From positions 248,001-312,000 of the forward strand of contig NZ_NFLV01000001.1 in the NCBI RefSeq assembly GCF_002161065.1: a stretch of DNA of 64,000 bases. Direction: 5' to 3'. Below the pieces are notes generated by a model that worked only from the letters and a program-made list of their open reading frames with translations, searched no databases and was not told the DNA's origin. Made by a program: the position numbers and the translations under genes. Positions within the stretch are counted from its first letter, which is position 1, and each line of letters opens with the position of its first letter. Source of the stretch: Eubacterium sp. An11. GTDB lineage: Bacteria > Bacillota > Clostridia > Lachnospirales > Lachnospiraceae. Positions 1 through 64,000 of this stretch are shown piece after piece.

Positions 1-442
1 CCAGAGCTTCATCCAGATATTTTTTGGCCAGGAATCTTGCCATCGGCAGATTCTGATCCAGGTAATTGCCGCAGTCCTTTGGAGCGGCTCCCGGAATCTC
101 GCCTTCATAGGAAGCGATGAAACGGAAAGTATCGCGGACAAGGGAAACCACGTCTTTGGATTCATAGTCACCGGCGAGGATCAGATAGCAGCCGGTGCGG
201 CATCCCATCGGCCCAAAGTAGATGACCTTTTCTTTCCAGTCCGGTTCATTCCGCAGATAGGTGGCAGCCAGATGTTCAATGGTGTGGAGCTCTGCGGTAT
301 TCATCACAGGCTCGCGGTTTGGCGCGCACATACGAAGATCAAAGGTGGTGAGAACTTCCTGTCCCACGTAGTCTTTTCTTGAAACATAGACACCCGGAAT
401 GAGGTCCAGATGATTAACGGTAAAACTTGCAATTTTTTCCAT
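1..442 (-). CDS. luxS: S-ribosylhomocysteine lyase LuxS (3' end outside window)
   Basis: Cleaves S-ribosylhomocysteine to homocysteine and the AI-2 precursor DPD in the activated methyl cycle; cytosolic metalloenzyme. About 147 codons are present and the C-terminus runs off the left edge. The zinc-site motif HTIEH lies at residues 53-57, the conserved GPMGCRTG at 78-85 with the catalytic Cys81, and the third zinc ligand is probably Cys124 in the PKDCG motif. The family is about 155 residues, so only a few residues are missing. The start is fixed by AAGGAGAAT just upstream of ATG. It is divergent from purL and has its own promoter. Confidence 0.97.
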   Translation of the reverse strand, partial: MEKIASFTVNHLDLIPGVYVSRKDYVGQEVLTTFDLRMCAPNREPVMNTAELHTIEHLAATYLRNEPDWKEKVIYFGPMGCRTGCYLILAGDYESKDVVSLVRDTFRFIASYEGEIPGAAPKDCGNYLDQNLPMARFLAKKYLDEAL

Positions 443-529
443 GGTATTCTCCTTCATATATGTAATGATCAATTGACAGGTATTGCGGAGGTTCCGGTAC
501 GATCTATAAATTTCTGTGTCAGAACCCCG

Positions 530-569
530 ATATCATGTACATGATATATAATTTTTCCAAAAAGGTCAA
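530..569 (-). promoter_or_regulatory. luxS promoter with overlapping 18-bp palindrome
   Basis: On the minus strand TTGACC (569-564), 17 nt, then TATCAT (546-541) form a sigma-A promoter reading into luxS. The perfect palindrome ATATCATGTACATGATAT occupies 530-547, covering the -10 and the expected start site. That position suits a repressor operator. The binding protein is not known. Confidence 0.55.
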
Positions 570-628
570 CCGCGAAATGAATAGTAAATATTCGGCGATC
601 CGGGAAAACTATAAGTAAAATATCCAAA

Positions 629-653
629 AAAAACGAGAAAAATCCTCGTTTTT
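629..653. terminator. Short hairpin with A and U tracts
   Basis: AAAAACGAG (629-637) pairs with CTCGTTTTT (645-653) around a 7-nt loop, a 9-bp stem flanked by A and T runs on both sides. It could insulate the luxS and purL units as a weak bidirectional terminator. Confidence 0.4.
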
Positions 654-693
654 CGTCAATTTTCCCTTTTTTTGCGAAAAGAGAAAAACCAGT

Positions 694-721
694 TTGAAAG
701 AGCGGCAAAAAATGTTATCAT
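694..721 (+). promoter_or_regulatory. Putative purL promoter, extended -10
   Basis: TTGAAA (694-699), a 16-nt spacer, then TATCAT (716-721) preceded by TGT, giving an extended -10 element. Transcription would start near 728 and leave a leader of about 90 nt before purL. Confidence 0.5.
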
Positions 722-819
722 GAATAAGACAAAATATGCCCAGGTCTGTTGTCGTGGAAGAGTTTTGTCCGGGCGGCGGATCCTGAATATGGATGTTTCT
801 ATAGATTTTGGAGGTAAGT

Positions 820-3800
820 ATGAATCAGGTAAGAAGATTGTATGTGGAAAAGAAACCGGATTACGCGGTGAAGGCAAAAGAACTGGCAGAAGAACTGCAG
901 TCCTATCTGTTCCTGAAAGATATTCAGAGAGTCAGAGTGCTGATTCGCTACGATATGGAGAATGTTTCCGAGGAGACCTATCAGAAGGCCATGGGAACAG
1001 TATTTTCTGAGCCGCCGGTGGATTATATATACGAGGAGAGCTTCCCGAAGGAAGAGGGAGACCGCGTATTCAGCGTGGAATACCTGCCGGGACAGTTTGA
1101 TCAGCGGGCAGACTCTGCAGTACAGTGTCTGCAGCTTTTGAATGAAAAGGAAGAACCGATCATCCGCTCTGCGACCACCTATGTGCTGTCCGGAGAGATT
1201 ACCGATGAAGAATTTGACAAAATCAAAGAATACTGTATCAATCCTGTGGATTCCAGAGAGACCGATGAGACCAAACCGGAGACCCTGGTTATGGAATATG
1301 AGGAGCCTGCGGATGTTTCCGTATTCGAAGGATTCAAGGATATGCCGGAAGAGGAGTTAAAAGCGTTATATGACTCCCTGGGTCTTGCCATGACGTTCAA
1401 GGATTTCCTGCATATTCAGAATTATTACCGCGGTGAGGAACACCGGGATCCGACCATGACAGAGATCCGCGTGCTGGATACTTACTGGTCTGACCACTGC
1501 CGCCACACCACATTTTCTACGGAATTAAAGGAGATTTCCTTTGAAGAGGGCCCGTACAAGGAACTCTTTGAGAAGACCTTTGAAGAATATAAGAGAGACA
1601 GAGAAGATGTCTACGGAGACCGGAAAGATAAGTTCATCTGCCTGATGGATCTGGCTGTGATGGGCATGAAGAAGCTGAAAAAAGACGGAATCCTTGACAA
1701 CATGGAAGAGAGCGACGAGATCAACGCCTGCTCCATCGTGGTTCCTGTGGAGTTTGAGGATAAGACAGAGGAATGGCTCATCAGCTTTAAGAATGAGACG
1801 CACAACCATCCGACGGAGATCGAACCTTTCGGTGGAGCTGCCACCTGTCTGGGCGGTGCCATCCGTGACCCGCTGTCAGGACGCTCCTACGTATATCAGG
1901 CAATGCGTGTGACCGGATGTGCGGATCCGACCGTTCCGATGTCCGAGACCTTAAAGGGCAAACTGCCACAGAGAAAGCTGACGGTCGGTGCCGCTCAGGG
2001 TTACAGCTCCTATGGCAATCAGATCGGTCTGGCCACCGGTCTTGTGGATGAGATTTATCATCCGGGTTATGTGGCAAAACGTATGGAGATCGGAGCAGTC
2101 ATGGGCGCAGCACCGAGAAAGAATGTGATTCGTGAATCTTCCGATCCGGGCGATATCATCGTGCTGCTGGGCGGACGGACAGGAAGAGATGGCTGCGGCG
2201 GAGCCACAGGATCTTCCAAGGCACACACTACCTCTTCCATTGATACCTGCGGAGCGGAAGTACAGAAAGGTAATCCTCCGACAGAGAGAAAGATTCAGAG
2301 ACTGTTCCGGAGAGAGGAAGTCAGCCGCCTGATCAAGAAATGTAACGACTTCGGAGCCGGCGGCGTTTCCGTTGCCATCGGTGAGCTGGCAGACGGCCTG
2401 CAGATCAATCTGGACAAAGTTCCGAAGAAATATGCCGGTCTGGACGGAACAGAGCTTGCCATCTCCGAATCTCAGGAGCGTATGGCAGTAGTCCTTTCTC
2501 CGAAGGATGTGGATCAGTTCCTGGCTTACGCTGCTGAGGAGAACCTGGAAGCCGTAGCGGTGGCAGAAGTGACCGAAGAGAAACGTCTGGTTATGAGCTG
2601 GAGAGGCAAGGAAATCGTCAACCTGTCCAGAGCTTTCCTGGATACCAATGGTGCGCATCAGGAGACCAACGTCATCGTGGAGATGCCGGAAAAAGAAGAG
2701 TGTTACTACGAGAAACAGGAACCGATCACCGATGTGAAAGAAACATGGCTTCGTACACTGTCTGACCTCAACATCTGCTCCAAGAAAGGACTGGTGGAGA
2801 TGTTTGACAGTTCCATCGGCGCAGCTACCGTTCTGATGCCATACGGCGGAAAGACACAGACCACGCCAATCCAGACCATGGTGGCGAAGCTTCCGGTGAT
2901 GGAGGGCAAGACAGATCTTGCCACCATGATGTCTTATGGTTTTGATCCGTATCTGTCCAGCTGGAGCCCGTACCACGGCGCTGTCTATGCTGTTCTGGAG
3001 TCCGTTGCCAAGATCGTGGCAGCCGGCGGGGATTACAAGAAGATCCGTCTGACTTTCCAGGAATACTTTGAACGGCTGGGTGAGGATCCGCATCGCTGGG
3101 GTAAACCGTTTGCGGCCCTGCTGGGAGCTTACGACGCACAGAAAGGATTCGGCATCCCGTCCATCGGAGGAAAAGACAGTATGTCCGGCTCCTTTGAGAA
3201 TATCGATGTGCCGCCGACACTGGTTTCCTTTGCTGTTGATTATACGAAGGCGTCCCATATCGTGTCTCCGGAATTTAAGAAACCGGGCAACAGCCTGCTG
3301 CTGGTGGAGATTCCGTTTGATTCCTTCGGTATTCCGGATTATCAGAAAGCAGGAGAGCTGTATGACAAGATTCACTGCCTCACCAAAAAAGGCGTGATCA
3401 TTTCCGCCTATGCGCTCGGTGCCGGCGGACTTATTGAGGCCATCAGCAAAATGAGCTTTGGTAACCGTTATGGTGTTAAGATTGTCGATGATCTTCCTCT
3501 GGAAGAATTAAATAAAAAACGTTACGGCTCCATCCTTCTGGAACTGGAGAACTCCCATATCGCCGATGTGGACAGCGAGTACTGCACCTACATCGGACAG
3601 GTAAATGAAGATGAGTGCATCACCGTCCGCGATGTGGAGATTCCGTTTGATGAGATGCTGGACGCATGGGAGAGCCCTCTGGAATCCGTATTCCCGACAA
3701 AGACAAAGGCCGGTACAAGAAATGTATCTCAGCCGCTGTACAGCAGCAGAGAATTCTTCATCTGCAAGAACAAGGTTGCTGTGCCGAAGGTATTTATTCC

Positions 3801-4578
3801 TGTCTTCCCGGGAACGAACTGTGAGTACGATTCCGAAAAGGCCTTCCGCCGTGCAGGAGCTGAGGTGGAGACCATCGTATTCAGAAATCAGTCTGAATCC
3901 GATATCCTGGAGTCTGTGGATGCCTTTGAAAAAGCCATCTCCCAGGCGCAGATCATTATGTTCCCGGGCGGTTTCAGTGCCGGAGATGAGCCGGAAGGTT
4001 CCGCCAAGTTCATCGCTTCCGTCTTCCGCAACGAGAAGATCAAAGAGGCTGTGATGAAGCTTCTCAACGAGAGAGACGGTCTTGCGCTGGGTATCTGTAA
4101 CGGATTCCAGGCGCTGATCAAGCTGGGACTTCTTCCTTACGGCGAGATCGTGCCGCAGACAGAAGATTCTCCGACTCTGACCACCAACGAGATCGGACGT
4201 CATGTATCTACCATGGTTTATAACAAGGTTATCACCAACAAGTCCCCGTGGCTCAAAGGCGCGGTCATCGATGAAGTGTACACAGTGCCGGTATCCCATG
4301 GAGAGGGACGTTTCGTTGCCAGCGATGAGTGGATCGAGAAGCTCTTCAAGAATGGTCAGGTGGCAACGCAGTACGTGAACCTGAAGGGAACACCGACCAT
4401 GGATATCCGCTATAATCCGAACGGGTCTTATTATGCCATTGAAGGTATCATCAGTCCGGATGGCCGTATCTTAGGTAAGATGGGACATTCCGAGCGTATG
4501 GGAGAAAACGTGGCAAAGAATATTTACGTAAAACAGAATATGCGTCTGTTTGAGAGCGGCGTGAAATATTTTAAATAA
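820..4578 (+). CDS. purL: Phosphoribosylformylglycinamidine synthase, single-chain type
   Basis: Purine biosynthesis step 4: converts FGAR, ATP and glutamine to FGAM. At 1252 residues it is the long fused form carrying its own glutaminase, not the short PurL of the PurSQL complex. The C-terminal class I amidotransferase domain shows the nucleophile Cys1093 in ALGICNGFQ and the His1160/Glu1162 pair in SHGEGRF. The synthase part carries the two AIRS-like ATP-binding halves, with NETHNHPTEIEPFGGAATCLGG clearly visible in shorter pieces (HNHPTEIEPF, GGAATCLGG). A TTG twelve bases upstream is in frame, but ATG at 820 has GGAGG five bases ahead and is chosen. A terminator follows, so it is probably monocistronic. 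Confidence 0.97.
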   Translation: MNQVRRLYVEKKPDYAVKAKELAEELQSYLFLKDIQRVRVLIRYDMENVSEETYQKAMGTVFSEPPVDYIYEESFPKEEGDRVFSVEYLPGQFDQRADSAVQCLQLLNEKEEPIIRSATTYVLSGEITDEEFDKIKEYCINPVDSRETDETKPETLVMEYEEPADVSVFEGFKDMPEEELKALYDSLGLAMTFKDFLHIQNYYRGEEHRDPTMTEIRVLDTYWSDHCRHTTFSTELKEISFEEGPYKELFEKTFEEYKRDREDVYGDRKDKFICLMDLAVMGMKKLKKDGILDNMEESDEINACSIVVPVEFEDKTEEWLISFKNETHNHPTEIEPFGGAATCLGGAIRDPLSGRSYVYQAMRVTGCADPTVPMSETLKGKLPQRKLTVGAAQGYSSYGNQIGLATGLVDEIYHPGYVAKRMEIGAVMGAAPRKNVIRESSDPGDIIVLLGGRTGRDGCGGATGSSKAHTTSSIDTCGAEVQKGNPPTERKIQRLFRREEVSRLIKKCNDFGAGGVSVAIGELADGLQINLDKVPKKYAGLDGTELAISESQERMAVVLSPKDVDQFLAYAAEENLEAVAVAEVTEEKRLVMSWRGKEIVNLSRAFLDTNGAHQETNVIVEMPEKEECYYEKQEPITDVKETWLRTLSDLNICSKKGLVEMFDSSIGAATVLMPYGGKTQTTPIQTMVAKLPVMEGKTDLATMMSYGFDPYLSSWSPYHGAVYAVLESVAKIVAAGGDYKKIRLTFQEYFERLGEDPHRWGKPFAALLGAYDAQKGFGIPSIGGKDSMSGSFENIDVPPTLVSFAVDYTKASHIVSPEFKKPGNSLLLVEIPFDSFGIPDYQKAGELYDKIHCLTKKGVIISAYALGAGGLIEAISKMSFGNRYGVKIVDDLPLEELNKKRYGSILLELENSHIADVDSEYCTYIGQVNEDECITVRDVEIPFDEMLDAWESPLESVFPTKTKAGTRNVSQPLYSSREFFICKNKVAVPKVFIPVFPGTNCEYDSEKAFRRAGAEVETIVFRNQSESDILESVDAFEKAISQAQIIMFPGGFSAGDEPEGSAKFIASVFRNEKIKEAVMKLLNERDGLALGICNGFQALIKLGLLPYGEIVPQTEDSPTLTTNEIGRHVSTMVYNKVITNKSPWLKGAVIDEVYTVPVSHGEGRFVASDEWIEKLFKNGQVATQYVNLKGTPTMDIRYNPNGSYYAIEGIISPDGRILGKMGHSERMGENVAKNIYVKQNMRLFESGVKYFK

Positions 4579-4590
4579 AGCTCTGTGAGA

Positions 4591-4648
4591 GGACGCCTTT
4601 CAGGGATTGGATGTTGTGATCTGATTTTTGGAAGGCGTTCTTTTTTGT
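4591..4648 (+). terminator. purL terminator
   Basis: GGACGCCTT (4591-4599) pairs with AAGGCGTTC (4632-4640, one G-U pair) across a long loop and is followed by TTTTTT. Confidence 0.6.
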
Positions 4649-4667
4649 ACAGTTTTTGTTTTTATCC

Positions 4668-4696
4668 TTGACTGATATACCGGTATATCGTATAAT
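4668..4696 (+). promoter_or_regulatory. Sugar-acid operon promoter with palindromic operator in the spacer
   Basis: TTGACT (4668-4673), a 17-nt spacer and TATAAT (4691-4696) form a near-consensus promoter. The spacer is filled by the perfect 16-bp palindrome GATATACCGGTATATC (4674-4689), an ideal place for a repressor to exclude RNA polymerase. The likely binder is the GntR protein encoded downstream, but this is inferred only. Confidence 0.65.
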
Positions 4697-4784
4697 AAGT
4701 GCATAGACTGAGAGGATAAAATCAGTATGAATTTAGTGATATTGCTTAAAACAGAGCATGTGCACTGACGATACAAGGAGAACG

Positions 4785-4862
4785 ATGCAGTATATACAGC
4801 CGGTCCCCGCAGAGAGCAGGCGCCGGCTGTACGGCAGAAGGAGGAATGATAACAATGAGTAA
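4785..4862 (+). CDS. Possible leader peptide, 25 aa
   Basis: An ATG at 4785 is preceded by AAGGAG and opens a 25-codon frame that is Arg-rich at its C-terminus. Its TAA at 4860-4862 lies just inside the next gene, so the two frames overlap. Inside it, TACAGCCGG (4795-4803) pairs with CCGGCTGTA (4823-4831), a 9-bp hairpin just upstream of the next ribosome binding site. It may couple or attenuate translation. No homology is recognised and it may be incidental. Confidence 0.3.
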   Translation: MQYIQPVPAESRRRLYGRRRNDNNE

Positions 4863-5748
4863 GATTGGTTTCATTGGACTTGGAATCATGGGGAAGCCCA
4901 TGGCGAAGAACCTGCTGAAGGCAGGGGTGGAGCTTCTGGTCTGTGATCTGAACGAGGAGGCTGTAAAGGAAGTGACAATGGCCGGAGCAGAGGCGGGAAG
5001 CTATGCTCAGATTGGCGAACAGTGTGAGATTATTTTCCTGATTCTGCCCAATGGTGATATATCCAAATCCGTGTTATTTGATGAGAATGGAGTGGCATCT
5101 GCCCTGACTCCGGGCAAGATCGTCTGTGATATGAGTTCCGTGACACCGGTGGAGTCAAAGGAATGTTTTGATCGGCTCATGGAACAGGGCGTCGGATTTG
5201 TGGATGCGCCGGTATCCGGAGGAGAGCCGGGAGCCGTGGGAGGAACATTGGCGTTCATGGCAGGCGGCAGACAGGAAGATTTCGATGCGTTGACGCCGTA
5301 TTTTGAGATTATGGGATCTTCCGCTGTGCGGATCGGCGACAGCGGCAGCGGTTCTGTGACCAAGCTGGCCAATCAGATCATCGTCAACAACACCATTGCC
5401 ATCGTGTCCGAGGCCTTTGTGCTGGCAACCAAAGCGGGAGCGGATCCGGTGAAGGTCTATGAGGCCATCCGCGGCGGTCTGGCAGGCAGCGCTGTCCTTG
5501 ACGCCAAGGTGCCGATGATGGTGGAGAGGAATTTTGTGCCGGGAGGCAAGATTTCCATCAATCACAAAGATATCAAAAATGTGGTCAACACCGCCCATGC
5601 CCTGGATGTGCCGATTCCATATTCCGCGCAGCTTTATGAGATTCTGCAGACCCTGAAGGTACATGGACATATGAACGATGACCATGCGGGTATCGTTCAA
5701 TATTTTGAGGCACTGGCAGACGTACAGGTGAAAAAGGTGGAGGACTGA
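4855..5748 (+). CDS. garR: Beta-hydroxyacid dehydrogenase, tartronate semialdehyde reductase-like
   Basis: NAD(P)H-dependent HIBADH-family enzyme, probably 2-hydroxy-3-oxopropionate reductase (to D-glycerate). The Rossmann motif GFIGLGIMG is at residues 5-13, the substrate-binding DAPVSGG at 117-123 and the catalytic Lys170 in SVTKLANQ. The C-terminal DDHAGIVQYFEALADVQV stretch resembles GarR. ATG 4846 is in frame but sits on the Shine-Dalgarno; ATG 4855 has AAGGAGG at 4838-4844 and is preferred (297 aa). It is one base from the DUF1537 kinase gene, so an alternative is the L-threonate/erythronate 3-dehydrogenase LtnD of acid-sugar pathways, a member of the same family. Confidence 0.75.
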   Translation: MSKIGFIGLGIMGKPMAKNLLKAGVELLVCDLNEEAVKEVTMAGAEAGSYAQIGEQCEIIFLILPNGDISKSVLFDENGVASALTPGKIVCDMSSVTPVESKECFDRLMEQGVGFVDAPVSGGEPGAVGGTLAFMAGGRQEDFDALTPYFEIMGSSAVRIGDSGSGSVTKLANQIIVNNTIAIVSEAFVLATKAGADPVKVYEAIRGGLAGSAVLDAKVPMMVERNFVPGGKISINHKDIKNVVNTAHALDVPIPYSAQLYEILQTLKVHGHMNDDHAGIVQYFEALADVQVKKVED

Positions 5749-5749
5749 A

Positions 5750-7174
5750 ATGGCAGTAAAAGCAGATATTTTGTCATCGTATCCGCCGGTCGATGAGAAG
5801 GCCGTGGACGAACTGCTGACAAAAGAAATTGAGAATAATCATAAGAAAATCGTAGTGCTGGATGATGATCCGACGGGAGTACAGACGGTTCATGACATTT
5901 CCGTTTACACCAACTGGACCAAAGACAGCATCCGGAAAGGGTTTGACGAGAAAAATACACTTTTTTACATATTGACCAATTCCCGGGGATTTACCGCGGC
6001 GCAGACAGAAACCGCCCACCGGGAGATCGCTTCGGTGGTGGATGCGGTTTCGAAGGAGACAGGAAAGGAATATATGTTCATCAGCCGCAGTGATTCCACC
6101 CTGCGGGGACATTACCCGCTGGAGACCGTGATCCTCAAAGAAGAATATGAGAAGAATACCGGAAAGAAGATTGACGGGGAGATTCTCTGCCCGTTCTTCA
6201 AGGAGGGCGGCCGTTATACCATTGATGATGTCCATTATGTGCGCTATGGCGACACTCTGGTTCCGGCGGCGGAAACTGAGTTCGCGAAGGATAAGACCTT
6301 TGGTTACACAGCTTCCGATTTAAAAGAATATGTGGAGGAGAAGACCGGAGGAGCCTATAAGAAAGAAAGTGTGACTTCCATTTCTCTGACCGATATCCGT
6401 AATCTTGATTACGATAAGATCGAAGCGCAGCTGATGGCCGTGGAGGATTTCAATAAGGTCATAGTCAACGCCATTGACTATGTGGATATCAAGATCTTCT
6501 GTGTGGCCTTGTTCAGGGCCATGGCAAAAGGAAAGAGTTTTATGTTCCGGACAGCGGCCGCCATTGTCAAGGTCATGGGAGGCGTGCCGGATCAGCCGCT
6601 GCTGACGAGAGAACAGATGGTGGTGAAGGAGACGGACAACGGAGGAATCATCGTGATCGGTTCTCACACGGACAAGACAACCAGACAGATGGAACAATTA
6701 AAAGAGATTCCGGGAATTGCCTTCGTGGAACTGAATGCCGGCTTAGTGAAGGATGAGGAAGCCTTTGCCGGGGAGGTGGAGCGCTGTCTGGCTCTGGAAG
6801 AAGAGTACATTTCTTCCGGAACCACCGTCTGTGTTTATACCACCCGCACCCTGATCACGGCAGATACCGGAGATAAAGAAGATGATCTCCGGCTGGCGGT
6901 GCGCATTTCTGATGCGGTGCAGTCGCTGGTGGGCCGGCTGACCATTGTGCCAAGTTTCGTGATTGCCAAGGGCGGCATCACCTCTTCCGATGTGGGAACC
7001 AAGGCGCTGGCGGTGCAGAGAGCCAATGTGCTGGGACAGATCCGGCCGGGAATTCCGGTATGGCAGACGGGAGACGAGAGTAAGTTCCCGCAGACACCGT
7101 ATGTGATCTTCCCGGGCAATGTGGGAGAAGACAGCACGCTGAAGGAAGCAGCGGAGATTTTGATGGGGAAATAA
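5750..7174 (+). CDS. Four-carbon acid sugar kinase family protein (DUF1537)
   Basis: Family members (OtnK, DtnK) phosphorylate 3-oxo-tetronates or D-threonate with ATP after an HIBADH-family dehydrogenase has oxidised the sugar acid. The 474 residues fit. The N-terminal sugar-binding domain has DDDPTG at 38-43 and SRSDSTLRGHY near 119-129. The C-terminal nucleotide-binding domain has KGGITSSDVG and the late FPGNVG motif. It starts one base after the upstream stop, so it is translated from the same message. No class II aldolase or isomerase partner (OtnC, OtnI) is in the window. The exact substrate cannot be read from sequence. Confidence 0.88.
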   Translation: MAVKADILSSYPPVDEKAVDELLTKEIENNHKKIVVLDDDPTGVQTVHDISVYTNWTKDSIRKGFDEKNTLFYILTNSRGFTAAQTETAHREIASVVDAVSKETGKEYMFISRSDSTLRGHYPLETVILKEEYEKNTGKKIDGEILCPFFKEGGRYTIDDVHYVRYGDTLVPAAETEFAKDKTFGYTASDLKEYVEEKTGGAYKKESVTSISLTDIRNLDYDKIEAQLMAVEDFNKVIVNAIDYVDIKIFCVALFRAMAKGKSFMFRTAAAIVKVMGGVPDQPLLTREQMVVKETDNGGIIVIGSHTDKTTRQMEQLKEIPGIAFVELNAGLVKDEEAFAGEVERCLALEEEYISSGTTVCVYTTRTLITADTGDKEDDLRLAVRISDAVQSLVGRLTIVPSFVIAKGGITSSDVGTKALAVQRANVLGQIRPGIPVWQTGDESKFPQTPYVIFPGNVGEDSTLKEAAEILMGK

Positions 7175-7267
7175 AAAACACCGGGCAGCGGATCAGAAAA
7201 GGATCCAAAGAAAGTGCTGTCTGGTGCATAGGTACCATATATCATTTTGAGAAGGAGGTTTTTTGTT

Positions 7268-7957
7268 ATGTTTATGTTTTTATCACATCCATTGGATCCG
7301 GAGGGTTACGCATGGCCGGGAGAACCTGTGGTCAAAGTAAAACAGTGTACGGATGTTTCCGATGACTGTCCGTTCTGCAGTTTTATCTCAGAAGTGCCGA
7401 ATCACTGCGGCACCCATATGGACGCGCCGAGACATTTTGTGAAAGACGGTCTCAGCATCAATGAACTGCCGATCGAATATTTCTGCCACACAGAGGTGGC
7501 TCTCCTGGAGATTCCGAAGGGACCGGCAGAAGGCATCTATAAAGAGGATCTGGAACCGTTTGCGGATACCTTATCGAAAGTTTCCTTTGCTCTGATCCGC
7601 ACCGGCATGGAGAAATACCGGGAGACCGATCAGAACATTTATCAGAATGAGGGCGTCTATATCGCGCCGAGCGCCGGCGATTATCTGACGGAAGAATTCC
7701 CGAACCTCAAGGGGATCGGTATGGATTTCCTGGCCATCGGTTCTGCCTCTTCCAAGTGCCCGGAGGGCGAGCTTCCGCCGGACTGCCACAGACATCTTCT
7801 GGGATACTACACCGGTAAGTTTGTCACCGGTGTGGAAGATATGCATTTATCGGAGATTCCGAAGGGAGCAAAGATCACAAGATTTTTCAATGCGCCGCTT
7901 CGCATCAAAGGCCTGGATTCCAGCCAGGTGGTCTGCATCGCGGAGATTGAAGAATAA
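7268..7957 (+). CDS. Cyclase family protein (kynurenine formamidase-like)
   Basis: Metal-dependent hydrolase fold of the cyclase family (PF04199), which includes kynurenine formamidase and isatin hydrolase. The metal site HCGTHMDAPRHF is at residues 46-57, with His46, His50 and Asp52 as expected ligands. An in-frame extension upstream exists, but AAGGAGG at 7252-7258 sets the ATG at 7268, giving 229 residues. It follows the DUF1537 kinase after 93 bp and ends at a terminator. In this operon it may hydrolyse a lactone or ester of the sugar acid; that role is inferred from context only. Confidence 0.85.
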   Translation: MFMFLSHPLDPEGYAWPGEPVVKVKQCTDVSDDCPFCSFISEVPNHCGTHMDAPRHFVKDGLSINELPIEYFCHTEVALLEIPKGPAEGIYKEDLEPFADTLSKVSFALIRTGMEKYRETDQNIYQNEGVYIAPSAGDYLTEEFPNLKGIGMDFLAIGSASSKCPEGELPPDCHRHLLGYYTGKFVTGVEDMHLSEIPKGAKITRFFNAPLRIKGLDSSQVVCIAEIEE

Positions 7958-7978
7958 TCACAGAATCAGACATAAAAA

Positions 7979-8012
7979 GACAGCGGTTCGCGTAAAGCGG
8001 CCGCTGTTTTTG
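7979..8012 (+). terminator. Terminator of the sugar-acid operon
   Basis: ACAGCGG (7980-7986) pairs with CCGCTGT (8001-8007), followed by a T run. A run on the other side may also stop gntR transcripts. Confidence 0.7.
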
Positions 8013-8051
8013 AAAGTCGGATGCATGGAAGCGGGGAGTATTCGGACTCCC

Positions 8052-8711
8052 TCAGGACTCCAGAAGTGTCAGATTGATATTTTGTGCGGTGGCAAGATGA
8101 TGTTCCACCATATCCTCCAGGCCGGTCATATCATGCTCCCGGAGCATGCGGAGAAAGGCATCGTGTTCAGTGATGGTCTCGTCCATACGGCCGTCTCTGG
8201 AAAAGGAGGTGACGTTCAGCCAGAAGATCCGGTACATGAACCGGCGGTAGATTTCCAGCATGGAAGCGTTGCCCACATATTGAACGAGACTGCGGTGGAA
8301 TTCATAATCTTTCCGGCCGAAGTCTTCTGTGGAGCAGGTGGTCCGGGCAATTTCTTTCTGGCTGTCCACTTTGGAAGAAAGCTTCGCGTAATACTGCTGG
8401 CCTCTCTCGGTTTCCAGGTGGCGGGACAACTGTTTAAAACAGTAGACCTCGATGGCGCTGCGGATCTGGTAGGTCTCCACGATATCTTCTTTTGTCATCT
8501 TGTGGAGGACGAAGCCCTTGCTGGGCAGGACATCCAGATATCGTTCCTGTTCCAGACAGAGGACGGCGTCCCGGAAAGGTGTCCGGGAAACCCCGGATTC
8601 CTTTGCGAGTTTATTTAAGGAATATATGGTGTCAGGCTGCAGTTCCCCTTTTTTGATCAGGTCGATGAGATAATCGTAAGCCTGCGTCTGCAGCAAATGT
8701 GTTTCTTTCAT
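8052..8711 (-). CDS. GntR family regulator, FCD subfamily
   Basis: Transcription factor of 219 residues. The N-terminal winged helix (about 10-70) contains LNKLAKESGVSRTPFRDAV, typical of GntR. The C-terminal all-helical FCD domain has the metal or ligand histidines in DYEFHRSLV, EHDAFL and VEHHL. FCD regulators usually bind sugar acids or other carboxylates. It is convergent with the sugar-acid operon, which is the likely target. Its own promoter carries a palindrome, suggesting autoregulation. GAGGT precedes the ATG. Confidence 0.9.
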   Translation of the reverse strand: MKETHLLQTQAYDYLIDLIKKGELQPDTIYSLNKLAKESGVSRTPFRDAVLCLEQERYLDVLPSKGFVLHKMTKEDIVETYQIRSAIEVYCFKQLSRHLETERGQQYYAKLSSKVDSQKEIARTTCSTEDFGRKDYEFHRSLVQYVGNASMLEIYRRFMYRIFWLNVTSFSRDGRMDETITEHDAFLRMLREHDMTGLEDMVEHHLATAQNINLTLLES

Positions 8712-9123
8712 GGCGGTACCTCAAAATCATATTTTTTCAGTGGCATTTATTTTATGATAAAATGAAATGCCTGGGTTGTCAATTCCAGTATGAAAACCGG
8801 CGTGGATTTTATAAGATAAAAAGCAGTCCGGCCAATGGAGATCCAGGGGAGATGGCTGTAAGAAAAATGAAAATAATAATAGAAAAAAAGGACTGGTATT
8901 CTTTTCCACAGTGTGATAAAATAAGCGAGATTAGGCAATAGTAATACTATAATAACAGACAAACCATGGGAAGTGTGTGACCGGGACTTCTGAAAAGCAC
9001 ATTGGAACCGTATGCAGTGTGTTTTTCAGTTGTTTCGGACCCTTCCCAGTGATGTATGGATACGGGCGGTGTTTTTTAACCTTCCCGTATTATGTTTGTC
9101 ATCATAATTCAGGAGGTAACGAA
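8712..9123. other. gntR-pnp divergent intergenic region
   Basis: A 412-bp gap. It contains the gntR promoter and dyad, a TATAAT at 8948-8953 without a clear -35 that could serve pnp, and a hairpin ATACGGG (9060-9066) with CCCGTAT (9084-9090) in the pnp leader. rpsO, the usual neighbour of pnp, is not here. No gene is supported. Confidence 0.5.
8742..8782 (-). promoter_or_regulatory. gntR promoter with 30-bp dyad operator
   Basis: On the minus strand TTGACA (8782-8777), 17 nt, TATCAT (8759-8754). The dyad has outer arms GGCATTT (8742-8748) and AAATGCC (8765-8771) and an inner odd palindrome ATTTTATGATAAAAT (8749-8763). It covers the -10 and start site, as expected for autorepression. Confidence 0.65.
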
Positions 9124-11214
9124 ATGGTAAAACAGTTTACGATGGAACTGGCCGGCAGACCTCTTACCGTGGAGATCGGAAGAGTTGCCGCACAGGCCAA
9201 CGGCGCAGCATTTATGCATTATGGAGATACGGTGGTGCTTTCCACAGCGACCGCCTCTGACAAGCCGAGAGAAGGAATCGATTTCTTCCCTCTGAGTGTG
9301 GAATTTGAAGAGAAAATGTACTCCGTGGGTAAGATCCCGGGAGGATTTAACAAGAGAGAAGGTAAGGCTTCCGAGCATGCGGTCCTCACATCCCGTGTCA
9401 TTGACCGTCCGATGCGTCCGCTTTTCCCGAAGGATTACAGAAATGATGTCACATTAAATAACCTGGTTATGTCCGTGGATCCGGACTGTTCCCCGGAAGT
9501 GGCAGCGATGCTTGGTTCTTCCATCGCCACATGCATTTCCGACATTCCGTTTGACGGCCCGATCGCAGCGACACAGATCGGTCTCATTGACGGAGAGTTT
9601 ATTGTGAATCCGACTTCTGATCAGAATCTGATATCTGATCTGGCTCTTACAGTAGCTTCCACAGCGGAGAAGGTCATCATGATCGAGGCAGGGGCCAACG
9701 AGGTGCCGGAAGACACTATGATTGAGGCTATTTTCAAGGCTCACGAAGTGAATAAAGAGATCATTGCGTTTATCCAGAAGATCGTGGATGAGTGCGGAAA
9801 AGAAAAGCATGATTATGAACATGTGGATACACCGGAAGAGCTGTGGAACGACATGGTGGAATTCATCACACCGGAAGCCATGGAAGAAGCAGTATTTACC
9901 GATGTGAAACAGGTGCGTGAGGAGAATATCCGCCAGATTGAAGAGAAGCTGGAAGAACGTTACGCAGAGGAGCATGAAGACTGGCTGCCGTTAATCGGTG
10001 ACGCTGTGTATAAGTTCCAGAAAAAGACTGTCCGTAAGATGATCTTAAAAGATCACAAGCGTCCGGACGGAAGAGCCATCGACGAGATCCGTCCGCTTTC
10101 CGCGGAGATCGATATCCTGCCGAGAGTACACGGTTCCGGTATGTTCAAGAGAGGCCAGACACAGATTATGACTGTCACCACCCTGGCTCCGTTATCTGAA
10201 GTTCAGAAGGTGGATGGTATTGACTTAAATATCACATCCAAGAGATATATGCACCACTATAACTTCCCGAGCTATTCTGTCGGTGAGACGAAGCCGAGCC
10301 GTGGACCGGGACGCCGGGAGATCGGTCATGGCGCTCTGGCAGAACGTGCTCTGGTACCGGTGTTGCCGAGCGAGGATGAATTCCCGTATGCCATCCGTAC
10401 TGTATCAGAGACACTGGAATCCAACGGTTCCACTTCTCAGGCCAGCGTTTGCGCATCCACTCTGTCTCTGATGGCAGCAGGTGTGCCGATCAAGAAGCCG
10501 GTGGCTGGTATTTCCACAGGTCTTGTGACAGGAGATACCGATGACGATTACCTGATCCTCACCGACATCCAGGGTCTGGAAGACTTCTTTGGAGACATGG
10601 ACTTTAAGGTGGCAGGTACCCATGACGGTATCACTGCTATCCAGATGGATATCAAGATCCACGGTCTGACACCGGATATCATCAAGGGCGCCATCACAAA
10701 GGCAAAGGCTGCCAGAGAATACATTCTGACAGAGGTCATGGAGCCGGTTATCTCTGAGCCGAGACCGGAAGTCGGCAAATATGCGCCTAAGATCAAACAG
10801 ATGCATGTGGATCCGGACAAGATCAGTGAGATCATCGGAAAACAGGGCAAGACCATCAATGCGATCATTGATGAGACCGGCGTGAAGATCGACATCAACG
10901 ATGACGGAAGAGTGGATATCTGCGGCGTGGATCAGGAGATGATTGAGAAGGCCATGGATATCATCCGTCTGATCGTGGAGCCGGTGGAAGTGGGAGCTAT
11001 CTACGAAGGTGAAGTAGTGAGAATCATGAACTTCGGTGCTTTCGTACAGCTTGCCCCGAACAAAGACGGATTGATCCACATTTCCAAGCTGTCCAGAGAC
11101 AGAGTCAATAAAGTGGAAGATGTGGTGAACATCGGTGACAAAGTCAGAGTTAAGGTTCTGGAAATCGACAAGATGGGAAGAATCAACCTGGCGCTGAGAG
11201 AGAAATTAAGCTGA
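9124..11214 (+). CDS. pnp: Polynucleotide phosphorylase
   Basis: Processive 3'-5' phosphorolytic exoribonuclease in mRNA decay and tRNA quality control; a cytosolic homotrimer. The 696 residues contain two RNase PH-like domains joined by a helical linker, then a KH domain (IIGKQGKTINAIID) and a C-terminal S1 domain (GEVVRIMNFGAFVQL to DGLIHISKLS). The frame is open 49 codons further upstream, but AGGAGG at 9111-9116 selects ATG 9124. A leader hairpin at 9060-9090 recalls the autoregulated pnp leaders of other bacteria, which is only an analogy. Confidence 0.97.
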   Translation: MVKQFTMELAGRPLTVEIGRVAAQANGAAFMHYGDTVVLSTATASDKPREGIDFFPLSVEFEEKMYSVGKIPGGFNKREGKASEHAVLTSRVIDRPMRPLFPKDYRNDVTLNNLVMSVDPDCSPEVAAMLGSSIATCISDIPFDGPIAATQIGLIDGEFIVNPTSDQNLISDLALTVASTAEKVIMIEAGANEVPEDTMIEAIFKAHEVNKEIIAFIQKIVDECGKEKHDYEHVDTPEELWNDMVEFITPEAMEEAVFTDVKQVREENIRQIEEKLEERYAEEHEDWLPLIGDAVYKFQKKTVRKMILKDHKRPDGRAIDEIRPLSAEIDILPRVHGSGMFKRGQTQIMTVTTLAPLSEVQKVDGIDLNITSKRYMHHYNFPSYSVGETKPSRGPGRREIGHGALAERALVPVLPSEDEFPYAIRTVSETLESNGSTSQASVCASTLSLMAAGVPIKKPVAGISTGLVTGDTDDDYLILTDIQGLEDFFGDMDFKVAGTHDGITAIQMDIKIHGLTPDIIKGAITKAKAAREYILTEVMEPVISEPRPEVGKYAPKIKQMHVDPDKISEIIGKQGKTINAIIDETGVKIDINDDGRVDICGVDQEMIEKAMDIIRLIVEPVEVGAIYEGEVVRIMNFGAFVQLAPNKDGLIHISKLSRDRVNKVEDVVNIGDKVRVKVLEIDKMGRINLALREKLS

Positions 11215-11243
11215 TAGCAGCGGGTAAAGATACATGATTGTGG

Positions 11244-11280
11244 GGGACTGCCGCGGATGATTTGCCGGCAGTCCCTTTTG
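11244..11280 (+). terminator. pnp terminator
   Basis: GGGACTGCCG (11244-11253) pairs with CGGCAGTCCC (11266-11275), followed by TTTT. Confidence 0.75.
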
Positions 11281-11362
11281 GAGACTCCGGAGTCCGGCGG
11301 AAGTTTAACCCCTTCGCCCCGGGCGGCACGGCAGGCAGATAAAATACCAGGAGGAATAAATA

Positions 11363-11848
11363 ATGAAGTGTCCATTTTGCGGCATGGATAATACCCGGGT
11401 GATTGATTCCAGGCCGGCAGATGATAATTCATCGATTCGCAGAAGAAGACAATGTGATGAGTGCGGAAAACGATTCACTACATATGAGAAAGTGGAGATT
11501 ATTCCGCTGACGGTCATCAAAAAAGACAGATCCAGGGAACCTTATGACAGGAGTAAGATCATGGCGGGTGTCCTCCGTGCCTGTCACAAGCGTCCGATTC
11601 CCGTGGAAAAAATAGAAGAGACGGTCAACAAGATTGAAAATGATATTTTTAATCTGGAGTACAAGGAGATTGAGAGCAAGGTCATCGGCGAGATCGTGAT
11701 GGAGAGGCTCAAATCTCTGGAGCAGGTGGCCTATGTGCGTTTTGCTTCTGTTTACAGAGAGTTCAAGGATGTCAATACATTTATGAATGAATTGAAGAAA
11801 ATGCTGGATTCCAGTAATGATACACAGGACAAGAACGGGCAGGAATAA
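11363..11848 (+). CDS. nrdR: Transcriptional repressor NrdR
   Basis: Zinc-finger and ATP-cone regulator that represses ribonucleotide reductase genes according to dATP/ATP levels. The zinc ribbon is Cys3, Cys6, Cys31 and Cys34 (MKCPFC, CDEC). The ATP-cone covers about residues 49-139. The length of 161 is slightly above the usual 150 because of a short C-terminal tail. AGGAGG lies upstream of the ATG. It is alone between the pnp terminator and the comM promoter. Confidence 0.97.
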
Positions 11849-12050
11849 AAGGAATACCGGAACAGATGCATTGAGAAATCTTTATGGATCGAAAACAGAA
11901 TACTATATATGGAAGAGAGGCTTTCGGGAGAACGGAAGGCTGTACAGAAAAGAGTGTATCCTTGCAGGATACCGAAGATCTGATACTGCCGGCAGAGGTT
12001 GGGAAAGTCTCTTTTTTTGATCTTTTGATGTAAAACAATGTAAATTATAC

Positions 12051-12079
12051 TTGAAAATGTAAATATAATATGTTAAAAT
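12051..12079 (+). promoter_or_regulatory. comM promoter
   Basis: TTGAAA (12051-12056), 17-nt spacer, TAAAAT (12074-12079) with TGT before it, so an extended -10. Transcription starts very close to the AAGGAGAGG ribosome binding site of comM. Confidence 0.65.
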
Positions 12080-12103
12080 CTGGAAAAAGATAAGGAGAGG
12101 ATC

Positions 12104-13693
12104 ATGGTAGCAGAAGTATTGAGCGGAATGGTGCAGGGGATTCAGGGAGAATTGATCACAGTGCAGGCAGATATCAGTGACGGACTGCCGGTTTTTGGCA
12201 TGACCGGTCATCTTTCTTCGGAGGTAAAAGAGGCCAAAGAGAGGGTGAGGACTGCCCTTAAGAACACGGGATATCATCTGCCGCCCAGGAGAGTTTCGGT
12301 GAATCTGGCTCCGGCGGATGTGCGAAAGAGCGGTACCTGCTATGATCTTGCCATAGCCGTGGGGATCCTCACTGCCATGGGCCTGATTTCCAGGGAATCT
12401 GTCCGCGGGATTCTCTTTTTGGGAGAACTGTCCCTTGACGGTATGCTCTCACCGCTGACAGGAGTTCTTTCTATTTTAAAGGCAGCTCTGGAGGCTGGCT
12501 GCCGTATCTGCGTGATTCCTCTTTTCAATGTAAAGGAAGCCTCCCTGCTGCCGGGGATGAAGGTTCTGGGATTTACAGATTTAGAGGAAGTCATTCATTT
12601 TCTGACCGGACAGAGAGAAGAAGGGGAAATGAGAAGAAAAGGTCTGTCCGCTGTGCCGACGGAATCTGTGTCTGAGAAATTGCGGTACTCCGGTATGGAG
12701 GAAGACAGGGAAGACGAACAACAGTATCCGGATCTGTCAGAGGTGAAAGGGCAGAGGATGGCAAAGCGGGCGCTGGAGATTGCGGTTGCGGGGTGCCATA
12801 ATCTGTTCCTGGACGGACCGCCCGGGGCAGGGAAGTCCATGCTGGCGGCCTGTGCGCCGGGTATCATGCCGGAGATGACCGACGAGGAAAGAATTGACAC
12901 GGCCATGATATACAGTGTCCGGGGAATGCTGCGGGATGGTTCTGTTCCCGCGATCAGGAGACCTTTTCGTGCACCCTCGTCTTCGGTGACCATGGCGGGA
13001 ATGTTTGGCGGTGGCAGCAATCCGAGACCGGGAGAAGTGACCCTGGCCCACCATGGGATTTTGTTTCTGGATGAGTTTCCGGAGTTTAGGAGAGAACTCA
13101 TAGAGATGTTCCGGACTGTGCTGGAGGAGCACCGGATTACTCAGATCAGAAATGGAAAGAATGTGACATTTCCGGCAGATTTTATTCTCATTGCGGCAGC
13201 GAATCCCTGCCCCTGCGGTTACTATCCTGACCGCCGTTACTGCCGCTGCACTTCAAGGCAGATCTCCAAGTATCAAAACCGGCTGAGCGGTCCTATTCTT
13301 GACCGGCTGGATCTTTTTGTGCGCTGCGACAGGATATCGTACGCGGTGATGACGGAAGAGCGCTGCGAAGAACCTTCTGAAGTGGTCAGGGAGAGGGTTC
13401 GGCAGGTGTGGGAGATACAGAGGGAGCGTTTTCCGGGCAGAACGTCCCCGTTCAATGGAAGAATGACCCCGAAAGAAGTGGAAAAGTACTGTATTCTGGA
13501 CAGGGATTCCCGGGCGCTGCTCAGAGAAGTGTTTGATCCCATGGGGCTGACCGGCCGTTCTTATAATAAAATTTTGAAAGTGGGAAGGACCATTGCGGAT
13601 CTGGACCATTCTTTGCAGATTCGGGAAGTGCATGTGAGAGAGGCCCTTTTGTTCCGCCGCATGGCGCCTATGGCAGAGGGTATGGGGATATAG
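12104..13693 (+). CDS. comM: YifB/ComM family Mg-chelatase-like AAA+ ATPase
   Basis: Hexameric AAA+ ATPase; in naturally transformable bacteria ComM drives branch migration during recombination of incoming DNA. The N-terminal ChlI-like domain spans about residues 1-170. The AAA+ core has Walker A GPPGAGKS near 239-246 and Walker B ILFLDEF near 320. A Cys-rich CPCGYYPDRRYCRC segment follows, as in this family. The 529 residues match the family. It precedes dprA, another DNA-uptake-associated gene, in the usual Clostridia order. Confidence 0.92.
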   Translation: MVAEVLSGMVQGIQGELITVQADISDGLPVFGMTGHLSSEVKEAKERVRTALKNTGYHLPPRRVSVNLAPADVRKSGTCYDLAIAVGILTAMGLISRESVRGILFLGELSLDGMLSPLTGVLSILKAALEAGCRICVIPLFNVKEASLLPGMKVLGFTDLEEVIHFLTGQREEGEMRRKGLSAVPTESVSEKLRYSGMEEDREDEQQYPDLSEVKGQRMAKRALEIAVAGCHNLFLDGPPGAGKSMLAACAPGIMPEMTDEERIDTAMIYSVRGMLRDGSVPAIRRPFRAPSSSVTMAGMFGGGSNPRPGEVTLAHHGILFLDEFPEFRRELIEMFRTVLEEHRITQIRNGKNVTFPADFILIAAANPCPCGYYPDRRYCRCTSRQISKYQNRLSGPILDRLDLFVRCDRISYAVMTEERCEEPSEVVRERVRQVWEIQRERFPGRTSPFNGRMTPKEVEKYCILDRDSRALLREVFDPMGLTGRSYNKILKVGRTIADLDHSLQIREVHVREALLFRRMAPMAEGMGI

Positions 13694-13854
13694 GGTATGG
13701 GGATATGCTGATCAGGCGGATTGTAAGGAGTGCGCGGTTTCAGAAAAAAGGAACGGAGATGGGGGTAGCGTCGGTGGAGATAACAGACGGATACCAAGAG
13801 TGCCGGTGATGCAAAAGCTGATATCAGCAGGGCAGAGCCAAAAAGGGAGGCGAC

Positions 13855-14979
13855 ATGGAAGAGGGAAAGACTACATTTTTCTGGTACTGGTTTGTGAATA
13901 TTCCCGGGGTGGGAAGCGCTGCCAGAAGAAAGCTTCTGGATCGTTTCGGACATCCGGAAGCGGTCTATGGCGCGAAGGAAAAAGAATACAGAGATATTTT
14001 GAATCAAAGACAGTGTGTATATTTACAGCGCTCCCGCAATACACATAGGATAAATCAGTCGATGAGTAAGCTTCAGGAATCCGGCGCGCGGTTTGTGCAC
14101 TGGGAATCTCCGGAGTATCCCCGGAAGTTCCGGCAATTATTTGATCCTCCGTACGGGATCTATGTGAGGGGAACCCTTCCTGCAGAAGACAGGCCGGTCC
14201 TCGGTATGGTGGGATCCCGGACGGCGACGCCCTACGGACTTCACACGGCAAGGGAGTTTGCGAAAGTACTGGCCGGTGAGAAGATACAGATTGTCAGCGG
14301 CCTGGCGGCGGGGATTGACGCGGCCAGTCACCGGGGAACCCTTGAGGCAGGCGGATATACACTGGGTGTCCTTGGCGGAGGTATTGACACTCTCTACCCA
14401 AGAGAGAATTTTTCTCTTTACATGGAGATGTATAAACGGGGCGGTGTTCTTTCGGAATACAATCTCGGTGTTCCCAACAGTCCGGGACTGTTTCCTGTGA
14501 GGAATCGTCTGATCAGTGGAATATCCGACGGGGTATTTGTGCTGGAAGCCGGAGAGAAAAGTGGTTCTTTTATCACCATTGACCAGGCGCTGGAGCAGGG
14601 AAAGGATGTCTTTGCGCTGCCAGGCAGAGTTTCAGATCCCTTAAGCGCCGGGTGCAACCGGCTGATCGCGGAGGGTGCCGTGCTGGTGCAGCGGCCGGAG
14701 GACATTGCGGAAGTACTCTTTAAAAAATATGAAAAGTTCAGGTCAAAAATATATACAAAAGAAGTAAAGTCTTTGGCAGGAACGGAGGAGCCTGCGTTTA
14801 AAGATCCGGAATGTCAGAAGATTTATGAGCTGCTGGATGTGAATCGTCCGACAAGTTTCAATGAACTTTTAGAAAAAAGCGGGTATAATTTTGTAAAATT
14901 GCAGTATATTTTATTGGAAATGGAGATTTCTCAGAAGATTTATCAATCGGCGCAGAACACCTACCTCAGAAAATTTTAA
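13855..14979 (+). CDS. dprA: DNA-processing protein DprA (Smf)
   Basis: Binds single-stranded DNA and loads RecA during transformation; widespread also in bacteria not known to be competent. 374 residues. The Rossmann-like core begins at VGSRTATPYG, continues through VSGLAAGIDAASHRG and LGGGIDTLYP, and ends near GCNRLIAEGA. The C-terminal winged helix (about 310-370) is present. GGGAGG precedes ATG 13855. It lies 161 bp after comM and 165 bp before topA. Confidence 0.95.
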   Translation: MEEGKTTFFWYWFVNIPGVGSAARRKLLDRFGHPEAVYGAKEKEYRDILNQRQCVYLQRSRNTHRINQSMSKLQESGARFVHWESPEYPRKFRQLFDPPYGIYVRGTLPAEDRPVLGMVGSRTATPYGLHTAREFAKVLAGEKIQIVSGLAAGIDAASHRGTLEAGGYTLGVLGGGIDTLYPRENFSLYMEMYKRGGVLSEYNLGVPNSPGLFPVRNRLISGISDGVFVLEAGEKSGSFITIDQALEQGKDVFALPGRVSDPLSAGCNRLIAEGAVLVQRPEDIAEVLFKKYEKFRSKIYTKEVKSLAGTEEPAFKDPECQKIYELLDVNRPTSFNELLEKSGYNFVKLQYILLEMEISQKIYQSAQNTYLRKF

Positions 14980-14990
14980 AAATTTTTTTC

Positions 14991-15019
14991 TTGCGTACCC
15001 CTGGGAAATGGTGTATTAT
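14991..15019 (+). promoter_or_regulatory. topA promoter
   Basis: TTGCGT (14991-14996), 17 nt, TATTAT (15014-15019). It leaves a leader of about 120 nt before the topA ATG. Confidence 0.55.
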
Positions 15020-15144
15020 TGATAATTGTTTTACGGGACAAGGCTTTGTATAGGAATAATATAGGCTGGAATCGTCCCGTTGTAAACGACTGGGAAGTTT
15101 TATGCCATCAATCTGTATATATTAAGTTGGGAGTGTATTTGGAA

Positions 15145-17217
15145 ATGGCAACCAAATTAGTGATTGTAGAATCACCTGCAAAGGCAAAAACAATTCAGAA
15201 GTTTTTGGGAAAGAATTATAAGGTCATCGCCTCCAACGGCCATGTCCGTGACCTGCCGAAAAGTTCTATGGGAATTGATTTTGATAATGATTATGAACCA
15301 AAATATATAACAATAAGAGGAAAGGGAGAGATTCTCGCGCAGCTTCGAAAAGAAGTGAAAAAGGCGGATAAGGTTTATCTGGCCACTGACCCGGACCGGG
15401 AAGGTGAGGCTATCTCCTGGCACCTCTATAACGCATTGAATCTCAAAGATAAAAAATGCAGCCGTATTACTTTCAATGAGATCACAAAGGATGCGGTGAA
15501 GCGTTCCATCAAGAATTCCAGGGATATTGATATGAACCTGGTGGATGCGCAGCAGGCAAGAAGAGTGTTGGACCGGATCGTGGGATATAAGATCAGCCCG
15601 ATTCTCTGGTCCAAGATCAAGCGTGGACTGAGTGCCGGACGGGTGCAGTCCGTGGCGCTTCGCATTATATCTGACAGAGAAAGAGAGATCAATGAATTTA
15701 TTCCGGAGGAATACTGGAGCCTGGATGCGGACTTGCAGGCGGAAGGATCCAAAAAGCCTCTGGAGGCGCATTTCACAGGAAATAAAGACGGAAAGGTGGA
15801 GCTTCACAGCAAAGAGGACGTGGAGCGCATCATGAAGGAGCTGGAAGGATGCAGCTATGAAGTGCTGGCAGTAAAAAGAGGCGAGCGCCGGAAAAAGCCG
15901 CCGCTGCCGTTTACCACCAGCACCCTGCAGCAGGAGGCGTCCAAGAAGCTCAATATGTCCACCCAGAAGACCATGCGTCTGGCCCAGGAGCTGTACGAAG
16001 GTGTCTCCATAAAAGGCCGGGGCAATATCGGTCTGATCACTTACCTTCGTACTGATTCCACCAGAATCTCCGAGGAAGCGGATGCGGCCTGCCGGGAATA
16101 CATCCAGACCCAGTACGGAGAAGATTTTGTGGGAAACGGCGCAGCCAGAAAGACCGGCGCCGGCAAGATCCAGGACGCCCATGAAGCCATCCGTCCGACA
16201 GATGTCACTCTGTCGCCGTCGGATTTGAAAGAAGAGCTGTCCAGGGACTTATACCGGCTGTATAATCTGATCTGGACAAGGTTTGTGGCAAGCCGGATGT
16301 CTGAGGCAGTGTATGAGACAGTCTCTGTTAAAATAGGAGCCGGCGACTATCGCTTCAGTGTCTCCGGAGCCCGGATCAAGTTTGACGGGTTTATGACGGT
16401 ATACCGTTATGATGATGAGAAGTCCACCCTGGATGCGGTTTTGAAAAAAATCAGCGAAGATTCGAAGCTGACATTAAAAGAACTGAAGCCGCAGCAGCAC
16501 TTTACACAGCCGCCGGGACATTTCACCGAGGCCAGTCTTGTAAAGACGCTGGAAGAGCTGGGGATCGGACGTCCGAGTACCTACTCGCCAACCATCACCA
16601 CCCTTCTTGCCAGAAGATATATTGTAAAGGAGAACAAAAATCTTTACATGACAGAGCTGGGAGAGGCGGTCAATGATCTGATCGTGAAGGGCTTCCCTTC
16701 CATCGTGGATGTGAATTTTACCGCCAACATGGAATCCCTGCTGGATGGAGTGGAAGAAGGCAAGGTCAAGTGGAAGACCATCGTCGAGAACTTTTATCCG
16801 GATCTGAACGACGCTGTGGAGGCAGCGGAGAAGGAGCTGGCAGAGGTTAAGATTGCCGATGAAGTCAGCGACGAGATCTGTGAGGAATGCGGCCGTAACA
16901 TGGTGGTCAAATACGGACCTCACGGTAAGTTTCTGGCCTGCCCGGGCTTTCCGGAATGTAAGAATACGAAGCCGTATTATGAAAAGATCGGCGTTGCCTG
17001 CCCGAAATGCGGGAAGGATATCGTGTTGAAGAAGACCAAAAAAGGCAGAAAATATTATGGTTGTATTGATAATCCGGAGTGCGATTTTATGAGCTGGCAG
17101 AAGCCGTCAAAGGTTCCGTGCAAAGAATGTGGAGGCCTGATGGTGGAAAAGGGCAAAAAGCTTGTGTGTGCCAACCCGGAATGCGGCTATGTGACGGATA
17201 AACAGGACGAAGAATAA
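15145..17217 (+). CDS. topA: DNA topoisomerase I
   Basis: Type IA topoisomerase relaxing negative supercoils. Toprim domain at the N-terminus (KLVIVESPAKAKTI, then DPDREGEAISWHL). The active-site tyrosine is Tyr300 in GLITYLRTDSTR. Three C-terminal four-cysteine zinc ribbons are intact (CEECGRN, CPKCGKD, CKECGGL with their partner pairs). 690 residues fit the clostridial family. The frame is open 42 codons upstream, but homology begins at MATKLVIVES. The ribosome binding site is weak (GGGAG, 11 nt away). codY follows after a terminator. Confidence 0.96.
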   Translation: MATKLVIVESPAKAKTIQKFLGKNYKVIASNGHVRDLPKSSMGIDFDNDYEPKYITIRGKGEILAQLRKEVKKADKVYLATDPDREGEAISWHLYNALNLKDKKCSRITFNEITKDAVKRSIKNSRDIDMNLVDAQQARRVLDRIVGYKISPILWSKIKRGLSAGRVQSVALRIISDREREINEFIPEEYWSLDADLQAEGSKKPLEAHFTGNKDGKVELHSKEDVERIMKELEGCSYEVLAVKRGERRKKPPLPFTTSTLQQEASKKLNMSTQKTMRLAQELYEGVSIKGRGNIGLITYLRTDSTRISEEADAACREYIQTQYGEDFVGNGAARKTGAGKIQDAHEAIRPTDVTLSPSDLKEELSRDLYRLYNLIWTRFVASRMSEAVYETVSVKIGAGDYRFSVSGARIKFDGFMTVYRYDDEKSTLDAVLKKISEDSKLTLKELKPQQHFTQPPGHFTEASLVKTLEELGIGRPSTYSPTITTLLARRYIVKENKNLYMTELGEAVNDLIVKGFPSIVDVNFTANMESLLDGVEEGKVKWKTIVENFYPDLNDAVEAAEKELAEVKIADEVSDEICEECGRNMVVKYGPHGKFLACPGFPECKNTKPYYEKIGVACPKCGKDIVLKKTKKGRKYYGCIDNPECDFMSWQKPSKVPCKECGGLMVEKGKKLVCANPECGYVTDKQDEE

Positions 17218-17235
17218 AATACAGACAGCGCAGAA

Positions 17236-17279
17236 GGCCGTCTGCAGATATGAGAGATCATCACTGCAGGCGGTTTTTG
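17236..17279 (+). terminator. topA terminator
   Basis: CCGTCTGCAG (17238-17247) pairs with CTGCAGGCGG (17264-17273, one G-U pair), then TTTTT. Confidence 0.75.
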
Positions 17280-17340
17280 TTTTATAATTTGTTTCTGTTT
17301 AGGATAATTGAACGAATTGCTAAATTTTTAGATAATATCG

Positions 17341-17398
17341 TTGTGATTGTGCGGTAGATGTGTTAAAATAATTTTTAATGAAGAATTGTCAGTAAATA
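17341..17398 (+). promoter_or_regulatory. codY promoter and candidate CodY box
   Basis: TTGTGA (17341-17346), 17 nt, TAAAAT (17364-17369) with an upstream TGT. Just downstream, AATTGTCAGTAAATA (17384-17398) matches the CodY consensus AATTTTCWGAAAATT with three mismatches. A site there would block early transcription and suggests autoregulation. A second possible promoter (TTGAAC 17308, GATAAT 17331) lies upstream. Confidence 0.45.
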
Positions 17399-17412
17399 AT
17401 ATGGAGGTTTCT

Positions 17413-18183
17413 ATGAGTGTCCAATTGCTTGATAAAACGAGAAAAATTAACAAACTGCTGCATAATAATAATTCTCACAAAGTAGTATTTAATGACATCT
17501 GTGAAGTTCTCAGTGAGATTCTTGTCTCCAATGTGCTGGTCATCAGCAAGAAGGGGAAGGTTCTGGGAATCAAAGACCGGGCGGATATTGAGACCATCAA
17601 TGAGCTCATCAATAATGAGGTGGGTGAATATATTGATCCGCTGCTCAATGAACGGCTTCTGGGAGTTTTATCGACAAAAGAGAATGTCAACCTGGAAACA
17701 CTGGGATTTGAATTTTCAGACATTTCAGAGTATCAGGCAATTATCACCCCGATTGATATTGCCGGCGAGAGACTGGGAACTGTTTTTATGTACCGGAAAG
17801 AAAAACATTATGAAATTGATGACATTATTCTGGTGGAATACGGAACTACAGTGGTCGGGCTGGAAATGATGCGTTCCGTCAATGAAGAAAATGCGGAGGA
17901 GACCAGAAAAGTTTCTATTGTAAAATCCGCGATCTCCACCTTGTCCTTCTCGGAGCTGGAAGCCATTCAGCATATCTTTGATGAGCTGGACGGAGAGGAA
18001 GGGATTCTTGTGGCAAGCAAGATTGCCGACCGGGTGGGAATCACCAGATCTGTCATTGTGAATGCACTCCGTAAGTTTGAGAGTGCCGGCGTTATCGAGT
18101 CCCGTTCTTCCGGCATGAAGGGAACCTATATCAAGGTACTGAACGATGTTGTATTTGACGAACTGAAGAAAATGAAACATTAA
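17413..18183 (+). CDS. codY: GTP-sensing global regulator CodY
   Basis: Pleiotropic regulator that represses catabolic and biosynthetic genes when branched-chain amino acids and GTP are plentiful. 256 residues: GAF-like ligand domain in the first 155 or so, and a winged helix near 200-240 (ASKIADRVGITRSVIVNAL, then SRSSGMKGTYIKV). ATG 17413 has GGAGG six bases ahead; an ATG four codons upstream is in frame but lies on the ribosome binding site. Gene order topA-codY is conserved in Firmicutes. Confidence 0.97.
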   Translation: MSVQLLDKTRKINKLLHNNNSHKVVFNDICEVLSEILVSNVLVISKKGKVLGIKDRADIETINELINNEVGEYIDPLLNERLLGVLSTKENVNLETLGFEFSDISEYQAIITPIDIAGERLGTVFMYRKEKHYEIDDIILVEYGTTVVGLEMMRSVNEENAEETRKVSIVKSAISTLSFSELEAIQHIFDELDGEEGILVASKIADRVGITRSVIVNALRKFESAGVIESRSSGMKGTYIKVLNDVVFDELKKMKH

Positions 18184-18217
18184 CAGAAAGGCTACGATAG
18201 GATAAAGGAGTAACACC

Positions 18218-20002
18218 ATGGCGGATAATTATAAAATAACCCAGTATTCAGTCAATACAATTTTAGGATATGTGGAGAATTCTCAGATTGCCATTCCGGA
18301 AATACAAAGACCCTTTGTCTGGAAGGGACAGGAGGTCAGAGATTTGATCGATTCCCTCTATGAAGGATATCCCATTGGATATCTGATTGTATGGCAGAAT
18401 TCTCAGGTCAGGATCCGCGGATTTGGAAAAGGAGGAACGAAAAAGATCCTCATAGACGGGCAGCAGAGAGTGACAGCCCTGATGGCAGCTCTTCTGGGCC
18501 GGGAAGTGCTGGATTCCCAGTACCGGTCTCACCGGATTAAGATTGCATTTTATCCCCTGGCACAGCCGGGGGAGGAAAAATTTGCGGTCAGCGACGCTTC
18601 CTATGAAGATAAGCCGGGATGGATTCCGGATATTTCCGTTTTATTCCGAAGAGATTTTTCCTTCCGTAAATTTGAAAAAGAATATAAAGAAAAGAATCCG
18701 GAAGTGGACGCATCTCCTCTGGAGGCGGCCATTGACCGGTTAAAGGGCATTGTCAAGCACCAGGTCGGTGTGATTGAATTGTCCTTTCTTCTTGATATCG
18801 ATGTGGTATCCGAGATTTTCATCCGGATCAATCTGCAGGGCAAACCGCTCAATCAGGAAGATTTTGCCATGTCTAAGATCTCAGTCAATGAACAGTATGA
18901 CGGAGATCTCATCCGCAACTGCATCGACTATTTTTGCCATCTCATCAAAGAGCCGTCTTTCATGGGAATCCTGAATCAGAATGAGAAAGAATTCATGGAG
19001 ACAGAATACGGCAGACTGCTGGGCTGGCTGACGGAAGAGGAAGAATTTCTGTACGTTCCTTCCTATTCAGATGTGTTAAAGGTCGTACTGATCGCCGGAT
19101 TCGGAAAGAGTAAGATCAGCGATCTGGTCAATCTGTTGTCAGGCAAAACCCCTGGCAGGATGTCTGCAAAAACGGAAGTGTCTAAAAAAGTTTCTCAGGA
19201 AGCTTTTGAGACGCTGGGGAAAGGTGTGCGGGCTTTTGTCAGCGAGAAAAACTTCCGGGGATTTCTCCGCGCGCTGCGCAGAGCGGGCTATTCCTGTGAG
19301 CGCCTGCTTTATTCCCAGGCAGTGTTAAATTATTGTTATGCCATGTATCTTCTCATGGATATGGAGGGCATCCCTTCTGATAAGAAAGACAGCCTCATCG
19401 GCAGGTGGATGACCATGAGCCTTATCACCGGACATTATCAGAGTTCACCGGATACAGTGGTCATAAGAGACTATAAAGAGATTAAAGAGGCAGGGATGGA
19501 AAGTTATCTGCGACAGATCGAGGAACTTCGGCTGGGTGAGGAGTTCTTTGCTTCCGTTCTCCCGCAGAAGTTTACTTCCACCACAGCGCGGACGGCACCG
19601 TATCTTGCCTATTTGGCTGCACAGACAGCCGGCGGCGCAGCCTCCCTTTACAGCAAAGAAAAGGTCGGCGATCTCTATGCGGCAAAGGCGGAAGCATACC
19701 AGATCCTTCCGAAGGCGTATCTGGAGAAATGTGGATTTAAGACCAGAGAAACTTACGGTCAGGTGGCAAACCTTACCTATATTACAAAAGATGTAAAAAG
19801 TATCATAAAGAGGAAGTCTCCGGCGGATTACAAGGAAGCTCTGGAAAAACAGCTTGCTCCGGAAGAGATCCGTACTTCTCTGGAGGCCAACGACATTCCG
19901 GAGACCATTTTTGAGGCAGATGCTTCCAGTGTCTCGCAGATTCTTGCGGACAGAAGGAAAAAGATGGCACGGAAAATTCAGAGTTACTATTATTCTCTGT
20001 AA
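18218..20002 (+). CDS. DUF262 protein with degenerate DUF1524/HNH domain
   Basis: 594 residues with the layout of GmrSD type IV restriction proteins. The N-terminal ParB-like DUF262 domain keeps the IQRPFVW motif near 29-35 and the intact nucleotide-processing motif DGQQR at 80-84. Near residues 490-530 the expected DUF1524 nuclease pattern (HHIFPKAYL, later NLTLLTKxxN and KSPxxY) reads YQILPKAYL, then NLTYITKDVKS and KSPADY. The catalytic histidines and asparagine are therefore replaced while the scaffold is kept. It starts 34 bp after codY with a good AAAGGAG, so it is probably cotranscribed. Function is unknown; a nuclease role is unlikely. Confidence 0.8.
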   Translation: MADNYKITQYSVNTILGYVENSQIAIPEIQRPFVWKGQEVRDLIDSLYEGYPIGYLIVWQNSQVRIRGFGKGGTKKILIDGQQRVTALMAALLGREVLDSQYRSHRIKIAFYPLAQPGEEKFAVSDASYEDKPGWIPDISVLFRRDFSFRKFEKEYKEKNPEVDASPLEAAIDRLKGIVKHQVGVIELSFLLDIDVVSEIFIRINLQGKPLNQEDFAMSKISVNEQYDGDLIRNCIDYFCHLIKEPSFMGILNQNEKEFMETEYGRLLGWLTEEEEFLYVPSYSDVLKVVLIAGFGKSKISDLVNLLSGKTPGRMSAKTEVSKKVSQEAFETLGKGVRAFVSEKNFRGFLRALRRAGYSCERLLYSQAVLNYCYAMYLLMDMEGIPSDKKDSLIGRWMTMSLITGHYQSSPDTVVIRDYKEIKEAGMESYLRQIEELRLGEEFFASVLPQKFTSTTARTAPYLAYLAAQTAGGAASLYSKEKVGDLYAAKAEAYQILPKAYLEKCGFKTRETYGQVANLTYITKDVKSIIKRKSPADYKEALEKQLAPEEIRTSLEANDIPETIFEADASSVSQILADRRKKMARKIQSYYYSL

Positions 20003-20019
20003 AAATGTGACAATACTTT

Positions 20020-20091
20020 TTTGCGGCAGTTCAGTCATGACATCGTTTTTTTTGAATTTTCAGGTGTATGGCTGTGCTGCCGCAAATTTTC
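20020..20091 (+). terminator. Possible terminator after the DUF262 gene
   Basis: TTTGCGGCAG (20020-20029) pairs perfectly with CTGCCGCAAA (20077-20086) across a 47-nt loop, followed by TTTTC. Confidence 0.4.
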
Positions 20092-20114
20092 TGCAATAAT
20101 TTAGACGGAACTTC

Positions 20115-20143
20115 TTGCCAAGGGATTTTTTATATGCTATACT
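20115..20143 (+). promoter_or_regulatory. rpsB promoter
   Basis: TTGCCA (20115-20120), 17 nt, TATACT (20138-20143) preceded by TGC, an extended -10. A leader of about 137 nt follows. Confidence 0.7.
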
Positions 20144-20168
20144 ACCTTCGGTAAAAAAGTAACAGTCA

Positions 20169-20259
20169 GGCCATGAGTTCGTGGCCGGATAAAACACACG
20201 TTATCGGATTCTGTCGGTCGGTGTGCCCTTACGGGTGGCTGAGGAATATGAAGATAACG
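20169..20259 (+). promoter_or_regulatory. Structured rpsB leader RNA
   Basis: Two helices are visible: GGCCATG (20169-20175) with CGTGGCC (20180-20186) around a 4-nt loop, and CGTTATC (20199-20205) with GATAACG (20253-20259) enclosing an inner CCC-TTAC-GGG hairpin at 20226-20235. This resembles an autogenous ribosomal protein leader bound by S2. The family assignment is not confirmed. Confidence 0.5.
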
Positions 20260-20287
20260 GAAGACAAAACAAAAAAGGAGAATTGAC

Positions 20288-21022
20288 ATGAGTGTAATTT
20301 CAATGAAACAGTTACTCGAAGCCGGTGTTCATTTTGGACATCAGACAAGAAGATGGAACCCTAAAATGGCTCCGTACATCTACACAGAGCGTAATGGCAT
20401 CTACATCATCGACTTACAGAAGTCTGTAGGTAAGGTAGACGAAGCTTACAACGCAATCAGAGATTGTGTAGCTAACGGAGGAAAGATTCTTTTCGTTGGA
20501 ACAAAGAAACAGGCACAGGATTCTATCAAGAACGAGTCTGAGAGATGTGGAATGTTCTACGTAAACCAGAGATGGTTAGGTGGTATGCTCACGAACTTCA
20601 AGACCATCCAGAGCCGTGTTGCCCGCTTAAAGAAGATTGAGGAGATGGCAGAGGACGGAACATTTGAAGTACTTCCTAAGAAAGAAGTCATCCAGCTCAA
20701 GAGAGAGCAGGAGAAACTGGAGAAGAACCTGGGCGGTATCAAAGAGATGCAGGATATTCCTGATATGATTTTCGTTGTTGACCCAAGAAAAGAGAGAATC
20801 TGCATTCAGGAAGCACATACTCTGGGTATTCCTTTAGTTGGTATCTGTGATACAAACTGTGACCCTGAAGAGTTAGATTACGTGATCCCTGGAAATGACG
20901 ACGCTATCCGTGCAGTCAAATTAATCGTTTCCAAGATGGCAGATGCCGTTATCGAAGGCAATCAGGGACAGGATGCAGAAGTTGCAGAAGAAGAAGAGGA
21001 AGCTGCAGAGGCAGAAGCTTAA
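20288..21022 (+). CDS. rpsB: 30S ribosomal protein S2
   Basis: Small-subunit protein needed for S1 docking or its functional equivalent and late 30S assembly. The start [27 protein letters not shown] (read in pieces: [19 protein letters not shown]) is diagnostic. 244 residues with a Glu/Ala-rich tail. AAGGAG precedes the ATG. Codon use is visibly that of a highly expressed gene (preferred CTT, GTT and AGA). It is followed by tsf, the universal neighbour. Confidence 0.98.
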
Positions 21023-21042
21023 TTCTCAACGCAGTTCCATAC

Positions 21043-21077
21043 GCCTCAGCCTGCATCTCGCAGGCCGGGGCATTTTT
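21043..21077 (+). terminator. Attenuator/terminator between rpsB and tsf
   Basis: GCCTGC (21049-21054) pairs with GCAGGC (21060-21065), extended by GCCT (21043) with GGGC (21068) across a small internal loop, followed by ATTTTTG. Partial termination would make tsf less abundant than rpsB mRNA. Confidence 0.55.
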
Positions 21078-21192
21078 GTGTGATATGTTATTACCGGTGC
21101 ATTTCCGGAAAAGAGGGTCGCGCAGCGGCTGCGGATCAGCTGTCGGGAATGCCGGACACAAAAAATGATTTGATGATTTTGGAGGAATGAAA

Positions 21193-22125
21193 ATGGCTAT
21201 TACAGCAAAACAGGTAAAAGAGTTACGTGAAATGACAGGTGCCGGAATGATGGACTGTAAGAAAGCTCTTACAGCTACTGACGGTGATTTCGATAAAGCA
21301 ATTGAGTTCTTAAGAGAAAAAGGTCTGGCTACCGCTGAGAAGAAAGCCGGAAGAATTGCTGCAGAGGGAATCGTTAAGGTTCTTGTTTCCGAAGACGGAC
21401 ACAAAGCAGTCGCAGTTGAAGTAAACGCAGAGACAGACTTCGTTGCAAAGAACGAGAAGTTCCAGGCTTACGTTGGACAGGTTGCAGAGCAGGCTATGGA
21501 TACAGAAGCAGCTGATATGGACGCTTTCCTGGCTGAGACATGGAAGTTCGACGATACAAAGACTGTAAAAGAAGCTCTGGCAGGCCAGATTGCTATCATC
21601 GGTGAGAACATGAACATCCGCAGATATGAGCAGGTAAAAGAGGATGCAGGTTTTGTTGCTTCCTACACTCATATGGGCGGAAAGATCGGCGTTCTTGTTG
21701 ACGTTGAGACAGACGTTGTCAACGACGAGATCAAAGAGATGGCAAAGAATGTCTGCATGCAGGTTGCAGCTTTAAAACCAAAATATACAAGCAGAGCCGA
21801 AGTTGATCAGGATTACCTTGCAAAAGAGGAAGAGATCCTCATGGCTGCTGCCAAAAATGAAAAACCAGACGCCAATGACAAGATCATCAGCGGTATGGTA
21901 AAAGGCCGTCTGAACAAAGAGTTAAAAGAAATCTGTCTCCTTGATCAGGTTTACGTAAAAGCAGAAGACGGAAAACAGAGTGTTGGAAAATACGTTGACG
22001 AAGTTGCAAAAGCAAACGGCGCAAAAGTTGTCATCAAAGGATTTGTCCGCATGGAAACAGGCGAAGGAATCGAGAAGAAACAGGAGAACTTTGCAGCAGA
22101 AGTTGCAGCTCAGATGGGAATGTAA
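21193..22125 (+). CDS. tsf: Elongation factor Ts
   Basis: Nucleotide exchange factor for EF-Tu. The N-terminal UBA-like module reads VKELREMTGAGMMDCKKAL and the core motif TDFVAKNEKF follows. 310 residues, close to the long form typical of Clostridia. ATG 21187 is in frame but touches GGAGG; ATG 21193 has proper spacing. A strong bidirectional terminator ends it. Confidence 0.97.
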   Translation: MAITAKQVKELREMTGAGMMDCKKALTATDGDFDKAIEFLREKGLATAEKKAGRIAAEGIVKVLVSEDGHKAVAVEVNAETDFVAKNEKFQAYVGQVAEQAMDTEAADMDAFLAETWKFDDTKTVKEALAGQIAIIGENMNIRRYEQVKEDAGFVASYTHMGGKIGVLVDVETDVVNDEIKEMAKNVCMQVAALKPKYTSRAEVDQDYLAKEEEILMAAAKNEKPDANDKIISGMVKGRLNKELKEICLLDQVYVKAEDGKQSVGKYVDEVAKANGAKVVIKGFVRMETGEGIEKKQENFAAEVAAQMGM

Positions 22126-22147
22126 TTTCATCGTTTAAAGAGTACTC

Positions 22148-22195
22148 AAAAGCCCTTGAAAATACCCGTTTTATGGGATCTTCAAGGGCTTTTTA
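22148..22195. terminator. Bidirectional terminator, tsf and kinase gene
   Basis: AAAAGCCCTTGAA (22148-22160) pairs with TTCAAGGGCTTTT (22181-22193), T runs on both strands. It separates two convergent genes. Confidence 0.85.
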
Positions 22196-22221
22196 TAATT
22201 TTCAAAAGTAAAGATAAAGTC

Positions 22222-22809
22222 TCATTCTTCTTCCAGCTTCGGCAGAATGGTCCGCATGGATTCCTCAAATTCTTCATCGGAAGAATTATGGAAAAGAATC
22301 AGGTCGTGCCCTGCATCCAGCCGTTCCAGAGGTTCCGGGATGGAAAAGTCAACGGTTTTGATATATTGATCCCAATGCTGAAGCTTCCAGGTGTCGCGGT
22401 CAGAGTTCCGGGCGATCATTCTCTGATGACAGACTTTCGGGTCAGTGACTACCCAGATGATGACCAGCTTGGCATTCTTTTTTCTCAGTTTTGTGCGGAA
22501 ACGTTCCAGGGTATCTTCATCGTGTACTTCTTTGGTGAACGGAGCGTTGATCAACACAATGTCATCATATTCCAGTGCCTCCACTCCGATATCAACAATC
22601 GTCTCATATTCGTAGTCGCGTATATTATCTTCAAAAAACTTTGAACTGCGGTTGATTTCCTCACCGGCAGCCGCAAATACCCGATTGGACAGAGGGATCA
22701 GCGTGTCCTTGTCGAGGTAGACGACATGTTTTAAATTTTTAGCAAGTTGTTTGGAAATATAAGTCTTCCCACATGCAGGAGGGGAAGTAACAAGTATCAT
22801 TTTTTTCAT
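22222..22809 (-). CDS. P-loop nucleotide kinase-like protein
   Basis: 195 residues with an adenylate-kinase/zeta-toxin-like P-loop fold. The Walker A is TSPPACGKTYIS near 8-19, with Ser where the first Gly usually stands. A DKDT motif near 34-37 fits an acceptor-binding aspartate, and the INAPF segment fits the Walker B strand. The Arg-rich CHQRMIARNSDRD stretch is likely the lid. Related proteins phosphorylate small molecules or RNA, and no substrate can be named. It stands alone, convergent with tsf. The Shine-Dalgarno is poorly placed for ATG 22809; the ATG at 22800 is an alternative. Confidence 0.6.
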   Translation of the reverse strand: MKKMILVTSPPACGKTYISKQLAKNLKHVVYLDKDTLIPLSNRVFAAAGEEINRSSKFFEDNIRDYEYETIVDIGVEALEYDDIVLINAPFTKEVHDEDTLERFRTKLRKKNAKLVIIWVVTDPKVCHQRMIARNSDRDTWKLQHWDQYIKTVDFSIPEPLERLDAGHDLILFHNSSDEEFEESMRTILPKLEEE

Positions 22810-23194
22810 GGCTTTTACGGCAGCGATGCCGGCTCCTTTCTATGATGTATGGTTTTGTTCCTTTCCATTTCGGAAAGAAAAAAGAATGTGAAAATATTAC
22901 CTTCCATCCTTTGACTTCTTAATAGTAACATTGACGAAAATGTATTGCAAGAAAAAGGATAGGGAAAAGAATCCGTTGTCTGAATTTTTTTATGGGCAGG
23001 ATGAACAAATGTTATCTTTGTTTTTTATGCATTACGACAAATTGGAACATTATCTAGAACATGCTCTAGACAATGTTCCAATAAAGTGCTATACTCAGTT
23101 CATCAAAAGATATCAGACGATGGAACCCCGGTTTTTGATTCCGGGGGAAACCGGCGAAGACCGGGAAGAAGACTGAGAAAGGTGGAAAGGAAAA
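22810..23194. other. Kinase-oxidoreductase divergent intergenic region
   Basis: A 385-bp gap. It holds a strong plus-strand promoter overlapped by a 42-bp palindrome (see 23041-23095). An 81-codon frame at 22931-23176 crosses the promoter and palindrome, lacks a ribosome binding site, and is not taken as a gene. Confidence 0.6.
23041..23095 (+). promoter_or_regulatory. Oxidoreductase promoter with 42-bp palindromic operator
   Basis: TAGACA (23067-23072), 17 nt, TATACT (23090-23095) preceded by TGC, the same extended -10 as rpsB. The dyad spans 23041-23082: ATTGGAACATT at the left, AATGTTCCAAT at the right, TCTAGA twice inside and CATG at the centre, with only two mismatched pairs. It buries the -35 and part of the spacer. 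The TetR gene downstream is the natural candidate to bind it. Confidence 0.7.
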
Positions 23195-25144
23195 ATGATG
23201 AGTTACAAAGAGGCGGGAGCGGCGTTTCAGCCCGGAACCATTGGAAGGCTTACTTTAAAGAACCGGCTGATCGTGCCGGCGATGGTAGTCAACAGCAATC
23301 AGCCGGACGGAATGCCGACGGAGCGTTATATTCAATATCATGAGGAAAAGGCCAGAGGCGGCTGGGGCATGATCATTACCGAGGATTATGCTATCACACC
23401 GACGGCAGGCGGATTCCGGGATCTGGCGGGCCTCTGGTCCGATGATCAGATTGAGGCCCACACAAAATTTGTGGACCGGATCCATGCTTTGGATACGAAG
23501 ATCTGCTGTCAGATTTATCACGCAGGAAGACAGACCAACAGCGGAGTCAACGGGGTGCAGTGCATGGCGCCGTCACCGTACAAGGATCCGCCATCCTTTG
23601 AGACACCGCGGGAGATGACAAAAGAAGATATTCAGGAGATCATTCAGGCCTATGCCGACGCGGCCGTGCGGGCGAAAAAATGTGGATTCGACGCAGTGGA
23701 GATTCATGGAGCCCACGGTTATCTCATCAACCAGTTTAATTCTCCGTTTTCCAACAAGAGAAATGATGAGTATGGGGGAAGTACAGAAAACAGGGCAAGA
23801 TTCGGCGTGGAAGTGATCCGTGCGGTGCGGGCAGCCGTGGGAGAAGATTATCCTGTTCTGTTTAAACTGACCGTCAATGAATTTGTGGCGGGAGGACTGC
23901 AGGTGGCAGAAGGCCGCGAGCTGGCCCGGATTTTCTCCCGGGAGGACATCGACGCCATCACCATCAGCCAGGGCGTCAACGCCACGGAGTGGGGCGTTAT
24001 CCAGCCGGGTGCCATTCCTCCGGCGGGATTCATCGATCATGTGAAAGCATGCAGAGATGTCATCAAGGGAATTCCGGTCATCGCCATCGGAAGAATCCTT
24101 AATTTTGACCTGGCCAACCATATTATCGAAGACGGAACCGCAGACTTTGTCTGTATGGGAAGGGCGTCCCTGGCGGACCCGCTGGCTCCGAAAAAATATC
24201 TGGAAGGACATAAAGAAGATATCCAGCTGTGTATCGGCTGCGTGCAGGGATGTCTTGGCAATCTGCGCCGGGGTGAGCCGATCCAGTGTATGGTGAACCC
24301 GAAGACCAACAAAGAATTCCTGGCAGAGGAGACAGAGAAAAAGGCGGAAGAACCGAAACGGATCACCGTGGTGGGAGCCGGCGTTTCCGGTTGTGAGACA
24401 GCGATCACAGCTGCCAGAAAGGGACATAAGGTAACTGTTTACGAGAAGAGTGGCAAGATGGGCGGCCAGTGGAATCTGGCAGCGGTGCCTCCGGCAAAAC
24501 AGGATTTTACTACTCTGACCATGTGGCAGAGAAGGCAGCTGAAAAAACTGGGCGTGGAAGTACATCTTAACACAGAATACACAGCGCAGATGGCGCAGGA
24601 GGAGAAGCCGGATCTCATCGTGATTGCCACGGGAAGCAGAGAAAAAATGCTGCCTCTTCCGGGACTGGATGCGGAAAACGTATTTAAAGCGCAGGACATC
24701 TTAAGCGGAAGAAAGACGCTGACCGGCAAAAATGTGGTAGTTATCGGCGGCGGAAGTGTGGGAGTGGAAACGGCGGCCCATGTGGCGCAGGACTTCAAAC
24801 ACGTGTCCATTCTGGAGGTGAGGGATGGCATTTCTCTGGATGGAGAATATTCCAACAACTACTTCCTGTTCAAGATTCTGGACGAGTTTAAAGTGGACGT
24901 CCACACCAAGGCATTCTTCCAGAATTATGACGGTGAAACCGTGACATACAAGTACAAAGATAAAGAGTACGAGATTGATGATGTCTCAGATATTATTGTG
25001 GCAGTAGGTTCCTCCTCCAACCAGGATTTGTACGAGGCGCTGAAAGATACCGGAATCAGAACGGTGCTGACGGGAGATGCCAAAGATGTGAAACAAGGCA
25101 TCCGCAATATTGAGGAAAGCTACTATCTGGGATGGTCCTTATAA
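23195..25144 (+). CDS. NADH:flavin oxidoreductase / 2-enoate reductase family
   Basis: Two-part Fe-S flavoenzyme of the old yellow enzyme family, related to 2-enoate reductase, 2,4-dienoyl-CoA reductase and the bile acid enzymes BaiCD/BaiH. Residues 1-340 form the FMN TIM barrel, with HGAHGYLINQF and SNKRNDEYGG near 170-195. A [4Fe-4S] site follows (CIGCVQGC plus a Cys 12 residues on, near 347-366). The C-terminal half binds FAD and NAD(P)H (VVGAGVSGCETA; VIGGGSVGVETA). 649 residues. ATG 23195 and 23198 are both possible. The substrate cannot be decided; expression is probably controlled by the adjacent TetR protein. Confidence 0.88.
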   Translation: MMSYKEAGAAFQPGTIGRLTLKNRLIVPAMVVNSNQPDGMPTERYIQYHEEKARGGWGMIITEDYAITPTAGGFRDLAGLWSDDQIEAHTKFVDRIHALDTKICCQIYHAGRQTNSGVNGVQCMAPSPYKDPPSFETPREMTKEDIQEIIQAYADAAVRAKKCGFDAVEIHGAHGYLINQFNSPFSNKRNDEYGGSTENRARFGVEVIRAVRAAVGEDYPVLFKLTVNEFVAGGLQVAEGRELARIFSREDIDAITISQGVNATEWGVIQPGAIPPAGFIDHVKACRDVIKGIPVIAIGRILNFDLANHIIEDGTADFVCMGRASLADPLAPKKYLEGHKEDIQLCIGCVQGCLGNLRRGEPIQCMVNPKTNKEFLAEETEKKAEEPKRITVVGAGVSGCETAITAARKGHKVTVYEKSGKMGGQWNLAAVPPAKQDFTTLTMWQRRQLKKLGVEVHLNTEYTAQMAQEEKPDLIVIATGSREKMLPLPGLDAENVFKAQDILSGRKTLTGKNVVVIGGGSVGVETAAHVAQDFKHVSILEVRDGISLDGEYSNNYFLFKILDEFKVDVHTKAFFQNYDGETVTYKYKDKEYEIDDVSDIIVAVGSSSNQDLYEALKDTGIRTVLTGDAKDVKQGIRNIEESYYLGWSL

Positions 25145-25188
25145 TATAAAAAGAATCATGTAAACAATTGACATGAAAGCAGAATACA

Positions 25189-25239
25189 GGGGCGAGCCGC
25201 ACGGGCAGATGGGGGGACCGCGTGCGGCTCGCCCCTTTT
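25189..25239 (+). terminator. Oxidoreductase terminator
   Basis: GGGGCGAGCCGCAC (25189-25202) pairs perfectly with GTGCGGCTCGCCCC (25222-25235), a 14-bp stem followed by TTTT. Confidence 0.85.
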
Positions 25240-25245
25240 CGGCAC

Positions 25246-25274
25246 TTGCGCATAGCTTGAAGTTATGGTAGCAT
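25246..25274 (+). promoter_or_regulatory. tetR-family gene promoter
   Basis: TTGCGC (25246-25251), 17 nt, TAGCAT (25269-25274) with TGG ahead of it. No copy of the 42-bp operator is seen here. Confidence 0.45.
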
Positions 25275-25310
25275 TTTTAGAAAAGAAGAACGAGCATAAG
25301 GAGCAGAGAG

Positions 25311-25907
25311 ATGGGAAGAGACAATACGGAACTTACAGAGAACGGAAAAAAGACAAGAGATCTGATCTTCCAGACAGCAGTCAGGATCTTAAAGGAAGAG
25401 GGTTATGATAAGGTGACTGTGCGGAGAATCTGCAAGGAATCCAACACGAGCAACGGCAGTTTCTATCATTTCTTTAAGAATAAAGATGAACTGATGGCTT
25501 ACTATTACACCAGATCAGCCGATGATTTCCTGGCAGGGCAGGAAGAAACCATGAAGAACGCGGATCTCTATCATCAGATGCTCATCTGTTACCGGTGGTA
25601 TATCCGTTATACCGCAGACTTTGGCCTGGATTTCTGCATTAATTTTTTTAACTCCAACAACCGGGCCATCGATCCTATGTATATGTACAATGCCTTTTAT
25701 GAAATCTCTAAAAAATGTCTTCACGAGAAGGCCGGTGAGATCAGGGAAGGTTATGAGGCAGATCAGATTGCCAAAGAGCTGTGCATCCTGGCCAAGGGAA
25801 TCATTTTTGACTGGAGTTCCTCCAGAGGTTCCTATGACATCGAGGAAGTGGCGGAGCGGATGTTTTCCATCTATCTGAACGGAGTGATCCGTCGGGCGGA
25901 TGAGTGA
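25311..25907 (+). CDS. TetR/AcrR family regulator
   Basis: 198 residues. The N-terminal helix-turn-helix (about 15-62) reads VTVRRICKESNTSNGSFYHFFKNKDEL, quoted here as ICKESNTSNGSFYHFFKNKD, typical of TetR. The C-terminal ligand domain is unlike any named subfamily. It follows the oxidoreductase gene after its own promoter. The large dyad on the oxidoreductase promoter is the best candidate operator. The ligand may be the reductase substrate, by analogy with other TetR-enzyme pairs. Confidence 0.88.
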   Translation: MGRDNTELTENGKKTRDLIFQTAVRILKEEGYDKVTVRRICKESNTSNGSFYHFFKNKDELMAYYYTRSADDFLAGQEETMKNADLYHQMLICYRWYIRYTADFGLDFCINFFNSNNRAIDPMYMYNAFYEISKKCLHEKAGEIREGYEADQIAKELCILAKGIIFDWSSSRGSYDIEEVAERMFSIYLNGVIRRADE

Positions 25908-26012
25908 TCCGTGCATGAATGAAACTGTTGTTATCCATCGGGAGACAGAGGCAGAACGCATAAAAAATACGGCTGTTAATGAAAAATCCGGATAAGAGAA
26001 GGAGGATCAGCT

Positions 26013-26246
26013 ATGGGATTATTCAAAAGAAAAACAGGCGGCAGGAATACAGAAGTGAAGACCTATGATAAGGAGAATCAAAAACCAGTCTTAAAATGCA
26101 GCATCTGCAACGGCGAGCAGGTGGCAGCTTTTCAGGATATTCATACGGGAAAATGTGAGGAAGTCATGTTTATAAAAAATAAAGAAGATCTGGAACTGTT
26201 TCGGAAACAGTATGGCGTTGAGGGAGAAATTCCGAAAATTTACTGA
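26013..26246 (+). CDS. Small conserved-looking protein with CxxC
   Basis: 77 residues, preceded by a near-perfect AAGGAGG. A basic N-terminus (GLFKRKTGG) leads to a compact domain with CSIC at about 30-33 and a second segment HTGKCEEVMFIKNKEDLELF. The CxxC plus one later Cys could bind metal, but a fourth ligand is not obvious. I do not recognise a named family and assign no function. It lies between the TetR gene and the two-component operon promoter. Confidence 0.65.
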   Translation: MGLFKRKTGGRNTEVKTYDKENQKPVLKCSICNGEQVAAFQDIHTGKCEEVMFIKNKEDLELFRKQYGVEGEIPKIY

Positions 26247-26272
26247 GAGACGGCAGGCTGTGAGGTGCAATC

Positions 26273-26325
26273 TTCAGATTCATTAAGATTCTTTTCAGGA
26301 ACCATTCAGATTTCTCTGAGATAAT
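26273..26325 (+). promoter_or_regulatory. Four direct repeats upstream of the lipoprotein-TCS operon
   Basis: TTCAGATTC (26273), TTAAGATTC (26283), TTCAGGAAC (26294) and TTCAGATTT (26305) repeat at 10-11 bp steps, the pattern of OmpR-family response regulators. A GATAAT -10 lies at 26320-26325 with no good -35; the third repeat covers that position. The operon's own response regulator is the probable activator. Confidence 0.6.
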
Positions 26326-26431
26326 GAACACATCAAAGGAACATTGCTTTGAAATACACGAAAAAGAGTTTGGAGTAACCGCAGTGATATGGTGAAACAA
26401 AAACAGAACTCTTAAAAGAAAGGAGCAACTG

Positions 26432-26983
26432 ATGATGAAAAACAGAGAAATGAAGGGAACAATGAAAGGTTTAATGAAAAAAGGGCTGGTATTTGGTATG
26501 ATAGGCGTGATGGCGTTCAGCATGATGGCCTGCAGCGGTCCGAAGAAAAAGAACGCCGGGAACAGCAGTCCCGCGTCTAAGACGGAATCCACGCAGAATA
26601 AAACAGGCAGTCAGTCCGGAACATCAGGCATAAAGCCTAAATCCGGCACGACCAAATCCGGAAGCAAGGGAACAACAGCGGCCGCCGGAAAGAGCGGCAG
26701 CGAGAGTACCACAGCAGCATCGGAGAAGAAAGACAATAAGAGTGCAGCAGATGCCGGAAAAAACGGCGGTGGGAGCACAACGGCAGCTGCCGGAAATAGT
26801 TCCACGGCGAAAAAAGATTCCGGTAAAGCGGAGGTTTTCAGCAAGAAAAGTACAGAACAGAAAAAGCAGAACAAAACCTCTTCCAAAAAGAACAAAAAGA
26901 AAGCTAAAAAGGGTACAAAGTCCAAAAAGAGCACGAAAAGTACCAAAAAAACAACAGCCGGCACAAGTAGAACCAAAAGATAA
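26432..26983 (+). CDS. Lysine/serine-rich lipoprotein of unknown function
   Basis: 183 residues. A signal peptide with basic N-terminus and hydrophobic core ends in the lipobox MMAC near residue 31-34, so the mature protein should be lipid-anchored outside the cell. The rest is low complexity: Ser/Thr/Gly/Ala-rich repeats built on STTAA and KSGS, then a very basic tail (KKNKKKAKKGTKSKKSTKS). No folded domain is evident. It begins the operon of a response regulator and histidine kinase. The cationic extracellular tail might contact wall polymers; this is inferred from charge only. Confidence 0.7.
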   Translation: MMKNREMKGTMKGLMKKGLVFGMIGVMAFSMMACSGPKKKNAGNSSPASKTESTQNKTGSQSGTSGIKPKSGTTKSGSKGTTAAAGKSGSESTTAASEKKDNKSAADAGKNGGGSTTAAAGNSSTAKKDSGKAEVFSKKSTEQKKQNKTSSKKNKKKAKKGTKSKKSTKSTKKTTAGTSRTKR

Positions 26984-27066
26984 AACAGTGAGCAATAAGG
27001 CATAAATGGACGGGCAGTGAGAAAAGGAACTGCACAGAAGATGTGACGTATCTAAAGGAGCAAAAT

Positions 27067-27783
27067 ATGAAGAAAGAACAGGTATTGATCGTGGAAGATG
27101 ACGCCGATATCAGAGAAGGCGTGCGGATTCTTCTGGAAAGTGAAAACTACATGGTGCAGGAAGCGGAGAACGGCAGAAAGGGGCTGGAACTTCTGGAGGA
27201 TGATACCGATCTGGTGATTCTTGATGTGATGATGCCCGGAATGTCAGGACTTCGCACCTGCGAAGAGATACGGAAGATTTCCAATGTGCCAATCCTGTTT
27301 CTCACTGCCAAGGCTCAGGAATCGGATAAACTGATCGGTCTGATGGCGGGAGGCGACGACTATCTGCCCAAGCCATTTTCCTATGCGGAGCTTTTGGGCC
27401 GGGTGAAAGCGCTGGTGCGCCGGTACAGGATTTATCTGGGAAAATACACGCCGGAGACAGAGAAGGAGGAGCCATATCTGGAAATAGGAGGGATTCGGAT
27501 ACATAAAACTTTCAATGAAGTCTTTGTGGACGGCGTGGAGAAAAATATGACGGAAATAGAATATAATATTTTGCTGCTGCTGATGCGGCATCCCGGAAAG
27601 ATTTTTTCAGCGCAGAATCTCTACGAGAGCGTGTGGGAGGAACCGTATTTTTACTCCTGCAACAGCACGGTCATGGTACATATCCGGAAGCTCAGGGTGA
27701 AGATTGAGAAGAATCCAAAGGCGCCGGAATATGTGAGGACTGTATGGGGAAAGGGGTACAAATTTGACACAGGGTATAAATAA
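27067..27783 (+). CDS. OmpR-family response regulator
   Basis: 238 residues: receiver domain with the acidic pair Asp11/Asp12, phospho-acceptor Asp53 in VILDVMMPG and the conserved Lys in LPKPFSYAEL, then a winged-helix DNA-binding domain (ending VRTVWGKGYKF). A GTG 24 bases upstream is in frame, but AAAGGAG at 27054-27060 selects ATG 27067. The partner kinase overlaps its end. The four 10-11 bp repeats upstream of the operon are the likely autoregulatory site. Confidence 0.95.
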   Translation: MKKEQVLIVEDDADIREGVRILLESENYMVQEAENGRKGLELLEDDTDLVILDVMMPGMSGLRTCEEIRKISNVPILFLTAKAQESDKLIGLMAGGDDYLPKPFSYAELLGRVKALVRRYRIYLGKYTPETEKEEPYLEIGGIRIHKTFNEVFVDGVEKNMTEIEYNILLLLMRHPGKIFSAQNLYESVWEEPYFYSCNSTVMVHIRKLRVKIEKNPKAPEYVRTVWGKGYKFDTGYK

Positions 27784-29068
27784 AAAGAATTCCATCTATG
27801 TACAGCTTTTCCGCCTGCTGGTTGTCGCTGCGCTGTTATCTTTTCTTGTATTCCGGGCGCTGGACTCCGCAGGAATTTACATGATCGATAAATATTTGTA
27901 TAATTCCACGTATCGGGAGAAAAAAGACCGGGCGGCCATGGATGATTTTCAAAGATATGTAAAACAGGAACAGATTACGACGGGAGAGACAGAAGCGCTC
28001 TCCTCCTGGGTGCGTAAGCAGAAAAATGTTTCTATCTATATCTATAAGGATGGGATCCAGGTTTTCAATTCGGATTATCCTGAGCAGGAAGTCTCCAAAG
28101 AGGAAATTACGTTAAGTGATTACGAGACGTATTATACGGTGGAGTTTGCGGATGGCGACGCCCAGGTGAGTATTCTGGCCTTCTATGATTATCAGCTTTA
28201 CAATTATGAACTCGTTGCCAGTATTCTGCTGGCTTTTGCCATGTTTTTGTTTCTGGTCCTTTTTGGGATCAGGAAGAAAATGCGTTACATAACGATGCTC
28301 AGCGAGGAGATCGAGATCCTGGAAGGCGGAAGCCTGGATTATCCGGTGACAGTAAAAGGTAAAGATGAACTGGCGGCTCTGGCGGAGGGACTGGATCATA
28401 TGCGCCTGTCCTTTCTGGAAATCAGAGAGAGAGAAGCGCAGATGGTTCAGAAAAATCAGAGGATTGTCACAGAGATGTCCCATGACCTGCGCACGCCGGT
28501 GACGTCCATCATATTGTATACAGAAATACTGAAAAAAGGAAAAAATCTGGATGAGGCGCAGCAGAAAAAATATATGGATATCATTGAAAAGAAAGCTTAC
28601 CAGATGAAACAGCTGACCGATCATCTTTTTGAATATTCGCTGACGGCCGGCAGTGAAGAAATACAGCTGGAGGAGCCGGAGGCCTTTGAGATAATTTTTT
28701 ATGATATTTTTTCTGAGACGTGCAGTTATCTGGAACAGAAAGGATTCCAGGTAGACTTTCAGGTGGAATGGAGCGATGAAAAGATCAGGATTTCGGAGGA
28801 TTACGTGATGAGGATCATGGACAACATCACATCGAACCTTCTGAAATATGCGGATGCTGCTTTTCCGCTGATTCTTTCTTCGGTCAGAGAGGAGAATTTT
28901 ATCGGTTTCTCTGTAGAGAACCACGTCCGCCGGGACACCGGGAGGACGGAGAGCACCGGTATTGGTATTCAGAATATAAAAAATATGATGGAGAAAATGC
29001 ACGGAAAATGCGGGACAGAGCGGAAAGGGGAGTCTTTCCGTCTGACTCTTCTTTTTCCGGTGATCTGA
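27764..29068 (+). CDS. Sensor histidine kinase
   Basis: 434 residues. One membrane segment near 11-32, an extracellular domain of about 110 residues, a second membrane segment near 147-168, HAMP (about 170-222), DHp with phospho-His in MSHDLRTPVTS, and an HATPase domain (NITSNLLKYA; STGIGIQNIKNMM). The only in-frame start before the first membrane segment is TTG 27764, which overlaps the regulator by 20 bases and has GGGAAAGGGG upstream, so translation is probably coupled. The signal is unknown. Confidence 0.9.
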   Translation: MTQGINKKNSIYVQLFRLLVVAALLSFLVFRALDSAGIYMIDKYLYNSTYREKKDRAAMDDFQRYVKQEQITTGETEALSSWVRKQKNVSIYIYKDGIQVFNSDYPEQEVSKEEITLSDYETYYTVEFADGDAQVSILAFYDYQLYNYELVASILLAFAMFLFLVLFGIRKKMRYITMLSEEIEILEGGSLDYPVTVKGKDELAALAEGLDHMRLSFLEIREREAQMVQKNQRIVTEMSHDLRTPVTSIILYTEILKKGKNLDEAQQKKYMDIIEKKAYQMKQLTDHLFEYSLTAGSEEIQLEEPEAFEIIFYDIFSETCSYLEQKGFQVDFQVEWSDEKIRISEDYVMRIMDNITSNLLKYADAAFPLILSSVREENFIGFSVENHVRRDTGRTESTGIGIQNIKNMMEKMHGKCGTERKGESFRLTLLFPVI

Positions 29069-29082
29069 GTTTGTTCATGTGT

Positions 29083-29130
29083 GAAAAGAATAAGGTGGAG
29101 CAGAAACCTGTTCCGCCTTATTCTTTTTTT
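29083..29130. terminator. Bidirectional terminator, kinase and MATE genes
   Basis: AGAATAAGGTGGA (29087-29099) pairs with TCCGCCTTATTCT (29112-29124, one G-U), flanked by A and T runs. It separates convergent operons. Confidence 0.8.
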
Positions 29131-30536
29131 GTGTGTGATATATTCTTTTTGTCAGAAACGGTGGAAATACCGGATGTACTTTTTTTGGAGGAAAGCTCCG
29201 GAAGCACCGTGAGAAGCATGGTGATAAAGCAGGCACAGCCGCCCAGAAGGTTGGATATAGGTTCTGCCCAGAATACTCCGTCGGTGCCAAGACCCGCCAG
29301 TCCCGGCAGCAGGATGGTGAGGGGAACGACGATGATCGCTTTCCGGAGCAGGGAAAAGAAGGTGGCATATCCGGATTTGCCGAGAGCCACAAAGACGCTC
29401 TGTCCTGTAAACTGCAGGGCCATAAAGCAGAATCCGAAAAAGTAAATGTGCAGGGCGGGGATGCCCTGGGCCAGCAGATCCGGATTGTCATTGAAAATCC
29501 GGATGAAAAATGCCGGGATCAGTTTCAGAATCCCCCACATAAATAAAGTGTAGGCCACGCAGACAATGGTGGTGAACTTGATAGCCTTCTTCACTTTCTG
29601 ATATGCGCCTTCTCCGTAGTTAAAACTGATGACCGGGGAGGCGCCGTTGGTAAATCCCTGCACCGGCATGGTGCAGATATCCCGCACGGAATTCAGCACC
29701 GTCATGATACCCACATACAGATCGCCCCCGTACACCTGAAGGGTGGCATTGCAGACGACCTGTACCAGACTGTTGGTAAATGCCATAAAAAATCCGGATA
29801 CACCAAGACCCAGGATCTTTTTTACTTTTGCCCCCTGCAGACGGAGCGTACTCTTTCTCAGATGAAGTACGGCCCGTTTCCCCGTGAGAAAACGCAGCAC
29901 CCAGAGGGCCGAACACAGCTGGGAGAGAACGGTGGCGATGGCAGCCCCGGAGACGCCCAGACCAAAGACAAAGATAAACAGCGGGTCCAGAATGATATTT
30001 AACACTGCGCCAATTAAGATCGTGAGCATTCCCATGCTGCCGAATCCCTGGCAGTTAATGAAAGGATTCATTCCCACGGAGATCATCACGAAAATGGTTC
30101 CCAGCAGGTAAATGCGTATGTATTCTTCTGCATAGGGAAAGGTGACATCGCTGGCGCCGAACAGGTAAAGGACCGGTTTATAAATGAGCAGACCGATGAC
30201 GGTCAGAACCAGGCCGGTGCCCACCAGTAAAGTAAAAGAATTTCCCATGAAAAGCTCTGCTTCCCGGTCGTCGCCCCGGCCTCTTTCCATGGCGCACAGG
30301 GGCGAACCGCCGTTGCCGTAGAGATAGGTAAAGGCCGATACCAGGGTAATAATGGGAAAACACAGTCCCACGCCGGTGAGGGCGGTGGTGCCGATTTCCG
30401 GAATCTTTCCAATGTAAATGCGGTCCACCACATTATAAAGCAGATTTAAAAGCTGTGCGAAAATCATCGGCACAGCCACTTCACAGATATTTCTGTATAC
30501 ATTTCCTGTTGAAAAATCTGTCTGATGCGACTTCAT
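29118..30536 (-). CDS. MATE family efflux transporter
   Basis: 472 residues, hydrophobic throughout with about twelve predicted membrane helices, as in cation-coupled multidrug exporters of the MATE family. The N-terminal repeat shows VAVPMIFAQLLNLLYNVVDR, and the GMNPFINCQGFG segment is typical of the middle repeat. The start ATG overlaps the stop of the HxlR gene by four bases, so the two are one operon. The tail overlaps the bidirectional terminator. Exported compounds are unknown; the regulator suggests electrophiles or redox-active drugs. Confidence 0.93.
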   Translation of the reverse strand: MKSHQTDFSTGNVYRNICEVAVPMIFAQLLNLLYNVVDRIYIGKIPEIGTTALTGVGLCFPIITLVSAFTYLYGNGGSPLCAMERGRGDDREAELFMGNSFTLLVGTGLVLTVIGLLIYKPVLYLFGASDVTFPYAEEYIRIYLLGTIFVMISVGMNPFINCQGFGSMGMLTILIGAVLNIILDPLFIFVFGLGVSGAAIATVLSQLCSALWVLRFLTGKRAVLHLRKSTLRLQGAKVKKILGLGVSGFFMAFTNSLVQVVCNATLQVYGGDLYVGIMTVLNSVRDICTMPVQGFTNGASPVISFNYGEGAYQKVKKAIKFTTIVCVAYTLFMWGILKLIPAFFIRIFNDNPDLLAQGIPALHIYFFGFCFMALQFTGQSVFVALGKSGYATFFSLLRKAIIVVPLTILLPGLAGLGTDGVFWAEPISNLLGGCACFITMLLTVLPELSSKKSTSGISTVSDKKNISHTKKE

Positions 30537-30886
30537 GACATTTCCTTCTTTCCTCCGTCTGTTTCCAGACTGGCCTTATAATTATTTCCCCACTGTTCCA
30601 TGGCGTCCAGAATCGGCTTCATGGATTCGCCCAGTTTGGAGAGACTGTATTCCACCCGCGGAGGCATCTCCGGATAGACGGTGCGCACGATAATGCCATC
30701 CTCCTCCATGGAGCGGAGACTGTCCGTGAGGACTTTCTGGCTGATGCCTTCCAGATTCTTTTTCAGTTCGTTAAAACGCCAGGGGCGCATCTGAAGATTT
30801 CTTATGATCAACAGTTTCCATTTGCTTCCAATGAGCTGTACGGTGGTTGCCACCGGGCATTCCGGCAGTTCTTCTTTTGTCAGCAT
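30533..30886 (-). CDS. HxlR family regulator with N-terminal Cys-Pro
   Basis: 117-residue winged-helix protein (GSKWKLLIIRNLQM, RFNELKKNLEGISQKVLTDSL). Cys10 followed by Pro sits at the position of the redox-sensing cysteine in the YodB and HypR members of the family, which react to electrophiles or hypochlorite and control nitroreductases. No other cysteine is present, so a YodB/HypR-like intermolecular or mixed-thiol switch is plausible (inferred). It heads the MATE operon and is divergent from a nitroreductase-like gene. Confidence 0.9.
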   Translation of the reverse strand: MLTKEELPECPVATTVQLIGSKWKLLIIRNLQMRPWRFNELKKNLEGISQKVLTDSLRSMEEDGIIVRTVYPEMPPRVEYSLSKLGESMKPILDAMEQWGNNYKASLETDGGKKEMS

Positions 30887-30982
30887 ATCCTCTCACCTCT
30901 CTTTTGGATTTTGAAATTTGCAGAAAATCCCTGCAATGAAAAATTCCCGTATTGAAATGACGTTTTTCGATGTAACATTTGT

Positions 30983-31078
30983 ATTATAGTCAAGTACGCC
31001 TGAATTTGCAAGGTTACCAAAAGGTAACCAGGGCATAAAAAAGTGCGTACTTTTTTTCTGAAAATGCATTCGTATAAT
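30983..31078. promoter_or_regulatory. Divergent promoters with nested inverted repeats (HxlR site)
   Basis: Minus strand: TTGCAA (31011-31006), 17 nt, TATAAT (30988-30983) for the HxlR operon. Plus strand: TATAAT (31073-31078) without a clear -35. Between them, GGTTACC (31012-31018), AAAA, GGTAACC (31023-31029) forms a perfect dyad, nested within AAGTACGC (30992-30999) and GCGTACTT (31045-31052), almost on the same centre. This is the likely HxlR operator. Confidence 0.65.
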
Positions 31079-31101
31079 GGAGATATAAAGGAGGACAGGA
31101 A

Positions 31102-31581
31102 ATGAACAATATCGCAGGATTTAAAGTGAATGAGGAAAAATGCGTGGGCTGCGGAGTGTGCGTGAAGGTCTGTCCGGGAGCCATTGAGGTTCTCGGTAAA
31201 AAGCCGGAGGACAGTCTTCCTGTGCCGGATATCCCGGAAGCGGAGAGAGTGATCAACGAGCTCATTGCCAATCGTCATTCCTGCCGGCGGTATCAGAACC
31301 GAAACGTGGACTCCGCGATGATAAAAGATATGCTCCGGCGTCTGGGAAATGCTCCCAATGGCGGAAACAAGCAGCAAGTGGAGTTTACACTCATTGATGA
31401 CAGCGAACAGATGCATGTATTTCGGAATCTGGCATATAAAGAAATGGAACGGCTGGCGGAGAAAGGCATTTATCCGCTATGCCAGAGGAACACAGAGAAC
31501 CGTGGAAGAAGGCCGGATTCATCGGCCGGAGATAAAAAAGGCGCCGGGTGGACGGATAAAAAGATAAGGTTAAAGAGATAA
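31102..31581 (+). pseudogene. Truncated ferredoxin-nitroreductase
   Basis: The N-terminus is a [4Fe-4S] site CVGCGVCVKVCPG followed by the start of a nitroreductase domain (ANRHSCRRYQNRNVD, GNAPNGGNKQQVEF). Homology stops after LAEKGIYP near residue 124, whereas family members run to about 270-290 residues. The remaining 35 residues are low-quality. The +1 frame at the same point reads RYARGTQRTVEEGRIHR, which looks like a nitroreductase C-terminal tail. An internal deletion of about 400 bp with frameshift is the simplest reading. The ferredoxin part could still be translated; GGAGG precedes the ATG. Confidence 0.65.
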
Positions 31582-31633
31582 AGAAATTAAAGCAGATATA
31601 AAACAGGATATGTAAAAGAAAGAGGTAGAAAAC

Positions 31634-32401
31634 ATGAACGCACAAAAATGTCTTGATTTATTACGGGAGATAAAGGATGTGGCTTTCGCCACGGTATCAG
31701 AAGATGGGAAACCGCAGATCCGCATCATTGATGTGATGCTGGCGGAAAATGAAAAACTGTATTTCTGCACAGCCCGGGGAAAAGACTTTTATAGACAGTT
31801 GATGGCTTCCGGCGATGTGGCGGTTACCGGGTTGACGAAGGACTGGCAGATGATCCGTCTTGACGGCAGGGCAGAAAAACTGGAAGATCAGAAAATGTGG
31901 ATCGACCGGATATTTGAAGAGAATCCTTCCATGAAAGGGGTTTATCCGGGGGAGAGCCGTTACATTCTGGAACCATTCTGCATCTCTGAAGGGCAGGTGG
32001 AGTTTTTTGACCTGGGGAAGAGTCCCATTTACCGGGCAGCCTTCCGGCTGGGAAGTGATATCAGGACTGAGAAGCAGAATACAGACCAGAGCCGGAACGA
32101 CCGGAAGGCGGCTGAGGCGGTAGCCCCGGTGAAGAAAGGTTTTCTGATCACGGATGCCTGCATCGGCTGTGGAAAATGTGCCGGTCTCTGTCCGCAGCAG
32201 TGCATTGAACCGGGAACACCGTACCGCATCATGCAGGAGCATTGCCTGCACTGTGGATTATGTTTTGAAAACTGCCCGGTTTCGGCCATAGAGAAAAGAT
32301 TGGAAAATGAGAGTGCGGTGCGGAACTGTGAAAAATCCGGGCAAAACAATGAAAATCCGGACAGAGCAAAAAAACAGCAGGAAAAGAGGGATGATTTATG
32401 A
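31634..32401 (+). CDS. PNP-oxidase-like FMN protein fused to 2x[4Fe-4S] ferredoxin
   Basis: 255 residues. Residues 1-135 have the split-barrel of pyridoxamine 5'-phosphate oxidase-like flavoproteins (VAFATVSEDGKPQIRIID, LYFCTARGKDFYRQL). Residues about 170-225 carry two cluster motifs, CIGCGKCAGLCPQQC and CLHCGLCFENCP. The tail is charged. Such fusions probably pass electrons between ferredoxin and a flavin substrate; the reaction is unknown. It is 52 bp after the broken nitroreductase and its stop overlaps the ABC permease start, so it belongs to the same operon. Confidence 0.85.
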   Translation: MNAQKCLDLLREIKDVAFATVSEDGKPQIRIIDVMLAENEKLYFCTARGKDFYRQLMASGDVAVTGLTKDWQMIRLDGRAEKLEDQKMWIDRIFEENPSMKGVYPGESRYILEPFCISEGQVEFFDLGKSPIYRAAFRLGSDIRTEKQNTDQSRNDRKAAEAVAPVKKGFLITDACIGCGKCAGLCPQQCIEPGTPYRIMQEHCLHCGLCFENCPVSAIEKRLENESAVRNCEKSGQNNENPDRAKKQQEKRDDL

Positions 32402-33036
32402 TAACAGAAATCATTGATTTGATACAGAACCGCTGGGATTTCTTTCTGGAGCTTCTTGTGGAGCACATACAGATTTCATTGCTTTCCATCGCCATTGCCA
32501 TGGTGATCGGTCTGATCATTGGAATTGTCATCAGCGAATATCAGAAGAGTTCCAGGATTGTCATTGGAATCGTCAATTTCATTTACACGATTCCTTCCAT
32601 TTCCCTGCTGGGATTTCTGATCCCGCTGTCGGGAGTGGGAGATACCACGGCGGTCATCGCCCTGACGGTCTACGCGCTGCTTCCCATGGTGAGAAATACC
32701 CACACCGGTCTTACCAATGTAAGTCCTCTGCTGCTGGAAGCAGCCACAGGTATGGGAAGCACACGCCTGCAGACCCTGGTGAAAGTCAGGCTGCCGCTGG
32801 CGATGCCGGTGATCATTTCTGGGATCCGGAACATGGCGGTCATGACCATCGCTCTGGCAGGTATCGCCTCTTTTATCGGAGCAGGCGGACTGGGGGTGGC
32901 CATCTACCGGGGAATCACCACCAACAACAAAGCCATGACGCTGGTGGGCAGTCTTTTGATCGCTGTTTTGGCCATTGTGGTGGATGTCCTCATCGGACAG
33001 GTGGAAAAAAAGACAAAACGGCATAGCGTTGCATAA
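32398..33036 (+). CDS. Glycine betaine/choline-type ABC permease
   Basis: 212 residues with about six membrane helices and the ABC permease EAA loop (EAATGMGSTRLQTLVKVRLPLAMP). FIYTIPSISLLGFLIPLSGVG (in pieces, YTIPSISLLGFLIPL) is typical of OpuCB/OpuCD proteins. Import of betaine, carnitine, choline or related quaternary amines is the family role. The start overlaps the preceding stop by four bases. Only one permease gene is present, so it would act as a homodimer. Confidence 0.88.
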   Translation: MITEIIDLIQNRWDFFLELLVEHIQISLLSIAIAMVIGLIIGIVISEYQKSSRIVIGIVNFIYTIPSISLLGFLIPLSGVGDTTAVIALTVYALLPMVRNTHTGLTNVSPLLLEAATGMGSTRLQTLVKVRLPLAMPVIISGIRNMAVMTIALAGIASFIGAGGLGVAIYRGITTNNKAMTLVGSLLIAVLAIVVDVLIGQVEKKTKRHSVA

Positions 33037-33105
33037 AAGTGGTTGGAAAAATCATAAAAACGGAATAGCAGGAAAACAGTCAAAGGTATAAAGAGGAGAC
33101 AAAAA

Positions 33106-34095
33106 ATGGGGAAATTTGAAAAGAAGTGTAAGAGAGAAGAAAATGTGAAGATCTGCGGCCTGAAAACAGAGAATATCAGCAAAATTTCAGCTGACAGAAA
33201 AAGAGGAGGCTTAAAAAAAGGAGCGGCTTTGCTGCTGACAGCCATTACCGCAGCGGGAATTCTTACCGGATGCGGACAGAGCAGTCAGACCATCCGTATG
33301 GCAACGAAACCCATGACGGAGCAGTACATTATAGGGAGTATGATGAAGACTCTCATTGAGCAGAATACGGATCTGACGGTGGAGATCACGGAGGGTGTGG
33401 GCGGCGGCACCGCCAACATTCAGCCGGCCATGGAAGAAGGGGAGTTCGATTTTTATCCGGAGTACACCGGCAGCGGCTGGAATGAAGTATTGAAAGAAGA
33501 AAGCCTTTATGATGAGAGCATGTTTGATCAGCTGCAGGCTGGTTATGAGAAGATGGATATGACCTGGACGGGAATGCTGGGTTTTAATAATACTTACGGT
33601 CTGGTGGTGGCCAGCGATATTGCGAAGAAGTATAATCTGAAAACCTATTCCGATCTGGCGGCGGTATCCGACCAGCTGGTATTCGGAGCAGAGTATGACT
33701 TTTTTGAGCGGGAAGACGGTTATGACGCCCTCTGCGATACCTATGGTCTGACCTTTAAAGATACCATGGATCTGGATATCGGGCTGAAATACGATGCCCT
33801 GGCTCAGAAAGAAATTGATGTGATGAATATTTTCACCACAGACGGACAGCTTTCCACGGCGGATGCGGTGGTTCTGGAGGATGACAAGGGGCTGTATCCA
33901 TCCTATATGTGTGGTTTTGTGGTGAGAAATGAAGTGCTTGAGGATCATCCGGAGCTGCAGCAGGTGTTTGACAAGGTGGAGAATCTGATCACAGACGCAG
34001 AGATGGCAAAGATGAATGATCAGGTGGAGACCGAAGGACGGGAGCCGGAAGATGTGGCCAGCGCATTTTTACAGGAAAAAGGGCTGCTGGAGTAA
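33106..34095 (+). CDS. Osmoprotectant-type ABC substrate-binding lipoprotein
   Basis: 329 residues. An unusually long charged N-terminus (about 40 residues) precedes the signal sequence ALLLTAITAAGILTGC, whose Cys is the lipid site. The mature part has the OpuCC/OsmX signature region (ATKPMTEQYIIGSMM, VGGGTANIQPAMEEGEFDFY, EYTGSGW). It should capture a quaternary ammonium compound and deliver it to the permease encoded just upstream. AGAGGAG precedes ATG 33106; a start nearer the signal peptide is not excluded. Confidence 0.88.
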   Translation: MGKFEKKCKREENVKICGLKTENISKISADRKRGGLKKGAALLLTAITAAGILTGCGQSSQTIRMATKPMTEQYIIGSMMKTLIEQNTDLTVEITEGVGGGTANIQPAMEEGEFDFYPEYTGSGWNEVLKEESLYDESMFDQLQAGYEKMDMTWTGMLGFNNTYGLVVASDIAKKYNLKTYSDLAAVSDQLVFGAEYDFFEREDGYDALCDTYGLTFKDTMDLDIGLKYDALAQKEIDVMNIFTTDGQLSTADAVVLEDDKGLYPSYMCGFVVRNEVLEDHPELQQVFDKVENLITDAEMAKMNDQVETEGREPEDVASAFLQEKGLLE

Positions 34096-34111
34096 TAGAG
34101 GTGACAAACAT

Positions 34112-34897
34112 ATGAGTATCATAGAATATAAAAATATCTGTATGGCCTATGGAGAGAAGACGATCATCGAAAACTTTAATCTTTCCATTGAAAAAGGGGA
34201 GTTTGTCACTATCATCGGCTCTTCGGGCTGCGGAAAAACGACGATCCTGAAAATGGTAAACGGGCTGGTGGAGCCCGTGAGCGGGGAAGTCCTGGTGGAA
34301 GGAAACAGTACCCGGCAGGCAGATCTGACCATGCTGCGCCGCAACATCGGCTATGCCATCCAGGGAAGCGTGCTGTTTCCGCATATGACGGTGGAGAAAA
34401 ATATCGCCTATGTGCCGAATCTGCTCAACAAAAAAGATAAAAAGCGGACAGAGCAGGCAGTCACAAAGTGGATGAACATCGTGGGGCTGGAAGATTCCCT
34501 GCGCGGCCGTTATCCGGCGGAACTGTCCGGCGGACAGCAGCAGAGGGTCGGTATCGCCCGGGCGCTGGCGGCGTCTCCGGATATCCTGCTGATGGATGAG
34601 CCTTTCGGGGCGGTGGATGAGATCACCAGAGGCAGTCTGCAGGAGGAAATCGCCCGGATCCACCGGGAGACGGGGATCACGATTCTCTTTGTCACCCATG
34701 ACATTGGAGAAGCATTAAAATTGGGGACAAAGGTTCTGGTGATGGATGCGGGCAGTATCCAGCAGTTTGCTCCGCCCCATGAGATTCTCCACGCACCGGC
34801 TACGGAATATGTAAAAAAACTGGTGGAAAAAGAGCGCCGGCGATGCCATTTGCCGGAGGAAAAACTGGGGGACTGTGAGTACAGCGGCGCAGTCTGA
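34112..34897 (+). CDS. Osmoprotectant-type ABC ATP-binding protein
   Basis: 261 residues. Walker A GSSGCGKTT near 37-45, Q-loop region, signature LSGGQQQRVGIARALA, Walker B ILLMDEPFGAVD and switch His in FVTHD. It is closest in style to OpuCA but ends after about 260 residues and lacks the C-terminal CBS domains that sense ionic strength in OpuCA. The frame is open 32 codons upstream; AGAGGTGAC sets ATG 34112. It completes the permease, binding protein, ATPase set. Confidence 0.9.
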   Translation: MSIIEYKNICMAYGEKTIIENFNLSIEKGEFVTIIGSSGCGKTTILKMVNGLVEPVSGEVLVEGNSTRQADLTMLRRNIGYAIQGSVLFPHMTVEKNIAYVPNLLNKKDKKRTEQAVTKWMNIVGLEDSLRGRYPAELSGGQQQRVGIARALAASPDILLMDEPFGAVDEITRGSLQEEIARIHRETGITILFVTHDIGEALKLGTKVLVMDAGSIQQFAPPHEILHAPATEYVKKLVEKERRRCHLPEEKLGDCEYSGAV

Positions 34898-35012
34898 GGA
34901 TCCTGGCCATCGGGGATGCAACAGGATAGTTTGAGAATTCCGGCAGCTGGGGATATGGCGGGAGAGCCTGAAAGCCGCGCGCATACAGTTTATCAGAGAG
35001 AGGTGGATCGGA

Positions 35013-36050
35013 ATGTTTTTGGAAAAATTACAAAAAAGAAAGGAAAAGAAAACGAATAAGGTAACTGATTTCACAGCCGGCAAAACAGCCGGAAACAGCG
35101 ACGGACGGAACCTTCAGAAGAAATGGCAGATAAAGCCGGATGGCGAAAAAAAGGCTGTGATATTAAAACACGCCATAGAATCCGCGGACGCCGTGGTGAT
35201 CGGCGCCGGTTCCGGTCTTTCCACTTCGGCGGGCTTTACCTATACGGGAGACCGCTTCCGGAAATATTTTGGGGATTTTGCGGAAAAATATGGTTTTGAG
35301 GATATGTACTCCGGTGGGTTTTATCCTTTTGATTCTCTGGAAGAATACTGGGCTTACTGGAGCCGCTACATTTATATCAACCGCTACATGAATGCGCTGA
35401 AACCGGTATATGAGCAGCTCTTAAAGCTGGTGAAAAACAAAGACTATTTTGTCCTCACCACCAACGTGGATCACTGTTTTCAGAAGGCGGGTTTTGACAA
35501 AAAGCGTCTGTTCTATACCCAGGGCGATTATGGTCTCTGGCAGTGTTCCGGGCCGTGTCACCGGGAAACCTACGATAACGAAAGCCAGGTGGAAGAGATG
35601 CTGAAAGCTCAGGGATTTCTTTTTGGGGAAAGCGGAGAAAAAGAAAAACTTGCTCTGCCCAAGGGGAAGAAGACCGGGATGCGGATACCGACAGAACTTA
35701 TCCCCCGCTGCCCGCGGTGCGGACGTCCCATGAGCATGAATCTGCGCGCCGACAACACGTTTGTGGAAGATGAGGGATGGCACTGGGCGGCGGAAAGATA
35801 CAGCGAATTCCTGCGACGCCACCGGAATCTTAAAACAGTCTATCTGGAGCTTGGGACCGGAATGAACACGCCGTCTATCATTAAATTTAATTTCTGGCGA
35901 ATGACCGGCAGGCAGCCGGATGCGGTATACGGATGTATCAATCTGGGCGAAGCCTGGGCTCCGGATGAAATCAAGGACAAATCCATCTGTATCAATGCGG
36001 ATATCGGACAGACACTGCAGGAAATGTCAGAAACAGGGGTGAGAAAATGA
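35013..36050 (+). CDS. SirTM-type sirtuin, probable protein ADP-ribosyltransferase
   Basis: 345 residues of the class M sirtuins, which ADP-ribosylate proteins instead of deacetylating them. The NAD site GAGSGLSTSAGFTYTGDRF is near 62-81. TTNVDHCFQKAGF follows. The catalytic His of deacetylases is replaced: the motif reads FYTQGDYG, with Gln. Zinc-ribbon cysteines are CSGPC and CPRCG. ELGTGMNTPSIIKFNFW closes the fold. Known SirTM genes sit with a macrodomain eraser, GcvH-L and LplA2. Here the macrodomain gene overlaps by four bases, but no lipoyl genes are near. It starts 115 bp after the ABC ATPase gene, probably in the same operon. Confidence 0.88.
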   Translation: MFLEKLQKRKEKKTNKVTDFTAGKTAGNSDGRNLQKKWQIKPDGEKKAVILKHAIESADAVVIGAGSGLSTSAGFTYTGDRFRKYFGDFAEKYGFEDMYSGGFYPFDSLEEYWAYWSRYIYINRYMNALKPVYEQLLKLVKNKDYFVLTTNVDHCFQKAGFDKKRLFYTQGDYGLWQCSGPCHRETYDNESQVEEMLKAQGFLFGESGEKEKLALPKGKKTGMRIPTELIPRCPRCGRPMSMNLRADNTFVEDEGWHWAAERYSEFLRRHRNLKTVYLELGTGMNTPSIIKFNFWRMTGRQPDAVYGCINLGEAWAPDEIKDKSICINADIGQTLQEMSETGVRK

Positions 36051-36826
36051 CACAAAAAGAAAAGCGGGAATATCTGATTCAGGAATTGTTGTCGGAATTT
36101 CCTCCATATAGAGATATGAAAATACCTGACAGTGAGGAGGAGCAAAAAGGACTGCTCCGCAGTCTGATGAATGTCCGTCCGCCCCGTCCGGCAAAAGAAG
36201 AATTCCTCAGGATACAGGACGAATATCTTCAGGAAGAGACGGCAGAAAAGGGAATCACAGACAGCGAGCTGCTGCCGCCGTCTTCTCTGGACGGCCGTCT
36301 GGTATTGTGGCGGGGCGATATCACAACGTTAAAGATTGACGCCATCGTAAACGCTGCCAACAGTGCTCTGAGAGGGTGTTTTGTACCCTGCCATTCCTGT
36401 ATTGATAACATCATCCACACCAATGCGGGCGTTCAGCTCCGGTTGGACTGTGACACGATCATGAATGAGCAGGGCTATGAAGAGCCCACCGGGCAGGCAA
36501 AGATTACACCGGCCTATAATCTGCCTTCCCGCTATGTGATTCATACGGTTGGCCCCATTGTGTCAGGGGAACTTACAAAAAAGCACTGCCGGCAGCTGGC
36601 AGACTGCTACCGTTCCTGCCTTGGACTGGCCGCGGAAAATGGACTGAAAAGTATCGCTTTCTGCTGTATCTCCACAGGAGAGTTTCATTTTCCACAACAG
36701 AAAGCGGCGGAGATCGCGGTGAAGACCGTGCGGGAATATCTGAAACAAGATACATCCATAGAACGAGTCGTGTTTAATGTGTTCAAGCCGGAAGATCAGG
36801 AAATATATCGGGAGATTCTGAAATAA
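36047..36826 (+). CDS. Zinc-type macrodomain protein, ADP-ribosyl hydrolase
   Basis: 259 residues. After about 85 N-terminal residues the macrodomain begins at LVLWRGDITTLKIDAIVNAANS. Residues about 110-128 read CFVPCHSCIDNIIHTNAG; the Cys/His cluster marks the zinc-dependent macrodomain class found with SirTM. PTGQAKITPAYNLPSRYVIHTVGP and the late FCCISTGEFHFP loop complete the ADP-ribose site. It should remove the ADP-ribose added by the overlapping SirTM gene product, making a writer/eraser pair. Confidence 0.92.
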   Translation: MTQKEKREYLIQELLSEFPPYRDMKIPDSEEEQKGLLRSLMNVRPPRPAKEEFLRIQDEYLQEETAEKGITDSELLPPSSLDGRLVLWRGDITTLKIDAIVNAANSALRGCFVPCHSCIDNIIHTNAGVQLRLDCDTIMNEQGYEEPTGQAKITPAYNLPSRYVIHTVGPIVSGELTKKHCRQLADCYRSCLGLAAENGLKSIAFCCISTGEFHFPQQKAAEIAVKTVREYLKQDTSIERVVFNVFKPEDQEIYREILK

Positions 36827-36944
36827 ATCATATCTCATTTTTTCTTCCCTCAGAGAGAATCTGGGGGAAGTCATTTAATTGTCTGACAGAATATATTCTA
36901 TGGTAAGAGAAAGTCAGTGCTGAAAGGAATATCTGTGGAAAGAT

Positions 36945-37003
36945 AAAAAAGCTCTCCTTGCCGGAAGTACAGCAAATGTACACCGGAGAAGGAGAGCTTT
37001 TTT
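36945..37003. terminator. Bidirectional terminator, macrodomain and YfcC genes
   Basis: AAAAAAGCTCTCCTT (36945-36959) pairs with AAGGAGAGCTTTTTT (36989-37003). The stem is strong and has T runs on both strands. Confidence 0.85.
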
Positions 37004-37019
37004 GCGGTCTGTATAAAAT

Positions 37020-38420
37020 TTAGAACGGCCCGTATCCGATGCCCTGGGCAATCATCACGAGAATGAATGCGCTGACGATGAAGGCAAGATAGATTTTCCA
37101 GCAGAACTTGATCCAGGAGCCGTAGTCCACTCCGCACATGGAGAGCTGTACCAGAGAGCTGCCCGGCCAGAAACTGTTGGTGATGCCGTCGCCGTACTGG
37201 TAAGTAAGCACCAGTACCTGCTGGTTGATGTGAAGAATCTCGCCCAGAGGCTGCAGGATTGGCATGACGATGACGGCCTTGCCGCTGCCGGATACCACCA
37301 GGAAATTAAATAGTGTCACAAAGACGAAGATGATCAGCAGAGCAAGGATGGCACTCTTGTTTTGAAGCAGGACGGACATGGCGTGGACGATGGTGTCCAT
37401 GATGCACGCCTGATTCATGAGAACTACCACGGACTGGGCCAGGCCAACGGCAAAAGCAGCGGCGAAGACCCGCACGGCGCCCTGACAGAACAGCTGACAG
37501 GCTTTGCTCGGCTCGAAACGGAAAATGATGGTTAAAAGGATTCCCATGATCACGTAGATGGCGGCAATCTGCGGGAAGCTCCAGCCAAGGCGGATACAGC
37601 CGAATCCCTGAATGACGATGATGCACAGGAAAACCAGCAGTCCCAGGATCCGCGGCAGAGTCATTTCTTCTATGCCGGACACATGGTCTTCTTTATTCTG
37701 GCTCAGATATTCGTCGCTCATGAGGCTCGCTTCCGGATTTTTTTTGATCTTGCGGCAATAAGCGTAGAGCCCCACGAGACCGATAATATAAAAAACCACA
37801 AGACCGATGGTACGGAAGCCGATGCCGGAAAACAGCGGAAGTCCCACGATCTGCTGGGCCACGCCGGTGGTAAAAGTGTTCATGAGGCCGGAGGTAAAGC
37901 CTACGGTGCTTCCGATGATGGCAAGTCCCGTACCGACCATCCGGTCATATCCCAGGGCGAATCCGATGGTCACCGCCAGAGGATAAAATGGATAGGCGGC
38001 CTCACCGTATCCCAGCACGCCGAAAATAACAAAGATGGTATAGAAAATACATACCACAGAGAACTCTTTTCCTTTGGTTTTCTGTAAGATCAGGTTGATG
38101 CCGGCTCCGAAGGCCCCGCTCACTTCCAGCAGGTAGATGACGCCGGAACTGATAAAGAGTGTGCCCATAATGGTGGCGCCGTTGACGAAACCGTTGTAGA
38201 CAGCCTCAAAATAATCCATAAAGGTGATCGGTGTTTCATTTTCCACATACTGGAAGGTGTCCGGGTTAATGACAGTGATGCCTGCGCTGTCTGTCACCCG
38301 TTCGTAACTTCCGCTTGGGATGAGGTAAGAAAGAACAACCACAAAAAGCATGATTAACAGTAAGATGATAAAGACATGCGGCATGCGGAAGCCTTTCTTT
38401 GCTTTGGCTTGTGTATTCAT
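37020..38420 (-). CDS. YfcC family integral membrane carrier
   Basis: 466 residues, about eleven to twelve predicted membrane helices. The family (YfcC, related to C4-dicarboxylate and short peptide or amino acid carriers) is recognised by the start RMPHVFIILLLIMLF, GYGEAAYPFYPLAVTIGFA and the C-terminal SGSGKAVIVMPILQPLG and GDGITNSFWP motifs. It is downstream of the M20 amidohydrolase gene with a 103-bp gap, so it probably imports the substrate of that enzyme or exports its product. The direction and compound cannot be told. Confidence 0.88.
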   Translation of the reverse strand: MNTQAKAKKGFRMPHVFIILLLIMLFVVVLSYLIPSGSYERVTDSAGITVINPDTFQYVENETPITFMDYFEAVYNGFVNGATIMGTLFISSGVIYLLEVSGAFGAGINLILQKTKGKEFSVVCIFYTIFVIFGVLGYGEAAYPFYPLAVTIGFALGYDRMVGTGLAIIGSTVGFTSGLMNTFTTGVAQQIVGLPLFSGIGFRTIGLVVFYIIGLVGLYAYCRKIKKNPEASLMSDEYLSQNKEDHVSGIEEMTLPRILGLLVFLCIIVIQGFGCIRLGWSFPQIAAIYVIMGILLTIIFRFEPSKACQLFCQGAVRVFAAAFAVGLAQSVVVLMNQACIMDTIVHAMSVLLQNKSAILALLIIFVFVTLFNFLVVSGSGKAVIVMPILQPLGEILHINQQVLVLTYQYGDGITNSFWPGSSLVQLSMCGVDYGSWIKFCWKIYLAFIVSAFILVMIAQGIGYGPF

Positions 38421-38523
38421 GTTTTTTCCTTTCTATTATATATATGTAATATGTGTTATCTGAAATATTGCAGGACCCATGTTGGAGGCCCGCATAATTT
38501 GCAGATGTTCGTAAGTTCTGGAA

Positions 38524-39774
38524 CTATAAAGAGTTTTTGTGACTCTTCAGCCAGGATATCGCCACATTGGCGTGAAGGGCCGCTCCCAGGGGAAGTACGT
38601 CCTCGTCAAGCACCATCTGCGGGCTGTGCAGGGGCGCGCTGTCCGGAGCGCCGGCGCCTAAAAAGACGAACATGCCCGGTACTTTTTCTGTCACGTAGCC
38701 GAAATCTTCCGTGGCTGACATGGCCGGAATCTGGTGGACATTGCTGCCGCCCAGCACTTCTTTTAAGCAGGGAACCAGTTCCTGGCAGAGAAGTTCGTTG
38801 GTCAGGGTACACGGGGTGTGGAAGGTGGTCAGCGTATAATCGGCGTTCCACGCCTTTACATAGTGATCGATCAGCTCAGGGATCCGTTTTTTAAGATGTT
38901 CCGCAGCCTCCACGTTTAATGTACGCACGCCGATGTGAAGTTCCGCCTCATCGGGGATGATATTGACGGCGGCGCCGCCCTTTGCCACTCCGCAGGTCAG
39001 AGCCACCATGGCGGCCGGGTCAGTCTCGCGACCCACCAGCAGATTTACTGCCTGATATACCTGATTCATGACTATCAGGGGATCGGTGCAAAGCTGCGGC
39101 TGAGAACTGTGTCCGCCGTTTCCTCTGATCTTCAGTATGAACGTATCCAGAGAGGCGGAGTTGACTCCCATGGCGTAGCCGGCCTGTCCGGTGGTATCGG
39201 AAGGCTGAACGTGAATGCCGAAAGCAGCGCCCGGTGCCGGATTCTCAAGAAGCCCGTCTTCTACCATGAGACGTGCGCCGGCTCCGGTTTCCTCGCCGGG
39301 CTGGAACATAAGCTTGACAGTGCCTGGCAGCGAGTCTTCCATCTGCTTTAAAATCTGCGCGGCACCGAGAAGCATGGCGGCGTGGGCGTCATGTCCGCAC
39401 ATGTGTCCGTATCCGTTGACGGATTTAAACTCCAGAGGAGTATCTTCTTTGATCGGCAGAGCATCCATATCCGCGCGGAGAAGAATACAGGGTTCTCCGC
39501 TGCCGATGGAAGCGATGACACCGGTCTCTTTTTCCATGCGTGGAAAGCCTGCGGCCATATAATCTTCCGTCATTTTTTCCGGAAGAGGGCCGCCGCAGTC
39601 CTTCCACGGAATCCCCATTTCGTCGAGACGTTTCTTAATATATGCGCTGGTTTCCGGAAGGTCGGTTCCGATTTCCGGTATCTGATGAAGATACCGCCGG
39701 TCTTTTACAAGCTGCTCCCGCAGATCCTGCGCCATCTGTCTGATTGTATTGCTGTCGCCTTTGGGCGTTGCCAT
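38524..39774 (-). CDS. M20 family amidohydrolase
   Basis: 416 residues, close to N-acyl-L-amino acid and aminobenzoyl-glutamate hydrolases. Metal-site motifs are RADMDALP, MCGHDAHAAML, FQPGEETGAGA and the late SATEDFGYV. The dimerisation or lid domain lies in the middle (GGHSSQPQ). It should release an amino acid from an N-acyl or peptide conjugate in the cytosol. It is divergent from the YtcJ-like gene, and its leader contains a terminator hairpin. Confidence 0.93.
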   Translation of the reverse strand: MATPKGDSNTIRQMAQDLREQLVKDRRYLHQIPEIGTDLPETSAYIKKRLDEMGIPWKDCGGPLPEKMTEDYMAAGFPRMEKETGVIASIGSGEPCILLRADMDALPIKEDTPLEFKSVNGYGHMCGHDAHAAMLLGAAQILKQMEDSLPGTVKLMFQPGEETGAGARLMVEDGLLENPAPGAAFGIHVQPSDTTGQAGYAMGVNSASLDTFILKIRGNGGHSSQPQLCTDPLIVMNQVYQAVNLLVGRETDPAAMVALTCGVAKGGAAVNIIPDEAELHIGVRTLNVEAAEHLKKRIPELIDHYVKAWNADYTLTTFHTPCTLTNELLCQELVPCLKEVLGGSNVHQIPAMSATEDFGYVTEKVPGMFVFLGAGAPDSAPLHSPQMVLDEDVLPLGAALHANVAISWLKSHKNSL

Positions 39775-39796
39775 ATTGGTAAATCTCCTTTCTGTA

Positions 39797-39842
39797 CAAA
39801 AAAGAAAAGACTCCGGACAATCTATATTCCAGCCTCGGAGTC
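39797..39842 (-). terminator. Attenuator in the M20 leader
   Basis: Read on the minus strand, GACTCCG (39842-39836) pairs with CGGAGTC (39815-39809) and is followed by TTTTCTTTTTT, all upstream of the M20 ribosome binding site. It would end transcripts before the gene unless antiterminated. I saw no T-box motif. Confidence 0.55.
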
Positions 39843-39852
39843 ATACGTGTGT

Positions 39853-39955
39853 CATAAATATTAAAACATATTAATATTTATGTTACTACTTCTTTACGAA
39901 TTTTGCAATAATTTATACAAAACTTCCTGACAAATATCTTTTGTTCTGGTATTAT
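39853..39955. promoter_or_regulatory. Divergent promoters and inverted repeat, amidohydrolase island
   Basis: Plus strand: CTGACA (39927-39932), 17 nt, TATTAT (39950-39955) with TGG ahead. Minus strand: TTGCAA (39908-39903), 17 nt, TAACAT. A perfect repeat, CATAAATATT (39853-39862), 10 nt, then AATATTTATG (39873-39882), overlaps the minus start site and lies upstream of the plus promoter. A single regulator could control both arms; none is encoded next to it. Confidence 0.6.
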
Positions 39956-39980
39956 AGTACCTAAAGGAGTGTAGATAGCA

Positions 39981-41585
39981 ATGAATATGTCAGAAAAAAC
40001 ATGTTTTGTGAATGGAAAAATATTTACCGCCAGTGATACCATCCGTGAAGCCGACGCCATGACGGTGGAGAACGGACGGATTACCTGGATCGGAAAAAAA
40101 GAAGAGATGCCATCCTGGGACGGGCCCGTGGTTGACCTGGAAGGAAGAAGAGTGATCCCGGGATTCGTGGATGCGCATATGCATCCGGTCATTCTGGCAG
40201 ATTTTCAGAAACAGATTACTATCATGCCGCCGGAGATCACTTCCATTGCGGAGCTGAAAGAAGCCGTCCGGAAGAGAAGGGAAGCCCAGGGACCGGGAAA
40301 ATGGATTGAAGGCTGGGGCTATGATGAGGAAGGGTTTGCGGAGAAACGTTCTCCGAACCGATATGATCTGGATGAGGTCTGCAGTGATGCTCCGGTGTCT
40401 CTGATGCGTACCTGCGCTCATATCCGCTGTGTCAACAGCATGGCCCTTGCCATAGCTGGTATTGACAGAAATACGCCGGACCCGCCGGGAGGAGAGATCG
40501 AGAGGGACGAAAACGGAGAACCGACCGGAGTTTTGAAAGAAAATGCAAGAAATCTTCTGGCGCCGCTTCTGCCGGTGGAATCCCGGGAGAATAAGGTGGA
40601 GAACCTGCTGGAACTGGGAAGTCTTCTCAATTCTCAGGGAATCACATCCATCTGTGATATGGGCAATCTGGACGCCACGGATAACCTGCCGATTTACCGG
40701 GCCGCGGCCCGGAAAGGCTTCTGCCAGAAGGTGGGCGTTTACTATATGTGGGATTTCTTCGACGGAGATCAGGAATTTGATCTGTCAAAAGAAGATCTGA
40801 ACCGGAATCAGCAGATTTTTGCTGCCGGCCTGAAGCTGATCGGCGACGGCAGTATTTCCGGCAGGACCGCGTGGATGAACCGTCCGTTTAAAGGGTCCAC
40901 CGATGAGTATGGAATATCCGTGTGCAGCGACGCTCTGGTGGAGTCCGCCATTGCGTTTTGTAAAGCGCACCACTGCCAGCTTTCCATGCACGCCATGGGA
41001 GGAAGGGCGATCAGCCGCATGGTGGACCGGGCGGCAGAAGAAGAACCGTGGACTGCGGAGGGCATCCCTTATGTGCGGGTGGAACATGTGACGGACCCGG
41101 AGACGGACAGCATCAAAAAAGCAGCGTCCCATGGCATTTCTTTTGTGACGCAGCCAATTTTCATGTACGCGGAGTCCGCCAGTTACCGGAAGAATCTGGG
41201 CGTAGAATGGATGCGGCAGTGCTATCCGGTAAAGACTATGCTGGAAGAAGGCGTAGTGACAGGATTTTCCACCGATGCGCCGGCCACCTTCTGGTCTGTG
41301 CCTTCAGATCCGTTCCCGGGACTGAAACAGGCAGTGACCCGGATTGCCGCCGACGGTACCGACTGCGGCAGAGAGCAGACCGTGGATATTGAGACGGCTG
41401 TCACTTTGTATACAAAAGGGGCGGCTCAGGCGGCGGGATTTCCGGATATCGGCGTACTGGAGCCGGGATACCATGCGGATTTTGCGGTGCTTGACCGGGA
41501 TATCATGGAGATTCCGTCCGATGACATTGATAAGGTACGTGTAATGGAGACTTATGTGGACGGCGCCTGCGTGTATCGCAGATAG
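39981..41585 (+). CDS. YtcJ-like amidohydrolase (amidohydrolase 3 family)
   Basis: 534 residues. The metal-dependent hydrolase fold shows the entry motif GFVDAHMHP near 58-66, HIRCVNSMAL, GDGSISGRTAWM, MHAMGGRA and the late metal ligand region FSTDAP. The N- and C-terminal beta-sandwich is present (FVNGKIFTASD; GYHADFAVLDRD). Characterised YtcJ-group enzymes hydrolyse formamides or related C-N bonds. Two in-frame ATGs lie close together (39981, 39987); AAAGGAG suits both. It is followed by the ornithine cyclodeaminase-like gene after 66 bp. Confidence 0.9.
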   Translation: MNMSEKTCFVNGKIFTASDTIREADAMTVENGRITWIGKKEEMPSWDGPVVDLEGRRVIPGFVDAHMHPVILADFQKQITIMPPEITSIAELKEAVRKRREAQGPGKWIEGWGYDEEGFAEKRSPNRYDLDEVCSDAPVSLMRTCAHIRCVNSMALAIAGIDRNTPDPPGGEIERDENGEPTGVLKENARNLLAPLLPVESRENKVENLLELGSLLNSQGITSICDMGNLDATDNLPIYRAAARKGFCQKVGVYYMWDFFDGDQEFDLSKEDLNRNQQIFAAGLKLIGDGSISGRTAWMNRPFKGSTDEYGISVCSDALVESAIAFCKAHHCQLSMHAMGGRAISRMVDRAAEEEPWTAEGIPYVRVEHVTDPETDSIKKAASHGISFVTQPIFMYAESASYRKNLGVEWMRQCYPVKTMLEEGVVTGFSTDAPATFWSVPSDPFPGLKQAVTRIAADGTDCGREQTVDIETAVTLYTKGAAQAAGFPDIGVLEPGYHADFAVLDRDIMEIPSDDIDKVRVMETYVDGACVYRR

Positions 41586-41651
41586 GGGCAGAGCGTCTGA
41601 CCATGGATAATAAGAAATGTATGAATAAAAAAATAGAAGAGAGGTAACAGC

Positions 41652-42746
41652 ATGTTTCATTTACCAGAATACAGAGAACCGGATTTTACCCAGGATAAAT
41701 TTGTAAACGCGCCGGATGCGGCGTGGGAGGCAGTGACCATCAAAGGAGTGGCGCCGGAAAATTACCACAGTACTTCCATGTACCCGGAGTATTTTAAGAT
41801 TGACGGTCAGTGGAAGCTGGCCAAAGAGAGCCGTATGGATTCCAGCGTGGTCCTCGGAGAAGACGGAGAACTCCGGGTGGTGGAGAACCGGAATCTGGAA
41901 GTCGGCGATAAGGTGATTCTCGGAAGGACTGAGAATGCCGAGGAGGGCATCTACCTGCACAGCAGAGGATTTGAGAATCCGGAAGAAGAAGAGGGAGATC
42001 AGTTTGTGTTCCGTCAGGGCAGAAGCCGGGAGACGTCCTATGCCAGAGATTATGACCGCCTCTTTGAACTGTTAAAATATGAAAAAGAACATGGAAATAT
42101 TCTCTGGGTCATGGGACCGGCCTTTTCCTTTGACGCCGACGCCAGAAGAGCTATGCAGGCCATGGTCGAGAATGGCTATGTGGACGGACTGATGGCAGGA
42201 AACGCGCTGGCGACCCACGATCTGGAAGGAGCCATGTTCCACACTGCGCTGGGTCAGGACATTTATACCCAGAAGTCTCATCCCAACGGACATTACAATC
42301 ATCTGGATGTGATCAACCGCGTGAGAAAGAGCGGCTCCATTCCACAGTTTATCGAAGACTATAAGATTGACAACGGCATCATGTACAGCTGCGTGAAAGA
42401 AAAGGTACCGTTCGTACTGACCAGCTCCATCCGTGACGACGGCCCGCTGCCGGAGGTCATCGGCGACGCCTACGAGGGTCAGACCGCCATGCGGAACATG
42501 GTAAAGAAGGCAACAACCGTTGTCTGTCTGGCGACTATGCTTCATACCATCGCCACCGGCAATATGACGCCGTCCTACCGGGTATTAGAAGATGGAACCG
42601 TGCGTCCGGTCTTCCTTTACACAGTGGATGCCGACGAGTTTGTGGTCAATAAACTTCTGGACCGCGGAAGCTTAGCGGCAACCACCATCGTCACAAATGT
42701 GCAGGACTTTATCATGATCGTGGCAAAGGGACTGGGTATCGTGTAA
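41652..42746 (+). CDS. Ornithine cyclodeaminase-like protein (TIGR00300 / AgrE C-terminal type)
   Basis: 364 residues. The N-terminal part resembles the LOR/SDH domain, and from about residue 120 the sequence matches the cyclodeaminase half of the cyanobacterial bifunctional AgrE/ArgZ and the archaeal TIGR00300 proteins: DGLMAGNALATHDLEGAMF, GHYNHLDVINRVRKSGSIPQ, SSIRDDGPLPEV and ATMLHTIATGNMTPS. These convert ornithine to proline and ammonia using bound NAD. No arginine dihydrolase domain is attached. Catalysing the same step here is likely but unproven. GAGGTAAC precedes ATG 41652. Confidence 0.8.
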   Translation: MFHLPEYREPDFTQDKFVNAPDAAWEAVTIKGVAPENYHSTSMYPEYFKIDGQWKLAKESRMDSSVVLGEDGELRVVENRNLEVGDKVILGRTENAEEGIYLHSRGFENPEEEEGDQFVFRQGRSRETSYARDYDRLFELLKYEKEHGNILWVMGPAFSFDADARRAMQAMVENGYVDGLMAGNALATHDLEGAMFHTALGQDIYTQKSHPNGHYNHLDVINRVRKSGSIPQFIEDYKIDNGIMYSCVKEKVPFVLTSSIRDDGPLPEVIGDAYEGQTAMRNMVKKATTVVCLATMLHTIATGNMTPSYRVLEDGTVRPVFLYTVDADEFVVNKLLDRGSLAATTIVTNVQDFIMIVAKGLGIV

Positions 42747-42771
42747 AAGACGGTAACAAAATATAAAAATG

Positions 42772-42812
42772 AAAAATCGGCCGTGGGAGAGATTTCCGCG
42801 GCCGATTTTTAT
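42772..42812. terminator. Terminator after the cyclodeaminase-like gene
   Basis: AAAAATCGGCCG (42772-42783) pairs with CGGCCGATTTTT (42799-42810), T runs on both strands. Confidence 0.85.
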
Positions 42813-42865
42813 TGTATACCGGAGATTCATTTCGCGTCGGAGATTCGCCGGCACCGGAAAAGCAC

Positions 42866-42894
42866 TTGACGGATAAGTCTTACAAGTGTAGTAT
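42866..42894 (+). promoter_or_regulatory. Promoter with BlaI-type box
   Basis: TTGACG (42866-42871), 17 nt, TAGTAT (42889-42894). TACAAGTGTA (42881-42890) matches the TACA-nn-TGTA operator of BlaI/MecI/CopY repressors and overlaps the -10. Its flanks (CTTACA, TGTAGTA) resemble the boxes at 54772-54803. Confidence 0.55.
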
Positions 42895-42925
42895 TAAAAT
42901 ATGATATCGATACGGGAGGTGCGGC

Positions 42926-44428
42926 ATGAAAAGAAAACATTACTGGCTGATTTTATTGAATCCTTTATTTCTGTTGGTTTATGCCCTGGGGCTTAGGACT
43001 TTGTCACGGTTTTTCCAGTGGGGAGGCGTGGCCCGGCGGCTTCCGCTGATCGCTCTGCTGGGCGGCGCGGGGATTTTGTGGTTTGTGATCTGGACCATCG
43101 TCTATTTCCGAAAGAAAAAGAGAAAAGTGATGAAGAACAACGTTGTCCTGTCTGTTCTGCTGGCGGCAGAAGGGATCGTTTTTGTAATCCTCACGGGAGT
43201 TTACGGCAGGCAGATCTATCACAGCGCCCAGCCCTATAACGGAAAGCTGGCCTGGGTGCTGGATGATTGGCGCAATACCAGAAAGATTGCTTTTGAACAG
43301 AGGGATTTTTTCAAATATGGTCTGGATGGGATTGTGACTGCCCTGGAGGATGGAGCAGGACTTGCGGAAGGCAGTGAGCTGTATACGGCCAATACATTTT
43401 CTGTGACGGTTTCTGCTGACGGCATGATCGAGAGGGTCGACGGTTATCTGTATTCCTTTGGAACAGAAAAAAATGGAACAGAAGAAGGGAAGCAGGAACA
43501 GAGCTGGCTGATCAGTTACGATGCGTCCGCCGGTGAGAAGATGACGGTCCGGCTAAACGGCGCGGTGAATACGGACTACCGAAAACAGGAGCAGCTTTCA
43601 CCGATGTTTGCCATGGCTGATGCTGTGCGGGAACAGGGACTGCCGGAAATCTCCGGTGGGCAAAGCGCCTGGACCATGCGTTACAGTGGTTACACAACGA
43701 AAGTCTGCGAGAGTACCTGGTACCAGCTCACAGAAACAGGAGATCTTACTTCATATTTTTGGAATAATTATGGCGAGAATAAAGACGCCTTTTTTCTGAC
43801 CATTTCTTGGGGAAATACGGAAATAGCGGCGGTTTTCTGCGGAGAAGGGATTATGCAGACCCGGCAGCAGGAAGAAGAACAGAAGGAAGCAGCAACAAAG
43901 AAAGAAGAAGCGCAGGAACAGGGACAGACGCTCCTCACAGATCAGGACGGCAGTATGACTTTCTATCTGGACGCGGATGACGCCATGAGACTGGTGGTGA
44001 CGGATGCCGCCGCCGGCAGCCGGTTCTATGAATTTTACAATGGAGATATCCATAATGCTGATCCTTTTGACGGAAATATCGGTGTGGCGGAGGGCATATA
44101 TTTTACAGATGTCCGGACCGGATTTATTCTGTTGTCTTTTGCTTCCCGGGATTCCTCGTCCATGTATTACACCAACGATGGAGGAGCAAGTTTTCAGCAG
44201 GCGGCTCTTCCGGTGGAAGAAGCGGCGGCAGATATGGAGGGCAACGAGTTCTCCTTTACCACCGACGATATGGATTATATAGAGACTCCTTGTGAAGAGG
44301 ATGGAGAACTGAAAGTACGGGTGTCCACCAGCGCGGCGGACGTGGGAACTTACGCACTGCTCTTTACCTCGGCGGATGATGGCGCCACCTGGGAGTATGC
44401 CGGGATACAGACTGTGTCCGGGGAGTAG
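42926..44428 (+). CDS. Membrane protein with extracellular Asp-box (sialidase-like) motifs
   Basis: 500 residues, family not recognised. Three membrane segments lie in the first 100 residues (about 8-24, 38-58, 71-92), then a large domain that is probably extracellular. A Glu/Gln/Lys-rich linker near 312-335 separates two parts. The C-terminal part contains two Asp-box-like motifs, TNDGGASF and SADDGATW, usual in beta-propeller proteins, but too few to call an enzyme. GGGAGG precedes the ATG. Its promoter carries a BlaI-like box, so a cell-wall stress role is possible (inferred). Confidence 0.65.
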   Translation: MKRKHYWLILLNPLFLLVYALGLRTLSRFFQWGGVARRLPLIALLGGAGILWFVIWTIVYFRKKKRKVMKNNVVLSVLLAAEGIVFVILTGVYGRQIYHSAQPYNGKLAWVLDDWRNTRKIAFEQRDFFKYGLDGIVTALEDGAGLAEGSELYTANTFSVTVSADGMIERVDGYLYSFGTEKNGTEEGKQEQSWLISYDASAGEKMTVRLNGAVNTDYRKQEQLSPMFAMADAVREQGLPEISGGQSAWTMRYSGYTTKVCESTWYQLTETGDLTSYFWNNYGENKDAFFLTISWGNTEIAAVFCGEGIMQTRQQEEEQKEAATKKEEAQEQGQTLLTDQDGSMTFYLDADDAMRLVVTDAAAGSRFYEFYNGDIHNADPFDGNIGVAEGIYFTDVRTGFILLSFASRDSSSMYYTNDGGASFQQAALPVEEAAADMEGNEFSFTTDDMDYIETPCEEDGELKVRVSTSAADVGTYALLFTSADDGATWEYAGIQTVSGE

Positions 44429-44521
44429 ACGAGGCATCCGGGCAATGTCATGCGTTAACTAAAATATTGTTTTTTTATTTATAATACGCAGCACAATAGC
44501 GGCCACCTTTCCTGAAAAGTG

Positions 44522-44570
44522 AACAGGTCAGCGGCCAGCTGCGATCAGCCTGAGCCTCTGACCTGTTTTA
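44522..44570. terminator. Terminator between convergent genes (42.9-kb gene and copA)
   Basis: AACAGGTCAG (44522-44531) pairs with CTGACCTGTT (44558-44567), followed by TTTT on the plus strand. The loop contains further pairing. Confidence 0.65.
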
Positions 44571-44604
44571 AATGTCTTACTTATCGGTTATGAATCAGTT
44601 GGAT

Positions 44605-44814
44605 TTATGCGATTTTTGTAACTTTGTAATCCTGATCCTCCACAGCTTTTTTGAGTGCGTCGTCGCTGACGTCAGCATCCAGAGTTACCACTGCTGTACC
44701 TGCTGTATGGCTGACTTCTGCACTTTCCACTCCTTTGAGAGCTTCGAGGGCTTTCTTTACAGTTGCCTCACAATGTCCACACATCATACCTTCAATACTT
44801 ATTGTTTTTGTCAT
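44605..44814 (-). CDS. copZ: Possible internally initiated copper chaperone CopZ
   Basis: Within copA and in the same frame, AAGGAGG (44829-44823), eight bases, then ATG at 44814 would start a 69-residue protein ending at the copA stop. The product is a complete HMA domain starting MTKTISIEGMMCGHC, with metal-binding Cys12 and Cys15, the normal size for CopZ. Ribosome entry here would give free chaperone beside full-length pump. E. coli makes CopA(Z) from copA by another route, frameshifting. This start is predicted, not shown. Confidence 0.5.
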   Translation of the reverse strand: MTKTISIEGMMCGHCEATVKKALEALKGVESAEVSHTAGTAVVTLDADVSDDALKKAVEDQDYKVTKIA

Positions 44815-47139
44815 AGTTTTGTCCTCCTTGTTAGTTTTCTTTGTTTTGATTTTTTTATCTTTACTGGTGTCATACATTTTGAACCAGTTAAGACGCAATG
44901 CATTACTTACCACGCAGAAGCTGGAAAGGCTCATGGCTGCGGCTCCGAACATTGGATTTAACAGCCATCCGAAGATCGGATACCATATGCCGGCAGCCAG
45001 TGGGATACCGATGACGTTATAGATGAATGCCCAGAACAGATTCTCGTGGATATTGCGCAGGGTTGCCCGGCTTAAACGGATCGCAGCTGCCACATCGGTC
45101 AGCCTGCTTTTCATCAGGACAACGTCCGCGGCATCGATGGCGATATCTGTGCCGGCTCCGATGGCGATGCCCATATCTGCTCTTGTGAGAGCCGGGGCAT
45201 CATTGATGCCATCCCCTACCATGGCGACTTTGCCTTTCTTCTTCAGAGAACGGATCACGCTTTCTTTTCCGTCAGGCAGTACCCCTGCGATCACTTCATC
45301 GACGCCGGCCTGGGCTCCGATGGCCTTTGCGGTGCGCTCGTTGTCGCCGGTGAGCATGACTACGTGGATACCCATGTTCCGAAGCTCTCTGATAGCCTCC
45401 GGACTGTCTTCTTTTATTACGTCCGCCACTGCGATGATGCCGATCAGTCTTCCGTCTTTGGCAAAGAAGAAAGGTGTCTTTCCTTCTTCTGCAAGATGGT
45501 CGGCTGTTTTCCTTATCTCTTCCGAAAGCTCAGTGTCCTGACTGATGAATTTCATATTTCCTCCCCGGACCATGGAGCCGTTTACTTTTCCGGAAAGGCC
45601 ATTGCCCGGAACCGCCTGGAATTCATCTGCATCATATTTCTGTAAGGAAGCGGTATCCTGTGCCTTCATAACGACAGCACGGGCAAGGGGATGTTCGCTT
45701 TTCTGTTCCAGCGCGTAAGCATAGCTTAAAAGTTCCTGTTCGGAAACTCCCTCTGCAGGGATCATATCTGTTACCTTTGGTTCGCCGCTGGTAATGGTTC
45801 CGGTCTTATCCAGTGCGACAATCTGTGTTCTTCCTGTTTCCTCCAGAGAGACCGCTGTTTTGAAAAGAATTCCGTTCTTTGCACCCATACCGTTGCCCAC
45901 CATGATCGCCACCGGCGTGGCAAGTCCGAGGGCGCACGGGCAGCTGATCACCAGTACAGAGATTGCTCTTGCCAATGAGAAGCCGATCGCCTCTCCGGCC
46001 AGCAGCCATACGATCAGAGTGATAACAGCGATCCCGATCACCACCGGAACGAAGATACCGGATACCTTATCCGCAATCTTTGCGATAGGAGCCTTGGTGG
46101 CAGCCGCATCGCTGACCATCTGGATGATCTGAGACAGTGTGGTGTCTTCACCGACACGGGATGCCTCGCACCGCAGATAACCGGATTGGTTTAAAGTTGC
46201 GGCGGATACAGCATCGCCTGCATTTTTATCCACCGGGATACTTTCGCCGGTCAGCGCAGATTCGTTGACGGCACTGGTTCCTTCCACCACAATCCCGTCC
46301 ACCGGAATATTTTCTCCTGGTTTTACAACAAAGATATCACCTTTGCGTACCTGATCTACGGATACGACTTCTTCTTTCCCGTCCCGGATGACGGTCGCTG
46401 TCTTTGGGGCCAGCTTCATCAGACCTTTCAGGGCGTCTGTCGTACGTCCTTTTGAGATTGCCTCCAAAAGCTTTCCTATGGTGATCAGCGTCAGGATCGT
46501 ACCGGCCGATTCAAAGTAGAACTCATGCATATAGGACATGGCACCTGCCATATCGCCGCGGGTCATGGCGGCAGACATGGCGAACAGGCCGTAGAGACTG
46601 TATCCATAGGAAGCGCCTGCACCCAGAGCTACCAGCGTATCCATGTTCGGCCCTCCGTGGATCAGGCTGGTAAAGCCGCTGATAAAGAATTTCTGGTTGA
46701 TCACCATGATGATCGTTGTCAGCAGAAGTTCCACCAGTCCAATGGCCATGTGGTTCTCAGCCAGGACGGATGGAAGAGGCCAGTTCCACATCATATGTCC
46801 CATGGAAATATACATCAGCGGGATCCAGAAACACAGGGAGGCGATCAGTCTGCGTTTCATCTTCGGGGTTTCCTTATCTTTCAGGGATTCTTCCTCTGCA
46901 GCTATGGAAACTCCTTTTCCCCCGGTCTGATTGTCATGGGCTCCTTTTTCCGAAGCTCCATATCCGGCTTTTTCGACGGCGGCGATTACAGCTTCAGGAG
47001 AAGCGGTGCCTTCCACTCCCATGGAATTCGTCAGCAGGCTGACGGAACAGGAAGTCACTCCCGGTACTTTGGAGACGGCTTTTTCGATCCGGTTGCTGCA
47101 TGCCGCACAGCTCATACCTGTTACATCATATTGTTTCAT
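44605..47139 (-). CDS. copA: Copper-translocating P1B ATPase with N- and C-terminal HMA domains
   Basis: 844 residues. Exports Cu(I) across the membrane using ATP. The N-terminal HMA domain binds copper through Cys11 and Cys14 (GMSCAAC). Eight membrane helices surround the CPC motif (SCPCALGLATP). The P domain has DKTGT, and the hinge GDGINDAPAL is intact. After the last helix, a Lys-rich linker (about 755-775) leads to a second HMA domain (GMMCGHC, Cys787 and Cys790) that looks like a fused CopZ. A strong internal ribosome binding site and ATG precede that domain. It is 35 bp after csoR in one operon. Confidence 0.95.
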   Translation of the reverse strand: MKQYDVTGMSCAACSNRIEKAVSKVPGVTSCSVSLLTNSMGVEGTASPEAVIAAVEKAGYGASEKGAHDNQTGGKGVSIAAEEESLKDKETPKMKRRLIASLCFWIPLMYISMGHMMWNWPLPSVLAENHMAIGLVELLLTTIIMVINQKFFISGFTSLIHGGPNMDTLVALGAGASYGYSLYGLFAMSAAMTRGDMAGAMSYMHEFYFESAGTILTLITIGKLLEAISKGRTTDALKGLMKLAPKTATVIRDGKEEVVSVDQVRKGDIFVVKPGENIPVDGIVVEGTSAVNESALTGESIPVDKNAGDAVSAATLNQSGYLRCEASRVGEDTTLSQIIQMVSDAAATKAPIAKIADKVSGIFVPVVIGIAVITLIVWLLAGEAIGFSLARAISVLVISCPCALGLATPVAIMVGNGMGAKNGILFKTAVSLEETGRTQIVALDKTGTITSGEPKVTDMIPAEGVSEQELLSYAYALEQKSEHPLARAVVMKAQDTASLQKYDADEFQAVPGNGLSGKVNGSMVRGGNMKFISQDTELSEEIRKTADHLAEEGKTPFFFAKDGRLIGIIAVADVIKEDSPEAIRELRNMGIHVVMLTGDNERTAKAIGAQAGVDEVIAGVLPDGKESVIRSLKKKGKVAMVGDGINDAPALTRADMGIAIGAGTDIAIDAADVVLMKSRLTDVAAAIRLSRATLRNIHENLFWAFIYNVIGIPLAAGIWYPIFGWLLNPMFGAAAMSLSSFCVVSNALRLNWFKMYDTSKDKKIKTKKTNKEDKTMTKTISIEGMMCGHCEATVKKALEALKGVESAEVSHTAGTAVVTLDADVSDDALKKAVEDQDYKVTKIA

Positions 47140-47174
47140 GATACATTCCTCCTGGTAAAATAAGTTTCAACCGA

Positions 47175-47486
47175 TTATTTCATAAGTTTCTGAAGGACTT
47201 TGACGAGTTCATCAATGGCCTCATCTTCCTTGCCCTTCTTAATATCATCTACCACACAGGAGTGAAGATGCTCCGCCAGCAGCACTTTATTGAAGCTGTT
47301 GAGAGCGGCGGAGACGGCGGAGACCTGGATCAGGATTTCCGGACAGTATACGTCGTTTTCCACCATCTTGCGAATTCCCCTGACCTGCCCTTCGATCCGG
47401 CTCAGGCGGTTCAGCATATCTTTTCGTTCTTTTTCGGAACGTTCCTTAGTCCTGTGTTTACAACTACATTCTTTTTTCTCTTCCAA
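47175..47486 (-). CDS. csoR: Copper-sensing repressor CsoR
   Basis: All-helical repressor released from DNA by Cu(I). With TTG 47486 as start it has 103 residues; AAAGGAG lies seven bases ahead. The frame is open 56 codons further upstream, but that part crosses the promoter and operators. Copper ligands are Cys48, His73 and Cys77, with the spacing of B. subtilis CsoR (45, 70, 74). RLSRIEGQVRGI is the usual start of the fold. An N-terminal extension (ECSCKHRTKERSEKERK) has two extra cysteines. It leads the csoR-copA operon. Confidence 0.93.
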   Translation of the reverse strand: MEEKKECSCKHRTKERSEKERKDMLNRLSRIEGQVRGIRKMVENDVYCPEILIQVSAVSAALNSFNKVLLAEHLHSCVVDDIKKGKEDEAIDELVKVLQKLMK

Positions 47487-47505
47487 ATCTATGCTCCTTT
47501 CATAA

Positions 47506-47566
47506 ACCCCATGGGGGTATTTTCTCTTTGCGGTTATACTATATACCCTGTGCGGGTATTTTTCAA
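47506..47566 (-). promoter_or_regulatory. csoR-copA promoter with two CsoR boxes
   Basis: On the minus strand TTGAAA (47566-47561), 17 nt, TATAGT (47543-47538). The GC-centred dyad ATACCC, 5 nt, GGGTAT (47543-47559) fills the spacer; a second, CCCCATGGGG with GTAT flank (47507-47520), lies downstream of the start. Both match the CsoR pattern TACCC...GGGTA. Confidence 0.8.
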
Positions 47567-47804
47567 CCCCCTTTTGAAAAAATTTTTTTCTGAAATTTTT
47601 TTGATGCATATTTATAATATTTTTATGCAGTGCAGGCATAATCTTACATTCCAACTAAGCATTTTACTTTTTTTTGTTCAGGGTCTACTATTATCTCAGG
47701 AAGTAAATTTCCGGTATCGAAATGGAGCGATTATTCATAGATACAGTGAGGGAAACAGAATCCTGGCGGCAAAGCCGCAGTATGAGAATGGAGGATATAA
47801 AGTT

Positions 47805-48245
47805 ATGAAAATCAATAGCAGAGAAGAATTTGAAAAACAGAATATGTTTGGTATGGGACAGCCGAACGACGCGTTCGCACAGTTTTTTATCGGGCAGTCT
47901 TTCTTAAATCCACTGACCGATCCGAAGGAGACGAACGTTTTCCTGGCAAATGTGACTTTTGAGCCGGGATGCCGCAATAACTGGCATATCCATCATGCGA
48001 AGAGCGGAGGCGGACAGCTTTTGATCTGTACCGCAGGCGAGGGATGGTATCAGGAAGAAGGCAAAGAGGCGGTGAGCCTTGTACCGGGAACAGTGATCAC
48101 GATCCCGGCGGAAGTAAAACACTGGCATGGAGCCAAGAAGGATTCCTGGTTCAGCCACATCGCTGTGGAGGTGCCGGGTGAGGAAACATCCAATGAGTGG
48201 TGTGAGCCGGTGTCCGATGAAGAGTATGCGAAACTGCCGGAATAA
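47805..48245 (+). CDS. Cupin domain protein
   Basis: 146 residues, single conserved beta-barrel. Metal-binding histidines are in WHIHHAKSGGGQ and the second motif PAEVKHWHGA. The frame is open for 181 codons upstream, but that part is antisense to csoR; GGAGG precedes ATG 47805. Eighteen bases separate it from a carboxymuconolactone decarboxylase-family gene, a common pairing in anaerobes. The substrate is unknown. No promoter with good -35 was found in 47655-47804. Confidence 0.88.
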   Translation: MKINSREEFEKQNMFGMGQPNDAFAQFFIGQSFLNPLTDPKETNVFLANVTFEPGCRNNWHIHHAKSGGGQLLICTAGEGWYQEEGKEAVSLVPGTVITIPAEVKHWHGAKKDSWFSHIAVEVPGEETSNEWCEPVSDEEYAKLPE

Positions 48246-48263
48246 AACAGGAGGTGTACTGGA

Positions 48264-48950
48264 ATGAGTTTATATGAAACAGATCCGGAATTTATGGAAC
48301 GTTTTGACCATTTTGCTCTTGATGAGGTAGTCAATGAACCGGGACAGGAGCTTGAGGATACCACCAGATATCTGGCGATTCTGGCGGCTCTGACCGGATG
48401 CCAGGGTGTGGATACTTTTAAGGAAGTGCTGCCGAAGGCCCTTGACGCCGGACTTTCTCCGGTAATGGTAAAGGAAATGGTCTATCAGGCAGTGGATTAT
48501 CTGGGTATGGGACGGGTGCTGCCGTTCCTTCGTGCAGTTAATGAGATCCTGACAGACAGAGGCGTGAAGCTGCCGCTGCCGGGACAGGCGACCACCACCA
48601 TGGAGGATCGTCTGGAAAAAGGTGTGGATGCCCAGGCGGAGATTTTCGGCGAGCAGATGCGCGAGGCATGGAAGGGCGGTCATATCAACCGCTGGCTGGC
48701 TGACAACTGTTTTGGCGACTACTATACAAGAACCGGTCTGGACTTAAAACAGAGAGAGATGATCACTTTCTGTTTCCTGGCCGCTCAGGGCGGATGTGAG
48801 CCGCAGCTGACGTCCCATGCGAAGGGAAATATGAATCTGGGCAATGACCAGGCGTTTCTGATGAAGGTGGTATCGCAGTGTCTTCCGTACATCGGATATC
48901 CGAGAAGTCTCAATGCGGTGAGCTGCATCAATAAAGCGGCGGAAATGTGA
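48264..48950 (+). CDS. Carboxymuconolactone decarboxylase family protein, two domains
   Basis: 228 residues holding two AhpD-like repeats. The first covers about residues 25-100 (LAALTGCQGVDTFKEVLPKAL) and the second about 120-215 (LKQREMITFCFLAAQGGCEPQL). AhpD enzymes use a CxxC; here each repeat keeps at most one Cys at that place (GCQG, GGCE), so peroxidase-type disulfide chemistry is doubtful. AGGAGG precedes the ATG. It is cotranscribed with the cupin gene. Function unknown. Confidence 0.85.
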   Translation: MSLYETDPEFMERFDHFALDEVVNEPGQELEDTTRYLAILAALTGCQGVDTFKEVLPKALDAGLSPVMVKEMVYQAVDYLGMGRVLPFLRAVNEILTDRGVKLPLPGQATTTMEDRLEKGVDAQAEIFGEQMREAWKGGHINRWLADNCFGDYYTRTGLDLKQREMITFCFLAAQGGCEPQLTSHAKGNMNLGNDQAFLMKVVSQCLPYIGYPRSLNAVSCINKAAEM

Positions 48951-49041
48951 CATGTTTACAGAAATTTTACGCAAAACACAAATAAATTTACATTTATTTG
49001 ATAAATTTTACATTAGGCTAACAAAATAAAGGAAAAAGGTA

Positions 49042-49083
49042 TATAATAGGGACAGCCAGTTATATTATTAACCGGGCTGTCCC
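49042..49083 (+). promoter_or_regulatory. -10 element and hairpin upstream of the potassium operon
   Basis: TATAAT (49042-49047) without a clear -35, then GGGACAGCC (49049-49057) pairing with GGCTGTCCC (49075-49083). The dyad sits on the transcription start, so it could be an operator or a 5' stabilising hairpin. I saw no c-di-AMP riboswitch pattern. Confidence 0.4.
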
Positions 49084-49146
49084 TTAATCTTTACTACATC
49101 TTAGCCAGAAAAATGTTATAGTCGTTAGCGGAGGTTACTAAAGAAG

Positions 49147-50205
49147 ATGAGCAGATGTAAGACATATATACGGGATATATTTGTTACCATATTCATTCTG
49201 GTCGTAACCTTCCTTATTAATCTGGTCCTGCAGAAAATATTTAAAACGCAGTCATTTTCTTCGGATGTTTTTATTTTGGGAGTATTTTTGATATCTCTGA
49301 AAACAGAAGGGTACCTGTGGGGAATTCTCGCCTCGCTGCTCAGCGTGCTTGCTGAGAATTTTGCCTTCACCTTCCCTTTCTTCACCTTTAATTTAATGGC
49401 GGCGGAGAGCCTGTCCTCAGCGATTGCCATGCTGATCGTCGCTGTGGCCACCAGCGCTCTTACCACCAAGATCAAGGCGCAGGAGAGGACGAAGGCGGAG
49501 AATGAAAAAGAGCGGGTCAGAGCGAATCTGCTGCGGGCGATTTCTCACGATCTTCGCACACCGCTTACTACCATTTACGGTTCCTGTTCCGCCATCATTG
49601 AGAACTATGATTCTCTGGAGAAAGAACAGCAGGTGAAGCTGCTGGGAGAGATCAGAGAGGATGCGGAGTGGCTGATCCGGATGGTGGAGAATCTGCTGTC
49701 TATCACAAAGATCGGCAGCAAGAACGTGCAGGTTATAAAGACCCCGACGGTTTTAGAGGAACTCATTGATGATACCCTGATCAAATTTCACAAACGTTAT
49801 CCGGCCCAGAAGGTGGAGGTGGAGATCCCGGAAGAATTCATCAGTATCCCCATGGATCCCCTGTTGATCGTGCAGGTTCTCATGAATCTTCTGGAGAACG
49901 CAGTCCTTCACGCGGAAGGGATGACCAGTCTTCGTTTTACGGTGAAAAAATCCGGAAAATGGGCGGTCTTTTCCATTGAGGATGACGGGTGCGGAATACC
50001 GGCGGATATTCTGGGCAAAATGTTTGACGGATATCATGACAGAGCCGGAGAACTTACGGATGGGAAGAGAAACAACATGAGTATCGGCCTTTCCGTCTGT
50101 GCGACCATCATCAGAGCACATGGTGGAAAAATCAAGGCTGAAAATCGCAGAGAAGGAGGGGCGCGTTTCAGTTTCTCATTGGAAATGGAGGAAATGGATG
50201 AATAA
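49147..50205 (+). CDS. KdpD-like sensor histidine kinase (DUF4118)
   Basis: 352 residues. Four membrane segments in the first 110 residues form the DUF4118 module of KdpD, followed directly by the kinase core: phospho-His in AISHDLRTPLTT, N box LMNLLENAVLHAEG, and DDGCGIP. The large cytosolic N-terminal KdpD and USP domains of full-length KdpD are absent. It likely senses potassium or turgor through the membrane. Its stop overlaps the response regulator start by eight bases. Downstream genes encode Ktr-type uptake, not KdpABC. Confidence 0.9.
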   Translation: MSRCKTYIRDIFVTIFILVVTFLINLVLQKIFKTQSFSSDVFILGVFLISLKTEGYLWGILASLLSVLAENFAFTFPFFTFNLMAAESLSSAIAMLIVAVATSALTTKIKAQERTKAENEKERVRANLLRAISHDLRTPLTTIYGSCSAIIENYDSLEKEQQVKLLGEIREDAEWLIRMVENLLSITKIGSKNVQVIKTPTVLEELIDDTLIKFHKRYPAQKVEVEIPEEFISIPMDPLLIVQVLMNLLENAVLHAEGMTSLRFTVKKSGKWAVFSIEDDGCGIPADILGKMFDGYHDRAGELTDGKRNNMSIGLSVCATIIRAHGGKIKAENRREGGARFSFSLEMEEMDE

Positions 50206-50905
50206 TAAATATAAACTGCTGGTAATTGAAGATGAGACCAACATCCGCAGCTTTGTCAAGACAATCCTGGAGACCAACGGATATCAGGTCCTGACCGCGG
50301 GAAGTTCAGGGCAGGGAGTCCTCGTGTATTCTTCCCATCATCCGGATCTGGTGCTGCTGGATTTAGGACTGCCGGATGAAGACGGAATGTCTTTTATCAA
50401 AAAGATACGCCAGTCGGATTCCACACCGATCATTGTACTCTCCGCCAGAACACAGGAGAGTGACAAAGTGGAGGCTCTGGATTCCGGCGCCAACGACTAT
50501 ATTACCAAACCATTTGGGACGGCCGAATTGCTGGCACGGGTACGGGCAGCTTTACGTAACAGACGCTATGAGGGACTGCAGGGAGAAGAGGATATGAGCG
50601 GTAAATACAGACTCCATGATCTGGAGATCGATTATGCCAGACGCCTCGTCCGTGTGCGGGAAAAAGAGATTAAACTGACGCAGACGGAATATAATATAGT
50701 AGCCCTGCTTTCACAGCACGCGGGAAGGGTGCTGACATATGCGGCCATCATCCAGGCCGTGTGGGGAAGCTCCGACGCGGGAAGCATCAAAAAGCTGCAG
50801 GTAAATATGGCAAATATCCGAAAAAAATTAGGCTCAAGACCGGGAAAGAATAATTATATTGTCAATGAGCTGGGCGTTGGATATCGAATGCAGGACGAAT
50901 CATGA
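50198..50905 (+). CDS. KdpE-like response regulator
   Basis: 235 residues: receiver with Asp55 as phospho-acceptor (LVLLDLGLPDEDG) and Lys in YITKPFGTAELLAR, then a winged helix (LTQTEYNIVALLS; NELGVGYRM). GGAGG at 50187-50191 selects ATG 50198 inside the end of the kinase gene. It probably regulates its own operon and the following potassium genes. Confidence 0.95.
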   Translation: MNNKYKLLVIEDETNIRSFVKTILETNGYQVLTAGSSGQGVLVYSSHHPDLVLLDLGLPDEDGMSFIKKIRQSDSTPIIVLSARTQESDKVEALDSGANDYITKPFGTAELLARVRAALRNRRYEGLQGEEDMSGKYRLHDLEIDYARRLVRVREKEIKLTQTEYNIVALLSQHAGRVLTYAAIIQAVWGSSDAGSIKKLQVNMANIRKKLGSRPGKNNYIVNELGVGYRMQDES

Positions 50906-50936
50906 CGAGACTTGAGAAAAGAAAGAGGATATTACA

Positions 50937-52235
50937 ATGTTTAGGTTGCTTAAAAGACAATCGCCGGGACGGATCATCGCCCTGGGATTTCTTTCTGTGA
51001 TTTTGATTGGCTCCGTACTTCTCATGCTGCCGTGCAGCGTAAAGGACGGCGTGACTTTGCGGTATATCGACGCACTGTATACATCCACCAGCGCCGTGTG
51101 CGTGACGGGACTTATTGCAGTGGATGCGGGAGATACCTTTACTCCTCTGGGACAGACCTTTCTGGCCCTTCTGATCCAGATCGGCGGGCTGGGCGTCACG
51201 GCGGTGGGAGCCGGCGTGATCATAGCCATTGGCAAGAAGGTCAATATGAAGGGGAGAAACCTCATCCGGGAGGCGATGAATCTGGACTCCGGAAGAGGGC
51301 TTGTCATTTTCGTCCGGGATATTTTTATTACGACGGTCATTATTGAGCTTTCCGGCGCAGTATTGAGTTTCCTGGTGTTTATCCGGGATTATCCGCCAAT
51401 CCGGGCCATCGGAATCAGTTTGTTCCATTCCGTGGCTGCCTTCAATAACTCAGGATTTGATATTCTGGGTAATTTTCAGAATCTGATCCCTTATCGGGAT
51501 AATGTACTGTTAAATGTGGTGACCTGTGCGCTGATCATTCTGGGCGGTATCGGTTTTCTGGTGATCCGTGAAGTCTGCGCAAAGAGATTTCGCTGGAAGA
51601 AACTGTCCATGCATGCCAAGGTGGTCATTTCCATGAGTATTGTCCTCATCATCGTGGGAGCAGTGATGCTCAAGTTCACGGAGAACATTACCTGGATGGC
51701 GGCGTTTTTCCACAGTATCTCAGCGAGAACCGCGGGATTTTCCACTTACCCGCTGGGAACCTTTTCCCAGTCCGGACTTCTGGTGCTGACAGTGCTGATG
51801 TTCATCGGTGCGTCACCGGGATCCACGGGAGGCGGTATCAAGACCAGTACATTTTTTGTGCTGCTGCAGGGCATTAAGTCGGCGGCAACCAACAAAGATG
51901 AGAAGGCGTTCCGCTATGCGGTGCCGAAAAACGCATTCCGCAAGGCAGCGGTCATTGCCACGCTGGCAGTGGGGGTTGTCATCGTGGGAACGTATCTGAT
52001 GACGATCATGGAACCGGACATTCCTCTGGCAGATCTTTTGTTTGAGATCACCAGTGCCTTTGGAACCGTCGGACTGTCAACGGGAATCACACCGGATTTA
52101 TGTGACGGTGCCAAGTTCCTGTCCATTGTCATCATGTATATCGGCAGACTGGGACCTCTGACCATCGCTTCTTTGTGGTACTTTACCAGAGGAGACAGGG
52201 TCAGCTATCCGGAAGGAAATATTGCGATTGGTTAA
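50937..52235 (+). CDS. ktrB: Potassium uptake channel subunit KtrB/TrkH
   Basis: 432 residues, eight membrane helices in four pore repeats. The pore-lining segments are visible as STSAVCVTGL, AAFNNSGFDILG, ISARTAGFSTY and TSAFGTVGLSTG, each with the conserved Gly. It forms the sodium- or proton-linked potassium path and is gated by the KtrA/TrkA ring encoded next. It starts 31 bp after the response regulator. Confidence 0.95.
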   Translation: MFRLLKRQSPGRIIALGFLSVILIGSVLLMLPCSVKDGVTLRYIDALYTSTSAVCVTGLIAVDAGDTFTPLGQTFLALLIQIGGLGVTAVGAGVIIAIGKKVNMKGRNLIREAMNLDSGRGLVIFVRDIFITTVIIELSGAVLSFLVFIRDYPPIRAIGISLFHSVAAFNNSGFDILGNFQNLIPYRDNVLLNVVTCALIILGGIGFLVIREVCAKRFRWKKLSMHAKVVISMSIVLIIVGAVMLKFTENITWMAAFFHSISARTAGFSTYPLGTFSQSGLLVLTVLMFIGASPGSTGGGIKTSTFFVLLQGIKSAATNKDEKAFRYAVPKNAFRKAAVIATLAVGVVIVGTYLMTIMEPDIPLADLLFEITSAFGTVGLSTGITPDLCDGAKFLSIVIMYIGRLGPLTIASLWYFTRGDRVSYPEGNIAIG

Positions 52236-52249
52236 AGCAGGAGGATATT

Positions 52250-52939
52250 ATGTTTGGAAAACAGAAAAAAGAAAATACAACATATGGTATTGTAGGCCTC
52301 GGAAGATTCGGGTATGCGCTGGCCATGGAGCTGGCGGAATCCGGTGCGGAGCTTTTGGTGATTGACCGGGATGAAGAAAAGGTAAGAGAGCTCCGCGATA
52401 TTACGGAAAATGCATATGTAGTCAAAAATCTTGATAAAAAATCACTGTTGGAAACAGGCATCCGAAATTGTGATGTGGCAGTGGTCTGTATCGGTGAGCA
52501 GATGGGAACATCCATTCTCGCGACACTGCATCTGGTGAGCATCGGCGTGCCGGTGGTCATTTCCAAGGCAAACAGTGCGGAACATGGAGAAATTCTTGAG
52601 AAACTGGGAGCGGAAGTTGTCTATCCGGAGAGGGATATGGCGATTCGTCTTGCGCACCGGCTGGAATCCTCCAGAATCCTTGACTTTGTGCAGCTCAGCA
52701 AAAAACTCAATATCACGAAGGTGGTCGTTCCGGACAAAATGGTGGGCAGATCCATCAAGAGTCTGGACATTCGTGCCAAGCTGGGTCTCAATATCATTGC
52801 CATAGAAAATAATGAGTCTGTTATGGAAGACGTTCGCCCGGAATATGTACTGAGAGAAAATGACATTTTGTATTTATCGGGCAGTAAGGAAGGTTTGATC
52901 CACTTTACAGAATGGATTGAAAAAGAAAAGAACTCCTGA
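52250..52939 (+). CDS. ktrA: Potassium uptake regulatory subunit KtrA/TrkA
   Basis: 229 residues on the cytosolic face. RCK_N Rossmann domain (GIVGLGRFGYALAMELAESG; acidic end of the second strand in LLVIDRDEEKV) binds ATP, ADP or NAD. RCK_C (about 145-225) is the usual c-di-AMP-binding domain of this family. The frame is open 25 codons upstream; AGGAGG sets ATG 52250. It follows ktrB directly. Confidence 0.94.
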   Translation: MFGKQKKENTTYGIVGLGRFGYALAMELAESGAELLVIDRDEEKVRELRDITENAYVVKNLDKKSLLETGIRNCDVAVVCIGEQMGTSILATLHLVSIGVPVVISKANSAEHGEILEKLGAEVVYPERDMAIRLAHRLESSRILDFVQLSKKLNITKVVVPDKMVGRSIKSLDIRAKLGLNIIAIENNESVMEDVRPEYVLRENDILYLSGSKEGLIHFTEWIEKEKNS

Positions 52940-52987
52940 TCTTTATACAGAATGTTATGAGAGAGAAAATGGAGGAAAAACGAAGGT

Positions 52988-54622
52988 ATGAGTATTAGCA
53001 TCGTATTAGGACTTTTGGGCGGTCTTGCCCTGTTCCTTTACGGTATGCAGATGATGAGTTCCGGTCTGGAAGCGGCAGCCGGAAACCGAATGAAAGGAAT
53101 TCTGGAGAAACTGACGGCGAACCGTTTTCTGGGCGTGATCGTCGGAGCGGGTATCACAGCAGTGATCCAGTCTTCCTCTGCAACTACCGTGATGGTTGTC
53201 GGTTTTGTCAATTCCGGAATGCTGAGTTTACAGCAGGCGGTCTGGATTATCATGGGTGCCAACATCGGAACGACCATAACCGGACAGTTGATTGCGCTGG
53301 ACGTGGGAGCCATCGCTCCGCTGCTGGCTTTTGCCGGCGTGGCGGTCATTACGTTCAGTAAGAAGGCGACGGTACAGCATTATGGACAGATTGTAGCTGG
53401 TCTGGGTATCCTTTTCCTGGGAATGGAAATGATGAGCAGTTCTATGTCTCCGCTGCGGGATTCCGAAGCGTTTATCAATCTGATGACACAGTTTGGTAAT
53501 CCGCTCATAGGAATCCTGGTGGGCGCAGTCTTTACGGCGATTATCCAGTCCTCATCCGCGTCTGTCGGCATCTTACAGACACTGGCCATTGGAGGACTCA
53601 TTGATCTGCCAAATGCAGTTTTTGTGCTTTTCGGACAGAATATCGGTACTTGTATCACAGCGGTTCTGGCAGCCATTGGAACGAACAGAAACGCTAAGCG
53701 CACGACTATTATCCATCTGACCTTTAATATTATTGGAACGATTCTCTTTACTATTGTCTGCATTGTGACACCGCTCACTGCGATAGTGCAGAATTTTACC
53801 CCGGACAATCCGGCGGCACAGATTGCCAACATGCACACGTTGTTTAATGTGGTGACCACGCTGCTGCTTCTGCCATTTGGCACAAAACTTGCGAAACTGG
53901 CAGTAAAAATCCTGCCGGACCGGGAGGGAGTCGAGCCGGATGTTCAGGGACTTATGTATATCAAGCCTCTGGAGGCAGGAGCAGAGTACCAGATGGGAAA
54001 TGCAGCCATTGCTTTTAACGGTATCTGGAATGAACTGAGAAGAATGGAGAAGATGACCAGAGAAAATGTGGAGGAGAGTTTTACAGCGGTGATAGAGGGC
54101 AGTACCAGACGCCTGCAAAAGGTGGAGGAGAACGAGGATTATATCGATTATCTCAACAAAGAGATATCCAAATATATTTCCCGGATCATCGCCCATGAGA
54201 CCAGCAGTAAGGATTCTTCGAACTTCAGCTCATTTTTCAAGATATGCAGCAATCTGGAAAGGATCGGCGATCATGCCATGAATATCTGCGAGTACACCAG
54301 AATGATGGAGGACAAGCAGATCACATTTTCCAGGGAGGCAAAGAAGGAGATCCGGAATATGCAGGAAATCAGTCTGAAAGCCCTTGATCATCTGCATAAT
54401 CTGGACAGCATGTCGGAGGAAAGTCTGGCGGAAGCTGCGGATATCGAACAGCAGATCGACCAGATGACGGAGGAATACCGTCAGAATCAGATGGACAGAA
54501 TGCGTCAGGTGACCTGCGAGGGAGAGGCCAGCATTCTGTATTCTGAGATGCTGACGGATTTTGAACGCATTGGTGACCATGCCCTGAATATCGGGCAGGA
54601 ACTGGCGACGATCCGTGCGTAA
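52988..54622 (+). CDS. Na/Pi cotransporter family protein with PhoU domain
   Basis: 544 residues. Two inverted NptA/PNaS repeats in the membrane part, each with the QSSSATTVM or QSSSASVGI motif, then a soluble PhoU-like helical domain from about 330 onward (FFKICSNLERIGDHAMNIC and the repeat LTDFERIGDHALNIG). Imports phosphate with sodium in characterised members. It lies 48 bp after ktrA, so it is probably transcribed with the potassium genes, and ends at a strong terminator. Confidence 0.93.
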   Translation: MSISIVLGLLGGLALFLYGMQMMSSGLEAAAGNRMKGILEKLTANRFLGVIVGAGITAVIQSSSATTVMVVGFVNSGMLSLQQAVWIIMGANIGTTITGQLIALDVGAIAPLLAFAGVAVITFSKKATVQHYGQIVAGLGILFLGMEMMSSSMSPLRDSEAFINLMTQFGNPLIGILVGAVFTAIIQSSSASVGILQTLAIGGLIDLPNAVFVLFGQNIGTCITAVLAAIGTNRNAKRTTIIHLTFNIIGTILFTIVCIVTPLTAIVQNFTPDNPAAQIANMHTLFNVVTTLLLLPFGTKLAKLAVKILPDREGVEPDVQGLMYIKPLEAGAEYQMGNAAIAFNGIWNELRRMEKMTRENVEESFTAVIEGSTRRLQKVEENEDYIDYLNKEISKYISRIIAHETSSKDSSNFSSFFKICSNLERIGDHAMNICEYTRMMEDKQITFSREAKKEIRNMQEISLKALDHLHNLDSMSEESLAEAADIEQQIDQMTEEYRQNQMDRMRQVTCEGEASILYSEMLTDFERIGDHALNIGQELATIRA

Positions 54623-54657
54623 CTGCAAAAAACATACCCTATATAACATAAACAACA

Positions 54658-54700
54658 TGCGGCGTGTCCGCAGCTTCGGCTGCGGATGCGCCGTTTTTTT
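54658..54700 (+). terminator. Terminator of the potassium/phosphate operon
   Basis: A long GC-rich stem, CGGCG then GTCCGCAGC (54660-54674), closes on a TTCG loop with GCTGCGGA and GCGCCG, and is followed by TTTTTTT. Confidence 0.85.
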
Positions 54701-54756
54701 ATTTCATTAGGAAATTGCATTCCTATGAAATAAAAAACGCTCCGCGAGAAAATAGG

Positions 54757-54803
54757 TTGACATATTAATCCTACATATGTAAGATATAAATATTACATAT
54801 GTA
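54757..54803 (+). promoter_or_regulatory. pbp promoter with two BlaI boxes
   Basis: TTGACA (54757-54762), 17 nt, TAAGAT (54780-54785). TACATATGTA occurs twice, at 54772-54781 on the -10 and at 54794-54803 next to the ribosome binding site, 22 bp apart (two helical turns). Together they form the larger dyad from CCTACA to TGTAGG. This is the classic BlaI/MecI arrangement. Confidence 0.85.
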
Positions 54804-54815
54804 GGAGATGAAAAA

Positions 54816-57596
54816 ATGGAAGAGATACTGAGAAAAATAAAAAAATGGAGGCCCACAAGGATCACCGTTCTGGGCACCCTCTTATTGTGCATGGCCGCGG
54901 CGCTGGTGGGGCGGCTCTATGAGCTTCAGATCCTTCACGGGGAGGAGTACGCGGAGAACTTTGTCATGAAGACGAAGAGGGAGATTCAGCAAAAAGGCGT
55001 CCGGGGCAATATCTATGACAGAAATGGAAAGTCCCTGGCCAGGAACGAACTGGTATACGCTGTCACTTTGAGCGACAGCGAGACCTATGATACCAGCCGG
55101 GAAAGACAGCTTTCCCTGAACGGGACGATTTACCGGCTGTTAAAAATTCTGGAGGCCAATGGAGACGCGCCGGTGGAATACCTGGAAATCTGCCTGGATG
55201 AGCAGGGGCAGTATTGCTTTTCTGTGGAGGGAACTTCTCTCGACCGGTTCCGGGCGGATGTCTACGGAAAAGCTTCTGCCAGCGACATGAATCAGGAGCA
55301 GAGAAGCGCGGATGAAGAAACGATCGTAGAATATCTGGCCGGAGAAGAACGGTTCTGTCTCTTTTCTCAGAACGGGAAAGCGTATACCAGGGAGGAAAAG
55401 GAACAGTACGGTCTGCCGGAAGCGTTTTCCAGAGAAGAGGTTCTCCGCATGGTCGGCATACGCTACGCCCTTTCTTTGCAGGCCTATCAGAAATATCTCG
55501 CTGTCACTGTGACGGAAAACGCATCGGATGCCACGGTGGCGGCTGTCGCGGAAAATCAGGAGAAGCTGCCCGGCGTTGCCATTGAGGAGGATACCATGCG
55601 GGTTTACGACGGCGGGGAGGCCTGTGCTTCCATCATCGGCTATACAGGGCAGATTTCTCCGGAGGAGCTGGAGGCGAAAGAAAAAGACGGCTATAACGGA
55701 AATTCCGTGGTGGGAAAGGCCGGTATGGAACAATATCTGGAAGAATATCTCCATGGAGAAGACGGGGAGATGGAAGTTTTGGTGGATAATATGGGACGGA
55801 TTCTGAGTGAAACCGGCCAGAACATACAGCCGCAGACCGGGGAAGATGTGTATCTGACCATTGATATGGAACTGCAGCAGGACGTGTATGATATCCTGGA
55901 AAAGAAGATTGCAGAGATCCTGCTGGAAAACATCATTGATGCGAAAACGTTTGACAAGGAAAATATTTCCGACAGTACGGAAATCCGTATTCCGATTTAT
56001 GATGTATACTGCGCGTTTTTTGATAATCATGTTTTGAATACGGAACATTTTGCGGAAGATGACGCCACAAAACTGGAGAAAAAAGTGCATGAACGATATG
56101 AAAAACAGAAGGAATCCATCTGTCAGGAGATTTCCCGGGAGCTTAAAAAGGGCAGCGGCACAGAAGAACTGCGGGAGTATGAGTCTTTTATTCTGGAAAA
56201 TATCGATCTCCTTTATGATGAATACCAGGAGGATGCCAGGGCTTTTTACGAAAAATGGTCGGACGGCAGTTATACCCTGGCGGATTATCTCAATGCAGTC
56301 ATTTCCAAAGGATGGGTGAGGGACGAAGTTTTTGAGGGAGAAGAAGAGTATCTGACCCAGAAAGAAATGTTTGAGAGCGCGGTGGATTATATTGCGGAAG
56401 CTCTGTGGGAGAGCAGTGATTTTGATATCGTTGTCTATGACAGTATGGTCATGAATGATAAGATTTCGCCGGAAGAACTCTGTCAGCTTCTCTATGATCA
56501 GGGAGTCCTTACGAAAAAAGATGATGATTACCGGGACTGGAAAGCGGGACAAATGTCTTCCTATGCATTTATCCGGGCCAAAATTCAAAGTCTGGAGATC
56601 ACTCCGGCCAATCTGGCTCTCGATCCTTGTTCCGGATCCGCGGTGGTGACGGACACTGACACCGGCGAGGTGCTGGCCTGCGTCAGCTACCCGGGCTATG
56701 ACAACAACCGACTGGCCAACAACATGGATAACGCTTATTATCACAGTCTGTCGCAAAACGCCTCCCTGCCTCTTTACAACAGGGCCACCCAGCAGCTGTC
56801 GGCGCCGGGGTCCACCTTTAAGCCGGTCACTCTCATTGCCGGTCTGGAAGAGGGCGTCATCGACACCGATACTACGGTGGTCTGCGATGGTATTTTTGAT
56901 AAGGTTTCCCCGGCCCTTCGGTGCTGGAACCATGCCGGTCACGGGCCGGTGACCTCGGTGGCCGCCGCTCTGCGCCATTCCTGTAATGACTATCTGTGTG
57001 AAGTTTCTTACCGGCTGGGTATGAAAGGAAACCGGGAGTTCTCCGACGCTCAGGCGCTGGGATATCTGCAGAAATACGCGAAACTCTTTCATCTGGATGA
57101 AAAGAGCGGCCTTGAGCTTACGGAGAGCAGTCCGCAGGTCACCGATTCCTATGCGATCCCGTCCGCCATCGGTCAGGGAACCAACAACTACGCCACGGTA
57201 CAGCTGGGCCGGTATGTGAATACCCTTGCCAATGAGGGCAGCTGCTATAAGCTCACGCTGATTCACAGCATAGGACAAAACACGGGGGAGAAAAAACAGG
57301 CGGAGCCGGAAAGTAAGATCGCACTGGCACCGGGTACCTGGAACAGCATTCATAAAGGAATGCAGATGTATGTGGAAAGTACCGGTGTCTTTAAAGGATA
57401 TGCTCTCCCGGTGGCAGGCAAATCCGGAACTGCTCAGGAGAGCAGAACAAGGCCGGACCATGGCCTTTTTATCGGCTATGCCCCGGCGGATGATCCGGAA
57501 ATCTCTCTGGCGGTCCGGATCGTCAACGGTTATACGTCTGAGAATGCTGTGGCCTGCGGCCGGGAGATCCTCGCCGCGTATTTCCACAACGAATAA
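54816..57596 (+). CDS. Large class B penicillin-binding protein, BlaI-controlled
   Basis: 926 residues; a peptidoglycan transpeptidase anchored by one membrane helix (about 20-37). A PBP dimerisation domain follows (GVRGNIYDRNGKSLARNE). Active-site motifs are intact: STFK at Ser666, SCN at Ser722 and KSGT at Lys869. Typical class B enzymes have 580-750 residues. The excess is an acidic, helix-rich insert of about 230 residues (about 370-600) between the dimerisation part and the transpeptidase core. Two BlaI boxes on its promoter and facing blaR1-blaI genes suggest beta-lactam induction, as for mecA. Low drug affinity is inferred, not visible. Confidence 0.88.
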   Translation: MEEILRKIKKWRPTRITVLGTLLLCMAAALVGRLYELQILHGEEYAENFVMKTKREIQQKGVRGNIYDRNGKSLARNELVYAVTLSDSETYDTSRERQLSLNGTIYRLLKILEANGDAPVEYLEICLDEQGQYCFSVEGTSLDRFRADVYGKASASDMNQEQRSADEETIVEYLAGEERFCLFSQNGKAYTREEKEQYGLPEAFSREEVLRMVGIRYALSLQAYQKYLAVTVTENASDATVAAVAENQEKLPGVAIEEDTMRVYDGGEACASIIGYTGQISPEELEAKEKDGYNGNSVVGKAGMEQYLEEYLHGEDGEMEVLVDNMGRILSETGQNIQPQTGEDVYLTIDMELQQDVYDILEKKIAEILLENIIDAKTFDKENISDSTEIRIPIYDVYCAFFDNHVLNTEHFAEDDATKLEKKVHERYEKQKESICQEISRELKKGSGTEELREYESFILENIDLLYDEYQEDARAFYEKWSDGSYTLADYLNAVISKGWVRDEVFEGEEEYLTQKEMFESAVDYIAEALWESSDFDIVVYDSMVMNDKISPEELCQLLYDQGVLTKKDDDYRDWKAGQMSSYAFIRAKIQSLEITPANLALDPCSGSAVVTDTDTGEVLACVSYPGYDNNRLANNMDNAYYHSLSQNASLPLYNRATQQLSAPGSTFKPVTLIAGLEEGVIDTDTTVVCDGIFDKVSPALRCWNHAGHGPVTSVAAALRHSCNDYLCEVSYRLGMKGNREFSDAQALGYLQKYAKLFHLDEKSGLELTESSPQVTDSYAIPSAIGQGTNNYATVQLGRYVNTLANEGSCYKLTLIHSIGQNTGEKKQAEPESKIALAPGTWNSIHKGMQMYVESTGVFKGYALPVAGKSGTAQESRTRPDHGLFIGYAPADDPEISLAVRIVNGYTSENAVACGREILAAYFHNE

Positions 57597-57611
57597 AAGA
57601 TAGTATCTGTA

Positions 57612-59414
57612 TCAGTGCGCCAATGTCGGGACCAGCTTAGAAAGGGCGTCCACCGCCACATCGGCGGCGGCGCCTCCGTCGCAGCCCCTGCCCTGCAGGT
57701 TTACGGCGAAACAGCAGGTACTTTCGTCCGTTTCCAGGAAGCCCACGAACCAGCCCGTCTGCTGGCCGCCGTCGCCGCCGATGGTTCCGGTTTTGCCATA
57801 AAGTCTGCCGCCGGAGAGGAAATGTTCCGACAGGAGCATGGACTCTTTGACGGCCTGAATGTTTTCCGGATCAAAATTCCACTGATTTTGCAGCAGACCG
57901 GATAAAAGCTGTACCTGTTCCAGAGGAGAGATGGCAAGACTGGTGGCCCAGTAATTTTGGACGCCGCCGCTTAAGTCGCAGTTTCCGTAGGAAATCCGGC
58001 TGTAGTACGAAGCAAGAGAGGCAAGTCCTGCTTCCTGGTCCAGATTCTGAAAATACCAGTTGACGGAATTTTGCATGGCTGTGGACAGGGTCTGATCCTG
58101 CATCCACTGAGAAAAGGGCTGCGCCGAGCCGTCCCACGGCTGTGTGGAAGATTCCGGGGTGATGAGCCCTTCTTCCAGAGCGAAAAGTCCGCTGTAAATT
58201 TTAAAGGTGGAAGCGGGAGCGGTTCTCTCCTCGCTTTTTTCTTTATTGTAAATGTAATATCCGCCGGTGTCCGTATCATACAGCACAAAGGATCCCTCTT
58301 TTCCGTCAAAGCTGTCAGATACATCGGCAGCCTGCCACTCTCCGTCAGACAGATGCGGGGCGGGAGATCCGGAAGCGTAGGCGGAGAGCAGCGGGCTGGC
58401 GCCAAAGAAAAAGAGGAGAACCAATAAAAAGATGCCCATACTCTTAAGCCGCTGTGCAGCAGATGTCCTTCGGTATTCCGTGATTTCCACAATCCGCTGT
58501 TTTGTGGTGGAGGCGCTGCTGCTGATACCGGAAAGCGGAGAGGCAAACGCGCCTCTTTTTGCATGCTGGGCAAAACGGAGGATAGTCAGCCCGTAATTCA
58601 TCCGTTCGTTGGTGCCTATGTGGTCAATGACCGCATGGTCGCAGGCGATTTCCCGGTCGTTCCGGAACTGCCGGAAGCCGTACCAGATCAGCGGGTTGAA
58701 CCAGTACAGAGTTTCCAGTATACAGACCAGCAGATTCAGAAGGGCATCTCTGTGTCTGCAGTGCTGCAGTTCGTGAAGGAAGATGAACCGGAGTTCTTCT
58801 TCCGAAGAAACGATATCCAGATCCTGAGGAATGATAACGGCGGGTCTCAGCCAGCCGCAGGACACGGGATTTTGAATGTCACAGGAAGCATAAAGCCGGA
58901 TCTTCTGCCGGAGTGATACTTCACGGGCACAGGAAGTAAAGTGACGGTACAATTCCGGTTCTGATTCCGCAGTGATAAGGAAGGCTTTGGTTTTCATCGT
59001 ATGGATTCTCAGCAGAGTGCCGGCAAAATAAAGAGCCACAACCGTTATGCCGCCAATCCAAATGATCCAGAGAATCCGGGAGAGCGGGGTGTCCGAGGCA
59101 GTCACAGCCGTGGAAAAATCCCGGATCACTGTGCCGGAAGCGGCTGCCTGGGCCGTGGCGCCGGAGGCCGCCGGGAGAGCTGCCGAAGCCTTATCCCCGG
59201 TCAGCAGTTCCTGTATCCGGAAGAGAAACTCCTGGGCGGACAGTCTTTTCCACGGGAAAAAAGGCAGGAACAAGGCGACGGTGAACAGATGCCACAGGCG
59301 ATACCGCGCCGGAATGGACAGGTGTCTGGTATTGAGCCTGCGCGCCAGCAGCACAACGCCCAGCAGGACGCTGACAAAGAGATTACAAAAAAGAAAAGGA
59401 ACCGGGGAGATCAC
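57612..59414 (-). CDS. blaR1: Beta-lactam sensor/signal transducer BlaR1
   Basis: 600 residues. The N-terminal membrane part carries an M56 zinc protease (FLHELQHCRHRD, with the HExxH variant HELQH, and REIACDHAVI). The C-terminal extracellular domain is a class D beta-lactamase-like sensor: STFK with the acylated Ser in APASTFKIYSG, then KTGT followed by TGWFVGF. Acylation by a beta-lactam activates the protease, ending in BlaI inactivation. Its start overlaps blaI by four bases. Its stop is only 15 bp from the pbp stop in the opposite direction. Confidence 0.95.
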   Translation of the reverse strand: MISPVPFLFCNLFVSVLLGVVLLARRLNTRHLSIPARYRLWHLFTVALFLPFFPWKRLSAQEFLFRIQELLTGDKASAALPAASGATAQAAASGTVIRDFSTAVTASDTPLSRILWIIWIGGITVVALYFAGTLLRIHTMKTKAFLITAESEPELYRHFTSCAREVSLRQKIRLYASCDIQNPVSCGWLRPAVIIPQDLDIVSSEEELRFIFLHELQHCRHRDALLNLLVCILETLYWFNPLIWYGFRQFRNDREIACDHAVIDHIGTNERMNYGLTILRFAQHAKRGAFASPLSGISSSASTTKQRIVEITEYRRTSAAQRLKSMGIFLLVLLFFFGASPLLSAYASGSPAPHLSDGEWQAADVSDSFDGKEGSFVLYDTDTGGYYIYNKEKSEERTAPASTFKIYSGLFALEEGLITPESSTQPWDGSAQPFSQWMQDQTLSTAMQNSVNWYFQNLDQEAGLASLASYYSRISYGNCDLSGGVQNYWATSLAISPLEQVQLLSGLLQNQWNFDPENIQAVKESMLLSEHFLSGGRLYGKTGTIGGDGGQQTGWFVGFLETDESTCCFAVNLQGRGCDGGAAADVAVDALSKLVPTLAH

Positions 59415-59800
59415 TGGTTGTCACCACCTTTGATTTTAGAGTAGATCATGTCGTACATTTCCCTGAGATCCGAGTCCGAAAGCTCTTCATTGGACAGGAG
59501 AGCGGACAGCATCGGCGCTGCTTTTCCATCGTAAAAACGATCCAGAAAATGATGATTCTCCTGTTCCAGATATTTATCCTGGGCGATCACAGGGAAATAA
59601 TAATACATGCGTCCACGTTTCTCGTAGGAGATCACCTGTTTATGATTCAGTCTGGATAAAAGAGTGTGAATGGTTTTCTGGTTCCAGCTGTGCGTTTGCT
59701 GCGCGCGCTCGCAGATTTCGTTGGTGCTTAAGGGGTGATCTTCCCAGAGAATCTTCATGATGACGTATTCGGCTTCGGATATCTGTGGCAACTGGCTCAT
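59411..59800 (-). CDS. blaI: BlaI/MecI/CopY family repressor
   Basis: 129 residues. Winged helix at the N-terminus (EAEYVIMKILWEDHPLSTNEICERA; KTIHTLLSRLNHKQVISYEKRGR quoted as HTLLSRLNHKQVISYEKRG) and a helical dimerisation tail. Binds TACA-nn-TGTA dyads and is released after BlaR1 signalling. A related box lies in its own leader. Targets in the window are pbp and possibly the gene at 42926. AGGAGG precedes the ATG. Confidence 0.95.
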   Translation of the reverse strand: MSQLPQISEAEYVIMKILWEDHPLSTNEICERAQQTHSWNQKTIHTLLSRLNHKQVISYEKRGRMYYYFPVIAQDKYLEQENHHFLDRFYDGKAAPMLSALLSNEELSDSDLREMYDMIYSKIKGGDNQ

Positions 59801-59832
59801 AGTTATTTCCTCCTGTTTTGTTTTTGAAATCT

Positions 59833-59885
59833 TACTTATGTAGGCGAACTGAAATTATTATACGGCAGGAGAGAAAAAAGGTCAA
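59833..59885 (-). promoter_or_regulatory. blaI-blaR1 promoter with imperfect BlaI box
   Basis: On the minus strand TTGACC (59885-59880), 17 nt, TATAAT (59862-59857). TACTTATGTA (59833-59842) lies downstream of the start site and differs from the pbp boxes by one base, consistent with weaker autoregulation. Confidence 0.65.
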
Positions 59886-59950
59886 TCATTGACGGAAGTC
59901 TCCGGAAAAAAGAAAATTGTTGTTTAATTTAAAGTTTCTTTATAAATTCG

Positions 59951-59959
59951 TGGTACAAT
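59951..59959 (+). promoter_or_regulatory. Extended -10 upstream of sensor kinase gene
   Basis: TGG followed by TACAAT (59954-59959) forms an extended -10; no good -35 is seen. The kinase ribosome binding site begins about 30 bp later. Confidence 0.4.
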
Positions 59960-60004
59960 CAAAAAAATCATGCCTGCATGTGACAGTGAGAGGGGGAATG
60001 TCCA

Positions 60005-61612
60005 TTGAATATACGTAAAAAATTAACATTGGCCAGCCTGCTGATGATTCTGCTTCCCATTGCCGTATCAGTGATGCTCTGTGTGATGGTGCTTTTTTTT
60101 CACGGCAGCGAAAATCTGAACCGGCTGGAAGAACTCTATGATAATGATAACGGACTTCTCAATGTGCAGACAATTTTATATAATTATCAGAATCAGATTT
60201 TGACTTATGAACCGGTGGAAGAGATTATCGAGGCGGAAACGGGAAACACGGAGAGTAATGACGCCTGGGAAAACTGGGATGAGGATGACTGGGATGACGA
60301 TGATGAGGAGGAAGAAGTGGATTATAATGCGCTTCTCCAGGAAGAAATCCGGCGTCAGAACAGCGCTTTTGGAGGAGTGGTCAGGGAGCTGACCAATATC
60401 GGATATTATTATGAAATCTATTATGACCATGTGGTGCTTGCCTCCGATCTGCCGGAAGATGCGGCGGAAAAAATAACGGATATCGCGGGCGAGGGATACG
60501 AGAAGCTGGCCAGTTTTGCGGTGGCGGACGGGAACAGCTCGGCTGTCAAGCGTTCTTATATCCTGGAGGAAGGCACATTGAGTATCCTGGCATACTGTGA
60601 GAATTATGTGGGGAGTTCTTCCAGTTCTCAGGTGATCCGGGATATTTTGTCCATTCTCGGACTGTTTGTGGCAGTGTTGGTGGTTTCCATTGTCATCAGC
60701 ATCTTTATTCTCACCCGGTGGCTGAGCAGCGGCATGAAAAAGTCGCTGAATCAGCTGTCGGAAGGGGTTCGCCAGGTACAGGACGGCAATCTTTCTTACC
60801 GCATTGGCAGTAAAAAAAAGGATGAGCTGGGAAAGGCCTGTCAGGAATTTGATGAGATGACAGAATACCTGGAGAATTCCGTCCGGGAGAGAGAGAAGTA
60901 TGAGGAGGCCAAAAAACAGCTTCTGGCCGGTATTTCCCATGATCTGCGCACACCGCTCACTTCCATCAAAGCCTATGTGGAAGGTCTGCGAGACGGCATT
61001 GCCAATACGGAGGAGAAGAAGCGCCGGTATTATGACGCCATCAGGACCAGGACTGAAGATCTGGCGGAGCTGATCGATAATCTTTCGCTGTTTTCCCGTT
61101 TTGACCGGGGAGAGTATCATTATTCCATGGAACGGATTGATTTTGGCGGGTTTGTAAATTCTTTTTTCAAAGAGCATGAGATTGAATTTAAAAATAACCG
61201 GCTGTCTCTGGTAAAAACGGTATGGGAAAGGAAAAATCTTTTCATACAGGGGGACCGGCAGCAGTTGAAGCGGGTGCTGGGCAATCTGATCGACAACACA
61301 ATAAAATACAGAGAAAAACCGGAATCTGTAGTGACGGCGGCGCTGTATACTGCGGACGGCCGGCTGTACCTGGAATTATCCGATGACGGGCCGGGAGTGC
61401 CGGAGGAAGAGAGAGATAAGATTTTTGATACTTTTTTCCGGGGAGATAAAGCCCGGCAGAATCCGGGCAACGGAAGTGGTCTTGGACTTTCCATCGTAAA
61501 AGAGATCATGAAAGGGCACGGCGGAAGCATCCGGGCGGAAGAAGGCGTCGGAGGAAAAGGACTTAAATTTGTGATGGAGTTTCCGCTGGATCGGGATGAG
61601 GACGACCGATGA
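60005..61612 (+). CDS. Sensor histidine kinase with acidic extracellular loop
   Basis: 535 residues. First membrane helix near 8-30, extracellular sensor of about 185 residues, second helix near 217-238, HAMP (about 240-292), DHp with phospho-His in GISHDLRTPLTS near 308-320, and HATPase (LGNLIDNTIKYRE; GNGSGLGLSIVKEIM). Residues about 79-105 are extremely acidic (mainly Asp, Glu and Trp), recalling the acidic patch by which PhoQ senses cations and cationic peptides. The start is TTG 60005, with AGAGGGGG eight bases ahead; an overlapping ATG opens only six codons. The regulator follows after 80 bp. Confidence 0.9.
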   Translation: MNIRKKLTLASLLMILLPIAVSVMLCVMVLFFHGSENLNRLEELYDNDNGLLNVQTILYNYQNQILTYEPVEEIIEAETGNTESNDAWENWDEDDWDDDDEEEEVDYNALLQEEIRRQNSAFGGVVRELTNIGYYYEIYYDHVVLASDLPEDAAEKITDIAGEGYEKLASFAVADGNSSAVKRSYILEEGTLSILAYCENYVGSSSSSQVIRDILSILGLFVAVLVVSIVISIFILTRWLSSGMKKSLNQLSEGVRQVQDGNLSYRIGSKKKDELGKACQEFDEMTEYLENSVREREKYEEAKKQLLAGISHDLRTPLTSIKAYVEGLRDGIANTEEKKRRYYDAIRTRTEDLAELIDNLSLFSRFDRGEYHYSMERIDFGGFVNSFFKEHEIEFKNNRLSLVKTVWERKNLFIQGDRQQLKRVLGNLIDNTIKYREKPESVVTAALYTADGRLYLELSDDGPGVPEEERDKIFDTFFRGDKARQNPGNGSGLGLSIVKEIMKGHGGSIRAEEGVGGKGLKFVMEFPLDRDEDDR

Positions 61613-61692
61613 AAGTGAAAAGAAAGAGATCGATAAAATCAGAGAAAATATAAATAATGGAAATCAATATGGATAAAGGAGAGAGGCGTGTT

Positions 61693-62403
61693 ATGAGAAA
61701 GATACTGATCGTGGAGGATGATATTTTAATTGCGGAGATTGAGAGAGACTATCTGGAAATCGAAGATTATGAGGTGACCATCTGTCAGGACGGGCAGGAG
61801 GGCCTGAAGCTGGCTCTGGAGAATGAATATGATCTGATTTTGCTGGATGTCATGCTGCCTGGCGTCAACGGTTTTACCATCTGCCGGGAAATCCGCAAGC
61901 AGAAAGATGTGGCGATCATCATGGTGACGGCAAAAAGAGAAGATCTGGATAAGATCAGAGGTCTCGGACTGGGAGCGGATGATTATATTGTAAAGCCGTT
62001 CAGTCCCAGCGAGCTGGTGGCCCGGGTCAAAGCGCATATCAATATCCATGAACGCCTGAAAAAAAATAATGAAAGTCCCGACCGGAAAGCTTTTGAGAAA
62101 GGCAGTATCCAGGCGGGCAAGCTGAAGATCCTTCCGCTGTCCAGACAGGTTTTTGTGGGAGACAGAGAAGTGGAGCTTGCCAATAAAGAATTTGAGCTTC
62201 TGTATTTCCTGGCGTCCAATCCGAATATTGTATTTTCTAAAGATACTCTGTTTGACCGTATCTGGGGCATGGACGCCATCGGAGATACGGCGACGGTGGC
62301 GGTGCATATCAACCGCATCCGTGAAAAGATCGGTCCGGACGAGGAAACACTCAAACTCATTGAAACTGTCTGGGGAGCCGGATACCGGTTCCGCCAGAAA
62401 TAA
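61693..62403 (+). CDS. OmpR-family response regulator
   Basis: 236 residues: receiver with Asp52 (LILLDVMLPG) and YIVKPFSPSELVARV, then a winged helix ending LIETVWGAGYRF. Start at MRKILIVEDD is standard; an upstream in-frame ATG at 61657 is less likely, since AAAGGAGAG lies between. It pairs with the acidic-loop kinase. Three 11-bp-spaced repeats upstream of the next gene are its probable target. Confidence 0.94.
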   Translation: MRKILIVEDDILIAEIERDYLEIEDYEVTICQDGQEGLKLALENEYDLILLDVMLPGVNGFTICREIRKQKDVAIIMVTAKREDLDKIRGLGLGADDYIVKPFSPSELVARVKAHINIHERLKKNNESPDRKAFEKGSIQAGKLKILPLSRQVFVGDREVELANKEFELLYFLASNPNIVFSKDTLFDRIWGMDAIGDTATVAVHINRIREKIGPDEETLKLIETVWGAGYRFRQK

Positions 62404-62469
62404 AAACGGTTCAAAATTTCCGGGAGGCAGAGAAAAGGAACTGTAAAATATTTCCTATAGAGCAGATAG

Positions 62470-62525
62470 AGTTTATGAAAAGTTTATTTTTCCTTTATAG
62501 GGAGTTGAATGATGGCCTATATAAT
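62470..62525 (+). promoter_or_regulatory. Three direct repeats and weak promoter before the Ig-like genes
   Basis: AGTTTAT at 62470 and 62481, and CCTTTAT at 62492, are spaced exactly 11 bp. TATAAT lies at 62520-62525 and the -35 position (TATAGG, 62497-62502) is poor and touched by the third repeat. This is the layout of a promoter activated by an OmpR-family regulator. Confidence 0.55.
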
Positions 62526-62628
62526 GGCATCATCAAAACAAGACAGGAGCATACAATAAAGTTCAGAAGAACAGAAATGTCGTGGCAAAACTGTTCGTAC
62601 GAAACAAAAACAACAAGGAGGAAAAATT

Positions 62629-63348
62629 ATGAGTAAGAAAAAAATTTTTGCAGGATTGTTGACAACGACAATGGCGGCGGCTATATTAGTGACGGCAGCG
62701 GTTCCGGCCAGTGCAGCCCTTCCGCCGCAGGGAATGAGAGTCGAAGGAGCCGGCTCCGTACGGGTGGGAAGGACCATTGAACTGGACACGGATATTTATC
62801 CGGATGATGATCTGGTGAGCAGCTGGAACATCGTGTGGAAGAGTAAGAAACCTTCCGTGGTAAAAGTTCTCAACAAGAGAGGCGAAGATACCCGGGTGAA
62901 GGGACTGAAAGCCGGAAAGGCCAAGATTGTTGTTAAGATCAAGGGAACCAATATCAAGGCAACAAAGACCATCACTGTAAAGAAAAATGTATCTGCTTCC
63001 AGTGAATCCGCTTCCGATAAGAAGAAGCTCAACAAGTACAAAAAGAAAATCAAAAAGATCAGAAAGCAGATCGCGAAGACGGCGGTTCCGGCAACGGCAG
63101 CGGAGCGCAGGGCTGTTTACCTGAAGTTTGAAAGTAAGTTAAATAAGCTGGACCGCAAGATTGATGTGATCAACGACCGCTGGGATGACCGCTGGGGAAG
63201 CACTGCACGTTCCATGGAAAGAGCAGTGGATGTCGCTGAGAACTATCTGGAAAGTGTAGAGGATTATCTGGAGCACAGATTTGACTGGAATGATGATCGT
63301 TACGACGATGACCGTTACGACGACGATCGTTATGACTGGGATGATTAA
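62629..63348 (+). CDS. Secreted protein with Ig-like (BIG2) domain and Asp-rich tail
   Basis: 239 residues. Signal peptide ending near ASAA (about 26-31), then a bacterial Ig-like BIG2 domain (VGRTIELDTDIYPDDD; IVWKSKKPSVVKVLNKRGED; GLKAGKAKIVVKIKG). A Lys-rich linker and a helical segment (about 125-205) follow, probably a coiled coil. The C-terminus is a tandem DDRYD repeat. No anchor motif is present, so it is likely released or bound to the wall by charge. It follows a two-component system and is followed by a paralogue. Function unknown. Confidence 0.8.
   Translation: MSKKKIFAGLLTTTMAAAILVTAAVPASAALPPQGMRVEGAGSVRVGRTIELDTDIYPDDDLVSSWNIVWKSKKPSVVKVLNKRGEDTRVKGLKAGKAKIVVKIKGTNIKATKTITVKKNVSASSESASDKKKLNKYKKKIKKIRKQIAKTAVPATAAERRAVYLKFESKLNKLDRKIDVINDRWDDRWGSTARSMERAVDVAENYLESVEDYLEHRFDWNDDRYDDDRYDDDRYDWDD
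63292..63345 (+). repeat. 15-bp tandem repeat encoding DDRYD
   Basis: Three consecutive 15-bp units (63292, 63307, 63322) encode DDRYD, then DDRYD, DDRYD and WDD before the stop. Third-base differences between units show the peptide, not only the DNA, is kept. Confidence 0.85.
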
Positions 63349-63471
63349 TGACGGTTTACATGGAAATGGTTCCCATTGACCATGGAGAGTGTGGCACATA
63401 TTGTAAATTGTGACACCGATTGGAAAAAGAGAAACGTTTTATGACACAGGAAAACAAGAGGGAGGAAAAAT

Positions 63472-64000
63472 ATGAAGAAAAAAGTATTGGCAGGCGCGCT
63501 TACCTTTGCCGCAGCAGCGGCCGTTATGCTGACAGTGAACACAGACACGGAGGCAGCATCACGGAGAATCTATATTGACGGCTCCAGAACCGCCTGGGTG
63601 GGACGGACCATCGAGCTGGATGTGGACGGAGCGTTCAATGATGATTATATCAGAGACAGCAGGATCGTCTGGAAAAGCAGCAAGCCGTCTGTGGCAAAGG
63701 TGATCCGCAAAAGAGGCGACGATACGAGAATCAAGGCGCGTAAGGCAGGAACTGCAAAGATTACTGTCCGCATACAGGGAACCAGCCTGAAGGCAACCAT
63801 GAAGCTTAAGGTGAAGAAGACATCCCATGCGTCCCGCAAATGGAATACTTCCAAAGGAAGTAATTCCGATACTAAAAAGCTGGCAAAATACAGAAAGCAG
63901 ATCAAAAAGATTTTCAGGCAGATCAAAAAGGTCAACTGGAATGTCGGAGCCAGCCAGCGCAGAAATCTGTATTATACTTATGCAAGACAGCTGAAGGTCA
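63472..64000 (+). CDS. Secreted Ig-like domain protein, paralogue (3' end outside window)
   Basis: 176 codons are present and the gene runs off the right edge. GGGAGG precedes ATG 63472. A signal peptide (VLAGALTFAAAAAVML, cleavage near TEAA) leads to a BIG2-like domain very similar to the gene before it: WVGRTIELDVDG, IVWKSSKPSVAKVIRKRGDD, ARKAGTAKITVRIQG. A basic segment (LAKYRKQIKKIFRQIKK) matches the Lys-rich part of the paralogue. The pair arose by duplication and is probably cotranscribed (123-bp gap, no terminator seen). Whether the acidic tail is kept cannot be seen. Confidence 0.8.
   Translation, partial: MKKKVLAGALTFAAAAAVMLTVNTDTEAASRRIYIDGSRTAWVGRTIELDVDGAFNDDYIRDSRIVWKSSKPSVAKVIRKRGDDTRIKARKAGTAKITVRIQGTSLKATMKLKVKKTSHASRKWNTSKGSNSDTKKLAKYRKQIKKIFRQIKKVNWNVGASQRRNLYYTYARQLKV

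Follow-up and report, generated by a model that had tools for sequence, protein, structure and literature searches.

What does a SirTM/Zn-Macro pair modify when the lipoyl-carrying protein known as its target is missing? According to the 2024 Zn-Macro paper, no SirTM target besides GcvH-L is known, and what other SirTM/Zn-Macro systems modify remains elusive (PMC11490716). The window, that is, the whole 64,000-nucleotide stretch of gut-bacterial DNA analysed here, contains such a pair at the end of a gene cluster that also encodes a flavin/ferredoxin protein (PNPOx-Fd), an ABC importer and, on the opposite strand, an HxlR regulator and a MATE exporter (Table 1). In the reading that we favour, which we regard as close to an even call, the cluster would be an inducible redox and electrophile-defence module in which SirTM and Zn-Macro act on a non-lipoyl target, with PNPOx-Fd as the best candidate, alongside EgtU-like import.

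Table 1. Features of the locus in window coordinates
Feature	Position	Strand	Evidence or remark
MATE family exporter	29118-30536	minus	PF01554, 6.5e-39
HxlR/DUF24 regulator	30533-30886	minus	PF01638, 6e-32
Promoter-like site for HxlR-MATE: TTGCAA, 17 nt, TATAAT	30983-31011	minus	consensus scan
Operator half M2, GTTACC-N4-GGTAAC	31013-31028	none	conserved palindrome; candidate operator
Operator half M1, AAAGTGCGTACTTT	31040-31053	none	overlaps presumed -35; candidate operator
Module promoter, presumed: weak -35 (about 31050) and TATAAT (31073-31078)	31050-31078	plus	by eye; not in consensus scan
Ferredoxin-nitroreductase gene remnant, both ends truncated	31102-31581	plus	
PNPOx-Fd, FMN-type split barrel + 2[4Fe-4S] ferredoxin	31634-32401	plus	
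Importer permease, single	32398-33036	plus	PF00528
Importer substrate-binding protein (SBP), H. pylori EgtU-like	33106-34095	plus	8dp6, 1.6e-67
Importer ATPase	34112-34897	plus	PF00005; start ATG by sequence reading and L031 homology
SirTM, class M sirtuin	35013-36050	plus	5a3a, 4.4e-62
Zn-Macro hydrolase	36047-36826	plus	NF003163, 363 bits (cut-off 272); 8rsi, 3.7e-83
Terminator-like hairpin 3' of Zn-Macro, 11 pairs	36844-36870	plus	consensus scan

All genes named in the initial annotation were found at their places and on their strands. The first plus-strand gene, which had been counted as an operon member, is a doubly truncated remnant: it aligns to residues 54-164 of a 296-residue 2[4Fe-4S]-nitroreductase (L128) and to no others, and is therefore cut at both ends. 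From the remnant to Zn-Macro, the successive gaps are 52, -4, 69, 16, 115 and -4 bp, and junctions this short or overlapping count in favour of the defence-module reading; the ATPase-SirTM spacing, 115 bp in the window, is shorter in G020 (L031, 10 bp) and G022 (L033, 45 bp). The initial annotation saw no internal terminator; the consensus scan lists three weak terminator-like sites on the plus strand within the operon (32795, 35245 and 36669; 5-7 pairs). The same scan gave no plus-strand promoter-like site at 34.9-35.0 kb and placed such sites within the importer genes at 33116, 33608 and 34188, its total of 9 promoter-like sites showing no excess over the 9.3 expected in shuffles. Among the neighbour-listed loci, MATE adjoins HxlR in this genus only (L031-L033), and is thus not core.

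By sequence criteria the window SirTM is a class M sirtuin, for which ADP-ribosyl transfer without deacylation is predicted. In this class the catalytic HG is replaced by QG, and Asn118, Arg192 and the loop GVGx[NT]TP are further criteria (PMC4518038). The window protein reads YTQGDYG, with Q125 and G126 invariant in 18/18 rows; the N of TTNVDH and the R of MNLR align with the Asn118 and Arg192 equivalents of 5a3a, assuming a numbering offset of 10; and the loop is GTGMNTP, with T in place of V. Zn-Macro contains CFVPCHSC (the Cx4HxC loop), DNIIH (Dx3H) and NAAN, and NF003163 covers its residues 2-259 including the N-terminal extension, the four features used to define the family (PMC11490716).

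The initial annotation had taken SirTM operons to carry GcvH-L and LplA2, which is correct for the extended type of Lactobacillales and Staphylococcaceae but not for the independent SirTM/macrodomain operons. As the latter were published in 2015 (PMC4518038), the absence of GcvH-L is not new per se: pairs that lack it, like that of the window, are already on record, lone SirTM/Zn-Macro pairs being cited for E. faecalis and Treponema pedis (PMC4518038, PMC11490716), and Lachnospiraceae are among the SirTM carriers (PMC4518038). The genome search that had been proposed gave no GcvH or LplA match. In the window genome, which has one SirTM, PF01597 (GcvH) and PF21948 (LplA) were without match (0/1 genome each), and the sole PF03099 match reads by eye as a BirA-type biotin ligase; GcvH-profile matches were likewise absent from the ORFs of the window and of 190 fetched loci. 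Among 99 related genomes, GcvH carriers were counted at E <1e-30, the tally at 0.001 being 44/99 with the remainder weak matches of 30 bits or less.

The extended SirTM operon of S. aureus and S. pyogenes likewise combines SirTM and Zn-Macro in one operon with linked flavin oxidoreductases and a redox-stress theme, whereas the window has no GcvH-L/LplA2 and carries PNPOx-Fd instead of OYE/LLM (PMC4518038, PMC11490716), and differs further in its EgtU-like importer and in an HxlR with a conserved double palindrome. In the available parts of these two papers, PNPOx-Fd, HxlR or Rrf2, YwnB-like and importer partners were not found described for the independent operons. A report of SirTM together with HxlR was not found in the literature searched, within which the recurring HxlR/PNPOx-Fd/EgtU-like partnership with SirTM appears to be new.

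The importer, previously called OpuC-like, proved nearer to H. pylori EgtU (8dp6 and 8dp7, per their structure titles) than to OpuC/OpuB. EgtU shares the SBP fold and is the closest solved relative in both sequence and structure (8dp6, TM 0.92), with choline-type sensor proteins second (201 vs 231 bits, TM 0.90 vs 0.92). In a tree from which pneumococcal EgtU was left out, H. pylori EgtU groups with the window-type importers, apart from sensor and OpuF-like rows (100/98, on a long branch). EgtU is a permease-SBP fusion, as in the window's orthologues (fused-size SBP frames of 511-526 aa in 16/17, with L185 at a contig edge), while the window permease and SBP are split. The substrate is most likely ergothioneine, an assignment from likeness that is uncertain.

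Alternatively, the importer may take up betaine, choline, carnitine or a similar osmolyte or quaternary amine and have been recruited to the operon to deal with osmotic or bile stress, a serious contender, somewhat short of an even chance. The importer belongs to the OpuAC family, the choline-type sensors rank second, and G244 and the Y-to-F switch (F293/Y337) of pneumococcal EgtU (PMC9732360) are absent, the mapped columns reading M, Y and F in the window if the inferred mapping holds, that is, M for G244 and Y for F293. Pocket columns shared with H. pylori EgtU do not set the window (12/14) apart from OpuF-like importers (10-11), and since the groups are hardly separated by them (17 orthologues 10-13, split sisters 10-12), pocket residues were rejected as proof of ergothioneine. 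A different OpuC-type set also follows SirTM/Zn-Macro in L218 (G044). The best match to EgtU in sequence and structure and the clustering in the tree argue against an osmolyte importer. P at mapped column 243 and G at 274 also differ from wild-type pneumococcal EgtU and do not exclude ergothioneine, because the same residues are found in mutant EgtUC structures whose titles give ergothioneine bound. The osmolyte reading concerns one step only and fits both views of what SirTM modifies. Breakdown of ergothioneine by an aromatic lyase of the ergothionase type is unlikely, PF00221 being without match in the window genome.

The recurrence of this arrangement was followed in two samples of loci, counting with HMMs that had been made from these loci themselves and with thresholds chosen by hand, in place of neighbour listings in which some overlapping genes had gone uncalled; the genome sets overlap, so that some genomes occur in two of them. 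The SirTM sample consisted of 40 picked stretches (L031-L070) and the best 80 of at least 582 confirmed (L072-L151), 120 in all, or 119 after removal of the duplicate L072 (= L031), and is biased to relatives of the window SirTM because best-scoring stretches were selected. Importer contexts came from 38 of 70 non-window places (32 best and 6 lower), which gave 17 nearest and 21 more distant importers; L218, a non-orthologous importer fetched for its SirTM, was left out of the latter. PNPOx-Fd is adjacent to 14/17 of the nearest orthologues vs 1/21 of the distant importers, and SirTM or Zn-Macro lies near 8/17 vs 0/21 (8/17 vs 1/22 if L218 is counted; Fisher 0.005), with both genes in two of the eight, SirTM alone in four and Zn-Macro alone in two. 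A window-type ATPase is near just 8/119 SirTM loci, one of them (L040) having it from a non-orthologous importer. The importer and flavin/ferredoxin association recurs beyond the genus; even within it, the importer is beside SirTM in only 3/11 other genomes with fetched SirTM loci. On a SirTM tree made by a quick method with SH-aLRT only, importer-linked proteins are scattered (8 changes, at least 4 forced), and more clustered than with shuffled labels (mean 10.6).

The regulator has the N-terminal Cys10-Pro11 reported earlier; Cys10 is its sole Cys, in a column that is C in 38/40 aligned HxlR rows. Its proposed likeness to YodB/HypR is at the level of the family, the window HxlR having a single Cys; the NCBIfam models RrpB and RrpA give 117.8 and 92 bits, under their cut-offs of 175 and 185. 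Formaldehyde sensing was considered and rejected, as the B. subtilis HxlR sensor uses a Cys11-x-Lys13 pair (PMC7835342), and the window protein has Cys10-Pro-Val without Cys-x-Lys. M2 occurs with at most 2 mismatches in 23/55 HxlR upstream regions vs 0.8 expected, and M1 in 23/55 vs 0.75. M1 is found once in the 3.9-Mb genome (at most 1 mismatch) and at 30 sites across 397 genomes, 9 of which adjoin SirTM, Zn-Macro or PNPOx-Fd; both numbers include the window. HxlR lies within 4 kb in 39/119 best-scoring SirTM loci, compared with 3 occurrences in 715 kb of farther flank.

PF01243 and Fer4 (E <=0.01) were found in 44/44 aligned members of the PNPOx-Fd family, and the AF2 model (pLDDT 87.5) has 2hhz and 2ig6 as nearest folds. 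The gene is within 4 kb in 42/119 best-scoring SirTM loci and absent from 715 kb of farther flank. Of the PNPOx-Fd genomes, 20/21 carry SirTM vs 39/99 overall among the related genomes (Fisher 2.6e-9), SirTM being counted at E <=1e-20 (50/99 at 0.001). PNPOx-Fd cannot be a universal SirTM target, since 19/39 SirTM genomes are without it and 47/119 loci lack HxlR, Rrf2, PNPOx-Fd and YwnB-like genes altogether. The recurrent association points to a SirTM/Zn-Macro target other than the known lipoyl-carrying protein, and the different target suggested in the initial annotation is plausible. An apparent PNPOx-Fd/Zn-Macro fusion in L096 was discarded, as it arises from a frameshift that carries the PNPOx-Fd frame on into Zn-Macro.

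The same genes could simply be co-regulated as parallel parts of an electrophile-stress regulon, SirTM having an unlinked target. Such an arrangement, which we consider a real possibility though hardly the probable one, would explain why partners vary between loci (HxlR at some and Rrf2 at others; PNPOx-Fd, YwnB-like or importer genes present or absent) and why M1 also precedes the ACGX radical-SAM system; the near restriction of PNPOx-Fd to SirTM genomes and the 23 loci where it abuts Zn-Macro (median gap 3 bp) speak against it. A chance neighbourhood, brought about when a SirTM pair that moves horizontally inserted next to an importer operon, could account for SirTM being 70% identical between the window and G022 where the SBP is 93% identical, but is very improbable and already disfavoured by the recurrence across several genera in differing gene orders, by the enrichment of partners near SirTM and the nearest importers, and by the SirTM swap at one site, which itself suggests selection for SirTM there.

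In the favoured defence-module reading, HxlR with Cys10 reduced would sit on the presumed double operator (31013-31053) and repress HxlR-MATE on one side and the module on the other, to be released once a quinone, another electrophile or an oxidant has modified Cys10. The operon would then supply PNPOx-Fd as a flavin/iron-sulfur redox protein, an EgtU-like ABC importer whose quaternary-ammonium substrate would most likely be ergothioneine, an antioxidant, and SirTM/Zn-Macro for reversible ADP-ribosylation of a protein other than lipoyl-GcvH, for which PNPOx-Fd is the best candidate, the direction of the switch being presumed. A bolder reading, which we regard as unlikely, sees in PNPOx-Fd the class of substrate that GcvH-independent SirTM/Zn-Macro pairs have been missing, its activity switched by reversible ADP-ribosylation under electrophile stress and coupled to ergothioneine import. 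The near confinement of PNPOx-Fd to SirTM genomes, often in the same operon, offers a concrete and cheap target test, and if the importer step is true, gut anaerobes would link ADP-ribosylation in bacteria with the uptake of antioxidants of the ergothioneine type.

Regulator linkage of this kind has parallels in pneumococci. The egtU operon holds a dithiol MarR regulator (PMC9732360), the window importer also being regulator-linked, and the SifR/YwnB quinone regulon of Streptococcus pneumoniae likewise follows a single-Cys repressor logic, with Rrf2 where the window has HxlR and with a catechol dioxygenase that the module genes lack (PMC9218516). Rrf2 and NAD(P)H-binding proteins, as in that regulon (PMC9218516), are also found at some SirTM loci.

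The Eubacterium sp. An11 genome (G000) comprises 3.9 Mb in 104 contigs with a completeness of 100. Eubacteriaceae bacterium CHKCI004 is the closest named relative among the matches listed, which may omit near-identical records, and its SirTM (L072) is 79% identical. All of the genes named in the initial annotation were found in the window. The SirTM matches S. pyogenes SirTM (5a3a) at 4.4e-62 and contains the motifs QG and GTGMNTP, while the zinc macrodomain protein (Zn-Macro) scores 363 bits against an NCBIfam cut-off of 272 and contains the Cx4HxC, Dx3H and NAAN motifs. The module's first plus-strand gene has lost both its ends and survives as a remnant.

From the conserved N-terminal Cys of DUF24 proteins, described as an electrophile/oxidant sensor in PMC7835342, and from the model of PNPOx-Fd, which combines an FMN-type split barrel (2hhz, 2ig6) with two 4Fe-4S motifs, we infer that the module is an electrophile-induced redox unit. 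Its importer is predicted to bring in ergothioneine, the likeliest candidate solute, and SirTM would act on a putative non-lipoyl target, with PNPOx-Fd as the first candidate; SirTM loci that lack PNPOx-Fd need a different target.

Among 119 distinct best-scoring SirTM loci, a set biased toward relatives of the window's SirTM, the genes found within 4 kb of SirTM were Zn-Macro (89), PNPOx-Fd (42), HxlR (39), an Rrf2 regulator (19) and a YwnB-like NAD(P)H-binding protein (9); 47 loci had none of the last four. Near SirTM, 43 PNPOx-Fd and 39 HxlR genes occur in 913 kb, versus 0 and 3 in 715 kb of far flank (sequence more than 5 kb from SirTM), where Rrf2 and YwnB-like genes numbered 2 and 1. PNPOx-Fd is encoded by 21 of 99 related genomes (E 1e-25 or better), 20 of which also carry SirTM (Fisher 2.6e-9, uncorrected for phylogeny), and 19 SirTM genomes among these relatives lack it.

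Divergent SirTM paralogues occur in tandem at five loci (L060, L065, L067, L068 and L069); they share 32-45% identity with the window SirTM and possibly represent a second SirTM branch. Four of the five loci lack Zn-Macro within 4 kb. L192 and L183 encode Rrf2 regulators (HypR is the best NCBIfam match, scoring under the cut-off), and L192 and L245 encode NAD(P)H-binding proteins of PF13460. These genes have SirTM, Zn-Macro or the M1 operator close by and resemble the pneumococcal SifR/YwnB quinone regulon described in PMC9218516.

The initial annotation contrasted the window with known SirTM operons, said to carry GcvH-L and LplA2. A genome profile search of G000 detected neither GcvH nor the LplA catalytic domain, and the sole PF03099 match reads as a BirA-type protein. 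The general rule is overstated: SirTM/macrodomain operons without GcvH-L are already reported in PMC11490716 and PMC4518038. By our own count SirTM is carried by 39 of the 99 related genomes, G000 included (E 1e-20 or better), and strong GcvH (E below 1e-30) by 5 of these 39 versus 14 of 99 overall, with no association across the 99 relatives (Fisher p = 1). Judged from GcvH coordinates, GcvH is close to SirTM in none of the five genomes with both, and a GcvH profile built from 12 relatives matched no ORF of 190 fetched loci at E 0.01.

The 17 nearest importer orthologues outside the genus, drawn from 397 family genomes, adjoin PNPOx-Fd in 14 cases and lie near SirTM or Zn-Macro in 8 and HxlR in 7. 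The corresponding counts are 1, 0 and 0 for 15 split sister importers, and 0 throughout for 6 OpuF-like importers (Fisher, orthologues versus other importers: PNPOx-Fd 9e-7; SirTM/Zn-Macro 5e-4, or 0.005 once the set-aside locus L218 is counted). Where the initial annotation looked to conserved gene order in related genomes, the partner association recurs but the order itself varies: ATPase is followed by SirTM in the window, L184, L192 and L196 and by Zn-Macro in L190 and L195, and SirTM precedes PNPOx-Fd in L187 and L189. The eight importer-linked SirTM/Zn-Macro loci carry both genes (2), SirTM alone (4) or Zn-Macro alone (2). On the SirTM tree the importer-linked rows (11 of 119) require 8 changes, at least 4 of them forced, the mean of shuffles being 10.6. 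Within the genus, the importer adjoins SirTM in 3 of the 11 other genomes with SirTM loci fetched.

L218 (G044) has the order HxlR, SirTM, Zn-Macro, permease, substrate-binding protein (SBP), 317-aa ORF, ATPase, permease, and is a second, non-orthologous importer association. Between the window and G022 (L033) the importer SBP is 93% identical and SirTM just 70%, as if SirTM had been swapped in place. An ORF 3' of Zn-Macro in L190 has a SirTM-like start and then breaks off; by eye, it would be a SirTM remnant adjoining the importer.

Coordinates of SirTM and the SirTM-like ORF
Feature	Location	Positions	Length
SirTM	window	35013-36050	
SirTM-like ORF	L190	1105-1401	98 aa

The importer had been called OpuC-like or betaine-type; for its SBP, H. 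pylori EgtU was the top sequence match at 231 bits, followed by choline-type sensor precursors (up to 201), pneumococcal EgtUC (153-167) and OpuBC/OpuCC (up to 157). A fused SBP orthologue scored 250 bits with H. pylori EgtU versus 209. In a structure search with an AF2 model of the SBP (pLDDT 95.2), 8dp6 ranked first at TM 0.92, ahead of a sensor (0.90); 8dp7 is, per its title, an ergothioneine complex. H. pylori EgtU groups with the module importers and split sisters in the tree (support 100/98), on a long branch. The pocket columns (12 of 14 identical to H. pylori EgtU in the window) are weak evidence on importer type, because split sisters (10-12) and OpuF-like importers (10-11) agree nearly as well. 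In the aligned columns the window importer lacks G244 and the Y-to-F switch, given as pneumococcal EgtU criteria in PMC9732360.

The region upstream of HxlR contains two palindromes, M2 (GTTACC-N4-GGTAAC) and M1 (AAAGTGCGTACTTT). Allowing two mismatches, each is present in 23 of 55 HxlR upstream regions, where random stretches drawn from these loci would give 0.75-0.8. Of the 13 regions with both, by our count 10 have a spacing of 27 bp, 2 have 28 bp and 1 has another value. M1 overlaps the presumed -35 of the module, the presumed -10 being TATAAT by eye, and occurs once in G000 at up to one mismatch. Across the 397 genomes exact M1 has 30 sites in 29 genomes, window included, versus 20 sites for the reversed control (our count). 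Nine of the 30, among them the window and L235, which rests on a partial 87-bit match, have SirTM, Zn-Macro or PNPOx-Fd no more than 1.5 kb away, and 15 of the 30 have HxlR at such a distance.

At eight sites (L224, L226, L237, L238, L242, L244, L248 and L250) M1 precedes an ACGX-type radical-SAM gene, identified by NCBIfam in L248 and L250 (radical SAM TIGR04340) and L250 (peptide TIGR04341) and elsewhere by eye. HxlR adjoins M1 at most of these sites, and this arrangement suggests that the ACGX-repeat peptide/radical SAM, a RiPP-like system, is under thiol-stress control.
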